This document shows, one piece after another, positions 1-64,000 of a stretch of 64,000 bases of DNA (position 1 is the stretch's first letter; every line of letters starts with the position of its first letter). Source of the DNA: Anaerolineae bacterium (GTDB lineage: Bacteria; Chloroflexota; Anaerolineae; JAFGEY01); assembly GCA_016783145.1 (NCBI GenBank), contig JADHXD010000003.1, forward strand, positions 1 through 64,000. Direction: 5' to 3'. The notes beneath the pieces are model-generated. The model was given only the letters and a program-made list of their open reading frames with translations, was not told the DNA's origin and did not search any database. Position numbers and translations under genes: made by a program.

Positions 1-1233
1 CTGACCCGCCTGTGGGGAGCGACAGGACGGCTGATCGCCGATCACTTGCGACGGAGCCGGGGGCGCGTCACACTGACCGTCCTGACGCTCGCCGCTGCCC
101 TGGCCATGATCGTGGGTATGACCGGGTTCATCCGCTTTATGTTTGATGAGCTCTTGCTGCCCAAGGTTCAGAGTTCCGCCCAATTGGGCGCGTGGCTCAT
201 CTCTGCTGCCGACTTTGCGGCAGGTATGTCAGGATACAGTAAAGTGGAGAACCTGGCGCTCTCGCCGGATACAGTCGCCGAGATTGAGCAAGCCATGGAG
301 GGGCGTATCCAGACGATGGAGTGGCGCTTTGCCGTCGTCCCCGAACTGTCCATGCTGGGGTCCAGCTATTTCTCCTTTCTGCTCGACCCGCACAGCCTGC
401 AGCAGGCCGGCAGCTCCTTTTTCACGTTCACCGAAGGGAATTGGGCAACGGCCCTGCCTCTGCTACAAGATGGATGCGGCGTCCTCGTCTCTCCTGCCGT
501 CGCGAGCAGACACCGGGTCTCACCGGGCGAGCCGCTGCAGGTGACGGGAGCGGACGGGCCGGTAGCGTGCACAGTAGCGGGTATCGGCTCACCGTACGTG
601 GGCGCGTCGATCATCAGCCTCGATGCCGACGTGGCGTTCAGCGATACCGGGCCGATCGCCCTGCTGATCTGGCCTGCGCCGGGAGAAGAACGGGCCGCAC
701 TGGCGGCCGACCTCGCCGACGTAGTGGATCGCCTGCCCGGTGTCAGGATGGGGGAGCTCCAGGATATGGCCGACATGCAGGTCGAGGTGATGGATGCGCT
801 GCCAGCCCTGCTGGACACGCTGCTGCTGCTGGCATTCGCCGTCGCCGCGATGGGGGTCGTCAACACCACGGTGATCGGCGTGACCGAGCGGCGACGCGAA
901 CTGGCCCTGCTGCGGGCGATCGGAGCGACGCGGCGACAGGTGCGTGCGATGGTGGTGGGAGAAGCGGCGCTCATGGGGCTCATCGGTGGGGTGCTGGGAT
1001 GGGTGGGCGGGGCCGGCATCGCGGTCATCGTAGCCGTGACCTATGGCGGCAACTCGTGGGGTGTGAGCGACCTGGACCTTTGGCCCGCGGCCTGGCGCAC
1101 GGTGCGTGCGGCGTCCCCTGGCGGGCTGATCGGGCTGGTCGTCGCGCCCCTCATCTGCACCGCGGCGGCCTGGCTGCCCGCACGCACGATCCTGCGCGGC
1201 AGCGCCAGGGATGCAGTGCCGGATGAGGGCTAG
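1..1233 (+). CDS. ABC transporter permease, FtsX/MacB type (5'-truncated by window edge)
   Basis: The reading frame is open from base 1 (LTRLWGATGRLIADHLRRS), so the track's TTG start at 46 is only the first internal start and the gene begins outside the window. Visible parts are a membrane segment (LTVLTLAAALAMIVGMTGF), a roughly 200-residue extracytoplasmic region, and a C-terminal FtsX block with three membrane segments and the family-typical ERRRELALLRAIGATRRQV. FtsX-type permeases of this shape work with an ABC ATPase in lipoprotein or peptide export, or as mechanotransmitters. The substrate cannot be told. The long region before the FtsX block suggests the second half of a duplicated permease like the one at 42875-45685. 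Confidence 0.85.
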   Translation: MTRLWGATGRLIADHLRRSRGRVTLTVLTLAAALAMIVGMTGFIRFMFDELLLPKVQSSAQLGAWLISAADFAAGMSGYSKVENLALSPDTVAEIEQAMEGRIQTMEWRFAVVPELSMLGSSYFSFLLDPHSLQQAGSSFFTFTEGNWATALPLLQDGCGVLVSPAVASRHRVSPGEPLQVTGADGPVACTVAGIGSPYVGASIISLDADVAFSDTGPIALLIWPAPGEERAALAADLADVVDRLPGVRMGELQDMADMQVEVMDALPALLDTLLLLAFAVAAMGVVNTTVIGVTERRRELALLRAIGATRRQVRAMVVGEAALMGLIGGVLGWVGGAGIAVIVAVTYGGNSWGVSDLDLWPAAWRTVRAASPGGLIGLVVAPLICTAAAWLPARTILRGSARDAVPDEG

Positions 1234-1237
1234 GGAA

Positions 1238-1281
1238 GACGTAGACCCTTCGGGTTTCGGAAAACCCCAAGGGTCTACGTC
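1238..1281. terminator. Hairpin between convergent genes
   Basis: A 13-bp perfect stem (GACGTAGACCCTT with AAGGGTCTACGTC), one mismatch, then a 6-bp inner stem (GGGTTT/AAACCC) closed by a 4-nt loop. It sits exactly between the stop of the permease and the stop of the convergent HerA gene, so it probably ends transcription from both sides. There is no strong T-run on either side, so intrinsic termination is not certain. Confidence 0.6.
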
Positions 1282-1283
1282 CG

Positions 1284-2918
1284 CTAAAACTCAAAGATCT
1301 CGGCAGCAGCCTGGCTCGCGCTCTTGGCATGGCCCTCGTCGGAAGCCATCTCTGCCCAAAACACCTCGTCGTATTTACGCGTGCGAACGACGATCGGCAT
1401 CGGCACCGCGTGACCCATCAGCAGCACCTGCTGGCGCGTATCCAGGCTTTCCAGCGCGCCACGCAAGAAGGAGCGGTTGCCCACACCGGTCAGCACGCCC
1501 TCGATGTCTCGCTCCTCTGTGAGCTTGCCGGTGACCCGCGTGCCGATTTGAGACATGACCTCGGCGTCAATGCTGCTCGGCCGCTGGTCCACGACCATCA
1601 ACGTGACGTGGTACTTGCGCAGTTCGCGGGCGATGGTGCCAAAGATGGTCTGCCTGGAGACCGACGGGTTGAGAAAGCTGTGCGCTTCCTCGATGGTGAT
1701 CATCAGCGGGCGCGGCCTGTCCGCAGGCTTTTGCGTTTGCTCGTACTGCTCTACCTTTTCGCGGTACAGGTGGCGCACGCGACGGGTGACCAGGTTGGCG
1801 ACCAGCATGTGATCCAGCGGCGAGTCATAGCGCCCAAAGTGAAGGATCACGTTCTGCCCCTTGTCCAGGGCGCTCACCATTTCGTCGATCAGGTTGAAAT
1901 TTCCGCGCTCGACGACGTACTCTTTGCGCTGCACCCGCTTGAGGGCGCGCTGGAGCGCGCCCATGGAGGCCGGGTGGGCGCCGCTCTCCCCACTGAACAG
2001 TTCCATCTCCTGGGGGGTCATGGTCACCAGGCGCGTCAGCCACTCTTCCTTGAACTGGTCCTCCAGCAAGCCAATGGTGGCCTCGGCGGTGCCGCGCAGG
2101 TTCAACTCCTGGGCCAGGAGCATCACGTCCTCGGGCTCGATCTGGTCCAGTCCGATCTGAACGGTGCGATCGATGCCCCGCCCCCCGCCACGTGACGCGG
2201 CCTGCCTGTCCAGCGAATAGACCAGTACCTTGTTCCTCCCAAAGAGGTGAGTCAACCCCTTGACGAACACACCATCCTCGCTCTCTTTGCCGAAAGCGTA
2301 CTCGTCGTGCATGTCAAAGATCAGGTTGACGGCCACGCCGCTCTTGATCACCCCACAGAGAAGGAGGCGCACCAGGAAGCTCTTGCCCGTGCCGCTCTGG
2401 CCAAAGATGCCGTTCGAACGCTCGACCATGCGCTCCAGGTTGATGCAGATCGGCAGGTCCATGGTCAGAGGAGTACCCACCGCAAAGTACTGCCTGCCCT
2501 GCTGCTCGTCGCCAAACACGGTGCGAAAGTCACTCGCGGTGGCCTCAGCCAGCGTGGATAGGTGCATGGGGATCGTGCGCACCGGCTGCGGCCCCTCAAG
2601 ATCGACGATAAAGTCCTCCTCGCCTCCCTTGGACATCATTTGCATCGGCTTGACCTGCACGTTGGCATAGGTCAGCGAGCCGCGGAGCGCGCTGGCGACA
2701 AAGGGTGAGGCATCTGCCGGCGGATCGGCGATCAGGCGCGCGTCGGTAGCACGGAGCTGCATATCACTGATCATGCTAAAGTAGAGATTTCGATCGCCCT
2801 CGACGATCACAAAGTCGCCGATGCGCATCTGCTCAGTGGAGACGTCCGGATCGAGCCGAACGCTGAGCCCGGCGTTGAACGCGCCGTCGGTGACGACGCC
2901 CAGTCGTTTGCGGGGCAT
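1284..2918 (-). CDS. HerA-type DNA-translocating ATPase (HAS-barrel plus DUF87)
   Basis: The track ORF starts at 3290, antisense to sua5. The real start is the ATG at 2918 (MPRKRLGVV), preceded by CTGAGGAGGACC, giving 544 residues. The N-terminal ~150 residues fit a HAS-barrel. Walker A is GQSGTGKSF near residue 170 and Walker B is PLMITIEEAHSFL near 410. HerA ATPases form hexameric DNA pumps that usually work with the NurA nuclease in end resection. No nurA is next to it; the upstream neighbour is Sua5 with an 8-nt gap, so the two are probably co-transcribed from the promoter at 3593-3621. Bacterial HerA-like proteins also occur with other effectors, so the partner is open. Confidence 0.85.
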   Translation of the reverse strand: MPRKRLGVVTDGAFNAGLSVRLDPDVSTEQMRIGDFVIVEGDRNLYFSMISDMQLRATDARLIADPPADASPFVASALRGSLTYANVQVKPMQMMSKGGEEDFIVDLEGPQPVRTIPMHLSTLAEATASDFRTVFGDEQQGRQYFAVGTPLTMDLPICINLERMVERSNGIFGQSGTGKSFLVRLLLCGVIKSGVAVNLIFDMHDEYAFGKESEDGVFVKGLTHLFGRNKVLVYSLDRQAASRGGGRGIDRTVQIGLDQIEPEDVMLLAQELNLRGTAEATIGLLEDQFKEEWLTRLVTMTPQEMELFSGESGAHPASMGALQRALKRVQRKEYVVERGNFNLIDEMVSALDKGQNVILHFGRYDSPLDHMLVANLVTRRVRHLYREKVEQYEQTQKPADRPRPLMITIEEAHSFLNPSVSRQTIFGTIARELRKYHVTLMVVDQRPSSIDAEVMSQIGTRVTGKLTEERDIEGVLTGVGNRSFLRGALESLDTRQQVLLMGHAVPMPIVVRTRKYDEVFWAEMASDEGHAKSASQAAAEIFEF

Positions 2919-2926
2919 GGTCCTCC

Positions 2927-3562
2927 TCAGTTCTCTTCCACACACAGGGCCGCGATCTGCGCTGCCGGGATACCCCCCGCGCGCAGGATCTTGGGCGGGC
3001 GGACAGTCAGGTCGAGCACGGTCGATGCCACTCCGCCCGGACACAGACCGCCATCGAGCAGCAGGTCGATCCGGCCTTCGAGTTGGGCGAGCACACCGCT
3101 CGCCGTCGCCGGTGCGGGATGGTTCGATAGGTTGGCGCTGGTCGCTGCGAGCGGCGCATCCAGCTCCCGCAGAAGCGCCTGGACGACGGGATGATCGGGC
3201 ACGCGCACAGCGACGGTATCCCCGCCTGCGGTCACCGCGTCCGGTATGCGGGCCGCCCGGTGCAGCACCAAGGTCAGCGCGCCGGGCCAAAAGCGATCCG
3301 CCAGCACATAGGCCAGGTCAGGAACGGACGCCGCTACCGAGGCCAGTGCCTCGACGCGAGAAAGGAGCAGGGGGATCGCCTTGTCGGGGGGGCGGCACTT
3401 GGCCACGTACAGCCGCTCGACGGCAGCGGGCAGAAAGGCGTGCGCGCCAATGCCGTAGACGGTGTCGGTGGGAAAGGCGACGATCCCGCCGTCGCGCAGC
3501 ACGCGGACCGCGTACGCGATATCGTGGCTCTCTGTGCCTCTGCAGATCGTACTCACACCCAT
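2927..3562 (-). CDS. Threonylcarbamoyl-AMP synthase (Sua5/YrdC/YciO family)
   Basis: Makes threonylcarbamoyl-AMP from Thr, bicarbonate and ATP, the first step of tRNA t6A37 modification in the cytosol. The YrdC fold is recognisable from PTDTVYGIGAHAF, the KCRPPDKAIPLLLS binding loop and ATSANLSNHPAPAT. I chose the ATG at 3562 (MGVSTICRG), which has AGGAGAGG 5 nt upstream; the longer track start at 3694 would run through the promoter at 3593-3621. The 211-residue length fits the YrdC-only form (YrdC/TsaC) without the C-terminal Sua5 domain. It is the first gene of a two-gene unit with herA. Confidence 0.88.
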   Translation of the reverse strand: MGVSTICRGTESHDIAYAVRVLRDGGIVAFPTDTVYGIGAHAFLPAAVERLYVAKCRPPDKAIPLLLSRVEALASVAASVPDLAYVLADRFWPGALTLVLHRAARIPDAVTAGGDTVAVRVPDHPVVQALLRELDAPLAATSANLSNHPAPATASGVLAQLEGRIDLLLDGGLCPGGVASTVLDLTVRPPKILRAGGIPAAQIAALCVEEN

Positions 3563-3592
3563 CACATCCTCTCCTGATCCTACACCAGCCTC

Positions 3593-3621
3593 AGTATAGC
3601 GCAAAAGAAAACCGGTGTCAA
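3593..3621 (-). promoter_or_regulatory. Sigma70-type promoter for the yrdC-herA unit
   Basis: On the minus strand TTGACA (3621-3616), a 17-bp spacer, then TATACT (3598-3593). It lies 30 nt upstream of the chosen yrdC start and rules out the longer start in the ORF track. It is back to back with the plus-strand promoter at 3641-3669. Confidence 0.85.
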
Positions 3622-3640
3622 CGAAACGCCGATTTGTGTA

Positions 3641-3669
3641 TTGAATCTTTTTACACCTTGTGGTATGAT
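3641..3669 (+). promoter_or_regulatory. Sigma70-type promoter for the metallophosphoesterase gene
   Basis: TTGAAT (3641-3646), a 17-bp spacer and TATGAT (3664-3669), about 45 nt before the AGGAGGT ribosome site and ATG at 3724. Confidence 0.8.
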
Positions 3670-3723
3670 GGTAGCGTACCGTGATCCTCCGCAACTCTTA
3701 GTCGCGATTAGGAGGTGGTCGCA

Positions 3724-4821
3724 ATGTCCGCGCAGAGAGACCAAGCCCTTTCGATATCGAGCCACGTGAGCGAAGTGGGAACGGCACTCGATGCCGCCCT
3801 TGCTCGCACCATACGAGAGGAATCCCAGAAGGGCACCCCATCGATGGACCTATCCTCGGCGCGCTACATCATCTTCTCCGACCTTCACCGGGGGGCCCGC
3901 AACGGCGCAGACGACTTTTTGCGCGCGGAAAGGGCCTACAACGCTGCGCTTTCCTACTACCTGAGGATGGGACACACCCTCGTGGTCCTTGGCGACGTCG
4001 AGGAGCTGTGGGAAGAGAGGCCAGCATCCGTGGTCAAAGCCTACAAACACTCGCTCGCCCTCGAGTCTCAATTCCACCACAAAGGGCGCTACGTGCGCAT
4101 CCGGGGCAACCACGACGACGAGTGGCAGTTCACAGATAGGGTACGCCTGTTCCTGAGCTCGCTGTTCGGTGGCCCGCAGCTAGACGTGCGCGAAAGCACC
4201 CGGATCGTGGTGACGGACAAAGGCGAGGAATTGGGCGCGCTGTTCCTTATTCACGGGCACCAGGGAGATGCCTGGGCCGATGCCGCTTCCCGCGTGGCCA
4301 AGATCTTTGTCCGGTACGTGTGGCGTCCCTTCCAACGGCTCACCCGCCTCTCCTTTAACACGCCGGCAGAGAGCTGGGAGCTCAGAGAAAAGCACAACTC
4401 TGCCCTGTACTCGTGGGCCGAAAAGCAGAGCAAACTGATCCTGATCGCCGGGCACACGCACCGGCCCGTGTTCAAATCACAGTCCCACGTTGCTCAGCTC
4501 CTGGAAGAGGTGGAGCGGCTCGAAAAAGAGGCAGAGAGCAAGCCCAGTCGCATCCTGCTCGAAGCCCAGGCAGTTCTCCTGGCCAAGATCGAGTGGGTCC
4601 TGGCCCAGGAGAGGCAAAAGCCGGACCGTGAGACCCGCTATGCCATGACCAAGCCCTGCTACTTTAACACCGGCTGCTGCAGCTTTCTCGACGGCGACAT
4701 CACCGGAATCGAGATCGTGGACGGGATGATTCGCCTCATCCGTTGGCCGGACAAGGAAGGAAGCCCCAAACCGCACACTCTGGCCAAGGACTCGTTGAGG
4801 GATGTGCTTGCTGCTTGTTGA
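3724..4821 (+). CDS. Calcineurin-like metallophosphoesterase
   Basis: The start is the ATG at 3724, 7 nt after AGGAGGT; the track's GTG at 3715 overlaps that site. At 365 residues, the metal-site motifs appear in order: SDLHRG near residue 52, GDVEEL (GDxxE in place of the usual GDxxD), RGNHDD, FLIHGHQGD and AGHTHRP. A 40-residue helical, charged segment follows the GHTH motif, and the protein ends with an unusual NTGCCSFLDGD stretch. The family hydrolyses phosphodiesters or phosphomonoesters with two metal ions. The UDP-2,3-diacylglucosamine hydrolase branch looks similar, but nothing here fixes the substrate. It has its own promoter, and another promoter follows. Confidence 0.82.
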   Translation: MSAQRDQALSISSHVSEVGTALDAALARTIREESQKGTPSMDLSSARYIIFSDLHRGARNGADDFLRAERAYNAALSYYLRMGHTLVVLGDVEELWEERPASVVKAYKHSLALESQFHHKGRYVRIRGNHDDEWQFTDRVRLFLSSLFGGPQLDVRESTRIVVTDKGEELGALFLIHGHQGDAWADAASRVAKIFVRYVWRPFQRLTRLSFNTPAESWELREKHNSALYSWAEKQSKLILIAGHTHRPVFKSQSHVAQLLEEVERLEKEAESKPSRILLEAQAVLLAKIEWVLAQERQKPDRETRYAMTKPCYFNTGCCSFLDGDITGIEIVDGMIRLIRWPDKEGSPKPHTLAKDSLRDVLAAC

Positions 4822-4835
4822 GTTTGTGGTATAAT
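4808..4835 (+). promoter_or_regulatory. Promoter for the ammonium transporter gene
   Basis: TTGCTG (4808-4813), a 16-bp spacer and a perfect TATAAT (4830-4835). The expected transcription start is near 4842, two bases before the track's ATG at 4844, so that ATG could only be used leaderless. The TTG at 4874 with GGAGGAG is therefore preferred. Confidence 0.75.
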
Positions 4836-4873
4836 CGCCACCCATGCCCGGTATCGAACGTGGAGGAGTCGAG

Positions 4874-6649
4874 TTGGTTCATCGGAGCGCACGTCTCGGC
4901 CTGATCGCGATCCTCGTCCTATCCATCCTGAGCGTGCCTGCCCTTGCCACAGACGGTGTGTCTGGGGCGGGCTCATCGCAGCTCCTGTGGGCGACGGCGC
5001 TTGCCTGGCTCGTTCCCGTCGGGTTGGGACTCGTCGCATGCGGCGCAGTCCCGCCGGGTCACGTCGCACGGGTGATCCGCCTCGGCTGGCTGGCGTTGGC
5101 AGTATCGGTCATCGGCTACTGGTTGTGCGGGTTTGCCTTTCAGTTCGGCGGGATAGGTTTTGTGGTCGACCAGCCCGACCTCGCGGGCCTGGTGCGCCAG
5201 TGGACGTGGGCGCCCATCGCCGCGAGCTGGGGCACGCAGTGGGGGATGCTCGGACTGGAGGGCTATATGCTGCGCGGTCCGGCCTCGACGCCCGCCGCAC
5301 TCGCCCTGTTCCTGTCTCAACTGCCATGGATCACGACCGCCGTGGCCCTGCCCCTCTGGTCCTTGCAGGGACGCACCCGGGCAGTGGTCCTCTTTATGAG
5401 CGGGATCACGATCGCCTTTCTCTACTCACTGATCGGCCACTGGACCTGGGGCGGCGGCTGGCTGGCGAACCTGGGCCTCAATCTGGGATGGGGACACGGT
5501 TTCGTGGACTGGGGCGGCGCCGGTGCCGTACACCTGGCAGGAGCGGCGACGGCGCTGGCGGGGATGCTGGCCTTTGGCACGCGTGCCTCTGCCCGATCCC
5601 GCGTCGAGCAGCTCGCCCTGCCGACGGTGAATGTGGCGCAGACCGGAGAGGGGGATGTATTCCGCGTCGCTCAAGACGGCGAGACCTACGTTCCTATGCC
5701 TCCCTTGCACCTGCCCATTCTGGCCACGCTCGGCGCATGGCTGGTCCTCGTTGGCTGGATAGGGTGGGGACAGAGCACGCCGGTACGGGTGGCCAGCGGG
5801 CTGGAGATGGCCTGGGCAGAATTCGGCATCGGCCTGATGTTGGCTGCGGCAGGGGGAGCGGCGGCTTCCCTTGCGTTCAGTTGGCTGACAACGGGCCAAG
5901 CCAACGCGCTGATGACCGCCCGGGGGGTAACCGCGGCGATCGTCGCCGCCAGTGCCGGCCTGCCCTTCCTGCCCTTTTGGGCCGCTCTCGCCGTGGGAGC
6001 AGGAGCGGGACTGCTGGTACCCCTGGGACAGTACGCGATCGAGCACGTGCTGCGCCTCGATGATCCCACGTCGGCCATCGCGACACACGGCCTGCCGGCC
6101 TTGTGGGGGCTGCTGGCTGTGGGCCTGTTCGCCGATGGCGGAGCGGGCCAGGCATGGAACCGGGTGGGCAGAGGCGCCTACCTGGGCGTCGACGGGCAGG
6201 GGATCACCGGACGCCTGCCAGCCGCTGGCTACGCCAACGACTGGCCTGGGCAGTTCCAGGCCCAGCTCACGGGCTCGATCGCCCTCTGCCTGTCGGCGTT
6301 TTTCGCATCGTGGTTGCTCTTTGCAGTCGTACAGGGGCTGACACGGGCGTGGCACGGCGAGTACACGGTTCGCCTTCCCAGGCACCCCCGACTCAAGCAG
6401 CCGCGCCCGAGGAGGAGAGCTTACCGTGGGCCCCGCATTCGCTTTGTCCGCGCTTCGACATCCGAGCCCCAGGCATCTGAAGAACCCACGCCCAGCGCGG
6501 GCGCGTCCCTGATCCGAACCCTGGCAGAGCGGAGCAAGGGGTGGATCCAGGCGCTCAGGGCCCGGATCCGCAGGTCATCCGATCGGCGCCAGGAGCAGGT
6601 CGCTGGCGAGACGGAGGGGAGCGCGGAGACCCACGATGGCCCTCTCTAG
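4874..6649 (+). CDS. Amt-family ammonium transporter with long cytoplasmic tail
   Basis: Start chosen at TTG 4874, 5 nt after GGAGGAG; the protein then opens with a signal-peptide-like stretch ending in VPALA. About eleven hydrophobic segments follow. The family's twin histidines are present in VDWGGAGAVHLAG (with the preceding conserved Asp) and in THGLPALWG, consistent with a trimeric ammonium channel in the inner membrane. Two features are odd. There is an extra hydrophilic insert (about residues 225-275, NVAQTGEGDVFRVAQDG) and a basic, Ser/Arg-rich tail of about 100 residues after the last membrane helix, making 591 residues against the usual 400-450. No GlnK/PII gene is adjacent. Confidence 0.82.
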   Translation: MVHRSARLGLIAILVLSILSVPALATDGVSGAGSSQLLWATALAWLVPVGLGLVACGAVPPGHVARVIRLGWLALAVSVIGYWLCGFAFQFGGIGFVVDQPDLAGLVRQWTWAPIAASWGTQWGMLGLEGYMLRGPASTPAALALFLSQLPWITTAVALPLWSLQGRTRAVVLFMSGITIAFLYSLIGHWTWGGGWLANLGLNLGWGHGFVDWGGAGAVHLAGAATALAGMLAFGTRASARSRVEQLALPTVNVAQTGEGDVFRVAQDGETYVPMPPLHLPILATLGAWLVLVGWIGWGQSTPVRVASGLEMAWAEFGIGLMLAAAGGAAASLAFSWLTTGQANALMTARGVTAAIVAASAGLPFLPFWAALAVGAGAGLLVPLGQYAIEHVLRLDDPTSAIATHGLPALWGLLAVGLFADGGAGQAWNRVGRGAYLGVDGQGITGRLPAAGYANDWPGQFQAQLTGSIALCLSAFFASWLLFAVVQGLTRAWHGEYTVRLPRHPRLKQPRPRRRAYRGPRIRFVRASTSEPQASEEPTPSAGASLIRTLAERSKGWIQALRARIRRSSDRRQEQVAGETEGSAETHDGPL

Positions 6650-6689
6650 CCATCTCACAGAGAGTACAGCTACTGCAAAGCCGGCTGAG

Positions 6690-6851
6690 CTCTGGCTGGC
6701 GTATCTCCATGGGCCGAGCAGCGGCATGAGGATGCCGCTGCTACCAGATTCCCGTAGGTTTGTCGAGGATCTCTGGCTGGGGCATCTCTATGGGCCGAGC
6801 AGCGGCATGAGGATGCCGCTGCTACCGCGTTCCCGTAGGTTTGTCGAGGGG
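6690..6851. repeat. Two tandem 81-bp repeats, each with an 11-bp hairpin
   Basis: Units 6690-6770 and 6771-6851 differ at only a few bases. Each holds a perfect stem AGCAGCGGCAT / ATGCCGCTGCT with loop GAGG (6717-6742 and 6798-6823). The array fills the gap between the transporter and nadD. There is no T-run, so the hairpins do not look like intrinsic terminators. Confidence 0.85.
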
Positions 6852-6883
6852 CTTTGCACCAGCTCCCCCGCCCGGAGAACGTC

Positions 6884-7480
6884 ATGCGGATAGGAGTGAT
6901 CGGGGGCACGTTCGATCCGATCCACATCGGCCACCTGATCATCGCCGAGGAGGCACGCGTCCTGCTGGAGCTCGATCAGATGGTGTTCATCCCCGCCGGG
7001 AAACCGCCCCACAAGCTCGATCTATCGATCACCGACCCCGAGCACAGGTTCGCCATGGTCGAGCTGGCTACCGCCGACAACCCGCATATGACCGTCTCGC
7101 GGGTGGACATCGATCGCCCAGGCCCGTGCTACACGGTGGACACCATTCGCTTGCTCCAGGACGTGTGGGGGCCCGAGACCGCAATCTACTTTCTGATAGG
7201 AACCGACTCGCTGGCCGAGCTGCCGACGTGGTATCAGCCCCAGCGCTTGCTCCGCCTCTGTCACATCGTTGCCGTCCGGCGGCCGGGATACCCGGTGGAC
7301 CTGCAGGCATTGGAGGGCGTGCTGCCCGGAGCAGCATCTCTCATCCACATCCTGGAGGCGCCCGTGCTCGACATCTCGGCCACCGATGTCCGGCGACGCA
7401 TCCGCGAGGGCCGGTCGATCCGCTACGTGGTGCCCCGTGCGGTCGAGCGCTACATCAGCGAGCATCGCCTCTACCTTTGA
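6884..7480 (+). CDS. nadD: Nicotinate-nucleotide adenylyltransferase
   Basis: Converts nicotinate mononucleotide and ATP to deamido-NAD in NAD synthesis. It begins with the nucleotidyltransferase signature MRIGVIGGTFDPIHIGHL, carries the FIPAGKPPHK loop, and ends with ISATDVRRRIREGRSIRY, matching the ISxTxxR motif of the family. The 198 residues match the usual length of about 190-215. The ATG at 6884 is chosen because the signature begins there; the in-frame ATG at 6854 adds ten residues with no support. The next gene starts 17 nt downstream, so they are probably one transcript. The 928-residue track ORF over this gene is a shadow in its first part. Confidence 0.95.
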   Translation: MRIGVIGGTFDPIHIGHLIIAEEARVLLELDQMVFIPAGKPPHKLDLSITDPEHRFAMVELATADNPHMTVSRVDIDRPGPCYTVDTIRLLQDVWGPETAIYFLIGTDSLAELPTWYQPQRLLRLCHIVAVRRPGYPVDLQALEGVLPGAASLIHILEAPVLDISATDVRRRIREGRSIRYVVPRAVERYISEHRLYL

Positions 7481-7497
7481 TAGGCCAGGTCGATCGA

Positions 7498-9627
7498 ATG
7501 GCTGACGCAGCGAACCTGAACGTCGATCCTACGCTCCATCCCGACAAGAGGATCTTTTTCCTCCAGGGACCTCCCGGGGCTGGAAAGACCACCCTGGCGA
7601 TACGCCGTCTCTCTCAATTGCTCCACAGCGGCGTGCCCGCCGAGTCGATCCTGGTCTGGGTGCCTCAGCGCGTGCTCGGCAGGCCATACACTGAGGCTCT
7701 GTGGGAGCTGGACATCCCCGGCAGCGAGGTCACCGTTGTCACGGTGGGCGGTCTAGCGCGGCGGACCCTTGCCCTGTACTGGCCACTGATCGCCGAAAAA
7801 GCTGGCTTTGGCCTCCCCGATCAGGAGCCCATCTTTCTCACCCTGGAGACAACCCAGTACTATATGGATCGCATCGTGTCGCCCTACATCGACCAAGGGC
7901 ATTTCGATGGGATATCCATCCGCCGCAACCGCCTGGTCAGCCAGATCATCGACAACCTGAACAAGGCGGCGGTCGTCGGCTTTCCACACACAGACGTCGC
8001 CGCCCGCCTCAAACAAGCGTGGTCCGGTGAGAGCGCGCGCCTGCGCGCCTACGACCAGGTCCAGGCGTGCGTGAACGGCTTTCGCACCTACTGCCTGGCT
8101 CACAACCTGCTCGACTTTTCCCTCCAGCTCGATATATTCTTTGACCATTTCTTGACCGAGCCCGCATGTCGCGGCCACCTGTTCGGGAGGTACCGACACC
8201 TGATCGTGGACAATGTCGAAGAGGACACGCCACGCGCGCACGACCTCCTGAAGCAGTGGCTGGGAGAATGCGAGAGCGCGCTGGTCGTGATGGATCAGGG
8301 TGGAGGATATCGCGCCTTCCTGGGCGCTGACGCCGAGGGTGCTGCAGAGCTCAAGTGGTCGTGCCAGGACTGGATGACCCTGGACCGATCGTACGTGGTG
8401 TCGGCACACGTGCAGGCCCTGGGAGACCACCTGGTACAGTCGCTGGGAAGAGAAGTCGCCGAACGCCTTTCAGGCCCGAGTCCCGCACCCCGCCAGCCGG
8501 AGACAGGCAACCCGAGAGTCGCGATCCACTTTGAGCTCGCGCGCTTTCAGCACCAGATGATCGAGTGGGTGGCCGACCAGGTTGCGCTGCTCGTGCACGA
8601 GCGCGATGTTCCGCCTGGAGAGATCGCGATCCTGTCTCCTTTCCTCGGCGACGCGCTTCGGTTCGCGCTGTCCAACGCGTTGTCGCATCGCCAGGTGCCC
8701 GTGCGTTCGCACCGCCCATCGCGCGCCCTGCGCGAAGAGCCCGCGGCGCGCTGCCTGCTGACGTGGGCGGCCTTCGCCCGTCCCGACTGGGGGCTCTGCC
8801 CAGCGCCGCCGGACGTGACCCAGGCCCTGATGTTGGCTGTCGATGGTCTCGACCTGATCCGTGCTCGCCTGCTCACCGAGGTCGCGTACCGCCCGCGAGA
8901 GGGGCGACCGATGCTCACCTCGTTCGATCAGATGCGAACGGACATGCAGCAGCGGATCAGCTTTACGCTCGGGGAGCGATTCGAGCGCCTGCGCGGCTGG
9001 TTGGCCGCCTACGGGGAACAAAGACCGCTCGAGCTGGACGACCTGCTTGACGGGCTGTTCACCGAGCTGCTCTCGCAGCCTGGATTTGGCTTCTACCGCA
9101 ACCTGGATGCCGGACGGGTCACAGCAAACCTGATCGAATCCTATCAAAAGTTCCGCCGCGTAGTGGGGGGCACCACCCCCGGCCCGCTCGGCCCGGAGTA
9201 CCTGCGCACGGTCGATCAGGGGATCATCGCAGCTACCTACGTACAGAGCTGGCAGATCGAAGCGACCGACGCGGTTCTGATGGCCCCGGCCTATACGTTT
9301 CTGATGGCCAACCGCCCCGTGGAGGTGCAGTTCTGGCTGGACGTGGGAAGCAGCGCATGGTGGGAGCGGCTCTACCAGCCCCTAACCCACCCGCACGTCC
9401 TGAGCAGGCAGTGGCCCGAGGGTAAAACGTGGGGCGATGAGGAGGAATTTGCCGCCCGGCAGATCGCGCTCGGCCGGCTGGTCCTGGGGCTGGTTCGGCG
9501 CTGTCGCACCGGTATCTACCTGGGCATCTCTGAGCTCGGCGAGCAGGGATACGAGCAGCGCGGTCCCCTCTTGCAGGCGATCCAGCGCACATTGCGCCGG
9601 ACGCCACCCCCTTCCCAAGACCTATGA
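7498..9627 (+). CDS. UvrD/AddB-like P-loop ATPase, possibly an inactive SF1 helicase
   Basis: The true gene is the second part of the 928-residue track ORF, from ATG 7498 (MADAANLNVD), giving 709 residues. Walker A GPPGAGKTT is near residue 25, followed by a VWVPQR segment like SF1 motif Ia. At the position of the SF1 DExQD motif it reads LIVDNVEED, so the Glu and Gln of motif II are changed. Later segments (GEIAILSPF, then VLMAPAY and ARQIALGRLVLGLVRRC) resemble motifs IV-VI in order, but no clear PD-(D/E)XK or Fe-S nuclease signature is seen at the end. It could be a divergent helicase or an AddB-like scaffold. It ends 6 nt inside the convergent kinase gene. Confidence 0.65.
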   Translation: MADAANLNVDPTLHPDKRIFFLQGPPGAGKTTLAIRRLSQLLHSGVPAESILVWVPQRVLGRPYTEALWELDIPGSEVTVVTVGGLARRTLALYWPLIAEKAGFGLPDQEPIFLTLETTQYYMDRIVSPYIDQGHFDGISIRRNRLVSQIIDNLNKAAVVGFPHTDVAARLKQAWSGESARLRAYDQVQACVNGFRTYCLAHNLLDFSLQLDIFFDHFLTEPACRGHLFGRYRHLIVDNVEEDTPRAHDLLKQWLGECESALVVMDQGGGYRAFLGADAEGAAELKWSCQDWMTLDRSYVVSAHVQALGDHLVQSLGREVAERLSGPSPAPRQPETGNPRVAIHFELARFQHQMIEWVADQVALLVHERDVPPGEIAILSPFLGDALRFALSNALSHRQVPVRSHRPSRALREEPAARCLLTWAAFARPDWGLCPAPPDVTQALMLAVDGLDLIRARLLTEVAYRPREGRPMLTSFDQMRTDMQQRISFTLGERFERLRGWLAAYGEQRPLELDDLLDGLFTELLSQPGFGFYRNLDAGRVTANLIESYQKFRRVVGGTTPGPLGPEYLRTVDQGIIAATYVQSWQIEATDAVLMAPAYTFLMANRPVEVQFWLDVGSSAWWERLYQPLTHPHVLSRQWPEGKTWGDEEEFAARQIALGRLVLGLVRRCRTGIYLGISELGEQGYEQRGPLLQAIQRTLRRTPPPSQDL

Positions 9628-11286
9628 AGACGGCCCGCCAGGGACATCCTCACTGCTGAAGAGAATGCCTGTGACAGCAGGCACGGGATCGGGGTCAATC
9701 CCCAGGGGAAGGGCGAATATGAAGCGGCTCCCCTGACCGGGCTCGCTCTCCACCCAGATCCTGCCCTTGCAGCGCTCGACCATGCCCTTGGCGATCGAGA
9801 GACCCAGGCCGATTCCCTCGTGTTCACGAGTCAAGGACGGCTCTACCTGGTAGAAAGGCAGGAAAATGCGTTCGTGTTCCTCCGCATGGATCCCAATGCC
9901 CGTATCCCAGACAGAGACCCTCAGCTCGTCCTCGTGCACGCTTGCCTCAACTCCGACCCGTCCCCCCTGCGGCGTGAATTTGATCGCATTCTGGATCAGG
10001 TTGGAAAGCGTCAAGAGGACCTTTTGAGGGTCCGTGCGAACGGGCTCCAGGTCTGCAGGTACGTTGACCAGGACCTGAATGCCTTTCGCCTCGACCATTG
10101 AGGCCAGATCGTCCATCGCATCCCTGATCAGGTCCGAGATGTGACAAGGGGCGATCTCGAGCTGCGCTTCCCCAGTCTGTAAGTGGCGCATATCGAGCAA
10201 AGCGTCCACCAACCCTCGCAGCCGAAGCGCATTCCGCAAAACGATCTGCAGCCGCGCTTTGATCTGCGTATCCTCGATCTCTTCTGCCAAGAGTTCGACG
10301 TGTCCCATCAGGATAGCCAACGGCGTGCGCAGCTCGTGAGCGGCGATGCTGATGAACTCGCTCTTCATGTCATCCAGCTCTTGCAGCTCCTGATAGGCAC
10401 GCTGGATCTGCTCGAACAGGCTGGCATTCTGGAAGGCGATCGCTGCTTGCCCGCAAAGCACAGACAGCAGTTCGCTGTCGCCGGGGGCGAATCGCGCTCC
10501 CCGTTCGGACTTGGCCAGTACCAGCGCGCCGACCGGCGCATCCATCGCCAGAAGCGGACTAAACATAAAGCTCTCGATCTGGGTGCGGCGCATGAACTCG
10601 GCCACACGCGCTTCAGCGCCCGCGGACGTCTGTGCCAGCACCTGCTGGCGCTCCTGCAGCAAGGCCTCCGCGGTATGCAGCACGAAACTTATCGTCTCCG
10701 GTTGAGCCTGCTCCACATCGAAACCGGTGCTCGTCCCCACAAACAGGCGCCCGTCCGTCCTGCGCAGCATCAAGATCCCCCGCGTGGCCCCAAGCTCGTC
10801 ACATGCAGCCCTCAGCACCCTTCGCGCTAGCTGGCCCTCTTCGACGGTGGTCATCAGGGTCTTGTTGATCTCGAAGAGCGGGATCAACGCGCTGAGCCGG
10901 GCGTTTTCGCGGCGGAGTCGCTCTTTCTCCAGCGCCCGACTGATAGCCAGCTTGAGATCGAGGGTGCTGAACGGCTTGACGACAAACTCGGAAAACCCGA
11001 GCTGCAGGGCCTGAATGGCGGTATCCATCGTGCCGTGTCCGGTCATCAGCACGCACACGATATCAGGCTGGTACGTGCGGATGATCCGGGACGTCTCCAA
11101 CCCTCGGATCCCCGGCATGATCATATCGGTGAGGAACAGATCGTAGCGTTCTCTCTGCGCTGCCTCGATGGCCTCTTCCCCGGTGAGCACGCCGGTGACC
11201 TCGTATCCCTCACTGCAGACAATGCGCGTGCATAGATTGAGGACATCTGGCTCGTCATCCGCGATCAGGATCTTTTCCCTTGGCAC
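9622..11286 (-). CDS. Receiver-GAF-histidine kinase protein
   Basis: GTG start at 11286 with GGAGGT 6 nt upstream; 554 residues. The receiver comes first (residues 1-120; phospho-acceptor in DLFLTDMIMPG, switch Lys in FVVKPF). A GAF-like domain follows (about 150-300), then HisKA with FISIAAHELRTPLA, and a HATPase with NLIQNAIKFTP, DTGIGI and GLGLSI. With the receiver N-terminal to the kinase, the protein can be driven by another kinase. No response regulator gene is adjacent. A fully consensus promoter lies upstream at 11381-11409, divergent from rplI. Its stop codon overlaps the convergent ATPase gene by 6 nt. Confidence 0.88.
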   Translation of the reverse strand: MPREKILIADDEPDVLNLCTRIVCSEGYEVTGVLTGEEAIEAAQRERYDLFLTDMIMPGIRGLETSRIIRTYQPDIVCVLMTGHGTMDTAIQALQLGFSEFVVKPFSTLDLKLAISRALEKERLRRENARLSALIPLFEINKTLMTTVEEGQLARRVLRAACDELGATRGILMLRRTDGRLFVGTSTGFDVEQAQPETISFVLHTAEALLQERQQVLAQTSAGAEARVAEFMRRTQIESFMFSPLLAMDAPVGALVLAKSERGARFAPGDSELLSVLCGQAAIAFQNASLFEQIQRAYQELQELDDMKSEFISIAAHELRTPLAILMGHVELLAEEIEDTQIKARLQIVLRNALRLRGLVDALLDMRHLQTGEAQLEIAPCHISDLIRDAMDDLASMVEAKGIQVLVNVPADLEPVRTDPQKVLLTLSNLIQNAIKFTPQGGRVGVEASVHEDELRVSVWDTGIGIHAEEHERIFLPFYQVEPSLTREHEGIGLGLSIAKGMVERCKGRIWVESEPGQGSRFIFALPLGIDPDPVPAVTGILFSSEDVPGGPSS

Positions 11287-11380
11287 TCGAACACCTCCGT
11301 TCAGCAGGGAGCGAGCAAGGGCCGTTCTGCCGCATCAAGGTCCGGAGCAGACCGGCAGGTTTCGCAACGCCCCTACTAAC

Positions 11381-11409
11381 ATTATACAAGTCCATCCACA
11401 GGTTGTCAA
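11381..11409 (-). promoter_or_regulatory. Consensus promoter for the receiver-kinase gene
   Basis: TTGACA (11409-11404), 17-bp spacer, TATAAT (11386-11381): a perfect sigma70 match about 95 nt upstream of the GTG start. Confidence 0.88.
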
Positions 11410-11446
11410 CGCATCTGGCCCGGTGCAATGGCGATGGCCCGAACCA

Positions 11447-11476
11447 TTGGACAATTCGTGGTTTTTGGTGTATCAT
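11447..11476 (+). promoter_or_regulatory. Promoter for rplI
   Basis: TTGGAC (11447-11452), 18-bp spacer, TATCAT (11471-11476), about 75 nt before the rplI start. It is divergent from the kinase promoter. Confidence 0.7.
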
Positions 11477-11550
11477 AACCCACTGTCGAAAGGCGGCTGT
11501 GACGTATCTCCGCCTGCAGCATATTCTGAGGTTGAAAGCGAGGAGAGCAA

Positions 11551-12015
11551 GTGAACGTCTTGTTGATTCAGGATGTACCGGGTTTGGGCAAGGTTGGCGA
11601 CGTGAAAAAGGTGGCCGATGGATATGCTCGAAACTATCTGATCCCCCGCGGTTTGGCCAAGATCGCTACCCCTGGGGAGCTTAAGCAGGTTGAGCAACAC
11701 AAGCGGACCGCTGCCAAGCAGACTCTGCACGAGCTGAAGGACGCCCAGGCCATCGCCGAACGGCTTGGGCAAATGACGTTGGTGTTCCAGGCCCGGGCCG
11801 GAGAGGGCACCAAGCTCTACGGCTCGATCACCAGCGCCGATATCGCAGAACGGATCTCGGAGGAATTGGGGCGTAGCTTTGACCGGCGCAAGATCCACCT
11901 CGATGAGTCTCTGCGTCAGTTGGGCACGCACCAGGTTCCCGTTCGCTTGATGTCAGACCTCGTACCCGAGGTAACCATCGTCATTGAGCGCGAGGGCGAG
12001 CCAGAAGCAGAGTAG
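11551..12015 (+). CDS. rplI: 50S ribosomal protein L9
   Basis: Binds 23S rRNA and joins two domains through a long helix, on the large ribosomal subunit. The N-terminal signature MNVLLIQDVPGLGKVGDV and ADGYARNYLIPRGLA are typical; the connecting helix and C-terminal RNA-binding domain (KLYGSITSADIAE) follow. At 154 residues it is near the family's 148. GTG start at 11551 with GAGGAG upstream. It sits alone with its own promoter rather than in the rpsF-ssb-rpsR operon seen in many bacteria; the next gene starts 22 nt later. Confidence 0.97.
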   Translation: MNVLLIQDVPGLGKVGDVKKVADGYARNYLIPRGLAKIATPGELKQVEQHKRTAAKQTLHELKDAQAIAERLGQMTLVFQARAGEGTKLYGSITSADIAERISEELGRSFDRRKIHLDESLRQLGTHQVPVRLMSDLVPEVTIVIEREGEPEAE

Positions 12016-12037
12016 ACTTTGCGAGCGAGGACCATAC

Positions 12038-13123
12038 ATGGGTAAACTGGGCCAGCTACTGCGCCGGACCGGCAAGAGGGCGGGAGAAGCAGAGGGGGAG
12101 GAAGGAACCACGCAGACCCAGCGTGAGCATTCAAGCGCGAACACCACCAAGCTGGGTCAGCTACTGCGCGAAGCTCGCGAGGAGAAACGGCTGACCCTCG
12201 AACACATAGAAAGCGCGACCCGGATCCGATACAAGTATCTGCTCGCCCTCGAAGAGGGCAGGTACGACGACCTGCCCACGCCAGGGCACGTTCACGGGTT
12301 CTTGCGCAACTATGCCCTCCACCTCGGCCTCGACCTGGCCGAAGTGGAGGCGCTGTTCGCGGAAGACAAGGCAGCACACAAGTTCGTTGAGCCAGGGATA
12401 TTCCGTCCTCAGGACATCGAGCTGACCTCGCCGAGGCCGCTGATCAAGGCAAATCTGGTCTTTTGGTTTGTCATGCTGCTGGTCATCGTGGTAGTTGGCG
12501 GCGGCCTGTTCTGGCAGTATGGGTGGCCCCTGATCCGGCCTACGGTCACGCCCACAGCGACCCCTACGGCGACTGCGACCGCCGAAAGAGTGGTACTCGT
12601 ACCTTCGGCCACGGCGACGAACACACCTGTGCCGCCGACACCGACATCGTCCGCCCCTACATCGACACCGTCCGCTCTGACAGCAACGCCGACCGAGTCA
12701 CCGCCAGAGCCCTCACCCACCACGACGGCGACGCTCGCCTCAACCCCGGAGACCGCGACGCCGACGCCGCCCGCCGAGACGTCCACGCCCAGTGCAACGG
12801 AGGGCGTTACCCTGCACATCACGGTGACCGAACGAGCGTGGCTGCAGGTCACCGTGGACGAGCAACAGGTTCCGGGCGAGCTCTTGCAGGCAGGCGAAGA
12901 GAGAGAATGGCAGGCTCAGCGCTCACTCTACTTTATCTGCGGAAACGCAGGGGGCGTGGAAGTGACCGTCAACGGCAAAGAGCTAGGCGCTCTGGGAGCG
13001 CGTGGGGAAGTAGTGGAGAGGCTGTGGACCCCTCAGGGCGAGGTGACCCCGACCCCAACAGGAGGAGAGACAGCGCCAACGCCCACGGGCGAGGCCGCTC
13101 CAACGCCCACTCCGGCGGCGTGA
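12038..13123 (+). CDS. RodZ-like membrane protein with HTH domain
   Basis: ATG 12038 is chosen over the longer track start because it clears the rplI stop and follows GAGCGAGG. The 361 residues hold an Arg/Glu-rich start, a helix-turn-helix of the HTH_25/RodZ type (KLGQLLREAREEKRLTLE through FLRNYALHLGLD), one membrane helix (LVFWFVMLLVIVVVGGGLF), a Thr/Pro/Ala-rich linker of about 100 residues, and a DUF4115-like extracytoplasmic domain (TERAWLQVTVDEQQ). RodZ links the MreB cytoskeleton to the cell wall machinery. The HTH and tail orders agree, but no mreB is nearby, so the role is by family. A short Pro/Thr tail with repeated TPTGE ends the protein. Confidence 0.82.
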   Translation: MGKLGQLLRRTGKRAGEAEGEEGTTQTQREHSSANTTKLGQLLREAREEKRLTLEHIESATRIRYKYLLALEEGRYDDLPTPGHVHGFLRNYALHLGLDLAEVEALFAEDKAAHKFVEPGIFRPQDIELTSPRPLIKANLVFWFVMLLVIVVVGGGLFWQYGWPLIRPTVTPTATPTATATAERVVLVPSATATNTPVPPTPTSSAPTSTPSALTATPTESPPEPSPTTTATLASTPETATPTPPAETSTPSATEGVTLHITVTERAWLQVTVDEQQVPGELLQAGEEREWQAQRSLYFICGNAGGVEVTVNGKELGALGARGEVVERLWTPQGEVTPTPTGGETAPTPTGEAAPTPTPAA

Positions 13124-13147
13124 ACTACAGAGCAGCTTGAGCATTTG

Positions 13148-13173
13148 GCACACGGTGACGCCGTGTGCTTTTT
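13148..13173 (+). terminator. Rho-independent terminator between the rodZ-like gene and rimO
   Basis: Stem GCACACGG / CCGTGTGC with a 5-nt loop, followed by five T residues. It lies 25 nt after the rodZ-like stop and only 16 nt before the rimO start, so it either ends the upstream transcript or sits in the rimO leader. Confidence 0.75.
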
Positions 13174-13188
13174 GTTGCAGGAGATGTC

Positions 13189-14571
13189 GTGCGTTACTTT
13201 ATGATCTCATTGGGCTGTCCCAAGAACACCGTGGATGCAGAAGACATGGGCCTTTTGCTCAATACGGGGGGACACCGACCCGTTTCGGACCCAGCCGACG
13301 CGGACGTGCTGCTCGTCAATACGTGTGGTTTCATCGAAAGCGCCCGAGCAGAGTCCCTGTTTGTCCTGCACGATCTGGCAGAGCAGAAGCGTCCTGGACA
13401 GCAGCTCATCGCGACCGGATGCCTGTCGCAGCGGGCGGGCGCAGAGCTAGCCGAGCAGGTTCCGGGCCTGGACGGCATCCTGGGCACGCGACGCTGGGCA
13501 GAGGTCTTGACTCTTGTTGAGCGCCTTGGGCAGCGGCGACAGCGCACAGAGACCTGCACCTGGGTGGGCGATCCTGTAGGGGCGGAATCGGGCGCACGAA
13601 TCCGGCTGCGAGGGCGAGTGCCCCGCGTGGCCCTGCAGGGACGAAGCGCCTACCTCAAGATCGCCGAGGGATGCAGCGCGCCCTGTGCCTTTTGCGCGAT
13701 CCCACTGATCAAGGGCCCCCTGCGCAGCAGGCCCGTGCACGACATCATCGCCGACGCCCAGCACCTTGGCGGGAAAGGCGTTGAGGAGATCATCGTCATC
13801 GCCCAGGACACGACAGCCTACGGGCAAGATCGGGGCGAACAGGACGCTCTGCCCGTCTTGCTGGAGACGCTGATCTCGGCTGTTCCCGAGGTGTCGTGGA
13901 TCCGGATCATGTATGCCTATCCACAGCACATCAGCCCTCGGCTGATCGAGACGATGGCCCGGCACCCGCAGATCTGCCACTACCTCGATCTGCCCTTGCA
14001 GCACGCACATCCTGACACGCTCGGGCGCATGCGCCGGCCGACAGACGTCGATCGAGTGCGCCGCCTGATCGAGGCCCTGCGGAAAGCGATGCCCGACATC
14101 GCCCTCCGAACCTCCTTCATCGTGGGCTACCCGGGGGAGACGGAAGGTGAGTTCCGCGCTCTGGCGGCATTCGCTCAGGAGACACAGTTCGACAAGGTCG
14201 GCGTATTCACCTATTCTCCGGAGCAAGGCACCGCGGCGTACGACCTGCCCGACCCTATCCCGGAGGAGGTCCAGGCGGAGCGATATGACCGCCTGATGGG
14301 CCAGCAGCAGGCCATCTCGCTGGCCCGCAACCAGGCACAGGTGGGCCGCACCTTGGGCGTGCTGATAGAAGGTCAGGGCGAGGCAGAGTACGAAGGTGCG
14401 GATGTGGACGACACAGAGGAAATCTCGTTGGTCAGTGTCGGTCGCTCCTACCGCGACGCACCAGAGATTGATGGACTGGTATTGATCGAGGAGGCCGTTG
14501 AGCCTGGACGGATTGTCCCCGTGAGGATCACCGGGGCACTGGAATACGATCTCGTCGGGACACCTCAGTGA
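13189..14571 (+). CDS. rimO: Ribosomal protein S12 methylthiotransferase
   Basis: A radical SAM enzyme that methylthiolates an Asp of ribosomal protein S12 using two Fe-S clusters. Visible parts in order: the N-terminal methylthiotransferase domain with cysteines in ISLGCPKNTVDAE, NTCGF and ATGCLSQR; the radical SAM triad in CSAPCAFCAIP; and a C-terminal TRAM region (GQGEAEYEGADVDD). SLGCPKN separates RimO from MiaB. Start chosen at GTG 13189 after GCAGGAGATGTC; 460 residues, slightly longer than the usual 430-450. A terminator lies just upstream, so its own promoter must be near, but none is clear. It converges on aroQ across an inverted repeat. Confidence 0.92.
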   Translation: MRYFMISLGCPKNTVDAEDMGLLLNTGGHRPVSDPADADVLLVNTCGFIESARAESLFVLHDLAEQKRPGQQLIATGCLSQRAGAELAEQVPGLDGILGTRRWAEVLTLVERLGQRRQRTETCTWVGDPVGAESGARIRLRGRVPRVALQGRSAYLKIAEGCSAPCAFCAIPLIKGPLRSRPVHDIIADAQHLGGKGVEEIIVIAQDTTAYGQDRGEQDALPVLLETLISAVPEVSWIRIMYAYPQHISPRLIETMARHPQICHYLDLPLQHAHPDTLGRMRRPTDVDRVRRLIEALRKAMPDIALRTSFIVGYPGETEGEFRALAAFAQETQFDKVGVFTYSPEQGTAAYDLPDPIPEEVQAERYDRLMGQQQAISLARNQAQVGRTLGVLIEGQGEAEYEGADVDDTEEISLVSVGRSYRDAPEIDGLVLIEEAVEPGRIVPVRITGALEYDLVGTPQ

Positions 14572-14608
14572 GCGGACTTGGCAGTTCAGCACCAAAGGTG
14601 CCAGCGAA

Positions 14609-14641
14609 GGTGCCAGGCACTTCAAGTAAGTGCCTGGCACC
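14609..14641. repeat. Dispersed inverted repeat GGTGCCAGGCACTT (copy 1)
   Basis: A perfect 14-bp stem (GGTGCCAGGCACTT / AAGTGCCTGGCACC) with a 5-nt loop, placed between the convergent ends of rimO and aroQ and touching the aroQ stop. A related core (GGTGCC) also lies just before it. The same arms recur at 55548-55615. No T-run follows, so it is not a plain terminator. Confidence 0.85.
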
Positions 14642-15094
14642 TCAGATCTGCGCGACGCCCGATGACAGGTGATCCAACAGGGCGATCAGACCCAGGGTGT
14701 AACTGCGCCAGCCGAACCCGCTGATCTGCCCGACACATACGGGAGCGATCAGGGACGTATGGCGGAACGACTCGCGGGCGTGAACGTTGGACAGGTGGAC
14801 CTCGACCGCCGGCAGCCCGACCCCAGCGATCGCATCCCGCAAAGCCACGCTGGTGTGCGTGTACGCACCGGGATTGATCAAGATGCCATCGGCCCACGAC
14901 ACCGCCTCGTGAATGCGGTCGATCAACACTCCCTCGTGATTGGACTGCAGGATGCGCAGCTCGACACCGCGCTCGGCAGCCAGGGCGGCAAGCTGCGCAT
15001 CGATCTGGCTCAGCATCTGCTGGCCATAGATCTCTGGTTCGCGTTGGCCCAGCAGGTTCAAGTTGGGGCCGTGTAAGACCAGGATACCCGTCAT
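14642..15094 (-). CDS. aroQ: 3-dehydroquinate dehydratase, type II
   Basis: Third step of the shikimate pathway: 3-dehydroquinate to 3-dehydroshikimate. The start [24 protein letters not shown] holds the type II Asn/Leu/Arg motif with the catalytic Tyr in IYG. LQSNHEG, the [13 protein letters not shown] substrate loop and [14 protein letters not shown]-like segment ([14 protein letters not shown]) follow. ATG 15094 is chosen; the longer track start extends into aroB. 150 residues is the normal size. It is the last gene of the aromatic cluster, 10 nt after the aroK-aroB fusion. Confidence 0.95.
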
Positions 15095-15104
15095 CGTACG
15101 TTCC

Positions 15105-16709
15105 TCACTTTGCTCCCATCTCGCGCAGCACATCCAGCACCACCTGACGAGGCACGTCCTCGACGACCTCGACCTCGCCAATTGCGCGCGGTAGGACCCA
15201 GCGAAGGGCCTTCCCACGCTTCTTCTTGTCGCGCATCATCGCCTCCCAGATCACCTGGCTGGAGACTGGCGGGCACTCTACTGGCAGATGGTGGGCCGTC
15301 AGCACCGCCGCCACGCGCTCAGGAAGCGCGGGGTCTGCCCGTCCCATCCGCACCGCGATTCGGACTGCGACCACCGTGCCGATGCTCACCCCTTCGCCAT
15401 GACGCATGTGGAAACCGCTGATCTGCTCCAGTGCGTGCCCAGTCGTATGGCCCAGATTGAGAACAGCCCGCCAGCCACGTTCGTAGGGGTCGCCCTCCAC
15501 GACGTCGATCTTGACCTGGAGCGAGCGGGCGATCCAGTTCTCCCACACCTGCGGGGTCTGCACCGTGGTCTCCAGCTCGACCAAGAGATCGGCGTCAGCG
15601 AGGACGCCGTGCTTGATCAGCTCGGCCATACCCGATGCGATCTCTCCTGCGGGCAGTGTCCGCAGCACATCGGGGTCGATGACCACCAGCGCGGGCTGTT
15701 TGAACGCTCCCACCAGGTTCTTGCCCTGTGGCAGGTCCACCGCGGTCTTGCCGCCCACGCTGGCGTCCACCATCGCGAGCAGCGTGGTCGGCACCTGGAT
15801 CACGGGCACCCCTCGCATGTACGTTGCCGCCGCGAACCCGGCGAGGTCACAGGTCACCCCGCCGCCGAGGGCCAGCACCGTCCCACCCCGATCCAGATCC
15901 CCCTCCACGAGCTGTTCGTAGAGCCCGGCGGCGGTGTCCAGCGTTTTGTGCTGCTCGCCGTCCGGGATCGTGCACACGAAGAGAGAGAATCCGGCCTGGC
16001 GCAGGGACTCGATGGCAGGAGGCAGGTGAAGCGCCGACACGGTGGTGTTGGTGATGACGGCGATGCGCTCGCCAGAGCCGATCTCTCGCGCCAGTTGGCC
16101 CAGCCCGCGCAACAGGCCGTGCCCGATATGGATGGGATAGCTGCCCCCTGGATGGCGGACAGGCATGCAGATCGAGAACGCCCTCTCGAGCACCTGGCTC
16201 GCCACTTGGTCGATCGACAGAGAGGTGGTATCGATCTGGCGAGGAATGGAGCCATAGGCCGCCCGGCGGCTGTGCAGGAGCTGCTCAGCCCACGTCCTGC
16301 GGTTATCCACGTCCAGCAAAGGGCGGTCCCGCGCCGGCGCCAGCCGTCGCAGGACCTCGTCCAGATCACAGGTGAGGCAGAACACCGGGCCAGACGCCGT
16401 GATTCGCCGCCTGTTCTCAGGATCCACCAGCGCGCCGCCGCCCGTGGCGATGACCAGTCCTCGCCGATCGCTCAAGTGGCGGCAAAGCTCGGACTCGTAT
16501 CTGCGGAAGGCCGGCTCGCCATCGTGGGCAAAGATGGACGAGATGGACTTGCCAGCACGCCTCTCGATCTCGACGTCCATATCCACGAAGGGGCGACCGA
16601 GCCGGCAAGCGACCTCGCGGCCCACGCTGCTCTTTCCGGTACCCATAAAGCCGGTGAGCACGATATTGCCGGAGGACAAGAGGTCAGGTTTGGAGGGCAT
16701 GCGACACAT
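15105..16709 (-). CDS. Fused shikimate kinase / 3-dehydroquinate synthase
   Basis: One 534-residue chain carries two enzymes of the shikimate pathway. Residues 1-180 are AroK: Walker [12 protein letters not shown], the [11 protein letters not shown] shikimate site, IATGGGALV and the lid RDRPLL. Residues 190-530 are Aro[52 protein letters not shown] and [12 protein letters not shown] with the metal-binding His residues. The start is probably ATG 16709 (MCRMPSKPD) after AAGGTG; ATG 16700 is possible. Such AroK-AroB fusions are known in a few lineages. It lies between the aldo/keto reductase and aroQ on the same strand. Confidence 0.93.
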
Positions 16710-16726
16710 CCCTACACCTTGGAACG

Positions 16727-17710
16727 CTAGGACGTGCGGTCGTACACGGGGTCCTGTCCCACCCAACGGCCTGGGGGCACAGCAGGCAGGGCGGCCCGTT
16801 GTTCTGGACTGAGAGAGAGGACCAGACCGCCCAGTGTATCATCGAGCTGCCCCAGGGTGCGCGCGCCCACGATCGGGCACGTCACGCGTGGCTCGGCGAG
16901 AACCCAGGCAAGGGCCAACTGAGCGGGCGTGACCTCGAGAGCTTGTGCGGCACGAACAAAGCGATCGACGATGTCCAGGGCGTTCTCGGTGAAATAGCGC
17001 CCCTGGTAGACCTGCACATCGCCCAGGCGCGTGCCGCCTGGAGGAGCCTGCTCCCGGCTGTACTTGCCGGTGAGCACGCCGCCCGCCAGGGGGTTGTAGA
17101 CGATGACGCCCAGGCCCTCTTCGGCGCACAGAGGCAGGACCTCGTTCTCGATGCCCCGGTTGAGGGCGCTGTAGATCGGCTGTACGCTGATGAACCGTGA
17201 CCAGTGATTCGCTTTCGCGATGTGAAGATACTTGCACAGGTGCCAGGCCTTTAGGTTCGAGCAGCCAATGTAGCGCACTTTGCCCTGGCGGACCATGTCG
17301 TTTAGTGCCTCCATCGTCTCCTCCGGCGGAGCGCCAAAGTCCCAGCGATGGATCTGGTAGAGATCAATGACGTCCGTCTGCAACCGCCGCAGGCTGTCCT
17401 CCACGCCACGCTGGATGTGGATCCGCGACAACCCACCGTCGTTCGAGGTCGGGCCCATCATCGTATATACCTTGGTCGCCAGCACGATCCGGTCGCGGAC
17501 GCCGCGCTCTTTGATCCAACGCCCGACGATCTCCTCGGACAGGCCAGCAGAATACTGGTCTGCCGTGTCCAAAAAGCTGCCTCCCAGTTCGACGTACCGG
17601 TCCATCAACCGGAAGGACATCCGTTCGTCCGCGCCCGCGCCGAATGTCATCGTGCCGAGGCAGATGCGCGACACTTTGAGTCCCGACTGGCCCAGTCTCA
17701 CAATCTCCAT
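16727..17710 (-). CDS. Aldo/keto reductase
   Basis: ATG 17710 (MEIVRLGQSG) with AGGAGGA upstream gives 327 residues, the usual TIM-barrel length. The catalytic tetrad is visible: Asp and Tyr in DTADQYSAGLSE, Lys in LATKVY and His in YQIHRWD. The NADPH-binding end reads PIVGARTLGQLDD. The reductase resembles the YajO/Tas/YhdN group. It sits inside the aromatic gene cluster but has no known shikimate role, so its substrate is unknown. It is separated from aroKB by about 17 nt and from the acetyltransferase by 119 nt. Confidence 0.88.
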   Translation of the reverse strand: MEIVRLGQSGLKVSRICLGTMTFGAGADERMSFRLMDRYVELGGSFLDTADQYSAGLSEEIVGRWIKERGVRDRIVLATKVYTMMGPTSNDGGLSRIHIQRGVEDSLRRLQTDVIDLYQIHRWDFGAPPEETMEALNDMVRQGKVRYIGCSNLKAWHLCKYLHIAKANHWSRFISVQPIYSALNRGIENEVLPLCAEEGLGVIVYNPLAGGVLTGKYSREQAPPGGTRLGDVQVYQGRYFTENALDIVDRFVRAAQALEVTPAQLALAWVLAEPRVTCPIVGARTLGQLDDTLGGLVLSLSPEQRAALPAVPPGRWVGQDPVYDRTS

Positions 17711-17829
17711 GACCTGTCCTCCTCTCACGCTCAACACCAGTAGCATCCAGTTCTCTGGCGGAACCCCGAACGTCCACAGGAACGCGACGTCTCAACATCC
17801 CCGACGCCCGGCGGCAGAGACCCGTCGCG

Positions 17830-18249
17830 CTAGGCCGCACCCTCCGCAGGCCCCAAGCACATCAGGCCGGCCTCGGTATGGCGGAACCCACATCCCCGGT
17901 AGAAAGCCGTCCATCGCGGCTCGCAGTCCACGTGCAGCCACACAGTGCCTCGTTCTCGGGCCACCTCTGCAGCGTGCCCCACCAGCCGGCGGCCGATCCC
18001 CCGGCGTTGCAGATCCGGGTGAACCGTTGTATCCAGCAGAAACGCGTGGAACCCGCCATCCCACGCGAGATTGACGAACCCGATCAGCCGCTCCGCCTGA
18101 TAGGCGCACACGAATGCCAGGCTTTGCTTGAGAATGGGGCGGAAATCACGCCAGGAGTGCGCAGGCCAGGCAGCGGCAAACAGCGCGTTCAACTCCTCGT
18201 TGCGCACGGCGGGATCGATGCGATAGACAATATCCAACTCCCGATGCAT
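17830..18249 (-). CDS. GNAT-family N-acetyltransferase
   Basis: A 139-residue protein starting at ATG 18249 (MHRELDIVY), with GAGGACGG upstream; ATG 18261 is an alternative. The acetyl-CoA binding motif is HPDLQRRGIGRRLVGHA, after the beta-strand pair GFVNLAWDGGFHAFLLDTTV, and the end FYRGCGFRHTEAGLM is the typical last strand pair. The substrate cannot be told from sequence. It follows aroC across a 103-nt gap that contains a TATAAT-like box, so it may start a separate transcript with the reductase and aroKB-aroQ. Confidence 0.85.
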   Translation of the reverse strand: MHRELDIVYRIDPAVRNEELNALFAAAWPAHSWRDFRPILKQSLAFVCAYQAERLIGFVNLAWDGGFHAFLLDTTVHPDLQRRGIGRRLVGHAAEVARERGTVWLHVDCEPRWTAFYRGCGFRHTEAGLMCLGPAEGAA

Positions 18250-18316
18250 GTCCGTCCTCATCCTCAAAACGCAGCACAAAGCTCCTTGCTGCCAAGTCGC
18301 CAGGAACCTGTGGCAT

Positions 18317-18344
18317 ATTATACCACGTTTCCCGTCGAGAAAAA
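18317..18344 (-). promoter_or_regulatory. Possible internal promoter before the acetyltransferase gene
   Basis: A perfect TATAAT on the minus strand (18322-18317) with a weak TTTTTC -35 box at 16-bp spacing. It would let the acetyltransferase, reductase, aroKB and aroQ be made independently of the upstream attenuator. Confidence 0.35.
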
Positions 18345-18352
18345 GACGCGCC

Positions 18353-19477
18353 CTATCCCGTGTGATGCCGCATCATCTCGGCGAGGCTGTCACCACCCAG
18401 CTTTTCGATCAACGCATCGGCGAGCACCCAGGCGACCATGGCCTCGCCAACCACGGAAGCAGCGGGGACCGCGCAGACATCCGAACGCTGGTATTCTGTG
18501 GCCGCTGCCTCGCCGGTTGCCAGGTCCACCGAGCGCAGAGGCGTGATCGTCGTGGGGATGGGTTTCATAGCCGCTCTCAGCACAATCGGCTGTCCATTGC
18601 TCATTCCCCCTTCGATCCCCCCAGCCCGGTTGGAGGCGCGGAGGATGCGGCCCGCCACTGCCTCAAACTCATCGTGCACCTGCGTCCCCGGACGGCGGGC
18701 GTTCTCAAATGCCGGCCCGATCTCCACTCCCTTGATCGCGGGGATGCTGATCACCGCCGCCGCCAGGCGAGCATCCAGGCGGCGTTCCCAGTGCACGTAG
18801 CTGCCCAGTCCCACGGGCAGACCGACCGCGATGACCTCAAAGACCCCACCCAGGGAATCCCCCTCCTGACGCGCTGCGTCGATCGCCGCACGCATGCGTC
18901 TGGCAGCCTCCTCATCTGGGCAGCGCACATCACTGGCCTCAGCCAGGTCCACCAGGTCCTGAACCGGCAGATCGGGCACTTGGGCAGTGATCCCACCGAT
19001 CTCGGTCACACAGCTCCCAATGAGCACATCGAAGCAGGCGAGCAGCAGCCGGGCCAGCGCGCCAACCGCCACCCGCGCCGCCGTCTCGCGAGCGCTGGCG
19101 CGCTCCAGCACCGGACGCGCATCCTCCAGGCCGTACTTGACCATCCCCGCATAGTCGGCGTGTCCTGGACGGGGAACCGTCAACGGGGGTAAATCGCCCT
19201 TTTCCCATCGTTCCGCCCAGTTGGCCCAGTCGCGATTCGCCACGCGCAGAGCCACCGGCGCGCCGGTGGTCTGCCCGCCGATCACCCCTCCCAGGATCTC
19301 TACCCGGTCGCGCTCGATGGCCATCCGCCCACCCCGCCCATACCCTCCCTGCCGGCGGCGCAACTGGCGATCGATCTCCGCGGCATCCACCGGCAGTCCG
19401 GCAGGGAGACCCTCCACGATCGCGGTCAGGCATGGGCCGTGCGACTCACCCGCGGTCACGAAACGCAGCCTGCTCAT
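18353..19477 (-). CDS. aroC: Chorismate synthase
   Basis: Last step of the common pathway: EPSP to chorismate, needing reduced FMN. The start MSRLRFVTAGESHGP carries the first family signature (GESHG), RRQGGYGRGGRMAIERD the second, and ASNRAGGIEGGMSNGQPI near the C-terminus the third; GHADYAGMVKYG is also typical. At 374 residues it is near family average. AGGAGGG lies 6 nt upstream, and the ATG overlaps the aroE stop by 4 nt (ATGA), so translation of the two is coupled. Confidence 0.96.
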   Translation of the reverse strand: MSRLRFVTAGESHGPCLTAIVEGLPAGLPVDAAEIDRQLRRRQGGYGRGGRMAIERDRVEILGGVIGGQTTGAPVALRVANRDWANWAERWEKGDLPPLTVPRPGHADYAGMVKYGLEDARPVLERASARETAARVAVGALARLLLACFDVLIGSCVTEIGGITAQVPDLPVQDLVDLAEASDVRCPDEEAARRMRAAIDAARQEGDSLGGVFEVIAVGLPVGLGSYVHWERRLDARLAAAVISIPAIKGVEIGPAFENARRPGTQVHDEFEAVAGRILRASNRAGGIEGGMSNGQPIVLRAAMKPIPTTITPLRSVDLATGEAAATEYQRSDVCAVPAASVVGEAMVAWVLADALIEKLGGDSLAEMMRHHTG

Positions 19478-20361
19478 CGGCTACCCTCCTGCACCAACAC
19501 CGCCTTGCACGCGGCACGCATCACGTCCTCCGGAGGCCACTGCCCGGTCCACATCTGGAATGAGAGCGCGCCCTGGCCGAGCAGCATCCCCAACCCATCG
19601 ATGGGCCACGCCCCTGCTGCCCGTGCCTGCCGCAGCAGCTTTGTCTCCAGTGGGCGGTACACCATGTCACAGACGGCGAGATGAGAGGGTAGGCAACGGT
19701 CGTCAGGCCAGATCGAGACCCCATCGTGGGGCCACATGCCGCGGGTGGTGGCGTTGACCAACAGGTCTGCCTCGTTGGCACACCGTTCCAGCACATCGGC
19801 GGTGAGCGCGCCCGATCGCAGCGCCGTGCCTGGCGCATGGGTCGATAGATCGTCCACCAACGCCGCTGCCCGTCCTGGCGTGCGATTCAGGACGACCACC
19901 TCTGCCGCGCCCGCGCCGCACAGCCCATAGACCGCGCCCCGCGCCCCGCCGCCCGCGCCGACGACCAGCACGCGCCGGCCCTGCGGGTCGAATCCGCCAC
20001 CCCGCAAGGCATGAACGAACCCCTGCACATCGGTGTTTTCGCCGTGGACCGTGCACCGCCCGCCCTCTTCCCTGTGGATGACCAGCGTATTCACCGCCCC
20101 GAACCGCCTCACGCGGGACGGGACCTCGTCCAGGGAAGGGATCACAGCCTCCTTGTGAGGGACGGTGACGTTCGAGCCACGGAATCCCAATGCTTTCAGA
20201 CCTTCGATCGCTACACTCAGTTGCGAGGGATGCACGGGCAGGGCAACGTAGCGCCAGTTGAGACCCAAGGCATCAAAGGCAGCGTTGTGCATCACCGGCG
20301 ACAGGCTGTGCGCGATCGGCCAACCCATCACGCCGACCAGTTGCGTCTGTCCATCGAACAT
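19474..20361 (-). CDS. aroE: Shikimate dehydrogenase
   Basis: Reduces 3-dehydroshikimate to shikimate with NADPH. It shows the substrate-site motif GWPIAHSLSPVMHN, the catalytic Lys in NVTVPHKEAV, the Asn/Asp of GENTDVQGF, the nucleotide-binding GAGGGARGAVY with NRTPGRA, and the C-terminal GLGMLLGQGALSF. 295 residues is slightly above the usual 270-290. It lies between tyrS (9-nt gap) and aroC (4-nt overlap) in the same operon. Confidence 0.95.
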   Translation of the reverse strand: MFDGQTQLVGVMGWPIAHSLSPVMHNAAFDALGLNWRYVALPVHPSQLSVAIEGLKALGFRGSNVTVPHKEAVIPSLDEVPSRVRRFGAVNTLVIHREEGGRCTVHGENTDVQGFVHALRGGGFDPQGRRVLVVGAGGGARGAVYGLCGAGAAEVVVLNRTPGRAAALVDDLSTHAPGTALRSGALTADVLERCANEADLLVNATTRGMWPHDGVSIWPDDRCLPSHLAVCDMVYRPLETKLLRQARAAGAWPIDGLGMLLGQGALSFQMWTGQWPPEDVMRAACKAVLVQEGSR

Positions 20362-20370
20362 CTCGTCCCC

Positions 20371-21585
20371 CTACCAGGCAGCGAGACGCACGAACCTGCG
20401 CCTGCCTACCTGCACGACCCGCTCCCCCTCGATGCGCACCTCCTGCTCGACGCTGCTCACCCGCTCGCCATCGAGCCGCACGCCGCCCTGAGCGATCAGC
20501 CGCCGGGCCTGGCTCCGGGACCGGACCAGGCCCGCCTCCTCGAGGAGGTCCACGATGTTGAGCGCCGGCGCGCTGGGCCGGTGGAGGGGGATGTCCTCGG
20601 GCAGGTCTCCTCTTTGAAACACCGTTCGAAAGTGGGCCTGGGCCTCCTCCGCAGCGTCCCTTTCGTGGAAAATGGACACGATCTCGCGCGCCAACCCCAT
20701 CTTGGCGTCCATCGGGTGCAGCGTGCCTTCCGACAGGTCCCGTTCTATGGCATCCACCTCTTCCGGACTGAAGCGAGTGACCAGCGTGTAGTAGTTGAGC
20801 ATCGCGTGGTCGGGAATGCTCATCACCTTGCCATACATCTCTTGGGGAGGCTCGTCGATCCCGATGTAATTCCCGGTCGTCTTGGACATGCGCAGGCTGC
20901 CGTCAGTGCCGACCAGGATCGGAAGGGTGAGCACCCCCTGGGGGCGCTGGCCCCGGGCCTCCTGCAGCTTGCGCCCGACCAGCAGGTTAAAGAGCTGCTC
21001 CGTGCCTCCCACCTGCACGTCTGTGGCCATCGCCAGCGCGTCGTATCCCTGCATCAGAGCATACAGGAATTCGTGCACCCAGATCGGCTCCTCCTTTTCG
21101 TAGCGCCTGGCGAACCGGTCGCGAGCCAGGAACTGCTGCACGGTAAAGTGAGAGGCCAACCCGATCAGATCGGTGAGGGAAAGCTTGCCCAGCCAGTCGG
21201 CATTGTAGCGGACGCGGGTCTTGGCCCTGTCGAGGATTTTGAAGGCCTGGTCAGCGTAGGTAACGGCCTTCTCGGCGACTTGATCCGCCGTCTGCTGCTT
21301 GCGCACGTCATCCCGGTCGCTGGGATCGCCAATCAAGGCAGTGAAACTCCCGATCAGGAAGGTCACCTCGTGGCCCAATTCCTGGAACTGGCGCAGCTTG
21401 TTCATCGTGACCGTGTGGCCCAGGTGGAGATCGGGTGCCGTCGGATCGTAGCCGCAGTAGACGCGCAGAGGGCGCCCCTCGGACAGCCGCTCGCGCAGTT
21501 CAGCGGCCATCACCTCCACGATTTGCGCATCGCCAAACTCGATCCCCTGCATCAGGATCGCCATCTGTTCGTCTACGGACACCAT
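20371..21585 (-). CDS. tyrS: Tyrosyl-tRNA synthetase
   Basis: Charges tRNA-Tyr in the cytosol. The class I HIGH motif appears as PDLHLGHTV, with VYCGYDPTAP before it, and the KMSKS loop as LRMSKTTGN. The C-terminal ~60 residues form an S4 RNA-binding domain (ARRLIAQGGVRLDGERV). The TyrZ-like form (HLGH, short loops) of 404 residues fits. ATG 21585 is preferred to the GTG at 21591 because of the AGAGGT spacing. Having the Tyr-charging enzyme inside an operon controlled by Phe/Tyr codons links charging to supply. Confidence 0.95.
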   Translation of the reverse strand: MVSVDEQMAILMQGIEFGDAQIVEVMAAELRERLSEGRPLRVYCGYDPTAPDLHLGHTVTMNKLRQFQELGHEVTFLIGSFTALIGDPSDRDDVRKQQTADQVAEKAVTYADQAFKILDRAKTRVRYNADWLGKLSLTDLIGLASHFTVQQFLARDRFARRYEKEEPIWVHEFLYALMQGYDALAMATDVQVGGTEQLFNLLVGRKLQEARGQRPQGVLTLPILVGTDGSLRMSKTTGNYIGIDEPPQEMYGKVMSIPDHAMLNYYTLVTRFSPEEVDAIERDLSEGTLHPMDAKMGLAREIVSIFHERDAAEEAQAHFRTVFQRGDLPEDIPLHRPSAPALNIVDLLEEAGLVRSRSQARRLIAQGGVRLDGERVSSVEQEVRIEGERVVQVGRRRFVRLAAW

Positions 21586-21617
21586 GTCCACACCTCTTTC
21601 TGACTCTGCTGAGAAGT

Positions 21618-21637
21618 GTCGCCTTTGGAAAGGCGAC
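21618..21637. other. Intercistronic hairpin between aroA and tyrS
   Basis: A 9-bp perfect stem GTCGCCTTT / AAAGGCGAC with a 2-nt gap sits in the 78-nt space between aroA and tyrS. No T-run follows on the minus strand. It may affect RNA processing or stability of the long operon message. Confidence 0.5.
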
Positions 21638-21663
21638 CTACATATAGTCCGAGTACGTCCTCG

Positions 21664-22959
21664 CTATGCCATCCCTCTCGAACTCAGGGAGCGCAGCAGC
21701 TCCTCAAACCCAGGGAACGAATCCGCGATACAGTCTGCATCCCGCACGACGACCTCTGCGTCGGCCACCAGGCCGGCAACAGCCAGGGCCATAGCCAGGC
21801 GGTGATCGCCGAGGCTGTCCACCGTGGCTGCATGCAGTGGAGTCGGCCCGGAAACCACAAAGCCGTCTGGCTGCGGCTCGATCTGAGCGCCCATCCTGCG
21901 CAGCGCGATGACGATCGCCGCAATGCGATCCGTTTCCTTGACTCGCAGCTCACCCGCATCCCGCACCACCGTCTTTCCCTGGGCCTGGGTCGCGGCGACC
22001 GCCAGCACCGGGAACTCGTCGATCATACGCACCACCCTATCGCCGCCGATCTCTACTCCCGCCAGCTCCGATGCCCACACCGTCAGGTCAGCCACTGATT
22101 CGCCCCCCTGCTGTTGTTCGTTCTCGACGGTGATGGACGCTCCCATGGACCTCAACACGTCCAGGAGCCCGGTGCGCGTCGGGTTGATGCCCACGCCCTC
22201 GACCGTCACCTGCGAGCCGGCGACCAGCAGCCCGGCGACCAGCAGGAACGCCGCCGACGAGACGTCGCCGGGAACGCGCAACGAGAGAGGGTGCAGAGAT
22301 GAGGCCGGGGCGACGGTGACGTCGAGACCCCGCACGTCGATCGCGGCGCCCATGGCCGCCAGCAAGCGCTCGGTGTGATCTCGGGCCGGACCGCATTGGC
22401 GTACGGTGGTGGGGCCGTCTGCGTACAGCCCGGCCAGCAGGAGCGCGCTCTTGACCTGCGCGCTGGCCACGTCGAGGGAGTGGTCGGTGCCGCGCAGCGC
22501 ACGCCCGCGGATGACCAGAGGGGCGTGACCGTCGGTGTCCTCGATCTCTGCGCCCATCTGGCGCAGCGGCTCGGTGATGCGCCGCATCGGACGACGCAGC
22601 AACTGGGAGTCTCCGGTCAGCGTGCAGCCAAACGCCTGTCCCGCCAGGATGCCCGCCAGGAGGCGCATCGTCGTGCCAGAACGCACGCAGTCCAGTGGGG
22701 CGGATGGGGCACGCAGGCCGCGCATCCCGCGCCCGTGGACAGTGAGAGTGGTCGCGTCGTGCATCTCGATCTGCACGCCCAGCGCACGGAGGCAGGCCAG
22801 GGTCGCCAGGCAATCGCCGGACGGCAGGAATCCGCTGACCTGGCTCGTTCCATCTGCCAGGCTGCCCAGCATCAAGGCGCGGTGAGAGATAGACTTGTCG
22901 CCTGGCACGCACACACGGCCGTGCAGGCCCCCGGACGGTCGAACCGCCCACTCTGTCAT
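21664..22959 (-). CDS. aroA: EPSP synthase (3-phosphoshikimate 1-carboxyvinyltransferase)
   Basis: Joins phosphoenolpyruvate to shikimate 3-phosphate. Family motifs are clear: GDKSISHRALMLG near the start, a SGTTMRLLAG motif, the GDSQLLRRPMRRI segment, the DEFPVLAVAA motif with catalytic Asp, and the RVKETDRI match at LRVKETDRIA. 431 residues is normal. AAGGAGATG lies upstream of ATG 22959, which overlaps the tyrA stop by 4 nt. The SGTTMR loop has Thr rather than the Ala of many class I enzymes, so nothing is claimed on inhibitor response. Confidence 0.96.
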   Translation of the reverse strand: MTEWAVRPSGGLHGRVCVPGDKSISHRALMLGSLADGTSQVSGFLPSGDCLATLACLRALGVQIEMHDATTLTVHGRGMRGLRAPSAPLDCVRSGTTMRLLAGILAGQAFGCTLTGDSQLLRRPMRRITEPLRQMGAEIEDTDGHAPLVIRGRALRGTDHSLDVASAQVKSALLLAGLYADGPTTVRQCGPARDHTERLLAAMGAAIDVRGLDVTVAPASSLHPLSLRVPGDVSSAAFLLVAGLLVAGSQVTVEGVGINPTRTGLLDVLRSMGASITVENEQQQGGESVADLTVWASELAGVEIGGDRVVRMIDEFPVLAVAATQAQGKTVVRDAGELRVKETDRIAAIVIALRRMGAQIEPQPDGFVVSGPTPLHAATVDSLGDHRLAMALAVAGLVADAEVVVRDADCIADSFPGFEELLRSLSSRGMA

Positions 22960-23858
22960 GGGAACATCTCCTTGCGCATCTCTCGGATCGCGCTCAGCCT
23001 CGCCCGCAAGGCCTCCTCGTCCCCGGACTCGAGGAGGCGGCTCAGGTCACGCATCTGCGCGATGCAGACCTCCATAGCCTTGATCACCTTTTCCTGGTTG
23101 GTCAGCAAGATATCGGTCATCATAGTCACATCGCTGCCGGAGACCCGCGACGTATCCCGGTACCCACCGGCTACGATCTTCCAAACCAGGGGATCCGCAG
23201 AGGTCGTGGCATCGGCGGCGCTGACCAGCGCGCATGCCAGCATGTAGGGCAGGTGGCTGACGGTCGCCACCAGGTAGTCCTGGCGAGAGGCCTCAATCAC
23301 CAGTGGGTTCGCGCCCACCGCGCGGACCAGGGCAGAGCCCAGAGTGAAAGCTGCTTCCGAGGTTCTCGGCAGGGGGCTGAGGATGAAGGTCGCCCCGTGA
23401 TAGATCGCCGGGTCGGCGGCTTCGATCCCCGATAGTTCCTTGCCACACATCGGATGGCCCCCGAGAGGCTGGACGTGCGGCGGCAGATCGGCCATCGCCG
23501 CGACGATCTGCGCCTTGGTGCTGCCCAGGTCCAAGAGCAGGCAACCATCGGGCAGCAAGGCGCCGATCTCGGCCAACTGGGCCAGGATCACGCGCACCGG
23601 CGTCGCCAGGATGACGATGTCGGATCGAGAGACGCCGCTCGCCAGATCGGTTGTCGCCTCATCTACAAGGCCGCGCGCCAGGGCAATCTCTGCCGTCTCG
23701 GCACGCCGCGCCACGCCGACCACGGTCCGGCAGCGTTCACGCAGTCCGCCGGCCAGGGAGGCGCCCATTAGTCCCAACCCGACGACGGTCACACGAGCGC
23801 CAGCCAGACGCTCCCAGGCCGCCGGGCGAAAGTGAGGTTCCCCGGTCTGCCAGCTCAT
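22956..23858 (-). CDS. tyrA: Prephenate dehydrogenase
   Basis: Converts prephenate to 4-hydroxyphenylpyruvate for tyrosine. It begins with an NAD-binding fold ([18 protein letters not shown]), then [13 protein letters not shown], the catalytic region [16 protein letters not shown] and the [13 protein letters not shown] helix of the family. 300 residues with no C-terminal ACT domain is the short type. The start and stop overlap neighbouring aroA and DAHP synthase genes by 4 nt each, showing tight coupling. Confidence 0.93.
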
Positions 23859-24868
23859 ATGGACCTGCCCACCGCACCCGCCACGGCGCGCAGTTCGCCC
23901 ATCAGCCGGGCAAAACGCTCCAGCTTGAGAGACTGCACGCCATCGGACAGGGCCTCTTCAGGATTGGGATGGACCTCGATCATCAGGCCGTCTGCCCCGG
24001 CAGCCAGCGCCGCCCTGGCGATTGGACCGACGAGGCTCCACTTTCCGGTACCGTGGCTGGGATCGACGAACACCGGCAGGTGGGTCAACTCCTGGAGCAT
24101 AGGCACGGCATTGATGTCCAGCGTATTGCGCGTGTAGGGCTCAAAGGTGCGGATGCCTCGCTCGCAGAGGATCAAGCGGTCGTTGCCGTGAGAGAGGATG
24201 TACTCGGCGGACATGAGCAGCTCTTTCATCGTGCACATCATGCCGCGCTTGAGGATCACCGGTTTGTGTGCTTCGCCGACGGCGTGCAGCAGGGCATAGT
24301 TCTGCATGTTGCGCGCTCCGACCTGCAGGATGTCTGCATAGGTCGAGACCAGAGGTACGGTTTCGGGAGAGATCACCTCGGTGACGACCAGCAGGCCCGT
24401 CGCCTCCCGGGCCTCAGCGAGGAGCTTGAGTCCTTCGAACCCCAGTCCCTGAAAGCTGTACGGCGAGGTCCGCGGCTTGAACGCCCCTCCGCGCAGGACC
24501 GTCGCTCCCGCTTCTTTGACAGCATAGGCTGTCTCCAGGAGCTGCTCGCGGTTTTCCACGGCGCACGGCCCGGCGATGATCACCACTCGCTTCCCGCCGG
24601 CCTTGATGCCATTGAGGGCAACCAATGTGTCTTGCGGACGAAAGTCGCGGCTGGCCAACTTGAACGGGCTGACGATGGGCACGATCTGCTCGACCCCCTC
24701 GATCCGCCCAAACTGCTCCTCATCCAACGGCCGGCCTTCTCCCAGCACACCGATGACCGTCCGTTCTTCCCCCTCTGAGAGGTGCACCTGCCGCCCCAAC
24801 TGCTCAACGCGAGCGATCACGTGTGAGATCTGGCGGGAGGTTGCCCCTTTCTGCATGACAATGATCAT
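23855..24868 (-). CDS. DAHP synthase (3-deoxy-7-phosphoheptulonate synthase), AroF/AroG beta type
   Basis: First step of the shikimate pathway, from phosphoenolpyruvate and erythrose 4-phosphate. The start is ATG 24868 (MIIVMQKGA) after AGGGGAA; the track's ATG 24889 has a poorer ribosome site. Residues 1-70 form the ferredoxin-like regulatory domain of the beta class (MIIVM...VIARVEQLG). The barrel has [51 protein letters not shown] and VDPSHGTGK. 337 residues fits the Thermotoga-like type, where the N-terminal domain gives Tyr/Phe feedback. This matches the transcriptional attenuator for the same amino acids. Confidence 0.94.
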
Positions 24869-24936
24869 ATTGGTTTCCCCTGTTGACATACGAACGCCCT
24901 GTCACGTCCTGGCCAGTGACAGAGGTCCCTTGGCGA

Positions 24937-25938
24937 TCACTCTTCCTCGATCACGGTGTCAAAGAACTTGACGATGTCCATTCGGTCATCGCTGCTGTTG
25001 AACATCATCGCCGAGCGCGGATGCTGGTTCAGGAGGCCCGTGATCATGTAGGGGATGTCAAACCCCCAGTGAAGCTCTGCGCGCAGCGGTTCGATATGCT
25101 CTTGGATGCACTGCAGGATCGGCCTCAGGCGGAATTTGGGATTGTGCAGAAAGCCCAACAGCAGCTCGAGAGGACAGTTGCCCGCCCCACGTCCCAGGCC
25201 GCCGATGCTCGCGTCCAGCATGTTGGCTCCCAGGATGATCGCCTCGATCGTGTTGGCGTAGGCCAACTGCTGGTTGTTGTGGGCGTGCATGCCCACCACC
25301 TTGCCGCGCGGCACAGCGTGTCGCAGGTACTTGCGGGCCAGGTATTGGGTCTGCTCGCTGTAGAAGGCCCCAAAGCTGTCTACCAGGTAGATGGCCTCCG
25401 TCTCCGAGTCCGCCATGATCTCCAGCGCCTCGTCCAGCTCCCACTCCTGGATGGTAGAGATCGCCATCAGGTTGATGCTCGTCTCGTAGCCCTTGTCGTG
25501 AGCGGCCTTGAGCAGGTCCATCGCCGCTGGTATCTGGTGGATGTATGTGGCCACGCGAATCATGTCGAGCACGCTCTGATCGCGAGGCAAGATATCCACG
25601 TGATAGTCGGTGCGCTCAGCGTCCGCCATGACCGAGAGCTTGAGCGACGTATCATTCTCACCGACGATGCGGCGGATGTCCTCTTCATCGCAGAACTTCC
25701 ACCGGCCATACTCTGTCGGAGAAAAGATCCGCTTGGAGGCCTTGTAGCCAAGCTCCATGTAGTCGATGCCCGCATCCACGCAGGCCTGATACACCGCCTT
25801 GACGATTTTGTCGTCAAAGTGATGGTCGCTCATCAACCCGCCATCCCGAATGGTGCAGTCCAAGACCTTGAGTTCCGAGCGGTAGGAAAGCCAGTGTTTG
25901 GCGCGGCTCTCTTTGGCCTCCATCATGTTCATGTTCAT
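24937..25938 (-). CDS. DRE-TIM (HMGL-like) aldolase of unknown substrate
   Basis: 333 residues from ATG 25938, the first of four clustered ATGs (MNMNMMEAKE), with GGAGA upstream. The DRE-TIM signature is DCTIRDGGLMSDHHF, the metal-binding HxH is MHAHNNQQLAYANTIEA, and GANMLDASIGGLGRGAGN is the family's C-terminal glycine-rich part. Homologous enzymes include 4-hydroxy-2-oxovalerate aldolase, HMG-CoA lyase and homocitrate or isopropylmalate synthase; the HxHNN and GLGRGAGN motifs are closest to the 4-hydroxy-2-oxovalerate aldolase type. No acylating dehydrogenase partner is adjacent. It sits between pheA and DAHP synthase, so a role tied to aromatic or keto-acid metabolism is inferred only from place. 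Confidence 0.8.
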   Translation of the reverse strand: MNMNMMEAKESRAKHWLSYRSELKVLDCTIRDGGLMSDHHFDDKIVKAVYQACVDAGIDYMELGYKASKRIFSPTEYGRWKFCDEEDIRRIVGENDTSLKLSVMADAERTDYHVDILPRDQSVLDMIRVATYIHQIPAAMDLLKAAHDKGYETSINLMAISTIQEWELDEALEIMADSETEAIYLVDSFGAFYSEQTQYLARKYLRHAVPRGKVVGMHAHNNQQLAYANTIEAIILGANMLDASIGGLGRGAGNCPLELLLGFLHNPKFRLRPILQCIQEHIEPLRAELHWGFDIPYMITGLLNQHPRSAMMFNSSDDRMDIVKFFDTVIEEE

Positions 25939-26002
25939 GTCTCTGTCTCCAATCTCTCTGTCTGCGCGCCTTGCCGGCTGCTTTCGCCCCAGGCGCTCAT
26001 AG

Positions 26003-26839
26003 TCACAATTCCCCGTCAAACGGGGTTGTCGCCGCTGGATAGGAGCCCAGCAGCTTGACGAACGAGGAGCGGCGCAAGAGTCCCATCACCGCCGCCTCAC
26101 ACGCCGTATCCTGCCAATGCCCGTCAAAGTCGAGGTAGAACAGATACTGCCACGGACGATTGCGCCGGGGGCGTGATTCGATCTTGGTCAGGTTGATGTT
26201 GCGCTTGGCGAACTCGCCCAGGCTGTCGTACAGGGCACCCGGATGGTGCCGTGTCGTGAAAATGAGCGAGGTCTTGCTGCGCTGGGCGCGAGGCGGATCG
26301 TCGAGCCCCAGGACAAAGAACCGGGTGTAGTTGAAGGGCAGGTCCTCGATCCCTTCCTCCAGGATTTCCAGGCCGTACAGCTCGGCGGCCAACGCGCTGG
26401 CGATGACACCTACCTCAGGTTCGGGGTTTGCGGCCAAGTCACGGGCACTGCCCGCCGTATCAAACCTGGGCACGGCCTCCAGCCCGCGCCGCGCCAGGTA
26501 GTGCTCGCATTGGGCAAGGGCCTGGGGGTGTGACCTGATCCGCTTCAGATCGCCCAGTTGAGTGCCCGGCAGGGCCATCAGCTTGTGACGCACGCGCAAG
26601 ATCACCTCGGCTCGTACGCGCAGGTCGTGTTCCATCAGCAGTTCGTAGGATTGGACCACCGACCCGGCCACCGAATTCTCGATGGGCAGCATGCCATAGT
26701 CGGCGGTGCCCTCTTCCACCTCCACGAAAATGTCGCCAAACGTCCGGCACGGGTGCGTTTCGACCTCTGGCCCAAAGAACTGCAAGGTGGCTTCCTCGGA
26801 ATAAGCACCGGCAACTCCTTGAAATGAGACACACGGCAT
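26003..26839 (-). CDS. pheA: Prephenate dehydratase
   Basis: Converts prephenate to phenylpyruvate for phenylalanine. ATG 26839 ([17 protein letters not shown]) follows AAAGGAGAA; the longer track start runs over aroH. Catalytic-domain motifs are [18 protein letters not shown] and the NYTRFFVLG motif with the essential Thr. A C-terminal ACT domain ([19 protein letters not shown], then [19 protein letters not shown]) provides Phe feedback in homologues. 278 residues, monofunctional, with no chorismate mutase domain, which fits the separate aroH upstream. Confidence 0.95.
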
Positions 26840-26879
26840 CGTCAGTTTCTCCTTTCTCGCTCGGGCAGCGGGATACCGA

Positions 26880-27257
26880 TCAGATGGAGCGCGCGACCAG
26901 GTCTGGCCGCAGCACACGCGCCTGGTGCAAATAGACGTGATGGATCTCGTCAATCGCCCGGTCCGTATTCCAGTGTATGAGCACACGGATGCAGCGCGGC
27001 AGGCTTTCGGGCACGACCATCTCTTGAAGGCAAAGCAAGGCAGTGTACGTCCAACCCATCTGCCGGGCGGCGGCAGCAGGGCAGACGGCATCGAGATCGG
27101 GCGTCGTGGTAAAGATCACGCTGGCGACGTCCTCTTGGCACACGCCGTTCTCGTCGATGATCGTCTGCAGCAATTCCTGTGTCGCAGAGAGAATGGCTTC
27201 CACATTGTTCTCCGGTACGGTTGTGGCCCCACGGATGCCACGGCAACGGCAACTCAT
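26880..27257 (-). CDS. aroH: Chorismate mutase, AroH type
   Basis: Rearranges chorismate to prephenate, the branch point to Phe and Tyr. The 125-residue trimeric AroH fold is recognised from the start [14 protein letters not shown] with its active-site Arg, the [20 protein letters not shown] segment, and the [10 protein letters not shown] strand. It is the first structural gene after the leader attenuator, which fits control of flow to Phe and Tyr. ATG 27257 has AAAAGGATGG upstream. Confidence 0.93.
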
Positions 27258-27316
27258 AGATCCATCCTTTTCCTCTCCCTATGGGCGAGGTGCCCCTCGT
27301 CTCGGGATTGGGGTAC

Positions 27317-27354
27317 AAAAAAGAGAGCGTGGAGCAGATTGCTCCACGCTCTCT
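27317..27354 (-). terminator. Leader terminator (attenuator) of the aromatic operon
   Basis: On the minus strand a perfect 15-bp stem AGAGAGCGTGGAGCA / TGCTCCACGCTCTCT with a 3-nt loop is followed by six T residues. It lies 19 nt after the leader peptide stop and about 60 nt before aroH, in the place of a 3:4 terminator of an amino-acid attenuator. Confidence 0.93.
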
Positions 27355-27405
27355 TGCTGTGTTCAGGTCAGCCTAAGCAGTCCCCTTCCACCCGGCGCGA
27401 GGCAA
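27339..27405 (-). promoter_or_regulatory. Candidate antiterminator pairing (segments 2 and 3)
   Basis: TTGC-C-TCGCGC (27405-27395), in the last part of the leader peptide ORF, can pair with GCGTGG-A-GCAA (27349-27339): 4 bp, one C/A mismatch, then 6 bp including two G/U pairs. The second strand is the core of the terminator's left arm, so the two structures exclude each other. Segment 2 begins about 16 nt past the last Phe codon, so a ribosome stalled on the FAFPFYYF run leaves it free, while one reaching the stop codon covers it. Pairing was found by eye. Confidence 0.65.
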
Positions 27406-27519
27406 TCCGCCCAACCGGCCAAAGTAATAAAAGGGGAACGCAAACACACACGCAGCAGATGCTGGACTGCTGTTGCCCGGGCACACGCTCTGTGACTTGT
27501 GAGAGACTGGAACAGACAT
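27373..27519 (-). CDS. Phe/Tyr-rich leader peptide of the aromatic operon
   Basis: A 48-codon ORF too short for the track, from ATG 27519 to TAG at 27375-27373, with GGAG 7 nt upstream of the start. All its Phe and Tyr residues (four Phe, two Tyr) fall in one eight-codon window, FAFPFYYF (27444-27421); elsewhere it is Ser/Ala/Gly-rich. This is the codon pattern of leader peptides whose translation senses charged tRNA-Phe and tRNA-Tyr (compare PheL and TrpL in Proteobacteria). A C-rich stretch over the Phe codons (TCCCCTTTT) can also pair with the downstream GGAAGGGGA, a possible 1:2 pause hairpin. The product itself is probably not functional. Confidence 0.87.
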   Translation of the reverse strand: MSVPVSHKSQSVCPGNSSPASAACVFAFPFYYFGRLGGLPRAGWKGTA

Positions 27520-27548
27520 CCTCTTGCTCCGCACGTGTGGATGCCACT

Positions 27549-27577
27549 ATAGTACTGCAAACCAGGGAAAATGTCAA
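27549..27577 (-). promoter_or_regulatory. Promoter of the aromatic amino acid operon
   Basis: TTGACA (27577-27572), 17-bp spacer, TACTAT (27554-27549) on the minus strand. It overlaps the stop codon of the upstream methyltransferase gene. The start site would be near 27542, so the leader RNA is about 285 nt before aroH. Confidence 0.85.
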
Positions 27578-28215
27578 ATCTGGATCGGGGCGCGAATCCC
27601 ACACTGAGCGAGCACATTGATCCACGAGTGCTCTCGACCGGCGAGATCCTCGCTTTCCCAGCAAGAGAGGACCTCAAAGCCAGCGTGCTCTACCAGCCGC
27701 CGGATCTCGACCGGCGCATAGTAGGCAAAGAACCGGCGCCGAACATCTTGGCGCTCTACCCACGTCTCTCCCCACCCCCGCTTGACGGAGAGGTAGACGT
27801 GTCCCGGGCGCACGGTGCGGGCGAGCTCACGGAGCACACCCTCGGCTTCCGCCTTGGGAATATGCAGCAGCGAGGCACTGGCCCAGATGCCCCCAAAGCT
27901 CCCGCTGCGAAAGGGAAGGTCTCGCATATCAGCCCGGATCAGCGGCACCTCGATCCCGCACTTCCGCGCTTCTGCCAGCATCCCCAACGAAAGGTCAACG
28001 CCCACCGCGTCAAAGCCCTGTTCGGTCAACCAGACCAGGTCTTGACCCGGACCACAGCCCACATCGAGCACACGTGCACCCGGATTCAGGCAGCGGACAA
28101 AACGGGCCATCTCTCGGGTCAATCGAACGCCAAACCACCGGGTCGCATAGACTGCGGCCATCGCATCGTAGGCAGCTATCGTGTCCCAAGTGGGACGGTC
28201 CCTCACGGGCCTCAT
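27574..28215 (-). CDS. Class I SAM-dependent methyltransferase
   Basis: 213 residues. SAM-binding motif I is VLDVGCGPGQDL, followed by the acidic end of strand 2 (AVGVDLSLGML), ADMRDLPFRSGSFGGIW and the LRELARTVRPGHVYLS segment, as in the Methyltransf_11/25 type. The substrate is unknown. The start codon overlaps the pfkA stop by 4 nt, so it is coupled to the phosphofructokinase gene. The aromatic operon promoter starts within its 3' end. Confidence 0.88.
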   Translation of the reverse strand: MRPVRDRPTWDTIAAYDAMAAVYATRWFGVRLTREMARFVRCLNPGARVLDVGCGPGQDLVWLTEQGFDAVGVDLSLGMLAEARKCGIEVPLIRADMRDLPFRSGSFGGIWASASLLHIPKAEAEGVLRELARTVRPGHVYLSVKRGWGETWVERQDVRRRFFAYYAPVEIRRLVEHAGFEVLSCWESEDLAGREHSWINVLAQCGIRAPIQI

Positions 28216-29198
28216 ACTTCCATGATGTGCGCCAACGAATAGAGGCGTTCGTCGATCGGGCGCAGGCGGGCCACGGCCTCCTCAAGCGGCGTGTACGCCA
28301 CCTGCCCGCCGAGCAAGCCGACGACGTGCCCGCTCTTGCCTTCGAGCAAGCCTGTCACCGCCGCCGCACCCAGGCGCGTGCCCAGGATCCGGTCGTACGC
28401 CGATGGCGCGCCGCCACGCTGGACGTGTCCCAACACGGTGACCCGCATGTGGAATCCCAGCTCCTCTTTGCGCTCCTCCAGGTACTGGAGTACGGCCTGC
28501 GTGCCCGGCCTGTACCCCTCGGCGACGACGACGATGCCGTGGGTTTTGCCCCGCATATAGGCGTTGGTCAGTGCCTCGGCCACTGCCGCCAGAGGCGTCG
28601 CGACTTCGGGGATCAAGATCATCTCTGCGCCACCGGCGATCCCGCTCATCAGCGCCAGGTAGCCGCAGTCGCGCCCCATCACCTCGATGAGAAAGGCCCT
28701 CTGGTGAGAGGAGGCCGTGTCTTTGATCTTGTCAATGGCATCCAGCACGGTGTTCAGTGCCGTGTCCACGCCCACGGCTATGTCCGTGCCGCCCACATCG
28801 TTGTCGATCGTGCCTGGCACGCCGATCGCTGGATAACCCAGCTTGTGCAAGGCCAGCACGCCGTTCAGCGAACCGTTGCCGCCGATCACCACCAACCCAT
28901 CGACGGAATGTTGGTTGAGGACACGGATGGCCTGGCGCTGGTACCGGAGCCCATCGAACTCGGGCAGTCGCGTCGTGCCCAGGATAGTCCCCCCTTTGCC
29001 GAGGATGCCCCCCACAGACCGGGCGTCAAAGGGAACAAACTCGCCATTGATCAGGCCCGTGTATCCCCGTTTGATCCCCATCACTTCCAGGCCCTTGCTG
29101 ATCGCCGTGCGCGTCACCGCACGAATGCAGGGGTTCAGCCCCGGTCCATCTCCGCCGCTCGTCAATACGCCGATCCGCACAATCTTGGGTACCACCAC
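28212..29198 (-). CDS. 6-phosphofructokinase, ATP-type by motif, with altered GGDG motif
   Basis: Phosphorylates fructose 6-phosphate in glycolysis. Motifs are TSGGDGPGLNP near the start, PGTIDNDVGGTD with catalytic Asp, EVMGRDCGYLAL and LGHVQRGGAPSAYDR. The segment usually written GGDGS reads GGNGSLNG: the Gly that marks ATP use (Asp in PPi enzymes) is kept, but the Asp before it, which helps hold Mg-ATP, is Asn. GTG start at 29198 or 29195 after AGGAGG; 328 residues is normal. Activity and donor need testing because of this change. Confidence 0.88.
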   Translation of the reverse strand: MVVPKIVRIGVLTSGGDGPGLNPCIRAVTRTAISKGLEVMGIKRGYTGLINGEFVPFDARSVGGILGKGGTILGTTRLPEFDGLRYQRQAIRVLNQHSVDGLVVIGGNGSLNGVLALHKLGYPAIGVPGTIDNDVGGTDIAVGVDTALNTVLDAIDKIKDTASSHQRAFLIEVMGRDCGYLALMSGIAGGAEMILIPEVATPLAAVAEALTNAYMRGKTHGIVVVAEGYRPGTQAVLQYLEERKEELGFHMRVTVLGHVQRGGAPSAYDRILGTRLGAAAVTGLLEGKSGHVVGLLGGQVAYTPLEEAVARLRPIDERLYSLAHIMEV

Positions 29199-29231
29199 TC
29201 AACCTCCTGGTGTCCGTTTCCGCCCCCAAGT

Positions 29232-31532
29232 TCAGGTCTGCCGGCGGAAAAGCACTCCGTCGCGCGTTCGCATGAACAGAACCGGTATGCCCCAGTCCAT
29301 CACGTTCAGGTCGGTGGCAAACATCACCGCTTTGCGCCCTTCAGCCACAGCGGCATCAACCGGCCAACCATCGGCCAGAGTCCGGTAGAACTCGCCGGCA
29401 AAGATTGTAGCACTATGCTCAGAAATAGCAAATTGCATAGCCAACGTGGCCGAAAGACCAGCGCGCATAAGCTGTCCGGCGATGCTCCTGCCCGTCGCCC
29501 CGTGGGCGGTCATGCAGGCGTTCAGCACGGTGAGGCGGATGGTTGTATCGCGCAGCATATAGTGCAACTGTGTGGCCGAGACGGGATGCGGCTCGCCCTC
29601 CTCATCTTCCAGGACCAACATCCCCGTACGCGCGCGATCGTCGTATGCCCCGTGGCCGATGTAGTGCAGTACGTGAAAGGGACGGCGTGACATGGCCTGC
29701 AAGCTGCGTACGGTCGCGTGATCCAGGACCTCGATCTCGACCTTGCCCACGTGCTGGAGATAGTCCATGGCCTGGATGATCTGCGCCAGCTCGGCTTCCA
29801 CGTCGATCGGGTCCTGATCGGCCGGTTCGGCACTGACCAGCAGAATGCGCAGCGGCGAGTCGAATGCCAGCGGCGGCGGCTCCTGCTGGCGAGGGTCTGT
29901 GTACCTGGTGATTGGCGTCCGTGGGGATAGGGCTGGGAATGTCTGCGACTCGGGATCGTACAGATATTCCCACGGCAGATCCATCAGGTCGGGAGCCTCG
30001 ATGTTCAGCTTGAATCGAATCCCTCTGTGGTTCCCAGCCTCGGCCTGGCAGGCCTGGTACCACTGCTCGGTCTCTGGAGAGCTAAAGAGGGCCTGCCACA
30101 GGATCGTGCCCAGGGTGTGCAGATCGTCATAGTGGACCTGGCCCTTCTCCATCCGTTTCACGATCGCCCTCAACGCCGGAGACCCGATATCCAGCGCCAT
30201 TTGGCCGCTTCCGGTTCCCTTGCACGAATCGACTGCGATCGGAAAGGAGCCTCTTCTGCCGGATCTCGGAGAGATATGCAGGCCAAAGTCCAGGTAGTTC
30301 CTGGGATCCACGGCAGGAGGCAGGGGCAACACGTTCATCGCCCGTGCCGGTGACCTGTAGGCGCTCGCATCGGGGGCCGGCTCGTCGGCCGGGACGCTGG
30401 AAGATGAGAGCGGCACCACAGCGCCCACGGGCATGGCCTCAAAGTACTGGCGGAAGGCGCGCTCATAGATCCGATTGCGTACGGCACACCACGAACGTTC
30501 GCGCTCGACCCCGTCCACCGCCTCGACCGATCTGTCGCGCCGGAGGGCACCGATCACAAACAGGCGCGCCACGCGTGGATCGATGATGCTAAACGGTACG
30601 CTCTGGTTATCGATCATCATCTGGCGCAGGAGATAGGCGGCCTGGGGATACTTCCTGAGCTGGAGCGTCACGTACCTCAGGTTCTCGTCGCCCTCATACA
30701 TGCGATCGCTCGCTCGATCCACTTCTCCAGTGGTGATCCGCTTGAGCGAGGATCGTTCCCGGTGGCAAATGGCCTCGATCAAAGCACAGATCCGTTGGGT
30801 CAGGTAGGGGTGGCCCCCGGCGTGGTGCTGCACGTACTGCGGTACGCCCGGGTCTACCGGTCGGACCCGCTCCAGGTTCCGAACCAGTCGCTCGGTGCCC
30901 GCAAGGCAAAAGTCGGTCAAGTAAAGGGGCCTGCACACGTTGGCCAGCGGAGAAGTATGCCCGGTGGTCAGTTCATGCAGGTCAACCGCACCGGAGAATA
31001 CAAAGAGGTACTTTTTGAACGCGTGCTCCGAGTCGTGCACGCTGCTGGACGAGATGCTCCGCAGCGTCTCAAAGAACCCCATGTTGGAGATGAATGAGCC
31101 GACCTCGTCGAGGAGGATGACGATCCGCGTGCCGCGACAGTGACGCGCCAGGTCGAGCATGAACTCTCGAAAGCGGACCGGGCCATCCACAGCGCTGGCT
31201 ACAGCGCGCAGCTTGCCCGGGGTGATCAGCGTCTCCAGCAGCTCTTCGCGGATCTTGAGCGCAGCATGCGCATAGTTCTGCGCCACGCTGTTCACGCGAT
31301 AGGCCGAGAGATCCAGAAACGCGACCGGTTCTCCTTCCCGCTTTAGCTCACGGTACAGGCGATACAACAGCGTGGTCTTGCCCGTCTGGCGGGATCCCAG
31401 CAGAGCCACATAGTTCTGCACATATGGCCTGTGCACCTCGCGGAGGATGTCTTGCAGCTCTGGCCGCTCGACATAGATCGACTGATCCTGGTCAAAGTCC
31501 AGCGGCCCGGTGGTCTTGAACATCGGATTCAT
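29232..31532 (-). CDS. AAA ATPase fused to a CHAT protease domain
   Basis: 766 residues from ATG 31532, whose ATGA overlaps the stop of the upstream ATPase gene. An N-terminal AAA/STAND-like ATPase has Walker A LLGSRQTGKTT (about 46-54) and Walker B RIVILLDEVGSF (about 140-150). A middle region with a probable winged-helix follows, then a serine/proline linker near residue 375. The C-terminal third is a CHAT (caspase-like, HetF-associated) domain with the catalytic pair visible: His in HYIGHG (about 627) and Cys in VLNACMTA (about 673). CHAT proteases act in bacterial cell-death and defence systems, including gasdermin activation and the Craspase complex. Here no TPR repeats, gasdermin or CRISPR genes are adjacent, so the target is unknown. 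Confidence 0.87.
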   Translation of the reverse strand: MNPMFKTTGPLDFDQDQSIYVERPELQDILREVHRPYVQNYVALLGSRQTGKTTLLYRLYRELKREGEPVAFLDLSAYRVNSVAQNYAHAALKIREELLETLITPGKLRAVASAVDGPVRFREFMLDLARHCRGTRIVILLDEVGSFISNMGFFETLRSISSSSVHDSEHAFKKYLFVFSGAVDLHELTTGHTSPLANVCRPLYLTDFCLAGTERLVRNLERVRPVDPGVPQYVQHHAGGHPYLTQRICALIEAICHRERSSLKRITTGEVDRASDRMYEGDENLRYVTLQLRKYPQAAYLLRQMMIDNQSVPFSIIDPRVARLFVIGALRRDRSVEAVDGVERERSWCAVRNRIYERAFRQYFEAMPVGAVVPLSSSSVPADEPAPDASAYRSPARAMNVLPLPPAVDPRNYLDFGLHISPRSGRRGSFPIAVDSCKGTGSGQMALDIGSPALRAIVKRMEKGQVHYDDLHTLGTILWQALFSSPETEQWYQACQAEAGNHRGIRFKLNIEAPDLMDLPWEYLYDPESQTFPALSPRTPITRYTDPRQQEPPPLAFDSPLRILLVSAEPADQDPIDVEAELAQIIQAMDYLQHVGKVEIEVLDHATVRSLQAMSRRPFHVLHYIGHGAYDDRARTGMLVLEDEEGEPHPVSATQLHYMLRDTTIRLTVLNACMTAHGATGRSIAGQLMRAGLSATLAMQFAISEHSATIFAGEFYRTLADGWPVDAAVAEGRKAVMFATDLNVMDWGIPVLFMRTRDGVLFRRQT

Positions 31533-33475
31533 GATAGCCCCCAATATCCCGGTGCTGCTTGCTCTCCCATTTGATGTCGCAAACTGGTGAGCAGGACATC
31601 GACCTCCTGGCTTTCCTGCACGACCTCGGGGAAAGCGCCGCTCGCAAACCGATACTGCTGCCCTTCTTTGAGCAAGATGCTGTACAGCCGAAGCCCGGCA
31701 ATGGCCGCTTCCAGAGCTTCCTGGGGCACCGCGAACCCGTGTTGGGTCAATTCCTCCTGGATGTCGCCAAAGGATACCTTTTCCCTGTCAGCGATCAGCA
31801 GCGTGATCACTTGCTCGAGAGCGCTGGTGTTCCCCCACGTGACCTCCAAAAAGTACTCGTGGAAACTGCTCGAATGGCGTACTTTATTCAGGTCAGCCGG
31901 GGTGATCTGCCGCGTGTGCCGCGCATTGGCCTCCAGGATGAGCTGCTGGCACAGGTACTGAACGAGGTTCGGATGGCACGAAGAGAGGTTGATGATCTCG
32001 TAAACGACCTCTTCCTGATCCTGGATGGAAACGCCCATCGCTTGCATGGGTTCAAGGATGATCCGCCTGGCGGCGTGTTCCCTGAGATAGCCCAGGTGGA
32101 TGACGTCACAGAAGTTGAACAGGGGCGAATGAGCTGCGTGTAGCTGGTTGTGCAGCACCCGCTCTCCGCAGAAAACAAACCGGCAGTGTCGCTCCTGAGA
32201 CATGGCGCGAAACAGGCCGAACAACGTCCCATCTCCATGCTCCAGGTCGTAGCTCAACAGGGCATCCACTTCGTCCAGGAGAACGACGACGGGCTCGTCT
32301 GCATTCTCCTCCCTCTGGTAGACGACGTAGCGGCGAAAGTCCTCAGCCGAACGGATCAGCGGATGCACTCTCCAGATCGTGGTCGCCGCCTCAAAGAACG
32401 CCTCCGGGGTTTTCACCGACTGGCAGTCCAGGTAGAGAATGCTGCTGCGGGCTACGCTCTCTGACAACAGGCGGTATACCTTGGCCAGGATCGAGGTCTT
32501 GCCGATCTTGCGCCCGCCGATGAGGGCGAAACTGGTGTCATTGATCTTGCGAGTGATGGTCTTGAGCTCGTGGTCTCGGCCAAAGAACATGTTTGCGGGG
32601 ACGGGACCGGATGTGACGTAGGGAGAGACGACGGTCAGGTCCACCTGCTGCAGCACGATCTCGACCAGCCGTTTGCCTGGATCCCTCGCGATGATGATCT
32701 GTCGCAGATCGTTCCCATTCAGAACGATAAAGTCGTGGATCGTGTCGCGCACGAGGTTCTTGAGGTTCTTGCGCGGGTCGAGGTGAACCGCAAAGTCGTT
32801 GAGATCGATGATCAGCGCAAAATAGCTGGTCATCGAGAGGATGCTCATCAGGCTGTGCAGATCGGTCAGGTCTTCTGGAGAACCTTCGTGGCGCCGCACA
32901 AAGACAACGGGGAAACGAGGAGGCACTTTGAGACGCAGCGCTGGGGCCCGGACGACGAATCCGTGCAAGCGACGGTACGTGCGCTGCTCTTCGGGTACGT
33001 GGACGAACCCCAGGATGTCAAAGAGTTGGGTGGCGATATTCGAAACGACGCTGTGGAAATTCTCTTCGGCATCGACCAGTTCCCACGCTGCCTTCCAACT
33101 GTGAAGGAAGGTCTTCATACGCAGGCGGTTCACCAACTCGATGCGCGGCAGGCTGTCGTAGAAGACGAGCGCGTCCTCGGGGTGCTCTTCGACGTACCTG
33201 CGCATGGTCGCCACCCACAGAGGCGGCGGAACGGAGGACAGGAAATACTCGTCCACCCACCCGTGCTGCATCAGCGCGTTGCGGATGCTCGTCTCCCAGG
33301 CCGGCCATCTATCCTCGGCCGAAGAAGCGGCGAGGTTTGAAACCGGGCCCGCCCCTGCTCGGCCCTTTGCACCAGACCTTCGCCTGCCGATCACGATCCA
33401 CGCGATCGCCGCGACCGCGATGGCAACAGCGCCAATGACGCCCCAAAGCCCTCGTTCGTTCAATGCCCCCCCCAA
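31529..33475 (-). CDS. Membrane-anchored AAA/STAND-like ATPase, partner of the CHAT gene
   Basis: The track start at 33598 lies upstream of the promoter at 33545-33573, so it cannot be used. TTG 33475 with AGGAGG 8 nt upstream is the best start, giving 648 residues. A single membrane helix comes first (VIGAVAIAVAAIAWIVIG, residues 13-30), then an RRR cluster, so the bulk faces the cytosol. Residues 60-290 are an unrecognised domain. The ATPase module has Walker A ALIGGRKIGKTS (about 318-328) and Walker B VVVLLDEVDALL (about 396-407), then an ORC/Cdc6-like winged-helix tail. The stop overlaps the next start by 4 nt, so the two proteins are probably made in a fixed ratio and may form one complex. 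Confidence 0.8.
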   Translation of the reverse strand: MGGALNERGLWGVIGAVAIAVAAIAWIVIGRRRSGAKGRAGAGPVSNLAASSAEDRWPAWETSIRNALMQHGWVDEYFLSSVPPPLWVATMRRYVEEHPEDALVFYDSLPRIELVNRLRMKTFLHSWKAAWELVDAEENFHSVVSNIATQLFDILGFVHVPEEQRTYRRLHGFVVRAPALRLKVPPRFPVVFVRRHEGSPEDLTDLHSLMSILSMTSYFALIIDLNDFAVHLDPRKNLKNLVRDTIHDFIVLNGNDLRQIIIARDPGKRLVEIVLQQVDLTVVSPYVTSGPVPANMFFGRDHELKTITRKINDTSFALIGGRKIGKTSILAKVYRLLSESVARSSILYLDCQSVKTPEAFFEAATTIWRVHPLIRSAEDFRRYVVYQREENADEPVVVLLDEVDALLSYDLEHGDGTLFGLFRAMSQERHCRFVFCGERVLHNQLHAAHSPLFNFCDVIHLGYLREHAARRIILEPMQAMGVSIQDQEEVVYEIINLSSCHPNLVQYLCQQLILEANARHTRQITPADLNKVRHSSSFHEYFLEVTWGNTSALEQVITLLIADREKVSFGDIQEELTQHGFAVPQEALEAAIAGLRLYSILLKEGQQYRFASGAFPEVVQESQEVDVLLTSLRHQMGEQAAPGYWGLS

Positions 33476-33544
33476 GATCCTTCCCTCCTGCAATCCGTAG
33501 AGGTACGGTATGATGTGGTCGGTGTATCGTGGCGTTCGAGCCCT

Positions 33545-33573
33545 ATTATACACCAGAATGTGATTCTGGTAAA
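33545..33573 (-). promoter_or_regulatory. Promoter with palindromic operator for the ATPase-CHAT operon
   Basis: A perfect TATAAT (33550-33545), 17-bp spacer and weak TTTACC -35 box (33573-33568). The spacer and -35 end contain a perfect palindrome ACCAGAAT-CAC-ATTCTGGT (33570-33552), well placed for a repressor to block RNA polymerase. Confidence 0.72.
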
Positions 33574-33591
33574 AACGCACAGTACTCCGAT

Positions 33592-33620
33592 TTGACAAAA
33601 TCCGCGTTATGAGGGATAAT
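33592..33620 (+). promoter_or_regulatory. Promoter of a small transcription unit divergent to the CHAT operon
   Basis: TTGACA (33592-33597), 17-bp spacer, GATAAT (33615-33620). The start site is expected near 33627. It is divergent from the CHAT operon promoter, 20 bp away, and next to that promoter's palindrome. Confidence 0.8.
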
Positions 33621-33685
33621 GAATCCGAGTGTGCATCATCATTTCATTTTATGTAGCGTGCACACCGTCGCTATCTTTTTATATA

Positions 33686-33741
33686 GGAGGTGATGCGCAT
33701 GGATGGTAGTTACTCTAGGTACACGGTCCGGCATCACCTCC
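33686..33741 (+). promoter_or_regulatory. Shine-Dalgarno sequestering hairpin
   Basis: GGAGGTGATGC (33686-33696) pairs perfectly with GCATCACCTCC (33731-33741) over 11 bp with a 34-nt loop holding the start codon at 33699. It competes with the 33724-33760 stem, so the RNA can switch between a closed and an open ribosome site. Confidence 0.7.
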
Positions 33742-33752
33742 GGGTGAATTAG
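33699..33752 (+). CDS. 17-residue small ORF with extended ribosome site
   Basis: ATG 33699 to TAG 33750-33752 encodes MDGSYSRYTVRHHLRVN, basic and not hydrophobic, so not an obvious membrane toxin. AGGAGGTGAT, matching ten bases of the 16S anti-SD, ends 4 nt before the ATG. I do not recognise the peptide. It may be a real microprotein, a leader, or only a means of bringing ribosomes to the RNA. Confidence 0.5.
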   Translation: MDGSYSRYTVRHHLRVN

Positions 33753-33767
33753 CCGGACCGGCCAAAA

Positions 33768-33798
33768 GCAGCGCACCCTTCGGGGTGCGCTGCCCTTT
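33768..33798. terminator. Bidirectional terminator with UUCG tetraloop
   Basis: An 11-bp stem GCAGCGCACCC / GGGTGCGCTGC closes on a TTCG tetraloop, followed by TTTT on the plus strand. On the minus strand the stem is followed by TTTTGG. It would end both the small plus-strand unit and the convergent kinase gene. Confidence 0.9.
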
Positions 33799-33823
33799 TA
33801 TCCCCCTGTACGACGCCTGACCT

Positions 33824-36223
33824 TCACGATTCGCCATCGTAGCGCGGCAGCGCAACCCCGAGCATACTGCCTTCCCCTGGTGCGCTCTCTAGCCAGACAC
33901 GACCCCCGTGTCGTTCGACGATGCTCTTGACGATCGCCAGCCCGAGCCCCGTCCCCTGGACGCTCTCTGCGAGTTCATTGCGGCCTCGGAAAAAGCGATC
34001 AAAGACGTAGGGTTGGTCTTCCGGAGCGATGCCGATCCCGGTATCCCTGACCCGGAGGACGGCTTCCTGCCCCTCAAGAGCCACACACACGGCAACCCGC
34101 CCCCCCGCTGCGGTGTACTTTATCGCGTTGCTGAGCAGGTTATCGATGACCTGCCAAAGCCGCCCGAGGTTTCCAAGGACCAGGAGGTTCTCCTGCGGCA
34201 CGTCCACGTCGAGAACGAGTCCCCGTTCCTCAACCTGGTCGCGCCAGGTATCCGCTGAACGGGTCACGACGCCCCCCAGATCGCAGGGGGTCATCTCCAG
34301 CTCGATGTCTGCTTCCAGGCCTGCCAGATCCAGCAAGCCACTGGTCAGGTCCAGCAGTCGTGTGAGCTCCTGCCGGGCATTTGCCGCAAAATCCTGCTGC
34401 TGCTCGTTGAGCGGCCCGACCTGCTCGATCGCGTCCAAGAGGCTGTAGACCGTGCTCAGCGGGGACCGTAGATCGTGCGAAACTGCGGCCACAAACTCGG
34501 ACTTCATCTCGGACAGTTCCTTGATGCTCGTGACATCCTGCATCACCGTGACCAGACCGATTCCCGGAATCGGCGTCACCGAGACACTGAACGCGCGATC
34601 CCGATCCACGACGATCTCGCCGTAACCGATCTGCCCGCTGCTCTGGGCCTGATCGAGCAGCGTGGATAGGCTGGGATGGCCGATGAGCTCAGCGAGAAGC
34701 ATGCCAGTGCCCCTGGTTCGACCGGTGCCAAAGACTCGATGCGCCGCAGCATTCATCAGCACCACCCTGTCGTCTACGTCCGTGACGATCACCGGCTGCT
34801 CGATGCCGCGAATCACAGCCTCCAGCTTGGTCTGCTCCGCCTTAACCTGGTGGAACAGCCGGGCATTCTCGATCGCAGCCGCTGCATGCACCGCAAGCGC
34901 GGTCCACATCGCCCGGTGGGTTTCAGTGAACTTTGTCTCTGAGTCACGGTGGTCCCCATAGATCGCGCCTATCGGGCCAGAGGCACCCGTGATCGGCACA
35001 CAGATCGCTGCTCGTGGCTCGAAACCCGTTCCGTCCTCGATGCGTGTGCGCTCGACGATGGTCAGGATGGGCTCTCCCTCTTCGACCACGCGCTGGACAA
35101 TGCGGCGCGCAAACCGGAATTCGGGAGCATCCAGCGTCTCCGGGGCAAGCCCGCGGATCACCCGGTGAGCCGTCTCCTGCCTCCCCTCTCCGAGCAGCAC
35201 CAGGAATCCTCGCTCCGCGCCCACGATGTGAATAGCCACTTCCACGACCCTATCCAGGATCAGATCCAGGCGCAGCGTCGAGGAAAAGGTCGCGCCGATC
35301 TGCGAGATCGTCGTGCGCTCTATCTCGTTTTCGATCTCGGCGTGCAGGCCGATGTTCTCCAGCGCGATCGTTCCATAGCTAGCCAGGATCGCAAGCTTGT
35401 CGAGGTCGTCCTGCGAAAAAGGATGCGCATGCGCCAGTCGGGCGACGCGCAGCACACCAATGGGCCGCTCGCTGCTGCAGAGGGGCATATACGCCAACGC
35501 AGAGGCGGTGCCACCCTTCGTCGCGGCTCCCGAGGCAGGAAGGACCTGCGGAGAGCCACTCTCCAGGGCAAGCTGCACCATCGGATCCTGAACCGCCCGG
35601 TTGAGGGCACGAGCATGCTGCTGCCCCGCACTCAACCGGGAACGGATGTAGACCATCCCCACGTCGGGGTCCTGGAGGAATATGCCGCCGTCGTCCGCGT
35701 TCGTGACAAAGACCGCCGCCTCGACCAAACGATTCAGGACCTGTTGGCGATCGGGCTCGGAGATCATCGTCTGCCCGATAGCATAGAACGTCTTTTGCTC
35801 CAGAACCTGCCGCTGAAGCCGCTGCCCCAGGCGATCTCGCTCTCTGCGCAGCCGGGGTTCCTCCAAGGCCTGCTCTACCGCCGCCAACACCTCCTCTTCG
35901 ACAAGCGGCTCGCATACGCACGCCCTGACCCCGAGATGAAGGGCTCGCAAGACCGCTTCTGCCCTGTCCTGCGGTGCATAGATCAGCACAGGGAGGATGT
36001 GTCCGCGTTCCCGCAGCGATTCGAGGACCTGGATGTCAGAGAAACCGCAGCACCCCAGGCCCAGGATGAGCAGGTCGGGGTGAGCGTCACGGGCTCTCTG
36101 AACCGCACCCTCGGCCCTCTCCTCCTCCAGCGTTCGGTAGCCACGGGGCACCAGCACGCGGTCAACGATAAACCTGCGCGGCGCACACCGATCATCCACG
36201 ACCAAGACCAGTTCGTCCGCCAA
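33824..36223 (-). CDS. Sensor histidine kinase with pseudo-receiver, GAF and PAS domains
   Basis: 799 residues from TTG 36223 (MADELVLVVDD), with GAGGAGG just upstream. The N-terminal receiver-like domain has the acidic pair VVDDR, but the phospho-acceptor region reads DLLILGLGCCG, with Gly where Asp is expected, so it is probably a pseudo-receiver. Two GAF-like domains (about 135-290 and 300-455), a PAS (about 465-575), HisKA with FVAAVSHDLRSPLS, and HATPase with NLLSNAIKYT, DTGIGI and GTGLGLAIV follow. No membrane helix is present, so it is cytosolic. Its own promoter lies at 36350-36378, and no response regulator is adjacent. Confidence 0.88.
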   Translation of the reverse strand: MADELVLVVDDRCAPRRFIVDRVLVPRGYRTLEEERAEGAVQRARDAHPDLLILGLGCCGFSDIQVLESLRERGHILPVLIYAPQDRAEAVLRALHLGVRACVCEPLVEEEVLAAVEQALEEPRLRRERDRLGQRLQRQVLEQKTFYAIGQTMISEPDRQQVLNRLVEAAVFVTNADDGGIFLQDPDVGMVYIRSRLSAGQQHARALNRAVQDPMVQLALESGSPQVLPASGAATKGGTASALAYMPLCSSERPIGVLRVARLAHAHPFSQDDLDKLAILASYGTIALENIGLHAEIENEIERTTISQIGATFSSTLRLDLILDRVVEVAIHIVGAERGFLVLLGEGRQETAHRVIRGLAPETLDAPEFRFARRIVQRVVEEGEPILTIVERTRIEDGTGFEPRAAICVPITGASGPIGAIYGDHRDSETKFTETHRAMWTALAVHAAAAIENARLFHQVKAEQTKLEAVIRGIEQPVIVTDVDDRVVLMNAAAHRVFGTGRTRGTGMLLAELIGHPSLSTLLDQAQSSGQIGYGEIVVDRDRAFSVSVTPIPGIGLVTVMQDVTSIKELSEMKSEFVAAVSHDLRSPLSTVYSLLDAIEQVGPLNEQQQDFAANARQELTRLLDLTSGLLDLAGLEADIELEMTPCDLGGVVTRSADTWRDQVEERGLVLDVDVPQENLLVLGNLGRLWQVIDNLLSNAIKYTAAGGRVAVCVALEGQEAVLRVRDTGIGIAPEDQPYVFDRFFRGRNELAESVQGTGLGLAIVKSIVERHGGRVWLESAPGEGSMLGVALPRYDGES

Positions 36224-36349
36224 ATCGCCTCCTCACTGCTACGCCCGCCCTTCCTCTGCCTCCAAGGCACCGAAGGGTGCACAGGAGAGACCTCACACAG
36301 ACGGGCGCTGCGGTGCCCCCAGGACGGCCTCACACCTGGGCCTATCCTC

Positions 36350-36378
36350 ATACTATCACATCCCTTCGAGAGCGTCAA
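36350..36378 (-). promoter_or_regulatory. Promoter for the pseudo-receiver kinase gene
   Basis: TTGACG (36378-36373), 17-bp spacer, TAGTAT (36355-36350) on the minus strand. The MITE-like element begins 8 nt upstream of the -35 box. Confidence 0.75.
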
Positions 36379-36385
36379 CTACACA

Positions 36386-36528
36386 TAATGCAGACATACG
36401 GCTGTTGCAAAGTCCGAGGAGGGCGCATCCCCCGATGCGCCCGGCTTACTGGCGCACCGTCCCGCATCGGGGGATGCGGCACTCCCCAGTCAAGTCAAGC
36501 GACAATGCAACAGCCGTAATGCAGACAT
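36386..36528. mobile_element. MITE-like palindromic element with flanking direct repeats
   Basis: Outer inverted repeats TACGGCTGTTGCA (36397-36409) and TGCAACAGCCGTA (36506-36518) are perfect. Direct repeats TAATGCAGACAT flank them (36386-36397 and 36517-36528), sharing the outermost bases. Inside, GCATCCCCCGATGC and its reverse complement GCATCGGGGGATGC form a second inverted pair. The core is about 120 bp and carries no ORF. Inverted ends plus a target-duplication-like repeat fit a non-autonomous transposable element. Confidence 0.7.
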
Positions 36529-36633
36529 CCTGAAGCGCCTTTGTCCAGGCGGCAAGTCCCTTGGAAGGTCTTTTGCAGGCCACCGTAGGGCACGATTCCA
36601 TTCGTGCCGGCTGCGACCGAGCAAGCCCTCTGC

Positions 36634-36778
36634 GAGGATCTACGCCCGCCGGTGTCGCACAGGCCCCCTTCGAGGATCTACGCGCGCCGGTGTCGCACAG
36701 GCCCCCTTCGAGGATCTACGCGCGCCGGTGTCGCACAGGCCCCCTTCGAGGATCTACGCGCGCCGGTGTCGCACAGGC
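36634..36778. repeat. Tandem 38-bp repeat, 3.8 copies
   Basis: Units start at 36634, 36672, 36710 and 36748 with the core GAGGATCTACGCGCGCCGGT. Unit 1 has one base changed (CCCGCC for CGCGCC), and unit 4 is cut at 31 bp. The unit is not a multiple of three and no gene is read through it. There are no spacers, so it is not CRISPR. Confidence 0.9.
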
Positions 36779-37130
36779 GAGCCGCTTGCCCTGTCCCGTC
36801 TGGGCCAGGACGGGGTTCTACGGTCCAGAGAGCCGCTTGCACAACTTCTGCAAATTCGTCGATCTGTGGTACAATCGGCTATCTGCGCCGCTTGCCACGG
36901 CGCTCGCCTCCGGTACGAGCGGCGCAAGCGTATGGAAAGCGACATCCAGCCGTCCGGTTTGGTAAGGAAAACGCGAGTACAGTAGTCAGGATAGCGAAGG
37001 CGTGTACGAGGGCCATGCGGGTGCCCACCAGGAGAGAGCGGAGAACACCGTCAGCCGGGCGCTGTGTCCGATCGCGACGGGCAGTGCCCGTCGACCCTCC
37101 GGGTCTGTACGTGCAGAGGATTAGCGCTGA
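36779..37130. other. Intergenic stretch before the unknown membrane protein gene
   Basis: No gene is seen. A TACAAT box (36870-36875) on the plus strand could be a -10 element, but no good -35 box lies 16-18 bp upstream, so the promoter of the gene at 37131 is unclear. Confidence 0.4.
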
Positions 37131-38285
37131 ATGAGCGTTCAGTTCGAGTGGCAAGCCGGCAACGAAGACGGGCGATGGGAGGTGATCGCCAAGACGGGGC
37201 CGCGTCCCAAGCGAAAATGGTTCAGGTGGGTATTGGGAGCGGTGCTGGTCTTGATCGTCGTCACAGGCGTAGGAGGGTATCTCCTTGCCCGCCGCCGCTA
37301 TGCCCAGGCTGTTGGCCAAGCCACGTTTCAGGTCCAGAGCGTGATCGATCTGGAAGCGCGCGCGTTTCAAGAGGGGAACAAGATCCTCTACCTAGAGCAG
37401 CAGGACAGCGCATCGCCCGATTGGTATGCCCGGCAGCAGCGGCGCGTCAGCGAGGACTGCGAGCGATCTCGCAGCGGAGACAGCCTGGGCTCGATCGACG
37501 ATGGCTGCTTCCCGGTGCTGCCTGCCAAGATCCAGCACATTGACCTACGAGATGACGTGGCCTGGGCGGAGGTGATCGAAGGCCAGTCGCCTGTGCGGCG
37601 AGTGCGGTTCTATCGTCGCACAGACCTGGGATGGAAGCACACCGCCCCTCGCGACGAGTTTTGGAACGTCGCCATCGAGCTGCACTATGGCGATTTGCTG
37701 GCTCGATATCATCGACGAGACGCTCCCGACATCGATCTTTTGATCGAGCACATCTATCAAGTATACGACGATGTGTGTACCCAGATCGAGTGCCCAGCGG
37801 ACAACCGCACCCTGACCGTGAACTTTGTCACTCAGGTACCCGGCCTCGAGGGAACAGGTGAACTGCCTCGCCTGGACGGGAGCCAGTTGTTCCTACCCTC
37901 TCCTTGGCTATCCGGCCTTCCGGTCGGCGAGACGTGGGATGCGTCCTATCTCCAGGAACTAACGCACTGGGCAGCGTATGCGGCAGCCGCCAAAGCCATC
38001 CGCACAGACCCCGATCAGAAGCTGAGCGTGCTCCAGCAGGTGATCCTGGACGAGTATACGGTCTGGTACAGCGAGCGAGAGGAGGCCGACGCGGCCCTCC
38101 TCAAGCGGATCGTCCAACTCCACGGCGCAGACGCGCTGCCAGAGGTATTCCGCTGGATCAGAGATACGCAGGGCACTCAAAACCTGCGCACGTTCACGAA
38201 CCGTTGGCTTTCTCCGCCGTCGATCGGCGCAGAGAAGGCCCCGCACGCAGTTTCAGCGCCCCTGGGCACGCACCCGCTCTCCTAG
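37131..38285 (+). CDS. Membrane-anchored protein of unknown function
   Basis: 384 residues from ATG 37131, with AGAGGATT upstream. A basic cytosolic start (GPRPKRKWFRW) precedes one membrane helix (VLGAVLVLIVVTGVGGYLLA, residues 34-53), and the remaining ~330 residues lie outside. The outer part has a Cys pair (DDGCFPVL and DCERS) and another pair (CTQIECPAD). A helix with LQELTHWAAYAAA weakly recalls a gluzincin peptidase site, but the HExxH motif is missing. I do not recognise the family. The chimeric ABC ORF begins 14 nt downstream. Confidence 0.7.
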   Translation: MSVQFEWQAGNEDGRWEVIAKTGPRPKRKWFRWVLGAVLVLIVVTGVGGYLLARRRYAQAVGQATFQVQSVIDLEARAFQEGNKILYLEQQDSASPDWYARQQRRVSEDCERSRSGDSLGSIDDGCFPVLPAKIQHIDLRDDVAWAEVIEGQSPVRRVRFYRRTDLGWKHTAPRDEFWNVAIELHYGDLLARYHRRDAPDIDLLIEHIYQVYDDVCTQIECPADNRTLTVNFVTQVPGLEGTGELPRLDGSQLFLPSPWLSGLPVGETWDASYLQELTHWAAYAAAAKAIRTDPDQKLSVLQQVILDEYTVWYSEREEADAALLKRIVQLHGADALPEVFRWIRDTQGTQNLRTFTNRWLSPPSIGAEKAPHAVSAPLGTHPLS

Positions 38286-38298
38286 CGCAAGCTACCCC

Positions 38299-39006
38299 GT
38301 GGAGTACCCGCCTACGGATCTATCCAGGAGGTCCGCCACGATCGTATACGACATCCAGCACTTGACCAAGGCGTATGCCGGGCAGACACGCCCGGCCAAC
38401 AAGGACATCACCCTGCAGATCGATCAGGGTGAGATCTTTGGGCTGCTGGGGGAGAACGGAGCGGGCAAGACAACGCTGGTCCGACAGATGGTCAATCTGC
38501 TGCGCAGCACCTCGGGCAGCATTGTCCTGTTCGGAAAGCCGATCGACCAGGATGCCCTCCACGTCCCGCTGAATGTCGGATACATGCCCCAGGAAACGCA
38601 CGCCCTGAACGTGCTCACGGTGGGCGAGGCCCTCTTTTTCACCGCACACTTCCATCTGAACCCAATCTTCTTCCTGGTCATGCCTCTATGTGCCGTCTCC
38701 CTGTCGGGCATCGGCGCGCTGATCGGCGTGCGCGCGCGCACTCCGCAAGAGGCCGATGCGCTGAACCTGTTCCTCACGTTGGTCATGGCCGGCCTTGGGC
38801 CAGTGGTGATCCCTCCCGATCGCCTGCCGCGCATCCTGCTGGTGCTGGGGCGCTTCAGCCCGGCGACCTATGCCGCATCCGCCTTCCGGCAGGCACTGCT
38901 CGGCCCCCTTACCGGACAGATCCTCGTGGACCTTGGCGTCTTGACGGCGATGTCGGCCGCCGTGTTTTGGCTGGTAGGGCGCAAGATGGACTGGCGGCAA
39001 CACTGA
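38299..39006 (+). pseudogene. Chimeric ABC ATPase/ABC-2 permease remnant
   Basis: A 235-residue ORF joins the first ~110 residues of an ABC ATPase (Walker A LLGENGAGKTT, Q-loop YMPQE) to the last ~115 residues of an ABC-2 permease (LNPIFFLVMPLCAVSLSG through LVGRKMDWRQH). The ABC signature LSGGQ, Walker B and the first permease helices are all missing. The junction is near 38650 (FTAHFHLNPIFF). The simplest reading is an in-frame deletion of over a kilobase between neighbouring ATPase and permease genes. The start is also weak: CAGGAGGT at 38326 has no ATG, GTG or TTG at the proper distance, and the track uses GTG 38299. It cannot be a working transporter. Confidence 0.72.
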
Positions 39007-39112
39007 GATCGCTGTGCTCGGCACAGAACTCGCGCGGCTAAATCTGCGTCTAGCGGCAAATATCTGGAATACCGAAAGATACTCTAAATCAGATAGACCA
39101 GTTGCTCGTTCT

Positions 39113-39141
39113 TTGGTCTCCCCTGCATTCAGTGGTATAAT
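39113..39141 (+). promoter_or_regulatory. Promoter for dnaE
   Basis: TTGGTC (39113-39118), 17-bp spacer, perfect TATAAT (39136-39141), about 65 nt before the dnaE start. It rules out the track start at 39014. Confidence 0.8.
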
Positions 39142-39208
39142 TCCTTTAGAACAATTGTTTGGAAACCCCGTTCTGATTTCCGTCGCCACGCACCTGGGGA
39201 GCACGTTG

Positions 39209-42200
39209 ATGTCCAACTTTGTACATCTGCACATTCATAGCGAGTTCTCGCTGCTCGATGGCTTGAGCCGGGTCAGCGACCTGGCCAAGCGAGCCAAAGA
39301 GCTGAAGATGCCGGCCATTGCCCTCACCGATCACGGGGTGATGTACGGCATCATCGACTTTGTGCGTGCCTGCAGGGATGAGGGTGTCAAGCCGATCGCC
39401 GGCATCGAGATCTATATCGCTCCCAGGCGAATGACGGATCGCGACCCGCAGAAAGACAGAAATCCGTATCACCTGGTGCTGCTGGCTGAGAACCAAACCG
39501 GCTACCAGAACCTGCTTCAGATCGCCACGGCTGCGCAGTTGGAGGGCTTTTACTACAAGCCGCGCGTCGATAAGCCTTTTCTGGCAAAGCATGCGGAGGG
39601 CATCATTGCCCTGAGTTCGTGCAATTCTGGCGAGATCCCACGTCACATCCTGGATGGCAACCTGAAACGGGCGAAACGGGCTGCGCAGTGGTACCGCGAG
39701 ACCTTTGGCCCGGACAGCTTTTTCATCGAGATCCAGAACCATGAAGGGATACCAGAAACCGCAGAACTGAACCGGGGCCTGGTCGCTCTGGCGCGCGAGC
39801 TAGACATCGGCTTGGTGGCTACCAATGACGCACACTATGTGCGCGCAGAGGACGCCGACGCCCAAGACATCCTGCTCTGCATTCAGACCGGCAAGGTGCG
39901 AGCCGACCCAGAGCGGATGCGGATGACAGACAGCGGCTACTATGTCAAGACCGCCGAGGAAATGGCCGCTCTCTTTCCAGAGTGGCCAGACGCCCTAGAG
40001 AACACCGTGCGCATCGCGGCGCGCTGCGAGGTAAAAGTCGAGAGTGACGAATACCACCTGCCCGTCTTTCCTGTACCCGACGGGCATACCCCAGAGACTT
40101 ATCTGCGAGAGCTGACCGAAGAGGGGTTCCGCAGAAGGTATCCCGAAGCCGACGAGGAGCTGCGGCGGCGCCTTGACTATGAGCTGGCCGTGATCCACGA
40201 TATGGGCTTTGACACCTACTTTCTCATCCTCTGGGACCTGTGCGAGTATGCGATCGAGCATGACATCTGGTGGAACGTGCGTGGCTCAGGCACGGGCTCG
40301 GTGGTCGCCTATTCGTTGGGCATCACCCGCCTTGACCCGCTGTCACAAGATCTGATCTTTGAGCGCTTTCTCAACCCCGAGCGGGTGACCATGCCGGACG
40401 TGGACCTCGACTATCCCGACGATCGCCGCCAGGAACTCATCGACTATACACGAGCCAAGTACGGCGTCGACAAGGTCGCCAATATCATCACCTTTGGAAC
40501 GCTCGGTGCGCGTGCCGCTGTGCGCGATGTAGGGCGCACCCTGGACATCCCGCTCAACGAAGTAGACCAGGTCGCCAAGCTGGTGCCCAGCGGCCCCAAG
40601 GTGCACCTCAAAGACGCCTTTGACGGCTCCGAGTTCAGGACACTGTACGATTCGCAGGCTTACATCCGCGAATGGATCGACATGGCGTCCAAGGTGGAGG
40701 GCATCGCCCGACACGCCAGCGTCCACGCAGCAGGCATCGTCATCACCGACAAGCCGATGGTTGAGTACATCCCCCTGGCGCGTGCGCCCAAGGGGGACTC
40801 AGATATGGCTGTCACCCAATTCCCGATGACCGTCGTGGAGAGCATCGGACTGCTCAAGCTCGACTTTTTGGGCCTGGCCACACTGACCCAGATGCGCAAG
40901 GCGGCGGAACTGATCGAGGCCCGGCACGGCGTTCAGTACACCCTCGACGATATCCCCACAGACGATCCGTGTATCTTTGATCTGTTGACCAACGGAGAGG
41001 TCGTGGGCGTGTTCCAGGTCGAGAGCGGCGGGATGAAAAAGACACTGGCTCAGATGCGCCCCACCTCCCTGGAAGACATCATCGCCGTTGTCTCCCTCTA
41101 TCGCCCCGGGCCTATGCAGTTCATCGACACGTACTGCAGGCGGAAACATGGCGAGGAAGAGATCGAGTACATTCACCCGGCCCTGGAACCGATCCTCAAC
41201 GAGACCTACGGGGTGATTGTCTACCAGGAACAGATTATCCGCATTATGCGAGACCTGGCCGGCTATTCTGGCGGCCAGGCCGATGTGATCCGCCGCGCCA
41301 TCTCCAAGAAATACGACAAACTCATCGCCGAGCACCGGATCAAGTTCAGGGAAGGCTGCGAAACGAACCACATCCCGGGCAACAAGGCCGACGAGATCTA
41401 TGCTTCGATCGAGTACTTTGCGAACTATGGTTTCAACAAGGCGCATGCGGCAGACTATGCGGTGATCACCTGCCAAACCGCCTACCTCAAAGCCAAGTAC
41501 CCGGTAGAGTATATGACGGCCCTGCTTACCGTGGAAAAAGACAACACGGACAAAGTCTCGGTATTCCTATCCGAGTGCCGTCGCCTGGGGATTGCCATCC
41601 TGCCGCCCGACGTCAATGCCAGCGATGTGGACTTTACGATCGAAGAGGCCCCGCCAGACCAGCAAGCACGACATCACGTCGAGAGCGTGTGCGCCGTCGG
41701 CAGCGGCGCGATCCGCTTTGGGCTGGGTGGGATCAAGAACGTCAGCGCGACGGCGGTAGAAGAGATCATCCGGGCTCGCGATCAGGGAGGGCGGTTCGTC
41801 AGCCTGGACGATTTCTGCGAGCGCGTCGATCTGCGTCGCATCAACCGCCGGATGCTAGAATGCATGATCAAAGTGGGAGCCTTGGATCAGTTCGGTGCGC
41901 GCGTCCAGCTTCTAGCCGCCCTGGACCAGATGCTGTCCATCAGCGCTCAGGTTCACCAGGCACAAGAAGTGGGCCAGTTGATGATGTTTGACATGCTGCG
42001 CGACGAGGACAGAAACGGCCAGGGCAGCATTGTACTTCCGGAAGAGGCTCCGATCTCGCGCAAAGAGATGTTGAACTGGGAGAAAGAGCTGGTCGGCTTT
42101 TACGTCTCCGAGCACCCACTGAACCAGGTCGCCGTCGATCTGCAGAACACGGTTTCTTGTTTCTGCGGCGAGATCACCGAAGAGATGAACGGTCAGACCG

Positions 42201-42853
42201 TGGTCGTTGCTGGCATCGTGGAGTGGGTTCGCCCTCACGTCACCAAAAAGGGAGACCCGATGGCTTTCGTACACCTCGAAGACATCCAGGGCAGTATCGA
42301 GGTCGTCGTGTTTCCACGCATCTATGCAGCCACGCGCGATCTGTGGCAGCCGGACAAGATCCTCATCGTCCGAGGCAGAGTGGATGGAGCAAGTCGAGAA
42401 CCCAAGATCCTCTGCGAGTCGGCCCAAGACTATGTGATGATCGCCCGGCCGGTCGAGCAGGAGCATTCTTCTCCGGCTGCAGGACCCCACGCGCAGGCTG
42501 TGCAGGAAGGCGCGCTGCCGTACTCCTCAAGCGCCGATGAGGTGCCCGGACATGTGCCAGTCGAAGCAAACGGAGCCAATGGCTCCAGAGGCAATGGATC
42601 CGACCAGCCCGCCCAACGACATCTCTACATCAGCATCCAGCGAACGGGCAATCAGGAACAAGACAAGCGACAAGTGGGCGAGGTATACAGTCTGCTGGAG
42701 CGCTATCCCGGCGATGACCGGTTTACCTTCTTTGTGCTCAACGGCAATCAGCAGGTCCAGATCGATTTTCCAAACGCGACGACCAGCTATACCTATGAAC
42801 TGGTCCAGTCCCTCAGGGCGATGCTCGGCCGGGACGCGCTGCAACTGAGCTGA
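39209..42853 (+). CDS. dnaE: DNA polymerase III alpha subunit
   Basis: The main replicative polymerase. ATG 39209 (MSNFVHLHIHSEFSLLDGL) follows GGGGAG and the promoter; 1214 residues. The PHP domain comes first (HIHSEFSLLDG, ALTDHGVMYG), then the polymerase core with RGSGTGSVVAYSLGI and the catalytic PDVDLDYPDDRR, then YQEQIIRIMRDLAGYSGG and the fingers and thumb. The tandem HhH region (FGLGGIKNVSATAVEEI) and a C-terminal OB fold (VVVAGIVEWVRPHVTKKG) follow. A Ser/Ala/Gly-rich linker precedes a final ~80-residue domain (RHLYISIQRTG). No intein or frameshift is seen. It converges on the permease gene 21 nt away. Confidence 0.96.
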   Translation: MSNFVHLHIHSEFSLLDGLSRVSDLAKRAKELKMPAIALTDHGVMYGIIDFVRACRDEGVKPIAGIEIYIAPRRMTDRDPQKDRNPYHLVLLAENQTGYQNLLQIATAAQLEGFYYKPRVDKPFLAKHAEGIIALSSCNSGEIPRHILDGNLKRAKRAAQWYRETFGPDSFFIEIQNHEGIPETAELNRGLVALARELDIGLVATNDAHYVRAEDADAQDILLCIQTGKVRADPERMRMTDSGYYVKTAEEMAALFPEWPDALENTVRIAARCEVKVESDEYHLPVFPVPDGHTPETYLRELTEEGFRRRYPEADEELRRRLDYELAVIHDMGFDTYFLILWDLCEYAIEHDIWWNVRGSGTGSVVAYSLGITRLDPLSQDLIFERFLNPERVTMPDVDLDYPDDRRQELIDYTRAKYGVDKVANIITFGTLGARAAVRDVGRTLDIPLNEVDQVAKLVPSGPKVHLKDAFDGSEFRTLYDSQAYIREWIDMASKVEGIARHASVHAAGIVITDKPMVEYIPLARAPKGDSDMAVTQFPMTVVESIGLLKLDFLGLATLTQMRKAAELIEARHGVQYTLDDIPTDDPCIFDLLTNGEVVGVFQVESGGMKKTLAQMRPTSLEDIIAVVSLYRPGPMQFIDTYCRRKHGEEEIEYIHPALEPILNETYGVIVYQEQIIRIMRDLAGYSGGQADVIRRAISKKYDKLIAEHRIKFREGCETNHIPGNKADEIYASIEYFANYGFNKAHAADYAVITCQTAYLKAKYPVEYMTALLTVEKDNTDKVSVFLSECRRLGIAILPPDVNASDVDFTIEEAPPDQQARHHVESVCAVGSGAIRFGLGGIKNVSATAVEEIIRARDQGGRFVSLDDFCERVDLRRINRRMLECMIKVGALDQFGARVQLLAALDQMLSISAQVHQAQEVGQLMMFDMLRDEDRNGQGSIVLPEEAPISRKEMLNWEKELVGFYVSEHPLNQVAVDLQNTVSCFCGEITEEMNGQTVVVAGIVEWVRPHVTKKGDPMAFVHLEDIQGSIEVVVFPRIYAATRDLWQPDKILIVRGRVDGASREPKILCESAQDYVMIARPVEQEHSSPAAGPHAQAVQEGALPYSSSADEVPGHVPVEANGANGSRGNGSDQPAQRHLYISIQRTGNQEQDKRQVGEVYSLLERYPGDDRFTFFVLNGNQQVQIDFPNATTSYTYELVQSLRAMLGRDALQLS

Positions 42854-42874
42854 ACCGTTTGAGAACAGGTGCGT

Positions 42875-45685
42875 TTATTCCCGGTCTCCCATACGCAGGG
42901 CCTGAAAGACACCACCCCGCAGGGCCGCAACGATAACCACTAGTTGAGCGACGACCAAGGTAATGGTAAAGGCTCCCGAGATCTGGCCGATCTCTGTCCA
43001 GGCGATCATCGGCAGCAGGGTCGGCGGGTTGAGGATGTTCTTATCCGCGGCCTGGAAGAAGGGAATGAACAGCTCGGATGCCCAGACGCCGATCACCGCG
43101 CCTCCGGCTACGCTGTAGACCATCAGTACCAGATACTCGATGGCAACCTGGCTGATGACCTGCAGGAGCGAGAGCCCCACCGCGCGCAAGATGGTGAAGC
43201 GAAAGAGTCGTTCTTGCAGTGAAGCATAGTTGTACACCAGCAGCCCAACCCCCGACAGAACCGCTGCAGCCAGGAAACCGATGGACAGTGTGCCAAAGAT
43301 GCCGACGCGCTCGACTCTGGATTGTTCCTCCGCGATCAGGTCCCGCGTGTCCACCCAGCGACTGATAAAGACGCCCATCCCTTCTACGCTCTCGATCATG
43401 ACCTCCTGGTCCACCTCCGGTCTGATCTTGAGCCAGATGTTGTGAAGCAGCGTGGCCCCGATCTGCTCAAACAAAAAGTCCAGGTTACCGATGATCGCCG
43501 TCCGCCCTTCTGCCTCCTCATAGACCATGGGAAAGTACTCGTACGTACCGGCGATCGTGAAATCGGTCTCCAGAGGCACATCGGCTACGTTCACGCGGAC
43601 ATGAACCTTGTCTCCGACCTCAAATTCACCGCGCTCCAGAACTCGTCTGGAGAGAAGCACAGCATCCTCCCGCTGCGCAAGCTGGTTCATCATCTCGCCC
43701 AGAGAAACGGGTCCAAAGTCGTTGCGGAAGAACATCAGCCTGGGTGCGTCGAGGCGATCCAGGCCAATGAAGGTGCCTCGCAGCGTCCGCCGATCTCCCA
43801 TCGAGATCGTGGCCGGGTACATCCCCACCCGGCTTGCATCCGTCACACCCGGCACGTCCAGATAGCTGTCAACCGGCAGGACCCAGGCACCCTCCGTCGG
43901 GGATACCGTCTCATCATCCGGATTGATCGTTTGCCTGATCAAGACATCAGAGCCAACAGCATAGAAGACCTGATCGATCAGCCAACGGTCCAGGCTGAAA
44001 GCCATCGAGGCCATAAACGCCCCCAGGCTCAAGGAGGTGATGACGAGCAAGAGCGCGCTGGTATACTGGTTGCTCTGGCGCGAGAGCTGGCGGAAGGCAA
44101 GGTAGGACGTGGCCTGCCGCCCCAGGGAACTGAGCAGATCACCGATGCGCATCAAGATCGGGAACAAGCGCACCAGCAACAGGGAGAAAGCCAGTGTGAA
44201 CAGGGCAGGAACCAGGAACATCAGTGGATCCTGGCTGCTTGAGGCGCCTTCTTCCACCACCGCCTCAGGAACGAGCGTGCCCTTGTCTGCAAGCTGGCGA
44301 TACGCATACGCCACAGGGACCAAAAGCAAGAAATCCAGGTAGAAGCGCTGCCAGAACGGCTTTTCGGGTGCGCGCGCCCGTCTTCGCTCGTGTGTGACCA
44401 CGCTGGTTCGCGCGGCGCGCAGTGTGGGCAAGAGCCGGGCCAGGAACGTGGCTCCTACGGCGGCGATGACCATGGGGACATTGAACGATGTCGGCGAGAC
44501 CGGAAGCGGTTCTCGCCACACAAAGGACATAAAGCTCTGAGTGAACCCCATCAATTGAGCCAGTTGGATGCCGGACAGGATGCCCAAGGGACAGCCAATC
44601 CCGACCAGGATCACGGCCTCGATCAGTCCCACAGCCAACAACTGCCCGCTGCGCATCCCGCGGCTGACCATCACCGCCGTTTCCCTCTGCTGCCAGCGGA
44701 TTGTGATCGTCGAGATCAGGGTCAAAAAGTACAGCAAGAAGGCGATCAGAGGTACACTGAAGACGAACAGAAGCACGGTCAGGTTCCCCTGGCGGGTGAT
44801 CGAAGTATCCAGCGCTTCCGTGGGTGAGCTGTCAATGCGCGTGTCGGGCAGGTACTCGGAGATGATCTTGACCCCCATCTTGAGCCCGTCGGCATAGTCC
44901 TGCATCCGCTCTGGGAGGAGCCTGCTATCATCCAGGACCAGATACCAGGACACAAAGCCTAGCTGTGCATCGAGCGCTGGCTCGACAAGAGTCTGGTAAT
45001 CCCCTTCTTTCGCCAGAAGCACCCGGCGCAGGCTCATATCGGGATTCTGAAACCAGTACACATCCGTTGGATCACTCGCTTGCCAGGTGCCCGCGATGCG
45101 AATGGGCACTGAAACCCCACGGCGCAGATCGCGCACCTCGAGCTTTTCACCTGTGTGGATGCCCATATCATCGGCCACCGTTTTGTGCATCCACACATTC
45201 AGCTCGCCCTCCACTGCCGCCGCCGACTCCATAGAGTCGCCTTCGAGGATCGTCATATGCGGCGCGATGCCAGGCAGCACGGTCAGATTGCTCTCAGCCA
45301 GGAAGGTGTTAGGTTCTCCGTAGGGGGTGACCTCGTCTCGCGTGCGGATGATCACCCCTGTCGTCTCAATATGGCGGTTCTGACTGACCAGAGGTAGGCC
45401 CACCTGAGAGGTGAGCGCATCCTCGATGTAGCGGCCCAATTCTTCGGTTTCCGCGATAGAAAGGGTATACCGGGCAGAAGGAAGAACATAGACGCGCATG
45501 GAAAACAGTGGGCGCTTTGTCTTGGCGCTGATCTCTCCCAGCTCCTCGTGCAGCATGACAAAGCTGACCGCTTGTGAAAAGATCGGAATGGCGGTCACTA
45601 ATCCGACGGCCAACACCACGCCTGCTATCGACAGGAGTGTCAGCCACAAGCGGTTCCACAACTGCTTCAACGCAACAAAGAGCAT
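42875..45685 (-). CDS. ABC transporter permease with duplicated FtsX domains
   Basis: 936 residues from ATG 45685, with AGGAG 7 nt upstream. An N-terminal membrane helix (LTLLSIAGVVLAVGLVTAI) leads to a ~270-residue outer domain, a first FtsX block (LLFVFSVPLIAFLLYFLTL onward, about 305-425), then a second helix set, outer domain and C-terminal FtsX block (GTLSIGFLAAAVLSGVGLLVYNYA). This is the two-module permease layout of LolE/MacB-like systems; the fragment at 1-1233 looks like a relative. No ATPase gene is next to it, so the partner lies elsewhere. It has a consensus promoter. Confidence 0.88.
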   Translation of the reverse strand: MLFVALKQLWNRLWLTLLSIAGVVLAVGLVTAIPIFSQAVSFVMLHEELGEISAKTKRPLFSMRVYVLPSARYTLSIAETEELGRYIEDALTSQVGLPLVSQNRHIETTGVIIRTRDEVTPYGEPNTFLAESNLTVLPGIAPHMTILEGDSMESAAAVEGELNVWMHKTVADDMGIHTGEKLEVRDLRRGVSVPIRIAGTWQASDPTDVYWFQNPDMSLRRVLLAKEGDYQTLVEPALDAQLGFVSWYLVLDDSRLLPERMQDYADGLKMGVKIISEYLPDTRIDSSPTEALDTSITRQGNLTVLLFVFSVPLIAFLLYFLTLISTITIRWQQRETAVMVSRGMRSGQLLAVGLIEAVILVGIGCPLGILSGIQLAQLMGFTQSFMSFVWREPLPVSPTSFNVPMVIAAVGATFLARLLPTLRAARTSVVTHERRRARAPEKPFWQRFYLDFLLLVPVAYAYRQLADKGTLVPEAVVEEGASSSQDPLMFLVPALFTLAFSLLLVRLFPILMRIGDLLSSLGRQATSYLAFRQLSRQSNQYTSALLLVITSLSLGAFMASMAFSLDRWLIDQVFYAVGSDVLIRQTINPDDETVSPTEGAWVLPVDSYLDVPGVTDASRVGMYPATISMGDRRTLRGTFIGLDRLDAPRLMFFRNDFGPVSLGEMMNQLAQREDAVLLSRRVLERGEFEVGDKVHVRVNVADVPLETDFTIAGTYEYFPMVYEEAEGRTAIIGNLDFLFEQIGATLLHNIWLKIRPEVDQEVMIESVEGMGVFISRWVDTRDLIAEEQSRVERVGIFGTLSIGFLAAAVLSGVGLLVYNYASLQERLFRFTILRAVGLSLLQVISQVAIEYLVLMVYSVAGGAVIGVWASELFIPFFQAADKNILNPPTLLPMIAWTEIGQISGAFTITLVVAQLVVIVAALRGGVFQALRMGDRE

Positions 45686-45831
45686 ACCCGGCTCCTGACT
45701 GAAATGGAGGTCCGATCCGCGCGCTGCCTGCTAGAACAGAACCCCACGGCGCGGCCGGTGACCAGCACGCACGCGACGCGCGTCCGGCATCTCAGAACGA
45801 CCCAGAGGTCTTGGCGAGTGCACGAAGCTGC

Positions 45832-45860
45832 ATCATACTCCAGTAAGCATCTGTTGTCAA
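45832..45860 (-). promoter_or_regulatory. Promoter for the FtsX-type permease gene
   Basis: TTGACA (45860-45855), 17-bp spacer, TATGAT (45837-45832), about 145 nt upstream of the start codon. Confidence 0.85.
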
Positions 45861-45957
45861 ACTCATGCCCTCCTGGGCACCTTTCCGTCCTCCGCTTGGC
45901 GCCGCCTGTCCCTGGCTGCACATTCCTTTCGCAGGCGAAGGCCTCCTCCGCGGTGGC

Positions 45958-45987
45958 TTGGACAAACAGCAGGGGATGTGATAGAAT
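45958..45987 (+). promoter_or_regulatory. Promoter-like sequence with no sense gene
   Basis: TTGGAC (45958-45963), 18-bp spacer, TAGAAT (45982-45987). It points into the 3' end of the minus-strand MFS gene, so if used it would make an antisense RNA. The rest of the 45686-46030 gap holds no gene. Confidence 0.3.
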
Positions 45988-46030
45988 GGTGCCACGCTTG
46001 GAAACATATCACCAGCGCGAGCGGGGCGTA

Positions 46031-47323
46031 CTAGCCAGCCTCGGACAGCGCTTCCCGTTGACGCGGCTCGGGTAGGCCAAGCAGGAACGGCCAGGAGAGC
46101 AGGAGCCCGGCGATGGTGAGCGCAAAGAGAACGCTGTAGTTGTGGCCTGTCCACTGGAGGATCACACCCCCGAGCACAGAGAACAGCGTGCTCACGCCAT
46201 TGAGGGTGTTGGTAAGCCCCACATAGGTGGGACGGTCGGCCTCCTGCGCCCATTCCAGGACATAGGTCATCCAGCCTGGGAGCATGCTGCTTCTGGCAGC
46301 GCTCAGACTCAGGAACACCAGGCCGTATCCCCAAGCCAATGCACCGTCGCTGGTGAACAGCCGAGGCACGAGCAAGGCGATCGCAGGAGTGGCGAGGTCT
46401 AGGCCAAGGCTGATCCCGATGACTTGCTTGCTGCCGAACTGCTCGTTGATCCAGCCAAAGACCACAGCCGCCAGAATGCTGCCCACAACGCCGATAGAGG
46501 TGTAGCGGCCCGCGACCTGCGCCGGCAGGTTCAGCTCTGCAATGGCAAATGTCATGTAAAAGGGAACCGCCAGCCCGCTGAGCCCACTGAGCTGCCGGGC
46601 GATAATGAAACGGCGAAATACGCGGTCGCGCTTGAGTACATCCCACAACTGCGGGGCAAATTCGCGCCAGCTTGGGACCTGGCGTGCAGGCACGCTCTCT
46701 GCTTCGACCGCCATTGCGATGGCGATGAACGACGCGACCATCATCGCAAACCCCAACAGAAACAGGACCGCATAGTTGTTGGGGAAGGATGGCCCGCCTT
46801 CGCTTAGCGTCCATTCCACGATGCCGCCAGCCAGGAAGCTCAGAGTGCCGGAAAAGACCTGCCCGGTGCCGGTCAACCTTCCTCGACGGCGAGGGGGAAT
46901 CACCTTGCTCAGCAGGTCAAACCAGGGGACGCTGGCTAGTCCATCTCCAACCCAGAAGCCGATCACGGCGAGCGCCGTGATCAACATGATCAGCCAGGTC
47001 GGCTGCGCGTGGGTGCTCCAGATCAGGACCGCCATGACCAGCAGCAACGTCCGTCCCACCGCTGCCGGCCAGAGAATGTAGGGCTTTTTCCGCGGCTTGT
47101 CGGCCAGGTAGCGCGCGGCGATGAGTTGAGGCAGCAGCCAGCCAGCGTTTTGCAGGGATGACACCAGGCCGATAAAGGCCGAGGATGCCCCCAGCACGGT
47201 GAGAAAGCTGGGCAGAACGGTGCTCTGACTGACAAAAGCCATCCCAATGCCAAAGAACCCGAAATCAAAGACCAGCGCCCAAAAGTTGCGCCGGTAATTC
47301 GCGGGCAGTGCGGTTTCTGCCAT
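46031..47323 (-). CDS. Major facilitator superfamily transporter
   Basis: ATG 47323 (MAETALPANYRRNF) follows AAAGGATAT; the longer track start covers the promoter. The 430 residues have about 12 hydrophobic segments in two halves. The loop RYLADKPRKKPYIL after helix 2 is the MFS basic motif, and VIPPRRRGRLTGTGQVFSGT is in the central region. The substrate is unknown; the overall look is of a drug or sugar efflux-type MFS_1 protein. It is divergent from the Mut7-C gene. Confidence 0.85.
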   Translation of the reverse strand: MAETALPANYRRNFWALVFDFGFFGIGMAFVSQSTVLPSFLTVLGASSAFIGLVSSLQNAGWLLPQLIAARYLADKPRKKPYILWPAAVGRTLLLVMAVLIWSTHAQPTWLIMLITALAVIGFWVGDGLASVPWFDLLSKVIPPRRRGRLTGTGQVFSGTLSFLAGGIVEWTLSEGGPSFPNNYAVLFLLGFAMMVASFIAIAMAVEAESVPARQVPSWREFAPQLWDVLKRDRVFRRFIIARQLSGLSGLAVPFYMTFAIAELNLPAQVAGRYTSIGVVGSILAAVVFGWINEQFGSKQVIGISLGLDLATPAIALLVPRLFTSDGALAWGYGLVFLSLSAARSSMLPGWMTYVLEWAQEADRPTYVGLTNTLNGVSTLFSVLGGVILQWTGHNYSVLFALTIAGLLLSWPFLLGLPEPRQREALSEAG

Positions 47324-47387
47324 CGTATATCCTTTGAGTTGTACGATATCGAGGTGCAGGAAAGCGAACCCGATATGCCAAGGGACA

Positions 47388-47416
47388 ATCATAGCAAAGG
47401 TTGTGCTACAAGTCAA
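47388..47416 (-). promoter_or_regulatory. Promoter for the MFS gene
   Basis: TTGACT (47416-47411), 17-bp spacer, TATGAT (47393-47388) on the minus strand, 65 nt upstream of the start codon. Confidence 0.82.
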
Positions 47417-47421
47417 ACGAC

Positions 47422-47450
47422 TTTACTCTCGTGCCAAAGTGTGGTAAGAT
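47422..47450 (+). promoter_or_regulatory. Possible promoter for the Mut7-C gene
   Basis: TTTACT (47422-47427), 17-bp spacer, TAAGAT (47445-47450). It overlaps the ATG at 47449, so if this box is used the real start would be the ATG at 47470. Weak match. Confidence 0.35.
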
Positions 47451-48003
47451 GACTGAAACGTCGCAGGAGATGCCCCGCTTGCTGGCGGATTCGATGCTCG
47501 GCCGCTTGGCCCGGTGGCTTCGCTTCTTGGGATATGATACACTTTATATCTCGATGCTCTCAGACCACCAGATCGCCGCACGAGCGCGCGCCGAAGGTCG
47601 CATCGTTCTCACCCGAGATCAGGAGCTGAGCCGCCGCAGGGGCATCCGCTGCCTGTACGTTCACGCTGATACCCTGGAGGAACAGGTGCGGGAGGTCTTG
47701 GCCGCCATCGGCGACCCACCGCCTGGAGTAGAGTCTCGCTGCTCAGAATGCAACTCGGTCCTGACGTCCGTTGCGCCGGAACAGGCTCGGCCGCATGTCC
47801 CAGCATACGTCCTGGCGGCTCATCGCCAGTTTCATCACTGTCCCGAATGTGACAAGTATTTTTGGGCGGGCAGCCATTGGACGCGGATCCGCTCGACTGT
47901 CGAACGCGTGATGGAACACCGCGATGGCGGCGCTGCGCGCACTGTGCCTATGGACGGCCCGTCAGGTCCGAAGCCGTCGGGAAAAGGGGGGAGCCTTCCA
48001 TAG
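47449..48003 (+). CDS. Mut7-C RNase domain protein
   Basis: About 184 residues. The PIN-like Mut7-C domain is recognised from LLADSMLGRLARWLRFLGYDT, the acidic DHQIAARARAEGRIVLTRDQEL and a C-terminal zinc ribbon (CSECNSVL and HHCPECDKYFWAGSHW). Homologues are thought to be metal-dependent RNases. ATG 47449 is the first start; ATG 47470 (MPRLLADSM) would fit the domain edge and the possible promoter better. The tail after SHWTRI is low-complexity Gly/Pro/Ser. The diguanylate cyclase gene starts 2 nt after the stop. Confidence 0.85.
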   Translation: MTETSQEMPRLLADSMLGRLARWLRFLGYDTLYISMLSDHQIAARARAEGRIVLTRDQELSRRRGIRCLYVHADTLEEQVREVLAAIGDPPPGVESRCSECNSVLTSVAPEQARPHVPAYVLAAHRQFHHCPECDKYFWAGSHWTRIRSTVERVMEHRDGGAARTVPMDGPSGPKPSGKGGSLP

Positions 48004-48005
48004 CA

Positions 48006-49622
48006 GTGAAGCCACCAACCACACCTGCGAATCAGCGTACAGCGGCCCGGGCCTGGAAGCAAGACCCGGCGGACGGACAGAGGCGGGAGCGTCTCGAGCG
48101 AGACGTGATTCTCTTGCGCTGGGTGGTCTTGGCTGTGGCCACACTCTATCTCGTGCTCGGCAGAGCAGCCCGCATCCCGCTGTTGGGATGGATGGCCATC
48201 GCAAGCGGGATCGCAGCCAACGGACTTGCGGCGTTTTGGGTGCGACAGCGGCCCTTCTCGCCCTTTCAGAGCGTGGTCGGGCAGGTCGTGGATACGGTGG
48301 TCCTGGTGCTGTATACAGCCGCGCTGCGGGGTGGGATCGCGCAGCACCTGCCACTATATACCACGATGCCGATCCTGGCCGCCATTCGGTTCGGTGTGTG
48401 GGGCGCTGCGGGCAGTGGGGCAGTGGGGCTGGGTCTGGCCCTGGGTGTCTTGTTGGCCGCGCCGCCCGCAGGCACGCCTGCGCCGGGCGAAAGTATGCCT
48501 GCACTGACAGTCACACTGGTCGCGCTCCTCGCTGACGCGGCCTTGCTCGCTTACTGGGCAACCCTGATCCAGAGCCAATCCCTCGCGCACCAGCGCAGCG
48601 AGGAGCGCCTGACAAAGAGTATCTCTGAGCTCACCGTGCTGAACGAGGTAAGCAGCAGCGTTCACGATCTCCGATCGGAAGATGCGCTCCAGAACATCGT
48701 AGAGATCGTGACCAAGGTGATGGGCTATCAGAGGGCAGCGTTGTTCCTGGCCGATGGTATGGGAGAGATGATCCCGCACCACTACCACAGCTATCGGCCC
48801 CCGGTACAGGGGGCCAGGTCGGCATCCATCCATATGGATCCCGCGCTCTTTGATGAACTCTTGGGAAAGCAATCTCCGATCGTCATCGATGGCTCGCAGG
48901 GGTCATCGGATATGGCGCTCGGCGCCGCGCTGCAGATCGCCGTTCCTCTGCACGGCGACCGGTCGGCCATCGGTGTGCTGATCGCAGACTGCTGCAACCG
49001 GCAATCGGCTTCACGATCCGATATGGTGATGCTGTCCAATCTGGCCCGATCTGCGGTGGTGGCCATCGAGAACGCCAGCCTCCACCGCCAGGTTCGACGA
49101 ATGGCGAACCACGACGGCGTGACCGATCTGTATAATCATCGCTACTTCCAGGAGCGCTTGCGGGAGATGCTGCAATCTGCTGATGGGCAGCGCCCTGTTT
49201 CGCTGATGATGGTCGAGATCGACCAATTCAAGAGATACAACGACACGTTCGGCCACCGCCAGGGGGATATGGCTCTGTTCAGTTTGTCTCGCGCGCTCGA
49301 GCAGAGCACCAAAGCCAGGGATGGCTTGGTCGCCCGATACGGTGGCGACGAGTTCGTCGTCATCCTGCCGCAGGTGGGCCAAACAGAAGCGATCCACGTC
49401 GCACGCGAGGTGCGGGATCAGACGTATCGGCTTGTGGCTGAATCCCTTGCCCAGAAGAACCTGCCCTCTATCACGTTGAGCATTGGGGTGGCTACATACC
49501 CGGAGGACGCGCTGAGTGCTGGCGATCTGATCGAAGCGGCGGATCAGGCGATGTATGTGGTCAAGCACAGCGGCGGGGATCGCGTACACGCGTATTCAAG
49601 GTCTGGAACAACACGAACCTGA
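48006..49622 (+). CDS. Membrane diguanylate cyclase with GAF domain
   Basis: The track start at 47862 overlaps the Mut7-C gene; GTG 48006 is the first reasonable start, though the GGGGGAG site is 13 nt away. The 538 residues have 4-6 membrane helices at the start (for example VVLAVATLYLVLG and AALRGGIAQHLPLYTTMPIL), a coiled segment, a GAF domain (ISELTVLNEVSSSVHDL to about 365) and a GGDEF domain with intact signature RYGGDEFVVIL. It should make cyclic di-GMP from two GTP. No EAL domain is present, and no clear inhibitory RxxD site is seen just before GGDEF. Confidence 0.87.
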   Translation: MKPPTTPANQRTAARAWKQDPADGQRRERLERDVILLRWVVLAVATLYLVLGRAARIPLLGWMAIASGIAANGLAAFWVRQRPFSPFQSVVGQVVDTVVLVLYTAALRGGIAQHLPLYTTMPILAAIRFGVWGAAGSGAVGLGLALGVLLAAPPAGTPAPGESMPALTVTLVALLADAALLAYWATLIQSQSLAHQRSEERLTKSISELTVLNEVSSSVHDLRSEDALQNIVEIVTKVMGYQRAALFLADGMGEMIPHHYHSYRPPVQGARSASIHMDPALFDELLGKQSPIVIDGSQGSSDMALGAALQIAVPLHGDRSAIGVLIADCCNRQSASRSDMVMLSNLARSAVVAIENASLHRQVRRMANHDGVTDLYNHRYFQERLREMLQSADGQRPVSLMMVEIDQFKRYNDTFGHRQGDMALFSLSRALEQSTKARDGLVARYGGDEFVVILPQVGQTEAIHVAREVRDQTYRLVAESLAQKNLPSITLSIGVATYPEDALSAGDLIEAADQAMYVVKHSGGDRVHAYSRSGTTRT

Positions 49623-49632
49623 GGAGGTCAAG

Positions 49633-49977
49633 CTGGGAACACTAGATTTGGCACGGACGATCGTGGACATGCTTGAGGAGCGCCTTGGGGTGGATATCCT
49701 GCTGCTGGATGTCAGCGAGGTGACCATCCTGGCGGACTATTTCATCCTGTGCTCTGCCACCAGCGAGCGACAGCTCAAGGCTCTTGCCGGTGACCTGTCC
49801 AGGCAACTGAAAGCAGAGACGGGCCGTCCGCTGAGCATTGAGGGGGAGCCGCAGTCAGGTTGGATCTTGATCGACTATGGCAGTGTGGTCGTTCATCTCT
49901 TCTTGCCAGAGATGCGCAGGTTCTACGCCCTGGAAGATCTGTGGAAACGGGCACAGACGATCGTCCGCATTCAGTGA
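49633..49977 (+). CDS. rsfS: Ribosomal silencing factor RsfS
   Basis: Binds ribosomal protein L14 and blocks subunit joining when nutrients are short. The fold is recognised from TLDLARTIVDMLEERLGVDILLLDVS, ADYFILCSATSERQLKALA, and the end GWILIDYGSVVVHLFLPEMRRFYALEDLW. Start is unclear: GAGGAGGT (49621-49628) points to a CTG at 49633, 4 nt away; a TTG lies at 49648 and the track uses GTG 49555 inside the previous gene. With CTG it has 114 residues, the usual size. Confidence 0.9.
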   Translation: MGTLDLARTIVDMLEERLGVDILLLDVSEVTILADYFILCSATSERQLKALAGDLSRQLKAETGRPLSIEGEPQSGWILIDYGSVVVHLFLPEMRRFYALEDLWKRAQTIVRIQ

Positions 49978-50038
49978 GCGTCTGCTAGCCCAACAGCACG
50001 GCGATCGTACGAGCACCGGATGGGTAGGAGTGTGAGCA

Positions 50039-50794
50039 TTGAGCAAATGGGTCGTTTTGGGCATCCTCGTCGCGGCATTGGCGGCTTGCACGGCGCAGCC
50101 GGGGCCAGCGCCAACGGTTCGTCTCGAGTCGCCAGAAGATGGTGTGCACGTCGTCTTGGGCGAGCGCGTGTTGGTTCAGTCTGTTGCGCAGGGAGAACAG
50201 GGCGTCGTCAAGACAGAACTGTGGGCGGACGGGAGGCTATACGAAGTTGAGCATTCTGGGGAGCCGGAAGGCCAGCCGCTGTTGGATGCGATCCATATCT
50301 GGGAGGCCTCGTCGATCGGCACGCACACGCTGTACCTCAGGGCGCACAGTTCGGATGGGCAGGTCTCCGAGCCGATCAGCGTGACCGTCTACGTCGTGGA
50401 ACCCGAGCCCACACCGACGAGTGAACCCACCTCTGTGCCCACCGCGATCGTCGACAGCTCGTGCGATCCGTCAGCACGGTTTGTGGAAGACGTCACCGTG
50501 CCAGATGATTCGCTGTTCAACAGCGGGGTCAGATTCACCAAGACGTGGCGCCTCCGGAATGATGGCGAGTGCGCGTGGGAGCCGGGCACAAAGTGGGTGT
50601 TCATCGGCGGAGACCAGTTGGATGCCCAGTCCCCCGCAGACGCAGAACTGGCCGAGCCCGGCCGGATCGTAGATCTGAGCATGGACATGGTTGCCCCCGG
50701 CGCACCCGGGACGTACAAGAGCTACTGGCGTCTCCAACGCCCCAATGGCGACTTTTTCGGGGATCAGGCGTACGTGCGGATCATTGTCCCCTGA
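50039..50794 (+). CDS. Lipoprotein with C-terminal NBR1-Ig-like domain
   Basis: TTG 50039 with AGGAG upstream; 251 residues. The start VVLGILVAALAACTAQ is a lipoprotein signal with Cys as the first mature residue. Residues 25-120 look like an Ig/cadherin-type domain (VRLESPEDGVHVVLGERVLV), then a Pro/Thr/Glu linker, then an NBR1-Ig-like domain with the Trp-rich pattern TKTWRLRNDGECAWEPG and YWRLQRPNGDFFGDQAYVRI. Such domains are found in bacterial surface proteins; the binding partner is unknown. Confidence 0.82.
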   Translation: MSKWVVLGILVAALAACTAQPGPAPTVRLESPEDGVHVVLGERVLVQSVAQGEQGVVKTELWADGRLYEVEHSGEPEGQPLLDAIHIWEASSIGTHTLYLRAHSSDGQVSEPISVTVYVVEPEPTPTSEPTSVPTAIVDSSCDPSARFVEDVTVPDDSLFNSGVRFTKTWRLRNDGECAWEPGTKWVFIGGDQLDAQSPADAELAEPGRIVDLSMDMVAPGAPGTYKSYWRLQRPNGDFFGDQAYVRIIVP

Positions 50795-51051
50795 TCGGCG
50801 CGGAAAAGCACGTCGCCACACAGGGACATCTTTCGCCCCTTCCTGCCCCGGACAGCAAGGTGTGCGGACTCTGCTCCTGGACGCTCTCCTGTCAAGCCCT
50901 CCGATCTGCTATCAGCCGCTCGGGCATCGTGCGCGCAGACAAGCGACATCCCCTCCGCAGTTGCACGCCTGTAATTCAATCGTAATGTTTCCCAAAGCAT
51001 TCTATGGTATGATAGGATCGTATCCCCACAAGTGAAGCGTCCTGGATACGG
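50795..51051. other. Intergenic stretch before the PATAN-GTPase gene run
   Basis: No ORF with a ribosome site is seen. A TATGAT box at 51008-51013 lacks a good -35, and CGTATCC / GGATACG (51019-51025 with 51044-51050) is a short inverted repeat just upstream of the promoter at 51052, possibly an operator. Confidence 0.4.
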
Positions 51052-51080
51052 TTGACTTGCACGAGAAGACAGGGTATAAT
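51052..51080 (+). promoter_or_regulatory. Promoter for the PATAN-GTPase gene run
   Basis: TTGACT (51052-51057), 17-bp spacer, perfect TATAAT (51075-51080). It overlaps the track start at 51057 and supports the downstream start at 51150. Confidence 0.87.
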
Positions 51081-51149
51081 GAATACGTGCGTCTTTTCGG
51101 ATCGAACGGGATGGGCTGGACCGTTCCCGGACAGAAGAGCGAGAGCAAA

Positions 51150-51983
51150 ATGGCGCTGAAGGGTAATCTTCAGGACTTTGGTACGACACAGCTCCTGAAC
51201 TTGGTCCACATGGCACGAAAAACAGGATCTCTACAGCTCAGCAAGACCTCCGACGTCGCAGAGCTCTATTTTCGTGAGGGAAGGTTGATCCACACCCTGA
51301 TGACTGGGAGCGATGGTCTGCTCACCAGCATGTTGGTCCGGAGCGGCAAGCTGTCGTCAGAGCAGGCCAGAGCGATTCAGATGCGGGCCAAAGAGCAAGA
51401 CGACAAGCGACTGGCCTTGATCTTGATCCAGAATGGATATATCTCCAAGACGGATGTCGTACAAAGTGTGACGCGATATATGCTGGACACGGTGTATCGA
51501 CTCTTTACGTGGACAGAGGGACAGTTCTACTTTGAGCCCAACAAGCAGCCCGAGCACACTCGCATCACCGTCCCGATCGAGCTGGGCAATGTCATTATGG
51601 AGGGCAGTCGCCGCATCCAAGAGCTGGAGCGGCTGCAGGACGAACTGCCAGATCTGAACATGGCGCTCAAGTTCACGGATCGACCTGATGCGAAACTGAG
51701 GAACATCAGCCTGAGCCCGGTCGAGTGGAAGGTTGTCTCTTACGTCAAACCGACGAACACGATCCGCCAGATTGCCCAGGCCAACAAGATGACCGATTTC
51801 CAGATCCGCAAGACGGTCTACGGGATGCTGCAGGCAGGGCTCGTTGAGCTCATCAGGCCGCCGGATGGGGCCAGACCCAGTGGCAGACCATCTGCCAGCT
51901 CGGCTCGGCGATCAGGAGCCACAGCGCCGTCCGTGAAGCGCGGTGTGATTCACCGGTTGATCGACCGCATCAAGAGACTGTAG
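51150..51983 (+). CDS. DUF4388 (PATAN) domain protein
   Basis: ATG 51150 (MALKGNLQDFGTTQ) after GAGCGAGAG; 277 residues. Residues 1-110 match the DUF4388/PATAN pattern: NLQDFGTTQLLNLVHMARKTGSLQL, LYFREGRLIHTLM and FTWTEGQFYFEP. A winged-helix-like part follows (SPVEWKVVSYVKPTNTIRQIAQANKM), then a Ser/Arg-rich tail. PATAN proteins are adaptors in two-component and GTPase signalling, including type IV pilus or gliding control. The GTPase gene begins 14 nt later, so the two probably work together. Confidence 0.85.
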   Translation: MALKGNLQDFGTTQLLNLVHMARKTGSLQLSKTSDVAELYFREGRLIHTLMTGSDGLLTSMLVRSGKLSSEQARAIQMRAKEQDDKRLALILIQNGYISKTDVVQSVTRYMLDTVYRLFTWTEGQFYFEPNKQPEHTRITVPIELGNVIMEGSRRIQELERLQDELPDLNMALKFTDRPDAKLRNISLSPVEWKVVSYVKPTNTIRQIAQANKMTDFQIRKTVYGMLQAGLVELIRPPDGARPSGRPSASSARRSGATAPSVKRGVIHRLIDRIKRL

Positions 51984-51997
51984 AACTGGGGGCCAGG

Positions 51998-52546
51998 ATG
52001 CAGACGGTCAAGATGGTCGTCACAGGACCATTCAACGCAGGCAAGACGCAGTTCATCCGCTCGATCAGCGAGATAGATGTCGTCTCGACCGAACGCAGGA
52101 TTACGAGCACACCCGAAAAGGTCAAGGATGAGACCACGGTTGCTATGGACTTTGGGCGCATCACGGTGGACGAAGACCTGATCCTCTACCTCTTTGGGAC
52201 GCCGGGCCAGAAACGATTTGATTTCATGTGGGAGATCCTGTCGGAGGGCATGCTGGGTTTCATCGTGCTCATCGACAGCGCACGCCCGGAGACATTTCGG
52301 GAAGCGCGACGAATCCTCGAGATATTCCGCGGGTATGCGCCCACCCCGTATGTCGTCGCGGCAAACAAGCAGGACTCGCCTGACGCGTGGTCAGCAGAAG
52401 ACCTGCGCATCGCACTCAAAATCGCGGAGGATGTAAAGGTCTTGCCTTGCGTGGCCACGGACAAGGAGTCCGTGAAGAACATCCTGCTGGAACTGCTGTA
52501 CTCGATCCTGGAGGTCATGGGAGAGGAAGAACTCGAAGGCGTCTGA
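51998..52546 (+). CDS. Small Ras-like GTPase (MglA/Arf-like)
   Basis: 182 residues. The P-loop is GPFNAGKTQFI, switch II is LFGTPGQKRF, and the base-recognition motif is NKQD in VAANKQDS. Walker B reads ILYLFGTPG without the usual acidic Asp before the Gly (Thr instead), as in some MglA-like bacterial GTPases. Bacterial relatives control cell polarity and motility or surface machines with a roadblock or PATAN partner. It follows the PATAN gene by 14 nt, so a shared complex is likely. Confidence 0.87.
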   Translation: MQTVKMVVTGPFNAGKTQFIRSISEIDVVSTERRITSTPEKVKDETTVAMDFGRITVDEDLILYLFGTPGQKRFDFMWEILSEGMLGFIVLIDSARPETFREARRILEIFRGYAPTPYVVAANKQDSPDAWSAEDLRIALKIAEDVKVLPCVATDKESVKNILLELLYSILEVMGEEELEGV

Positions 52547-52634
52547 GAGCGGCCCTTCTCGTGACTGAGCGACCACCGGTCTGGAACTGATCTGCTCCCT
52601 CCGATGTCAAGCAGCAAAGCCTTGGAGGCTTGTA

Positions 52635-53429
52635 TTGAGCTCCATCGTCACCACCGAGGGAATCGTCCATTATGAGATGGACGGGCGAGGAGCGCCCGTT
52701 CTGTTGCTGCACGGATGGATTAGCTCGTGGGCCGTATGGCGCGAGACGATGATCCATATCGCTGAACAGCAGCGCTTCAGAGTCTACGCCCTCGACTTTT
52801 GGGGGTTTGGCGAATCGGCCAAGGAAAAGACGCCGCCATTCAAGATCAGCTCCTATGTCTCTATGGTTGAGCAGTTCATGGAGATCATGGGCATTCAGAG
52901 CGCTCCGGTTATCGGGCACTCAATGGGAGGCACCGTCTCTCTGTGCCTCACCCTCGCGCACCCAACGCGTGTGCGCAAAGTGGCCGTGGTGGGCTCGCCC
53001 ATCGTGGGGAGCTCGCTCAACGTCCTGCTGAAACTCGGTTCAGTGCGCTGGATTGCCAACGCACTGTTCAGGATCCCTGCCGCACTCCGTCTCGTCATCT
53101 GGTACATTCTGGCTGGCGACTCGAGGACAGTGCAGAGGATGATCTTTCGAGACGTGTCTCGGGTGAGTGTGGAGTCTTTCTTTCGAAGTATTGGCGACCT
53201 GTGGCGCACAGACCTGCGCCAGGGACTCGAACAGATCAGCGTGCCCACGCTGGGCATCTTTGGCGAGCACGACAACATCGTCCATCCCAACCAATCCAGA
53301 GACCTCGCCACAGGAGTGCCTCACGCCCGCATCCAGATGATGCCAGGTTCGCGCCACTTTCCTATGCTCGACGAGCCCGAGCTGTTTCGCAAGGCCCTGC
53401 TTGACTTTTTGATGGATCAAGATGGATAA
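52635..53429 (+). CDS. Alpha/beta-fold hydrolase
   Basis: 264 residues from TTG 52635, with GGAGG 6 nt upstream. The nucleophile elbow is IGHSMGGT, the oxyanion part is LLLHGWISSWAVW, the acid is in GIFGEHDNIVHP and the catalytic His in GSRHFPMLDEP. The substrate is unknown. It overlaps the V4R gene by 8 nt, so the two are translated together. Confidence 0.88.
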   Translation: MSSIVTTEGIVHYEMDGRGAPVLLLHGWISSWAVWRETMIHIAEQQRFRVYALDFWGFGESAKEKTPPFKISSYVSMVEQFMEIMGIQSAPVIGHSMGGTVSLCLTLAHPTRVRKVAVVGSPIVGSSLNVLLKLGSVRWIANALFRIPAALRLVIWYILAGDSRTVQRMIFRDVSRVSVESFFRSIGDLWRTDLRQGLEQISVPTLGIFGEHDNIVHPNQSRDLATGVPHARIQMMPGSRHFPMLDEPELFRKALLDFLMDQDG

Positions 53430-54165
53430 TCGAACATTAGGTCAGAGCATACGCTCTCGCGGGAGCGCAGATGTGACTGAAAGCCACAGAGAATGGACGG
53501 CGGGCCACGACAACGGGACGGGCTACCACTGGCCCAACAAGATGGGGCGGATGCTGCTCCTGGCCTTGGAGGATGTGCTGGGCACAAACGGCGTCAATGC
53601 CGTGCTCAACCTGGCCAAGCTTCGCCACCGCGTGAACAACTACCCGATCAACAACCTGGAGCTTCAGTTCGACTTTGGGGAACTGAGCAAGATCATGCAG
53701 GCCCTTGAAGACGTGTATGGCCCACGCAGCGGGCGCAGCCTGGCAATCCGGGCCGGGCGGGCGGGTTTCAAGTATGGGTTGAGGGATTTCGGCTCTCTGC
53801 TCGGCCTGGCTGACCTGGCCTTCCGGCTGCTCCCCCTGAGCATGAAGCTCCGGGTTGGGTTGAACGCCATGGGAGATACCTTTAACAACTTCACGGACCA
53901 GCGTGTCCGTGTGGAAGAAAAGGTCGGTCACTTTGTTTACTCGATCGACCGCTGTCCGGTATGCTGGAGTCGGCGTTCGGACAGACCGTGCTGCTATGCG
54001 GCTACGGGCTTGCTGCAAGAGATGTTGACCTGGATCAGCAACGGAAAGGGCTTTGACATTCAAGAGGTCGCCTGTATTGCCACCGGAGACTCGGCTTGTA
54101 CCTTTGTCATCGACAAACGCCCTCTCGGCCAGGGACCTACCGAGGGTCTGCGCGATGGGATCTGA
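53422..54165 (+). CDS. V4R (4-vinyl reductase-like) domain protein
   Basis: 247 residues. A long helical N-terminal half (MLLLALEDVLGTNGVNAVL) precedes a V4R domain with the cysteine pattern DRCPVCWSRRSDRPCC, then ISNGKGFDIQEVACIATGDSACTFVID. V4R domains bind small hydrocarbons or Fe-S/Zn cofactors and appear in chlorophyll vinyl reductase, in XylR/DmpR sensors and next to methanogenesis genes. The end GQGPTEGLRDGI is not distinctive. No photosynthesis gene lies in the window. Confidence 0.8.
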   Translation: MDNRTLGQSIRSRGSADVTESHREWTAGHDNGTGYHWPNKMGRMLLLALEDVLGTNGVNAVLNLAKLRHRVNNYPINNLELQFDFGELSKIMQALEDVYGPRSGRSLAIRAGRAGFKYGLRDFGSLLGLADLAFRLLPLSMKLRVGLNAMGDTFNNFTDQRVRVEEKVGHFVYSIDRCPVCWSRRSDRPCCYAATGLLQEMLTWISNGKGFDIQEVACIATGDSACTFVIDKRPLGQGPTEGLRDGI

Positions 54166-54199
54166 GGGGGGGTAAACACGTTCTGACTGGAACGAAGAG

Positions 54200-55456
54200 A
54201 TGAAACGGGTTGTCATCCTGGACAATCGACATATCTACCCGTTCAATGAGCCGGCACGAGAACTGCGGATCATGAACAAGCCTCTCAAGGTGCACCAGAG
54301 AGATATGCTGGTGGATTGCTGTGACTCGGTCATCGAGTGCGAGCGATTTGACCAAATCCCTCGTGCAGATGAGTCGGAAATGGTAGTCTATCAGGACAAT
54401 CTGTTCTTTGACCAACCGTTTATCGATTCCTTCATCGGCGAGGCCCGAAAGCGCGACAGGGCCTGCCAGGTCGCGTTTTCCCACGATGACCTGGCGATCA
54501 CCAAGCACGCGCTCTACCTCCAAGACGACATCCGCCTCAAAGGCGACGTTTACGTCGGAAACCTGTGGTACTTTCCCCGAGGTGTTCGAGATGATCCTGA
54601 GCCCCTGGTCATAGACACCCAGGCCTGCGAGATTGGGTACTACCACATACCCACCTACATGGCTCACGAAATGGGAGAGATGGTCTACTCTGTCCCGCTG
54701 CGTGCCTTTCTCTCCATCGAACACTGGTTTCACGTCTTCCTGGCCAACACGCCCTTTGGCATTTTCGCTGATGGTGCCCGCATGGAAGCCGATGCGAAAC
54801 GGGTCACAGCGCGCCTGCGGCTGCTGCTGCAGGGAATGTGGGAGCGCAAGCAGGCGCTTTCCACATCCAAGCTGGTGGTCGTGGGCAAGAACACCAAGAT
54901 CATGCCTACTGCACAGATACTCGGACCGACGTTCATCGGCGACAACTGCTACATAGGTCCAGGCGTGGTCATCCAGAACAGCATCATCGGCAACAATGTC
55001 AACTTGATGCAGGGCGCCCATGTCATGCTGAGCGTGGTCAGCGACAACTGCTATCTGCCCTTCCGAGCCGCGATCATGATGAGCACGCTTATGGAACGGT
55101 GTATTGTGGCACAGAATGCTTGCCTGCAGATGTGTGTGATCGGGAGGGGAACGTTCATCGGGTCAGGAACAACCTTCACGGATTTCAACCTGATCCCCAA
55201 GCCTGTTCGCACCTTGCGAGGTGACAAGCTTCAGCCCACGGGGTCAACCGTAGTCGGTGGCTGTGTGGGACACAACTGTCGCATTGGTGCGGGGCTGGTC
55301 TTCTACCCCGCGCGGATCGTCGAGTCCGACACCGTGCTGTTGCGCTCTGACCAGCGAGCGGTGATTGACAAGAATGTGACCTATCAGCAGAGCGATCACC
55401 ACGTGTTAAGAGATGGCAACCTGCACAAGCCATTGTATCGCCTTGACCGGGCCTAG
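54200..55456 (+). CDS. GlmU-like left-handed beta-helix protein (alternative GlmU family)
   Basis: 418 residues. The N-terminal half begins KRVVILDNRHIYPFNEPARELRI, which recalls the start of the alternative GlmU family (nucleotidyltransferase-like) but without the usual LxxGxGTRM loop. From about residue 230 hexapeptide repeats form a left-handed beta-helix: LGPTFIGDNCYIGPGVVIQNS, IGNNVNLM and GCVGHNCRIGAGLVFYP. An acyltransferase or sugar-nucleotide role is likely for the helix; the front half may be a degenerate uridylyltransferase. It lies at the end of the PATAN-GTPase run. Confidence 0.78.
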   Translation: MKRVVILDNRHIYPFNEPARELRIMNKPLKVHQRDMLVDCCDSVIECERFDQIPRADESEMVVYQDNLFFDQPFIDSFIGEARKRDRACQVAFSHDDLAITKHALYLQDDIRLKGDVYVGNLWYFPRGVRDDPEPLVIDTQACEIGYYHIPTYMAHEMGEMVYSVPLRAFLSIEHWFHVFLANTPFGIFADGARMEADAKRVTARLRLLLQGMWERKQALSTSKLVVVGKNTKIMPTAQILGPTFIGDNCYIGPGVVIQNSIIGNNVNLMQGAHVMLSVVSDNCYLPFRAAIMMSTLMERCIVAQNACLQMCVIGRGTFIGSGTTFTDFNLIPKPVRTLRGDKLQPTGSTVVGGCVGHNCRIGAGLVFYPARIVESDTVLLRSDQRAVIDKNVTYQQSDHHVLRDGNLHKPLYRLDRA

Positions 55457-55547
55457 CCTGCCTTGATCGAGATGTGTGGGTCTCGGTCGGAACACAGATA
55501 TGGGCTACCTTTCTCGACTCTTTTTCACCGCTGCACGCCTCTAGTTG

Positions 55548-55615
55548 AGGTGCCAGGCACTTGGGTAATCGACAGGGAAAGATGATCATCATCATCTGGC
55601 AAGTGCCTGGCACCT
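55548..55615. repeat. Dispersed inverted repeat AGGTGCCAGGCACTTG (copy 2)
   Basis: A perfect 16-bp stem (55548-55563 with 55600-55615) around a 36-nt loop that contains GATGATCATCATCATC. The 14-bp core is identical to the element at 14609-14641, but the loop differs in length and sequence, as expected of a mobile repeat. It lies 92 nt after the GlmU-like gene. Confidence 0.85.
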
Positions 55616-55678
55616 TCAGTGCTGAGATTGGTTTTGGCCTGCTCGCTATGCCTTCCCAGATGATCGGAGGAGACCATC

Positions 55679-56572
55679 ATGAGTAAGGGGAGAATACTCG
55701 TTGTAGAGGACGATTTCGACATCTCTAACTTGTTGCGCATCTACTTTGACTCACAGGGGTACGAGGTAAGCGTAGCTCCGAAAGGCAAGGATGCGCTAGA
55801 GATGTGTCGCCGCAGTTTGCCCAACGTGATCGTACTGGACATTCAGCTTCCAGACATCGATGGGTACCAGGTCTGTCGCCAACTGCGTGGGAATCTGCGT
55901 ACCAGTCACATACCCATCCTCTTTTTGACACAGCGCGACGAACGCAGCGACAAGATCGCGGGCTTGCAGCTTGGGGCAGATGACTATATCACCAAGCCGT
56001 TTGACATCGAAGAGTTGAAACTGCGCATTCAGAACGCCATCAGCCGCGCACAGTGGGAAAACCTGACCAGTCCGACCACCGGTCTGCCCAGCGGCAAACT
56101 CATCGAAGAGCAGCTACGGCTGCTTATGCGGCGTAAGGCCTGGGTCGTCCTCTACATCGGCATCAACCACATCAATGGCTTCAACGAGGCCTACGGCTTT
56201 GTTGCCGGAGACGATGTCTTTCGCTTTGCGACGATGGTCTTGACAGACGGTGTGGATGAGCATGGAACAAACAGTGACTTTGTCGGCCATGTGGGGGGTG
56301 CAGACTTTATCGTGATCTCGGATCAGGAGCACGCTGGGGCGATCGAGGAATACATCACCAAACGGTTCAAGAACGAAGTGGGTACTTTTTACTCCTTCCG
56401 CGACCGAGAACGCGGATACATCCTGCTGGATAATAGAGCAGGAGGCCAGAGGCAAGTGCCGTTGATGTCGCTGGCCATCGGCGTTGTGAACGCAAAGACG
56501 GCTCACTTTGCCGACATCCGCGAGATCACCGAGGTCGCAGCCGCAGAGCGGCGCAAAGTGATCGACGGGTAA
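55679..56572 (+). CDS. Response regulator with degenerate GGDEF domain
   Basis: 297 residues. The receiver has intact VVEDD, phospho-acceptor in IVLDIQLPDIDG and switch Lys in YITKPFD. The second domain is GGDEF-like (LTSPTTGLPSGKLIEEQL, VLYIGINHINGFNEAYGF) but the signature reads VGGADFIVI, so Glu is lost and cyclase activity is doubtful; it may bind GTP or c-di-GMP, or serve as a dimer module. It is 28 nt upstream of the hybrid kinase and is the natural partner for it. Confidence 0.87.
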   Translation: MSKGRILVVEDDFDISNLLRIYFDSQGYEVSVAPKGKDALEMCRRSLPNVIVLDIQLPDIDGYQVCRQLRGNLRTSHIPILFLTQRDERSDKIAGLQLGADDYITKPFDIEELKLRIQNAISRAQWENLTSPTTGLPSGKLIEEQLRLLMRRKAWVVLYIGINHINGFNEAYGFVAGDDVFRFATMVLTDGVDEHGTNSDFVGHVGGADFIVISDQEHAGAIEEYITKRFKNEVGTFYSFRDRERGYILLDNRAGGQRQVPLMSLAIGVVNAKTAHFADIREITEVAAAERRKVIDG

Positions 56573-56600
56573 TCCGACCTCGATCCAAGAGGCAGCTCGA

Positions 56601-59600
56601 GTGAACGAACCACGCAGTCCTTCCGACAAGTCAAGCCGCAGATCTCACACGACCTGGGTATGGGCCATCGCCATCGCCAGCCTGCTTGCGGCCGCAACCG
56701 GCCTCTATCTCGCAGCCTGGCAACGCGACAGCTCGTGGCAGTGGGCTTTTGCTGCCGCCCTGGCGTATCTGGTACCCGTTACCCTGGCTGCCCTATCCCT
56801 CGGCTGGCGTGACAGCATGGTCACGGCAGGGATCGGGGCCTTGACGATCATCCCCCACGTCTGGCAGAGCTGGCGGCTGGGCAGACCATCAGGAATGATC
56901 GCGGGACTGGTCATCGTGGCTTTGCTCCTGCCTGCGTGGGCTCACTTGATGGGCACGCGCGCGGCATCCCAGCGGCGCGCAGGCACTCGAGTGCTGCGCC
57001 TGGGTCTGCGCCCCAGACCGGTAGAGCAACTCGCCCACCTGGTGGACATTGGGAACGCCTTTCGCGCGGGCGAGTCCTTGCCCGAGATCATGGCGCTCAC
57101 AGCTCAGGCCATCAGCAAGGGCGTGGGGGTTGGCAGAACGGTGATCAGCCTGACCGAGAGAGAACCTCCGGTCCTGCACAACGTGGCTGCTGTCGGCGTT
57201 GCCCCCTCTGCCTGGGAGCAGATCCAGTCCGTACAGTGCCCGCTGTCTGCCGTTCTGGACGTCATCCAGGACCGCTATCGCATCAGCCAGTCTTACTTTG
57301 TGCCCTCTTATGATCTGCCCACGTGGATGGATGCACTGCGCACCGGGCTGTTCGTGCCAGCGGCCGATTCCGGGCAGGGCGAAGGGCTCTTGATCGTGCC
57401 GATGTACGGTTCGACTCAGAGGATCACTGGGTTCATCGCCGTAGACCAGCCACCGAGCGGACGAGTCTCCGATCGGTCTCTGGTCGAGGTCCTGCAGGTG
57501 TTCGCTCACCAGGCTGCGATCTCGATGGAGAACTATCGGCTGCGGAACGACCTGCAGCGGGGTAGAGATGATCTGGAGCTGTATACCAGCGTCGGACAGG
57601 TCATCACCTCAGACCTCGATCTCGAACGCTCCCTGGAACAGATCGTTGCTGCCAGCGTGCGGTTGCTGAACAGTGACTATGGCGCCCTGTTCACTTGGGA
57701 TGAAGAGAGCGAAGGATGGGTGCCCACTATCGCACACGGCTTTTCGGTGGGGGATACGCGGCTGTTCAGCGAATCCCAACTGAAAGAGCTGATCGCGCTC
57801 GTCGTCATCGGGGGACGTCCCCTCGTCCTCTCGGACACCAGCGCCGATCCAAGATTCAGCAACCTGCTCGCGGGGAAACTCCCGATTCGATCCTTGCTCC
57901 TCGTTCCGGTTGTAGAACGGCAGAAGGGGATCGGGATGCTGCTGGCTGCTACTTCTCAGGCCAGTGTCTTTGACCAAACCGATCAGGCCTGGCTCTCAGC
58001 GCTGGCCAATCAGGCATCCGCCGCCATCCAGAACAACCGCCTGCACAAACAGGCTGCGACCCGAACGAAGCAGTTGGCGACGCTGACTGTCCTCGGGGAA
58101 ATGATCCTCTCCGGCCCAGATATTGACACGGCACTGGCCCGGATCGTGGACGAGGTACAGGCGATATCGAACGCCGAGTCCGGGGTGCTGCTGTTGATGG
58201 AGGAGGGAAAGCTTGCACCTCGCCTGTCTTTTGGCCTCGCTCGCGATCGGGAAACGAGCCTCTCTCAGGAACTCGGTCAGGGCACCGCTGACTGGGCAGC
58301 CCTGACCGGTTCGAGCGTCCTGATCCCCGACGTCAAGAAAGACAGGCGGTACTCGTTGGCAGTCGGCCCGGCGACGCGCTCTTTGCTTTGCGTGCCCCTC
58401 AAGAACCCTGACGACAACGTTATTGGGGTGATCGAGGTCGCCAACCCAACGGACAAGCGCGCGTTCACAGATCAAGACCGAGAGCTGTTGGAATCGATCG
58501 CACCTTTTGCGGTGATCGCCCTGCAGAACGCTCAGCTCCATCAGCAGACGGTAGACCACATTGCCGATCTTTCCTCGCTCTATGAGGTGGGCCAGGCGAT
58601 CACCTCAAGACTGGACATCGAGGATACGCTCCAGATCGCTGTCGACGAGACCGCACGCCTGACGAGTGCTGCGAGAAGTCAGATCCTGCTTGTCGATGAG
58701 GAGTCCCGCCAGGTCACCCACCTGGTGCAGAGGGGATATAGTGCTCGCTTCCCGGCTGCGATAGCCTATGAGCAAGCTACCCGGGGACTGCATAGCTGGG
58801 TGCTCCGGGAAAAGATCCCCACCCTATCGGCTCACGTATACGAGGATGAGCGCATGCGCGGTGCGCCGGTGGAGCACCTGACAGGGCCAGATGCGCGTTC
58901 GCTCATCATCGCCCCGTTGTTGATCAAAGGTTACCCGGTGGGCACGTTGAGCGCGGTCCGGACAGCCGCTGCAGACCCATTCACTGAGCGCGAGCTGGAG
59001 CTACTCAATACGCTGGCCGGACAGGCTTCGATTGCCATCGAGAACGCGCGCTTCTTTGAGGAACGCAAGCGCCAGATTACGGAACTGAGCATCTTGAACC
59101 AGATGGGGCAGTCTCTCAGCTCCTCTCTAGAGCTGGCAGATTTGCTGGATCTGATCTACCGGCAAGTCGCACGGGTGATGGATGCGCAGAACTTTTACAT
59201 CGCGCTTTGGGATCCTGAACAAGAGGTCATCAGTTTTCCGCTTGCCTACGAACACGGGGTACAGCAGGCCGGTCCCAACCACGAGTCCCTTTCAGAGGAA
59301 TGGCTTCCCAGGCAGGGCCGGATGGGGCTGACAGAACGTATCATCCAGACAAAGAAGCACCTCTGGCTCCCGAGCCAGGTTCAGGAATGGCTGGAAAAGG
59401 AGGGTGTGGAGGAGATCGGCGAGCCCGCGCTTTCCTGGCTGGGAGTCCCCATCCTGGCAGATGACCGCGTACTGGGCGTGATCGCGGTGCAGAGTCTTGA
59501 GCAGGAGAACGACTACGATCAGGGGGATCTCGATCTGCTGATGACGATCGCCAGCCAGGCTTCGGCCCACATCCGAAACGCACAGCTATTTGCCCAGGTG

Positions 59601-62132
59601 ACCCGAATGTCCGAGACCCTGGAGCAAGTGGTCGCGGAACGAACCGAAGCCCTCGCGCGGGCAAACCAGGAATTGAGGGTAGAGCGAGACCGTCTGGATC
59701 ACCTCTACCAGATCACACGCCAACTGTCGAGCAGCCTGCAGTTGGAGCGAGTGCTGAGTCAGACCCTGGTCCTGATCAGTCAGGCACTGGACATCCAGCA
59801 GGGATACATCCTGGTCCAAGACGTGGGAACGACGAACTGGACGTACAGGGCTTCGGTGGGGACGACGGCTCCATCTCCGGATGGAAGTGCATTCCCCTCG
59901 CCACGGGTGGGCGACAAGGTAGGCTGTGAGCGAGATCGAGGGATGATCGGATGGCTGGCCTCTCAGCAGGACTCGGTTCGCATCGGCAACTTGAGAAACC
60001 GCGCGCGCTGGCAGATCGTCCAAAACCAGCATCGATGGCACAGCTCTGTGCTCGCCGCCCCCCTGCTCTTGGGGGAGGAGGCCACGGGGGCTATCCTGCT
60101 CTACCACGCCCTGCCTGACCACTTTACGGCAGACCATCAGCGTATGATCGGGGCCATCGCGTCACAGATCGCGATCACGGTCAGCAACGCCGATATGTTC
60201 AGGTTGTTGCGTGAATCTGCGGACCGACTGGGCAACATGCTGCGCACGCAGCAACTGGAAGCCAGCAAGAGTCACGCCATCCTGGAAGGTGTGGCAGATG
60301 GGGTGATGGTGACGGACGCCGTCGGGGAGATCACCTTATTTAACGTTGCTGCCGAACACATCCTGCAGAGGCCTCGCACTGAGGTGATCGGACGTTCCGT
60401 GCAAGAGATGTCCGGGATCTTGAACCTGGCCGGCACATCCTGGCCCGAACTGGCAGAGCGGTGGGGAGGAGGACGGATCCAGCCCGGACAAGAGGACCTG
60501 TACGATGACCGGCTCGAGCTGGAGGACCGGGTGATCAGCATGCGCGTTGCCCCGCTCATCCGCGAGGGAGAGTTTGGGGGAACGGCCTCGGTCTTCCGCG
60601 ACATCACCAAGGATGTGGAGGTAGATCGGGTCAAGAGTGAATTCGTCTCCAGCGTGTCGCACGAGCTGCGTACTCCGATGACGTCGATCAAGGGTTATAT
60701 CGACCTGCTCTATGGCGGGATGGTCGGGCCAGTCAGCGCGGAGCAGAGACGTTTCCTGCAGATCGTCAAGAACAACGCCGATCGACTGACAACGCTGGTC
60801 AACGAATTACTTGACCTCTCCAGCATCGATTCCGGGAGGCTCAACCTGATGCTGGAGCCCGTGGACCCTGTGTACATCGTGGACAGCGTTCTGACCGACC
60901 GGGCACCTCGAGCAGCAGAGCAAGGGCTCGACGTGAGGAGCTTGATCGAGGAGCCTTTGCCTTCCGTTCGCGCCGACCCGACCCGCCTGACGCAGATCCT
61001 AACCAACCTGGTGGAAAACGCGGTCAAGTATACGCCCACCGGGGGCCAGGTCAGGATCAGCGCTCAAGTAGTCAAGCAGGATCTACACTTTCACATCACC
61101 GACAGCGGCATTGGTATTTCCAGGGTCGATCAGGAAAAGCTGTTCGGCCGGTTCTTTCGCGCTGACAACACCACGGTACAGACACACAGCGGGTCGGGGC
61201 TGGGGCTCTCCATCGTCAAGGCGATGGTCGAACTGCATGGCGGTGAGGTCTGGCTCAAGAGCAGGCTGGGCGAGGGCAGTACCTTCAGCTTTAGCATCCC
61301 CCTGGCAGAGCAGGGCCTCAGGGCAAAGCCTCGCCCAGAGTTCAGGACGGTCAGCTACCGAGTGCAAGATAAGCACATCCTGGTCGTCGAGGACCAAAAC
61401 GATGAAGCGAACTGGATCGCTCACCAGCTCAGAAGCCAGGGGGGATACCGCGTGCACGTGGTGCGATCGGGGCGAGATGCTTTGGACTACCTGACGAACA
61501 GCGGGCATCCCACAGACCTGATCACATTGGACCTGCGCCTCCCAGATATGGATGGTCTGCAGGTGCTGCAGCAGATCCGGAAAACCCAATCCCTGTCCGC
61601 TATTCCAGTGGTGATCATCTCCGTGCGGAGGCGAGACAAGGATGGGCAGAGGCTGGACGCCGAGGCGTACCTGACCAAACCCATTGAGGCTGGGCGCCTG
61701 CTGGCTACCATTGAGGAGATCCTGAGCGAGAAAGCCAAAGTGCTCATTGTCGAGGACGACCAGTCGCTGGCGCACCTGTTTCGGGAAGCGCTCGAGAGGC
61801 ACGGCTTTGAGGTAGTCCTTCGATACGATGGACGGCAAGCCGTGAGTGCGGCCAGGGTCGAGCGTCCCGGGCTGATTTTGCTGGACATCAAGCTGCCGGG
61901 CATGGATGGCTTTGAGGTGCTGAGCAGGCTAAAGAACACGCCCGAAACTCGCAACACGCCGGTGATCGTGGTCACCGGAAGCGTTACAGACGCAGAGGGC
62001 AAGCGGCGCCGGGTCTTGGATATGGGAGCGATGCAATTTCTCACCAAACCACTGGATGTCGGAGCGCTGATTGCAGAGATCCAGGAGGTACTGGTTGGTG
62101 AAAGCCAGGAAGGCGTGGTCTCGTCGAATTGA
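56601..62132 (+). CDS. Very large hybrid histidine kinase (multi-GAF, PAS, HK, two receivers)
   Basis: 1843 residues from GTG 56601 with AAGAGG upstream. Four membrane helices (about 18-130) come first. Five GAF-like domains (about 150-1000) and a coiled coil with VVAERTEALARANQELRVERD follow. Then come a sixth GAF-like domain (to about 1210), a PAS (about 1225-1340), HisKA with FVSSVSHELRTPMTS, HATPase with NLVENAVKYTP, DSGIGI and GSGLGLSIV, and two receivers (LITLDLRLPDMDG/YLTKP and ILLDIKLPGMDG/FLTKP). The two receivers allow a relay after autophosphorylation. No frameshift is seen across the run of similar domains. The next gene, another sensor, starts 43 nt later. Confidence 0.9.
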   Translation: MNEPRSPSDKSSRRSHTTWVWAIAIASLLAAATGLYLAAWQRDSSWQWAFAAALAYLVPVTLAALSLGWRDSMVTAGIGALTIIPHVWQSWRLGRPSGMIAGLVIVALLLPAWAHLMGTRAASQRRAGTRVLRLGLRPRPVEQLAHLVDIGNAFRAGESLPEIMALTAQAISKGVGVGRTVISLTEREPPVLHNVAAVGVAPSAWEQIQSVQCPLSAVLDVIQDRYRISQSYFVPSYDLPTWMDALRTGLFVPAADSGQGEGLLIVPMYGSTQRITGFIAVDQPPSGRVSDRSLVEVLQVFAHQAAISMENYRLRNDLQRGRDDLELYTSVGQVITSDLDLERSLEQIVAASVRLLNSDYGALFTWDEESEGWVPTIAHGFSVGDTRLFSESQLKELIALVVIGGRPLVLSDTSADPRFSNLLAGKLPIRSLLLVPVVERQKGIGMLLAATSQASVFDQTDQAWLSALANQASAAIQNNRLHKQAATRTKQLATLTVLGEMILSGPDIDTALARIVDEVQAISNAESGVLLLMEEGKLAPRLSFGLARDRETSLSQELGQGTADWAALTGSSVLIPDVKKDRRYSLAVGPATRSLLCVPLKNPDDNVIGVIEVANPTDKRAFTDQDRELLESIAPFAVIALQNAQLHQQTVDHIADLSSLYEVGQAITSRLDIEDTLQIAVDETARLTSAARSQILLVDEESRQVTHLVQRGYSARFPAAIAYEQATRGLHSWVLREKIPTLSAHVYEDERMRGAPVEHLTGPDARSLIIAPLLIKGYPVGTLSAVRTAAADPFTERELELLNTLAGQASIAIENARFFEERKRQITELSILNQMGQSLSSSLELADLLDLIYRQVARVMDAQNFYIALWDPEQEVISFPLAYEHGVQQAGPNHESLSEEWLPRQGRMGLTERIIQTKKHLWLPSQVQEWLEKEGVEEIGEPALSWLGVPILADDRVLGVIAVQSLEQENDYDQGDLDLLMTIASQASAHIRNAQLFAQVTRMSETLEQVVAERTEALARANQELRVERDRLDHLYQITRQLSSSLQLERVLSQTLVLISQALDIQQGYILVQDVGTTNWTYRASVGTTAPSPDGSAFPSPRVGDKVGCERDRGMIGWLASQQDSVRIGNLRNRARWQIVQNQHRWHSSVLAAPLLLGEEATGAILLYHALPDHFTADHQRMIGAIASQIAITVSNADMFRLLRESADRLGNMLRTQQLEASKSHAILEGVADGVMVTDAVGEITLFNVAAEHILQRPRTEVIGRSVQEMSGILNLAGTSWPELAERWGGGRIQPGQEDLYDDRLELEDRVISMRVAPLIREGEFGGTASVFRDITKDVEVDRVKSEFVSSVSHELRTPMTSIKGYIDLLYGGMVGPVSAEQRRFLQIVKNNADRLTTLVNELLDLSSIDSGRLNLMLEPVDPVYIVDSVLTDRAPRAAEQGLDVRSLIEEPLPSVRADPTRLTQILTNLVENAVKYTPTGGQVRISAQVVKQDLHFHITDSGIGISRVDQEKLFGRFFRADNTTVQTHSGSGLGLSIVKAMVELHGGEVWLKSRLGEGSTFSFSIPLAEQGLRAKPRPEFRTVSYRVQDKHILVVEDQNDEANWIAHQLRSQGGYRVHVVRSGRDALDYLTNSGHPTDLITLDLRLPDMDGLQVLQQIRKTQSLSAIPVVIISVRRRDKDGQRLDAEAYLTKPIEAGRLLATIEEILSEKAKVLIVEDDQSLAHLFREALERHGFEVVLRYDGRQAVSAARVERPGLILLDIKLPGMDGFEVLSRLKNTPETRNTPVIVVTGSVTDAEGKRRRVLDMGAMQFLTKPLDVGALIAEIQEVLVGESQEGVVSSN

Positions 62133-62175
62133 CGTTGGCATAGGCGCGAGAACTGACTCGCGGCAGGGAGTCTAC

Positions 62176-64000
62176 GTGCTGGTCTGGTTAGAAGAGAACC
62201 AAGAGAATATCCTGGAGCACTGGCTGGCTGCCCTGCGCGGCCAAGGCGGGGCGATCGCTCGCCTGGTAGAGGACGACGATCGACTGCGAGAAGAGCTTAT
62301 GCCGCTCTACCGGGCCGTCGCTAGCGCAGTCACAGACCAGGGCACAGCGCTCGCCCTGGATCTGACCGGATGGGTGCAGCGATGCAGGCAGACATGGAAC
62401 GCGTCTTTGGCCGACATGCTCCAGGTTGTGTTTCCCCTGAGGACGGCCCTTGAGACGCTGGCGCCGCACGACGACACAGAGCAGTCTGCCGGCTTTTGGC
62501 GCAGCGTGCTCTCTGGCATGGACCAGACGGTTGTCGCCCTCTCTGAGATCCACACGGGGGCAATGGAGCAGGTACTGACCGAGCGCTTGCAGGAAGCAGA
62601 ACGCCTCAATGCCAGCCTGATCCAGGCGACCAAAGAGGCAGATAGAACGCTGGTTCAGCTACGATCGATCTATGACATCTCCCAGACACTGGCGACGGCG
62701 CTCAACAACGTCGAGGACGTCTTTACCGGTCTTGTGCAGAAGCTGGGAGCGGCGCTCCAGGCACACCACTGTGCGCTCTGGTTGAGTGACGTGGGTACAC
62801 TGCATATCGTGGCTGCGTACGACGAAACCAACTTGCCGCACATCAGGGTGACAGAGCAAGATAAAGAGTGCTCGCTTGGCGCCATCCTTCGCTCCGGGAG
62901 ATCTCAGGTGCTTTGCCGAGGCGAGACCACGCGTCCGGGCGACGAGGAATTGATGGCCAGACTACGGGCCCATACACTGCTGCTTGCGCCGCTGGCTGTC
63001 CAGGAGATCCCGATCGGGGTACTGACGCTGGGTCGGGGCAGCGAGTCCAGGGCGTTTGACTCGACTGAAGTAGACCTGGTCGAGTCGGTGGTCAGCCAGG
63101 CGGCCATCGCCATCCAGAATGCGGGCCTGTACGAGGAAATCCGCTCCTTGAATCGCAGCCTGGAGGAGCGTGTCGCCGCACGCACCCAGGAGGTAGCCAG
63201 AGAGAAGGAGCGAATGGGGACGCTCCATGCGCTGGGCCGTGAGTTGAGCATCAGCCTGGATCTGAACTATGTCCTGGAAAAGACCCTGCAGTTGGTCACC
63301 CAAGCTGTGGGCGCCCAGCAGGGCTCGATCGTCTTGCTGGACCGCGAGACGGATGACCTGGTGTACGGTGCCCGACTGGACGAGCACGGCCCGCTGCCCC
63401 TGGACGAAAAACGTGTGCCACTAAAGCCCGAGTCCGATGCAGCCGGGTGGGTGCTCCGAAGCCGGGAGCCTGCGCTGATCGACGACGCATCCACGGACAA
63501 ACGGTGGCTGCCCAGTGCGAACGGCGCGCCTGCAGTCCGGTCCTTGATCGCTGCGCCACTGATCGTGGGAGATGACATCCACGGCGTGCTCCTGATCTTG
63601 GACGACAGGCCAGGCGTCTTTGACGAGTCTCAGCTCAGGCTGGTCGCCGCTGCAGCGCAGCAAGTCGCGCAAGCGATCAGCAACGCGCAGCTCTACACCT
63701 ATGTACGGAGCTCCGCCGAACGGTTGGGGCAGTTACTTCGCCGCGAGCAGGAGGAGAGGTCCAAGAGCCAGGCTATCCTACAGTCGATCGCCGATGGGGT
63801 GATCGTGAACGACACGCAGCACAGGGTGATCGTCTTTAATGCAGCGGCTGAAGAGATACTGGACACCACGGAAGAGAAGGTCCTGGGCCAGGATGTCTGG
63901 CAGTTGTTCGACGTGTTCGAGGAGAGCGGGCGACGAATCGCGCTGAACGCACTGGAAACCATCAGCTCGTCTCCACTTGGTTCGATGGGTGAGGTCATTG
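62176..64000 (+). CDS. GAF/PAS sensor protein, probable histidine kinase (3'-truncated by window edge)
   Basis: Not in the ORF track because it has no stop in the window. From GTG 62176 (after AGGGAG) the frame is open to base 64000, at least 608 codons. It starts VLVWLEENQENILEHWLAAL, a helical RsbRD-like N-terminal region. Coiled segments lead to GAF 1 (LRSIYDISQTLATALNNVED), a coiled coil (LEERVAARTQEVAREKERM), GAF 2 (LHALGRELSISLDLNYVLEK) and a PAS start (ILQSIADGVIVNDTQHRVI). The kinase core probably follows outside the window. Its domains resemble those of the 1843-residue kinase, suggesting paralogues. Confidence 0.85.
   Translation, partial: MLVWLEENQENILEHWLAALRGQGGAIARLVEDDDRLREELMPLYRAVASAVTDQGTALALDLTGWVQRCRQTWNASLADMLQVVFPLRTALETLAPHDDTEQSAGFWRSVLSGMDQTVVALSEIHTGAMEQVLTERLQEAERLNASLIQATKEADRTLVQLRSIYDISQTLATALNNVEDVFTGLVQKLGAALQAHHCALWLSDVGTLHIVAAYDETNLPHIRVTEQDKECSLGAILRSGRSQVLCRGETTRPGDEELMARLRAHTLLLAPLAVQEIPIGVLTLGRGSESRAFDSTEVDLVESVVSQAAIAIQNAGLYEEIRSLNRSLEERVAARTQEVAREKERMGTLHALGRELSISLDLNYVLEKTLQLVTQAVGAQQGSIVLLDRETDDLVYGARLDEHGPLPLDEKRVPLKPESDAAGWVLRSREPALIDDASTDKRWLPSANGAPAVRSLIAAPLIVGDDIHGVLLILDDRPGVFDESQLRLVAAAAQQVAQAISNAQLYTYVRSSAERLGQLLRREQEERSKSQAILQSIADGVIVNDTQHRVIVFNAAAEEILDTTEEKVLGQDVWQLFDVFEESGRRIALNALETISSSPLGSMGEVI

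Follow-up and report, generated by a model that had tools for sequence, protein, structure and literature searches.

Insertion of a short transposable element in an Anaerolineae genome is promoter-anchored, oriented and base-exact. The element was found next to the promoter of a sensor histidine kinase gene, in the 64-kb stretch of DNA that was analyzed (hereafter, the window). Its arrangement very probably reflects promoter-targeted transposition of an ISAs1-type MITE, that is, of a non-autonomous derivative of an ISAs1-family insertion sequence (IS).

The window carries one copy of a multi-copy MITE

The initial annotation, made from the letters of the window, had described a MITE-like element with perfect terminal repeats, an internal inverted pair and no ORF of its own, and all three features were recovered at the positions given in Table 1. 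The 13-bp terminal repeats of the 122-bp element are a perfect inverse match, the inner inverted pair is perfect over 16 bp, and the ORF list contains no ORF confined to the element. The strand of the element was predicted to fold with −70 kcal/mol (z = −6.7 versus shuffled sequence). A search for an RNA-family identity returned only a sub-threshold match to the mir-642 hairpin (28.7 versus 90 bits), and this identity was rejected. The flanking direct repeats were also present, as TAATGCAGACAT at 36386-36397 and 36517-36528, but the 12 bp at first taken for the target duplication had to be reduced to 9 bp, because at both joints the flank bases happen to equal the terminal bases of the element by chance. 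The features of the element are far beyond chance, which confirms that it is real.

Table 1. Positions of the MITE, its target duplication and the neighboring kinase promoter and gene in the window
Feature	Position	Strand	Basis
MITE with ISAs1-like ends, promoter-proximal left end, 122 bp	36397..36518	+	multi-copy, terminal repeats, duplication
Left terminal inverted repeat TACGGCTGTTGCA, 13 bp	36397..36409	+	
Right terminal inverted repeat TACGGCTGTTGCA, 13 bp	36506..36518	-	
Inner perfect inverted repeat, left arm CGCATCCCCCGATGCG	36424..36439	+	
Inner perfect inverted repeat, right arm	36463..36478	+	
Target duplication ATGCAGACA, promoter-side copy (promoter −45 to −53)	36388..36396	.	
Target duplication ATGCAGACA, far copy	36519..36527	.	
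Gap of 9 bp between −35 box and target duplication, length kept across copies	36379..36387	.	
Predicted kinase promoter, −35 box TTGACG	36373..36378	-	
Predicted kinase promoter, −10 box TAGTAT, TG before, spacer 17	36350..36355	-	
Sensor histidine kinase (response-regulator-like, GAF, PAS, HisKA, HATPase_c), read from the targeted promoter	33824..36223	-	

The source genome assembly (4.98 Mb in 233 contigs, about 92% complete) contains ∼46 other places that match the element, mostly with 90%–100% identity, so that the absence of further copies, which would have spoken against the annotation, was not observed. Seven fetched copies, including the one in the window, were identical over 122 bp. 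When the genome was searched with the terminal repeat, 126 ends were found, versus two with a reversed-pattern control, which corresponds to ∼63 elements if sister subfamilies with other cores are included. Among 52 copies cut out with both ends, the duplication was 9 bp long in 34 and 10 bp in 12, so that a duplication of 9–10 bp was present on 46 of the 52; its occurrence on nearly every copy shows that the element has transposed. With its many genomic copies, its duplications, its ISAs1-like ends and no ORF of its own, the element is a MITE, as first proposed. No copy was found among 100 relatives examined, a set with no close relative in it.

Several other repeats were seen along with these copies. 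In one contig (L065:3124-3397, G000 C194) an ISAs1-type MITE has turned into a tandem array of ∼100-bp units at the contig end, beside a −10-like motif. Elsewhere (L066:2050-2192, G000 C3) a 143-bp sister element lies between two divergent promoters, and on its far side a TTGTCA-TATAAT-like promoter points away from it. Two copies of another repeat (L068:2201-2400 and L069:2552-2751, G000 C58 and C63), which start with TACGGCTGCCGCAAAG / CACGGCTGCCGCAAAG, have an internal TTGAC as well as long inverted arms (ACTTCCGATTTCT ... AGAAATCGGAAGT), and possibly represent a further MITE family. In the window itself, a 38-bp unit (GCCCCCTTCGAGGATCTACGCGCGCCGGTGTCGCACAG) occurs four times in tandem at 36625-36778, in the stretch that separates the MITE from the gene at 37131, with the copies 97% alike, and an 81-bp unit occurs twice in tandem at 6690-6849, with the copies 92% alike. 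By eye, the translation of the ORF at 38299-39006 (+) resembles a truncated ABC transporter ATPase that continues, in the same frame, into the final portion of an ABC-2-type permease, as though two adjacent genes had been merged by an internal deletion.

The insertion point lies at a fixed offset from sigma70/A-type promoters

When the flanks at the left end of the copies were aligned, one strong signal was seen reading outward from the element, which consisted of a TTGAC box, a 17-bp spacer and a TATAAT box, often with TGn before it. A −10 box with at most two mismatches was present in 41 of 48 left flanks (background 4.2%) and a −35 box with at most one mismatch in 31 of 48 (background 5.4%). 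Both boxes occurred together in 31/48 left flanks versus a background of 0.33%, and in 1/46 right flanks read in the same way. The left end points to the promoter wherever a promoter is recognized, while ∼7 of the 48 copies had no clear promoter. Where the −35 box was weak, the −10 box was good, and often extended, in 8 of 11 targets. The promoters used in these counts were inferred from sequence.

The distances within this arrangement hardly vary. The −35 pentamer is separated from the duplicated bases by 9 bp in 26/29 flanks and the −10 box by 32 bp in 31/37, and the promoter spacer is 17 bp in 26/30. In the coordinates of a promoter whose spacer is 17 bp, the near joint falls at −44/−45 and the duplicated bases extend from −45 to −53 or −54, the additional base of a 10-bp duplication being on the far side. 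Such insertion at a fixed distance from promoters is what characterizes a promoter-targeted transposon. The fixed points of the flank profile were the −10 and −35 boxes, and base preference was almost absent from the upstream region and from the 9 duplicated bp. When a motif matrix was moved along the flanks, 29 and 10 matches were obtained at shifts 0 and +1, versus a mean of 0.1 at displaced positions; as the matrix was trained on flanks from the source genome, this test is in-sample for its own MITEs, and the IS and G741 sets described below are independent. An ORF of at least 100 aa begins at most 350 bp away on the promoter side in 40 of 47 cases, but the opposite side often has an ORF too, and all that follows from this count is an intergenic location of the sites.

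The kinase gene follows the same rule. Its predicted promoter, TTGACG-17-TAGTAT on the minus strand (36378-36350) with TG preceding the −10 box, was also recovered by an independent promoter scan, and the distance from the end of its −35 box to the target duplication is exactly 9 bp, as in the rest of the family. The closeness of the element to this −35 box had been noticed before and read as a possible influence on the expression of one gene; it reflects a target rule of the whole family. The insertion shifted the DNA upstream of −53 by ∼131 bp and left the core promoter whole.

At six sites two elements are separated by one copy of the same 9–10 bp. The members of the pairs on contigs C95, C153 and C192 are only 76%–88% alike, and each has a closer match among the other copies, which indicates that two different elements chose the same base. 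Such repeated use would be expected with a position dictated by the promoter, provided that the promoter stays intact after the first insertion.

The MITE resembles ISAs1 elements, and some full-length elements share the offset

A pattern scan of genome contigs for the element end returned many Chloroflexota records and one complete IS of Nocardiopsis metallicus. This 1288-bp IS carries CAGGGCTGTTGCAAAGTC at each of its ends and has a duplication of 9 bp, and its 367-aa protein is an ISAs1 transposase (NF033564, 2.8e-57; Pfam PF13808 and PF01609). In an uncultured Oscillochloris (G743), an ISAs1 transposase gene lies between the ends CAGGGCTGTTGCAAAGTC and CAGGGCGGTTGCAACGTC, 1315 bp apart, so this IS has ends of the MITE type; the same genome holds MITEs of this kind together with the transposase. 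It gave 332 matches to the ISAs1-type end versus one in the control; perhaps 160 elements are present in its 4.7 Mb, which is an unusually heavy load for MITEs. Chloroflexi bacterium Dive96_bin1.126 (G741) has an ISAs1 match (C387:5398-5883) identical to that of G050, which is listed in the same class as the window, and a Chloroflexota bacterium is accordingly the most likely source of the window. The MITE has ISAs1-like ends and duplications of 9 or 10 bp, within the 8–10 bp of this family, and, judged from their sequence, its ends are of the ISAs1 type.

PF01609 transposases were located in the source genome, but no NF033564 match was obtained in the assembly, which is about 92% complete, and since it is without an ISAs1 transposase, the autonomous partner is lost, unassembled or in another strain. 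A beta-lactamase-like ORF adjoining a copy on contig C18 was rejected as a transposase.

The offset was then compared in 44 full-length ISAs1 elements with reliable ends, from the same class and phylum as the window, which provided 83 flanks. The promoter matrix matched 16 of these flanks at p<0.01, in 15 of the 44 elements, versus 0.8 expected from random positions of the same loci. In the stricter, displacement-controlled version the profile peaked at 0 and +1 (8 and 8 matches versus a mean of 0.6), the peaks at negative shifts falling inside the IS and reflecting the shared ends. In full-length elements the promoter may stand at either end, and only about one-third of them show the offset. 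A 194-bp MITE of G741 had the promoter at the same offset in 8 of 10 copies with a duplication; the offset was also seen in 3/10 cases in G743 and in 2/6 in G742. A transposase-bearing ISAs1 fragment of G743 (L373) shows the exact arrangement ATTGTA-18-GTCAA-9-[9 bp]-CAGGG. In a small sample from outside Chloroflexota, a promoter was at the offset in 1/23 end flanks and in 0/8 flanks of plasmid-borne IS, and the single full copy of an ISKpn9-like ISAs1 element of E. coli, located on a plasmid, was without the promoter signature. These data demonstrate the targeting trait for Chloroflexota only.

RNA polymerase as the probable guide of insertion

To explain these observations, we propose that an ISAs1 transposase supplied in trans would move the MITE. 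With less certainty, the ruler could be the promoter-bound RNA polymerase holoenzyme, whose sigma region 4 or alpha C-terminal domains, at −35 to −55, may present or bend the upstream DNA. The alpha C-terminal domains of RNA polymerase hold DNA upstream of bacterial promoters. As far as the target sequences can tell, polymerase bound at the promoter is the probable guide, because the signals that are obeyed (TTGAC, spacer of 17, TGn and TATAAT) are those read by sigma and extend up to 38 bp from the cut, and because the insertion point falls where the alpha C-terminal domains hold the upstream DNA.

The main rival to this explanation, which we regard as unlikely but deserving serious weight, is that a DNA-binding domain of the transposase reads TTGAC and an AT-rich −10-like block directly, without RNA polymerase. 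It is consistent with the fixed distance to the −35 box and with the presence of GTCAAGTCAAG near the right end of the element, where TTGAC lies ∼20 bp inside the tip and roughly mirrors the 18-bp distance from TTGAC to the joint in the target; the ends of other Chloroflexota MITEs carry TTGAC in a comparable position. However, the mirrored place in the element holds nothing −10-like, while in the targets conservation includes the −10 box and TGn as well, reaching as far as 38 bp from the cut. The combination of a weak −35 box with a good, often extended, −10 box (8/11) is also what polymerase tolerates.

It is rather improbable that DNA shape or another promoter-associated protein, such as curved or melted upstream DNA or a nucleoid protein, marks the site instead of polymerase. 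Other transposases do favor bent DNA, but here hardly any base preference is seen in the upstream region or in the 9 duplicated bp, and it is the −10 and −35 boxes that are fixed. A loose insertion without targeting, from which selection retained only the copies upstream of promoters, is very improbable. Most sites do lie between genes, and insertion sequences in general show a real intergenic survival bias; yet selection could not easily fix one base position (26/29 and 31/37 exact) or one orientation (31/48 left versus 1/46 right flanks), and the same base was used repeatedly by different elements. The idea that the promoter is an outward-directed part of a longer element, as its constant neighborhood at a fixed distance might suggest, is refuted because the target duplication separates promoter from element and recurs on the far side without a promoter, and the flanks of different copies are otherwise unrelated.

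If RNA polymerase is indeed the guide, a more general proposal is that Chloroflexota ISAs1 transposases dock on the promoter-bound holoenzyme and direct insertion to −45 to −53 of sigmaA promoters, as a bacterial counterpart to Ty3-type targeting that is general to a clade of ISAs1 elements and their MITEs; we offer this tentatively, as a reasonable possibility and not as the expected outcome. Because genes and core promoters stay intact and only the DNA upstream of −53 is displaced, one-base insertion at housekeeping-type promoters would amount to a bacterial safe-haven strategy, which allows spreading without breaking genes. It would also offer an opportunity to test whether the transcription machinery can guide a DDE transposase. 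In uncultured bacteria the insertions mark promoters naturally, and at dozens of genes they systematically displace regulatory DNA located upstream (UP elements, activator sites).

Comparison with known systems

The prevailing view of bacterial insertion sequences is that they insert loosely, at target motifs that are short or weak, and that selection keeps them out of genes. MITEs and ISAs1 elements are already known, and the one-base targeting of sigma70-type promoters is undescribed in the literature found; a search that covered few subscription papers returned no description of a promoter-targeted ISAs1 element or a sigma70-targeted bacterial transposon. It has been observed that IS often lie within 100 bp of genes, and base-exact targeting is not reported in the accessible part of the same paper (PMC9208149).

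The element of the window is similar to bacterial MITEs, such as MITEAba12, in being short and multi-copy, with terminal inverted repeats, a target duplication and no gene of its own, while it differs from them in its fixed position and orientation relative to promoters. Its ends, CAGGGCTGTTGCAAAGTC or close to it, and its 8–10 bp duplication are shared with the ISAs1 family (NF033564; PF13808 and PF01609), a likeness seen in complete IS of Nocardiopsis and Chloroflexota; in contrast to these, the MITE is without a transposase gene, and base-exact promoter targeting is undescribed for the family in the literature found.

Tn7 and its relatives likewise keep a fixed distance and orientation from a recognized site. 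Tn7, however, depends on dedicated target-selection proteins and a single gene-specific site, whereas the elements described here occupy many main-class promoters and their full-length IS relatives have one transposase gene. The Ty3, Ty1 and Tf1 elements of yeasts integrate immediately upstream of genes and at a defined distance from the transcription start, and in this way spare the genes. Although they are eukaryotic retrotransposons directed by promoter factors of Pol III or Pol II, and no descent is claimed, the MITE works alike, at a fixed distance upstream of genes.
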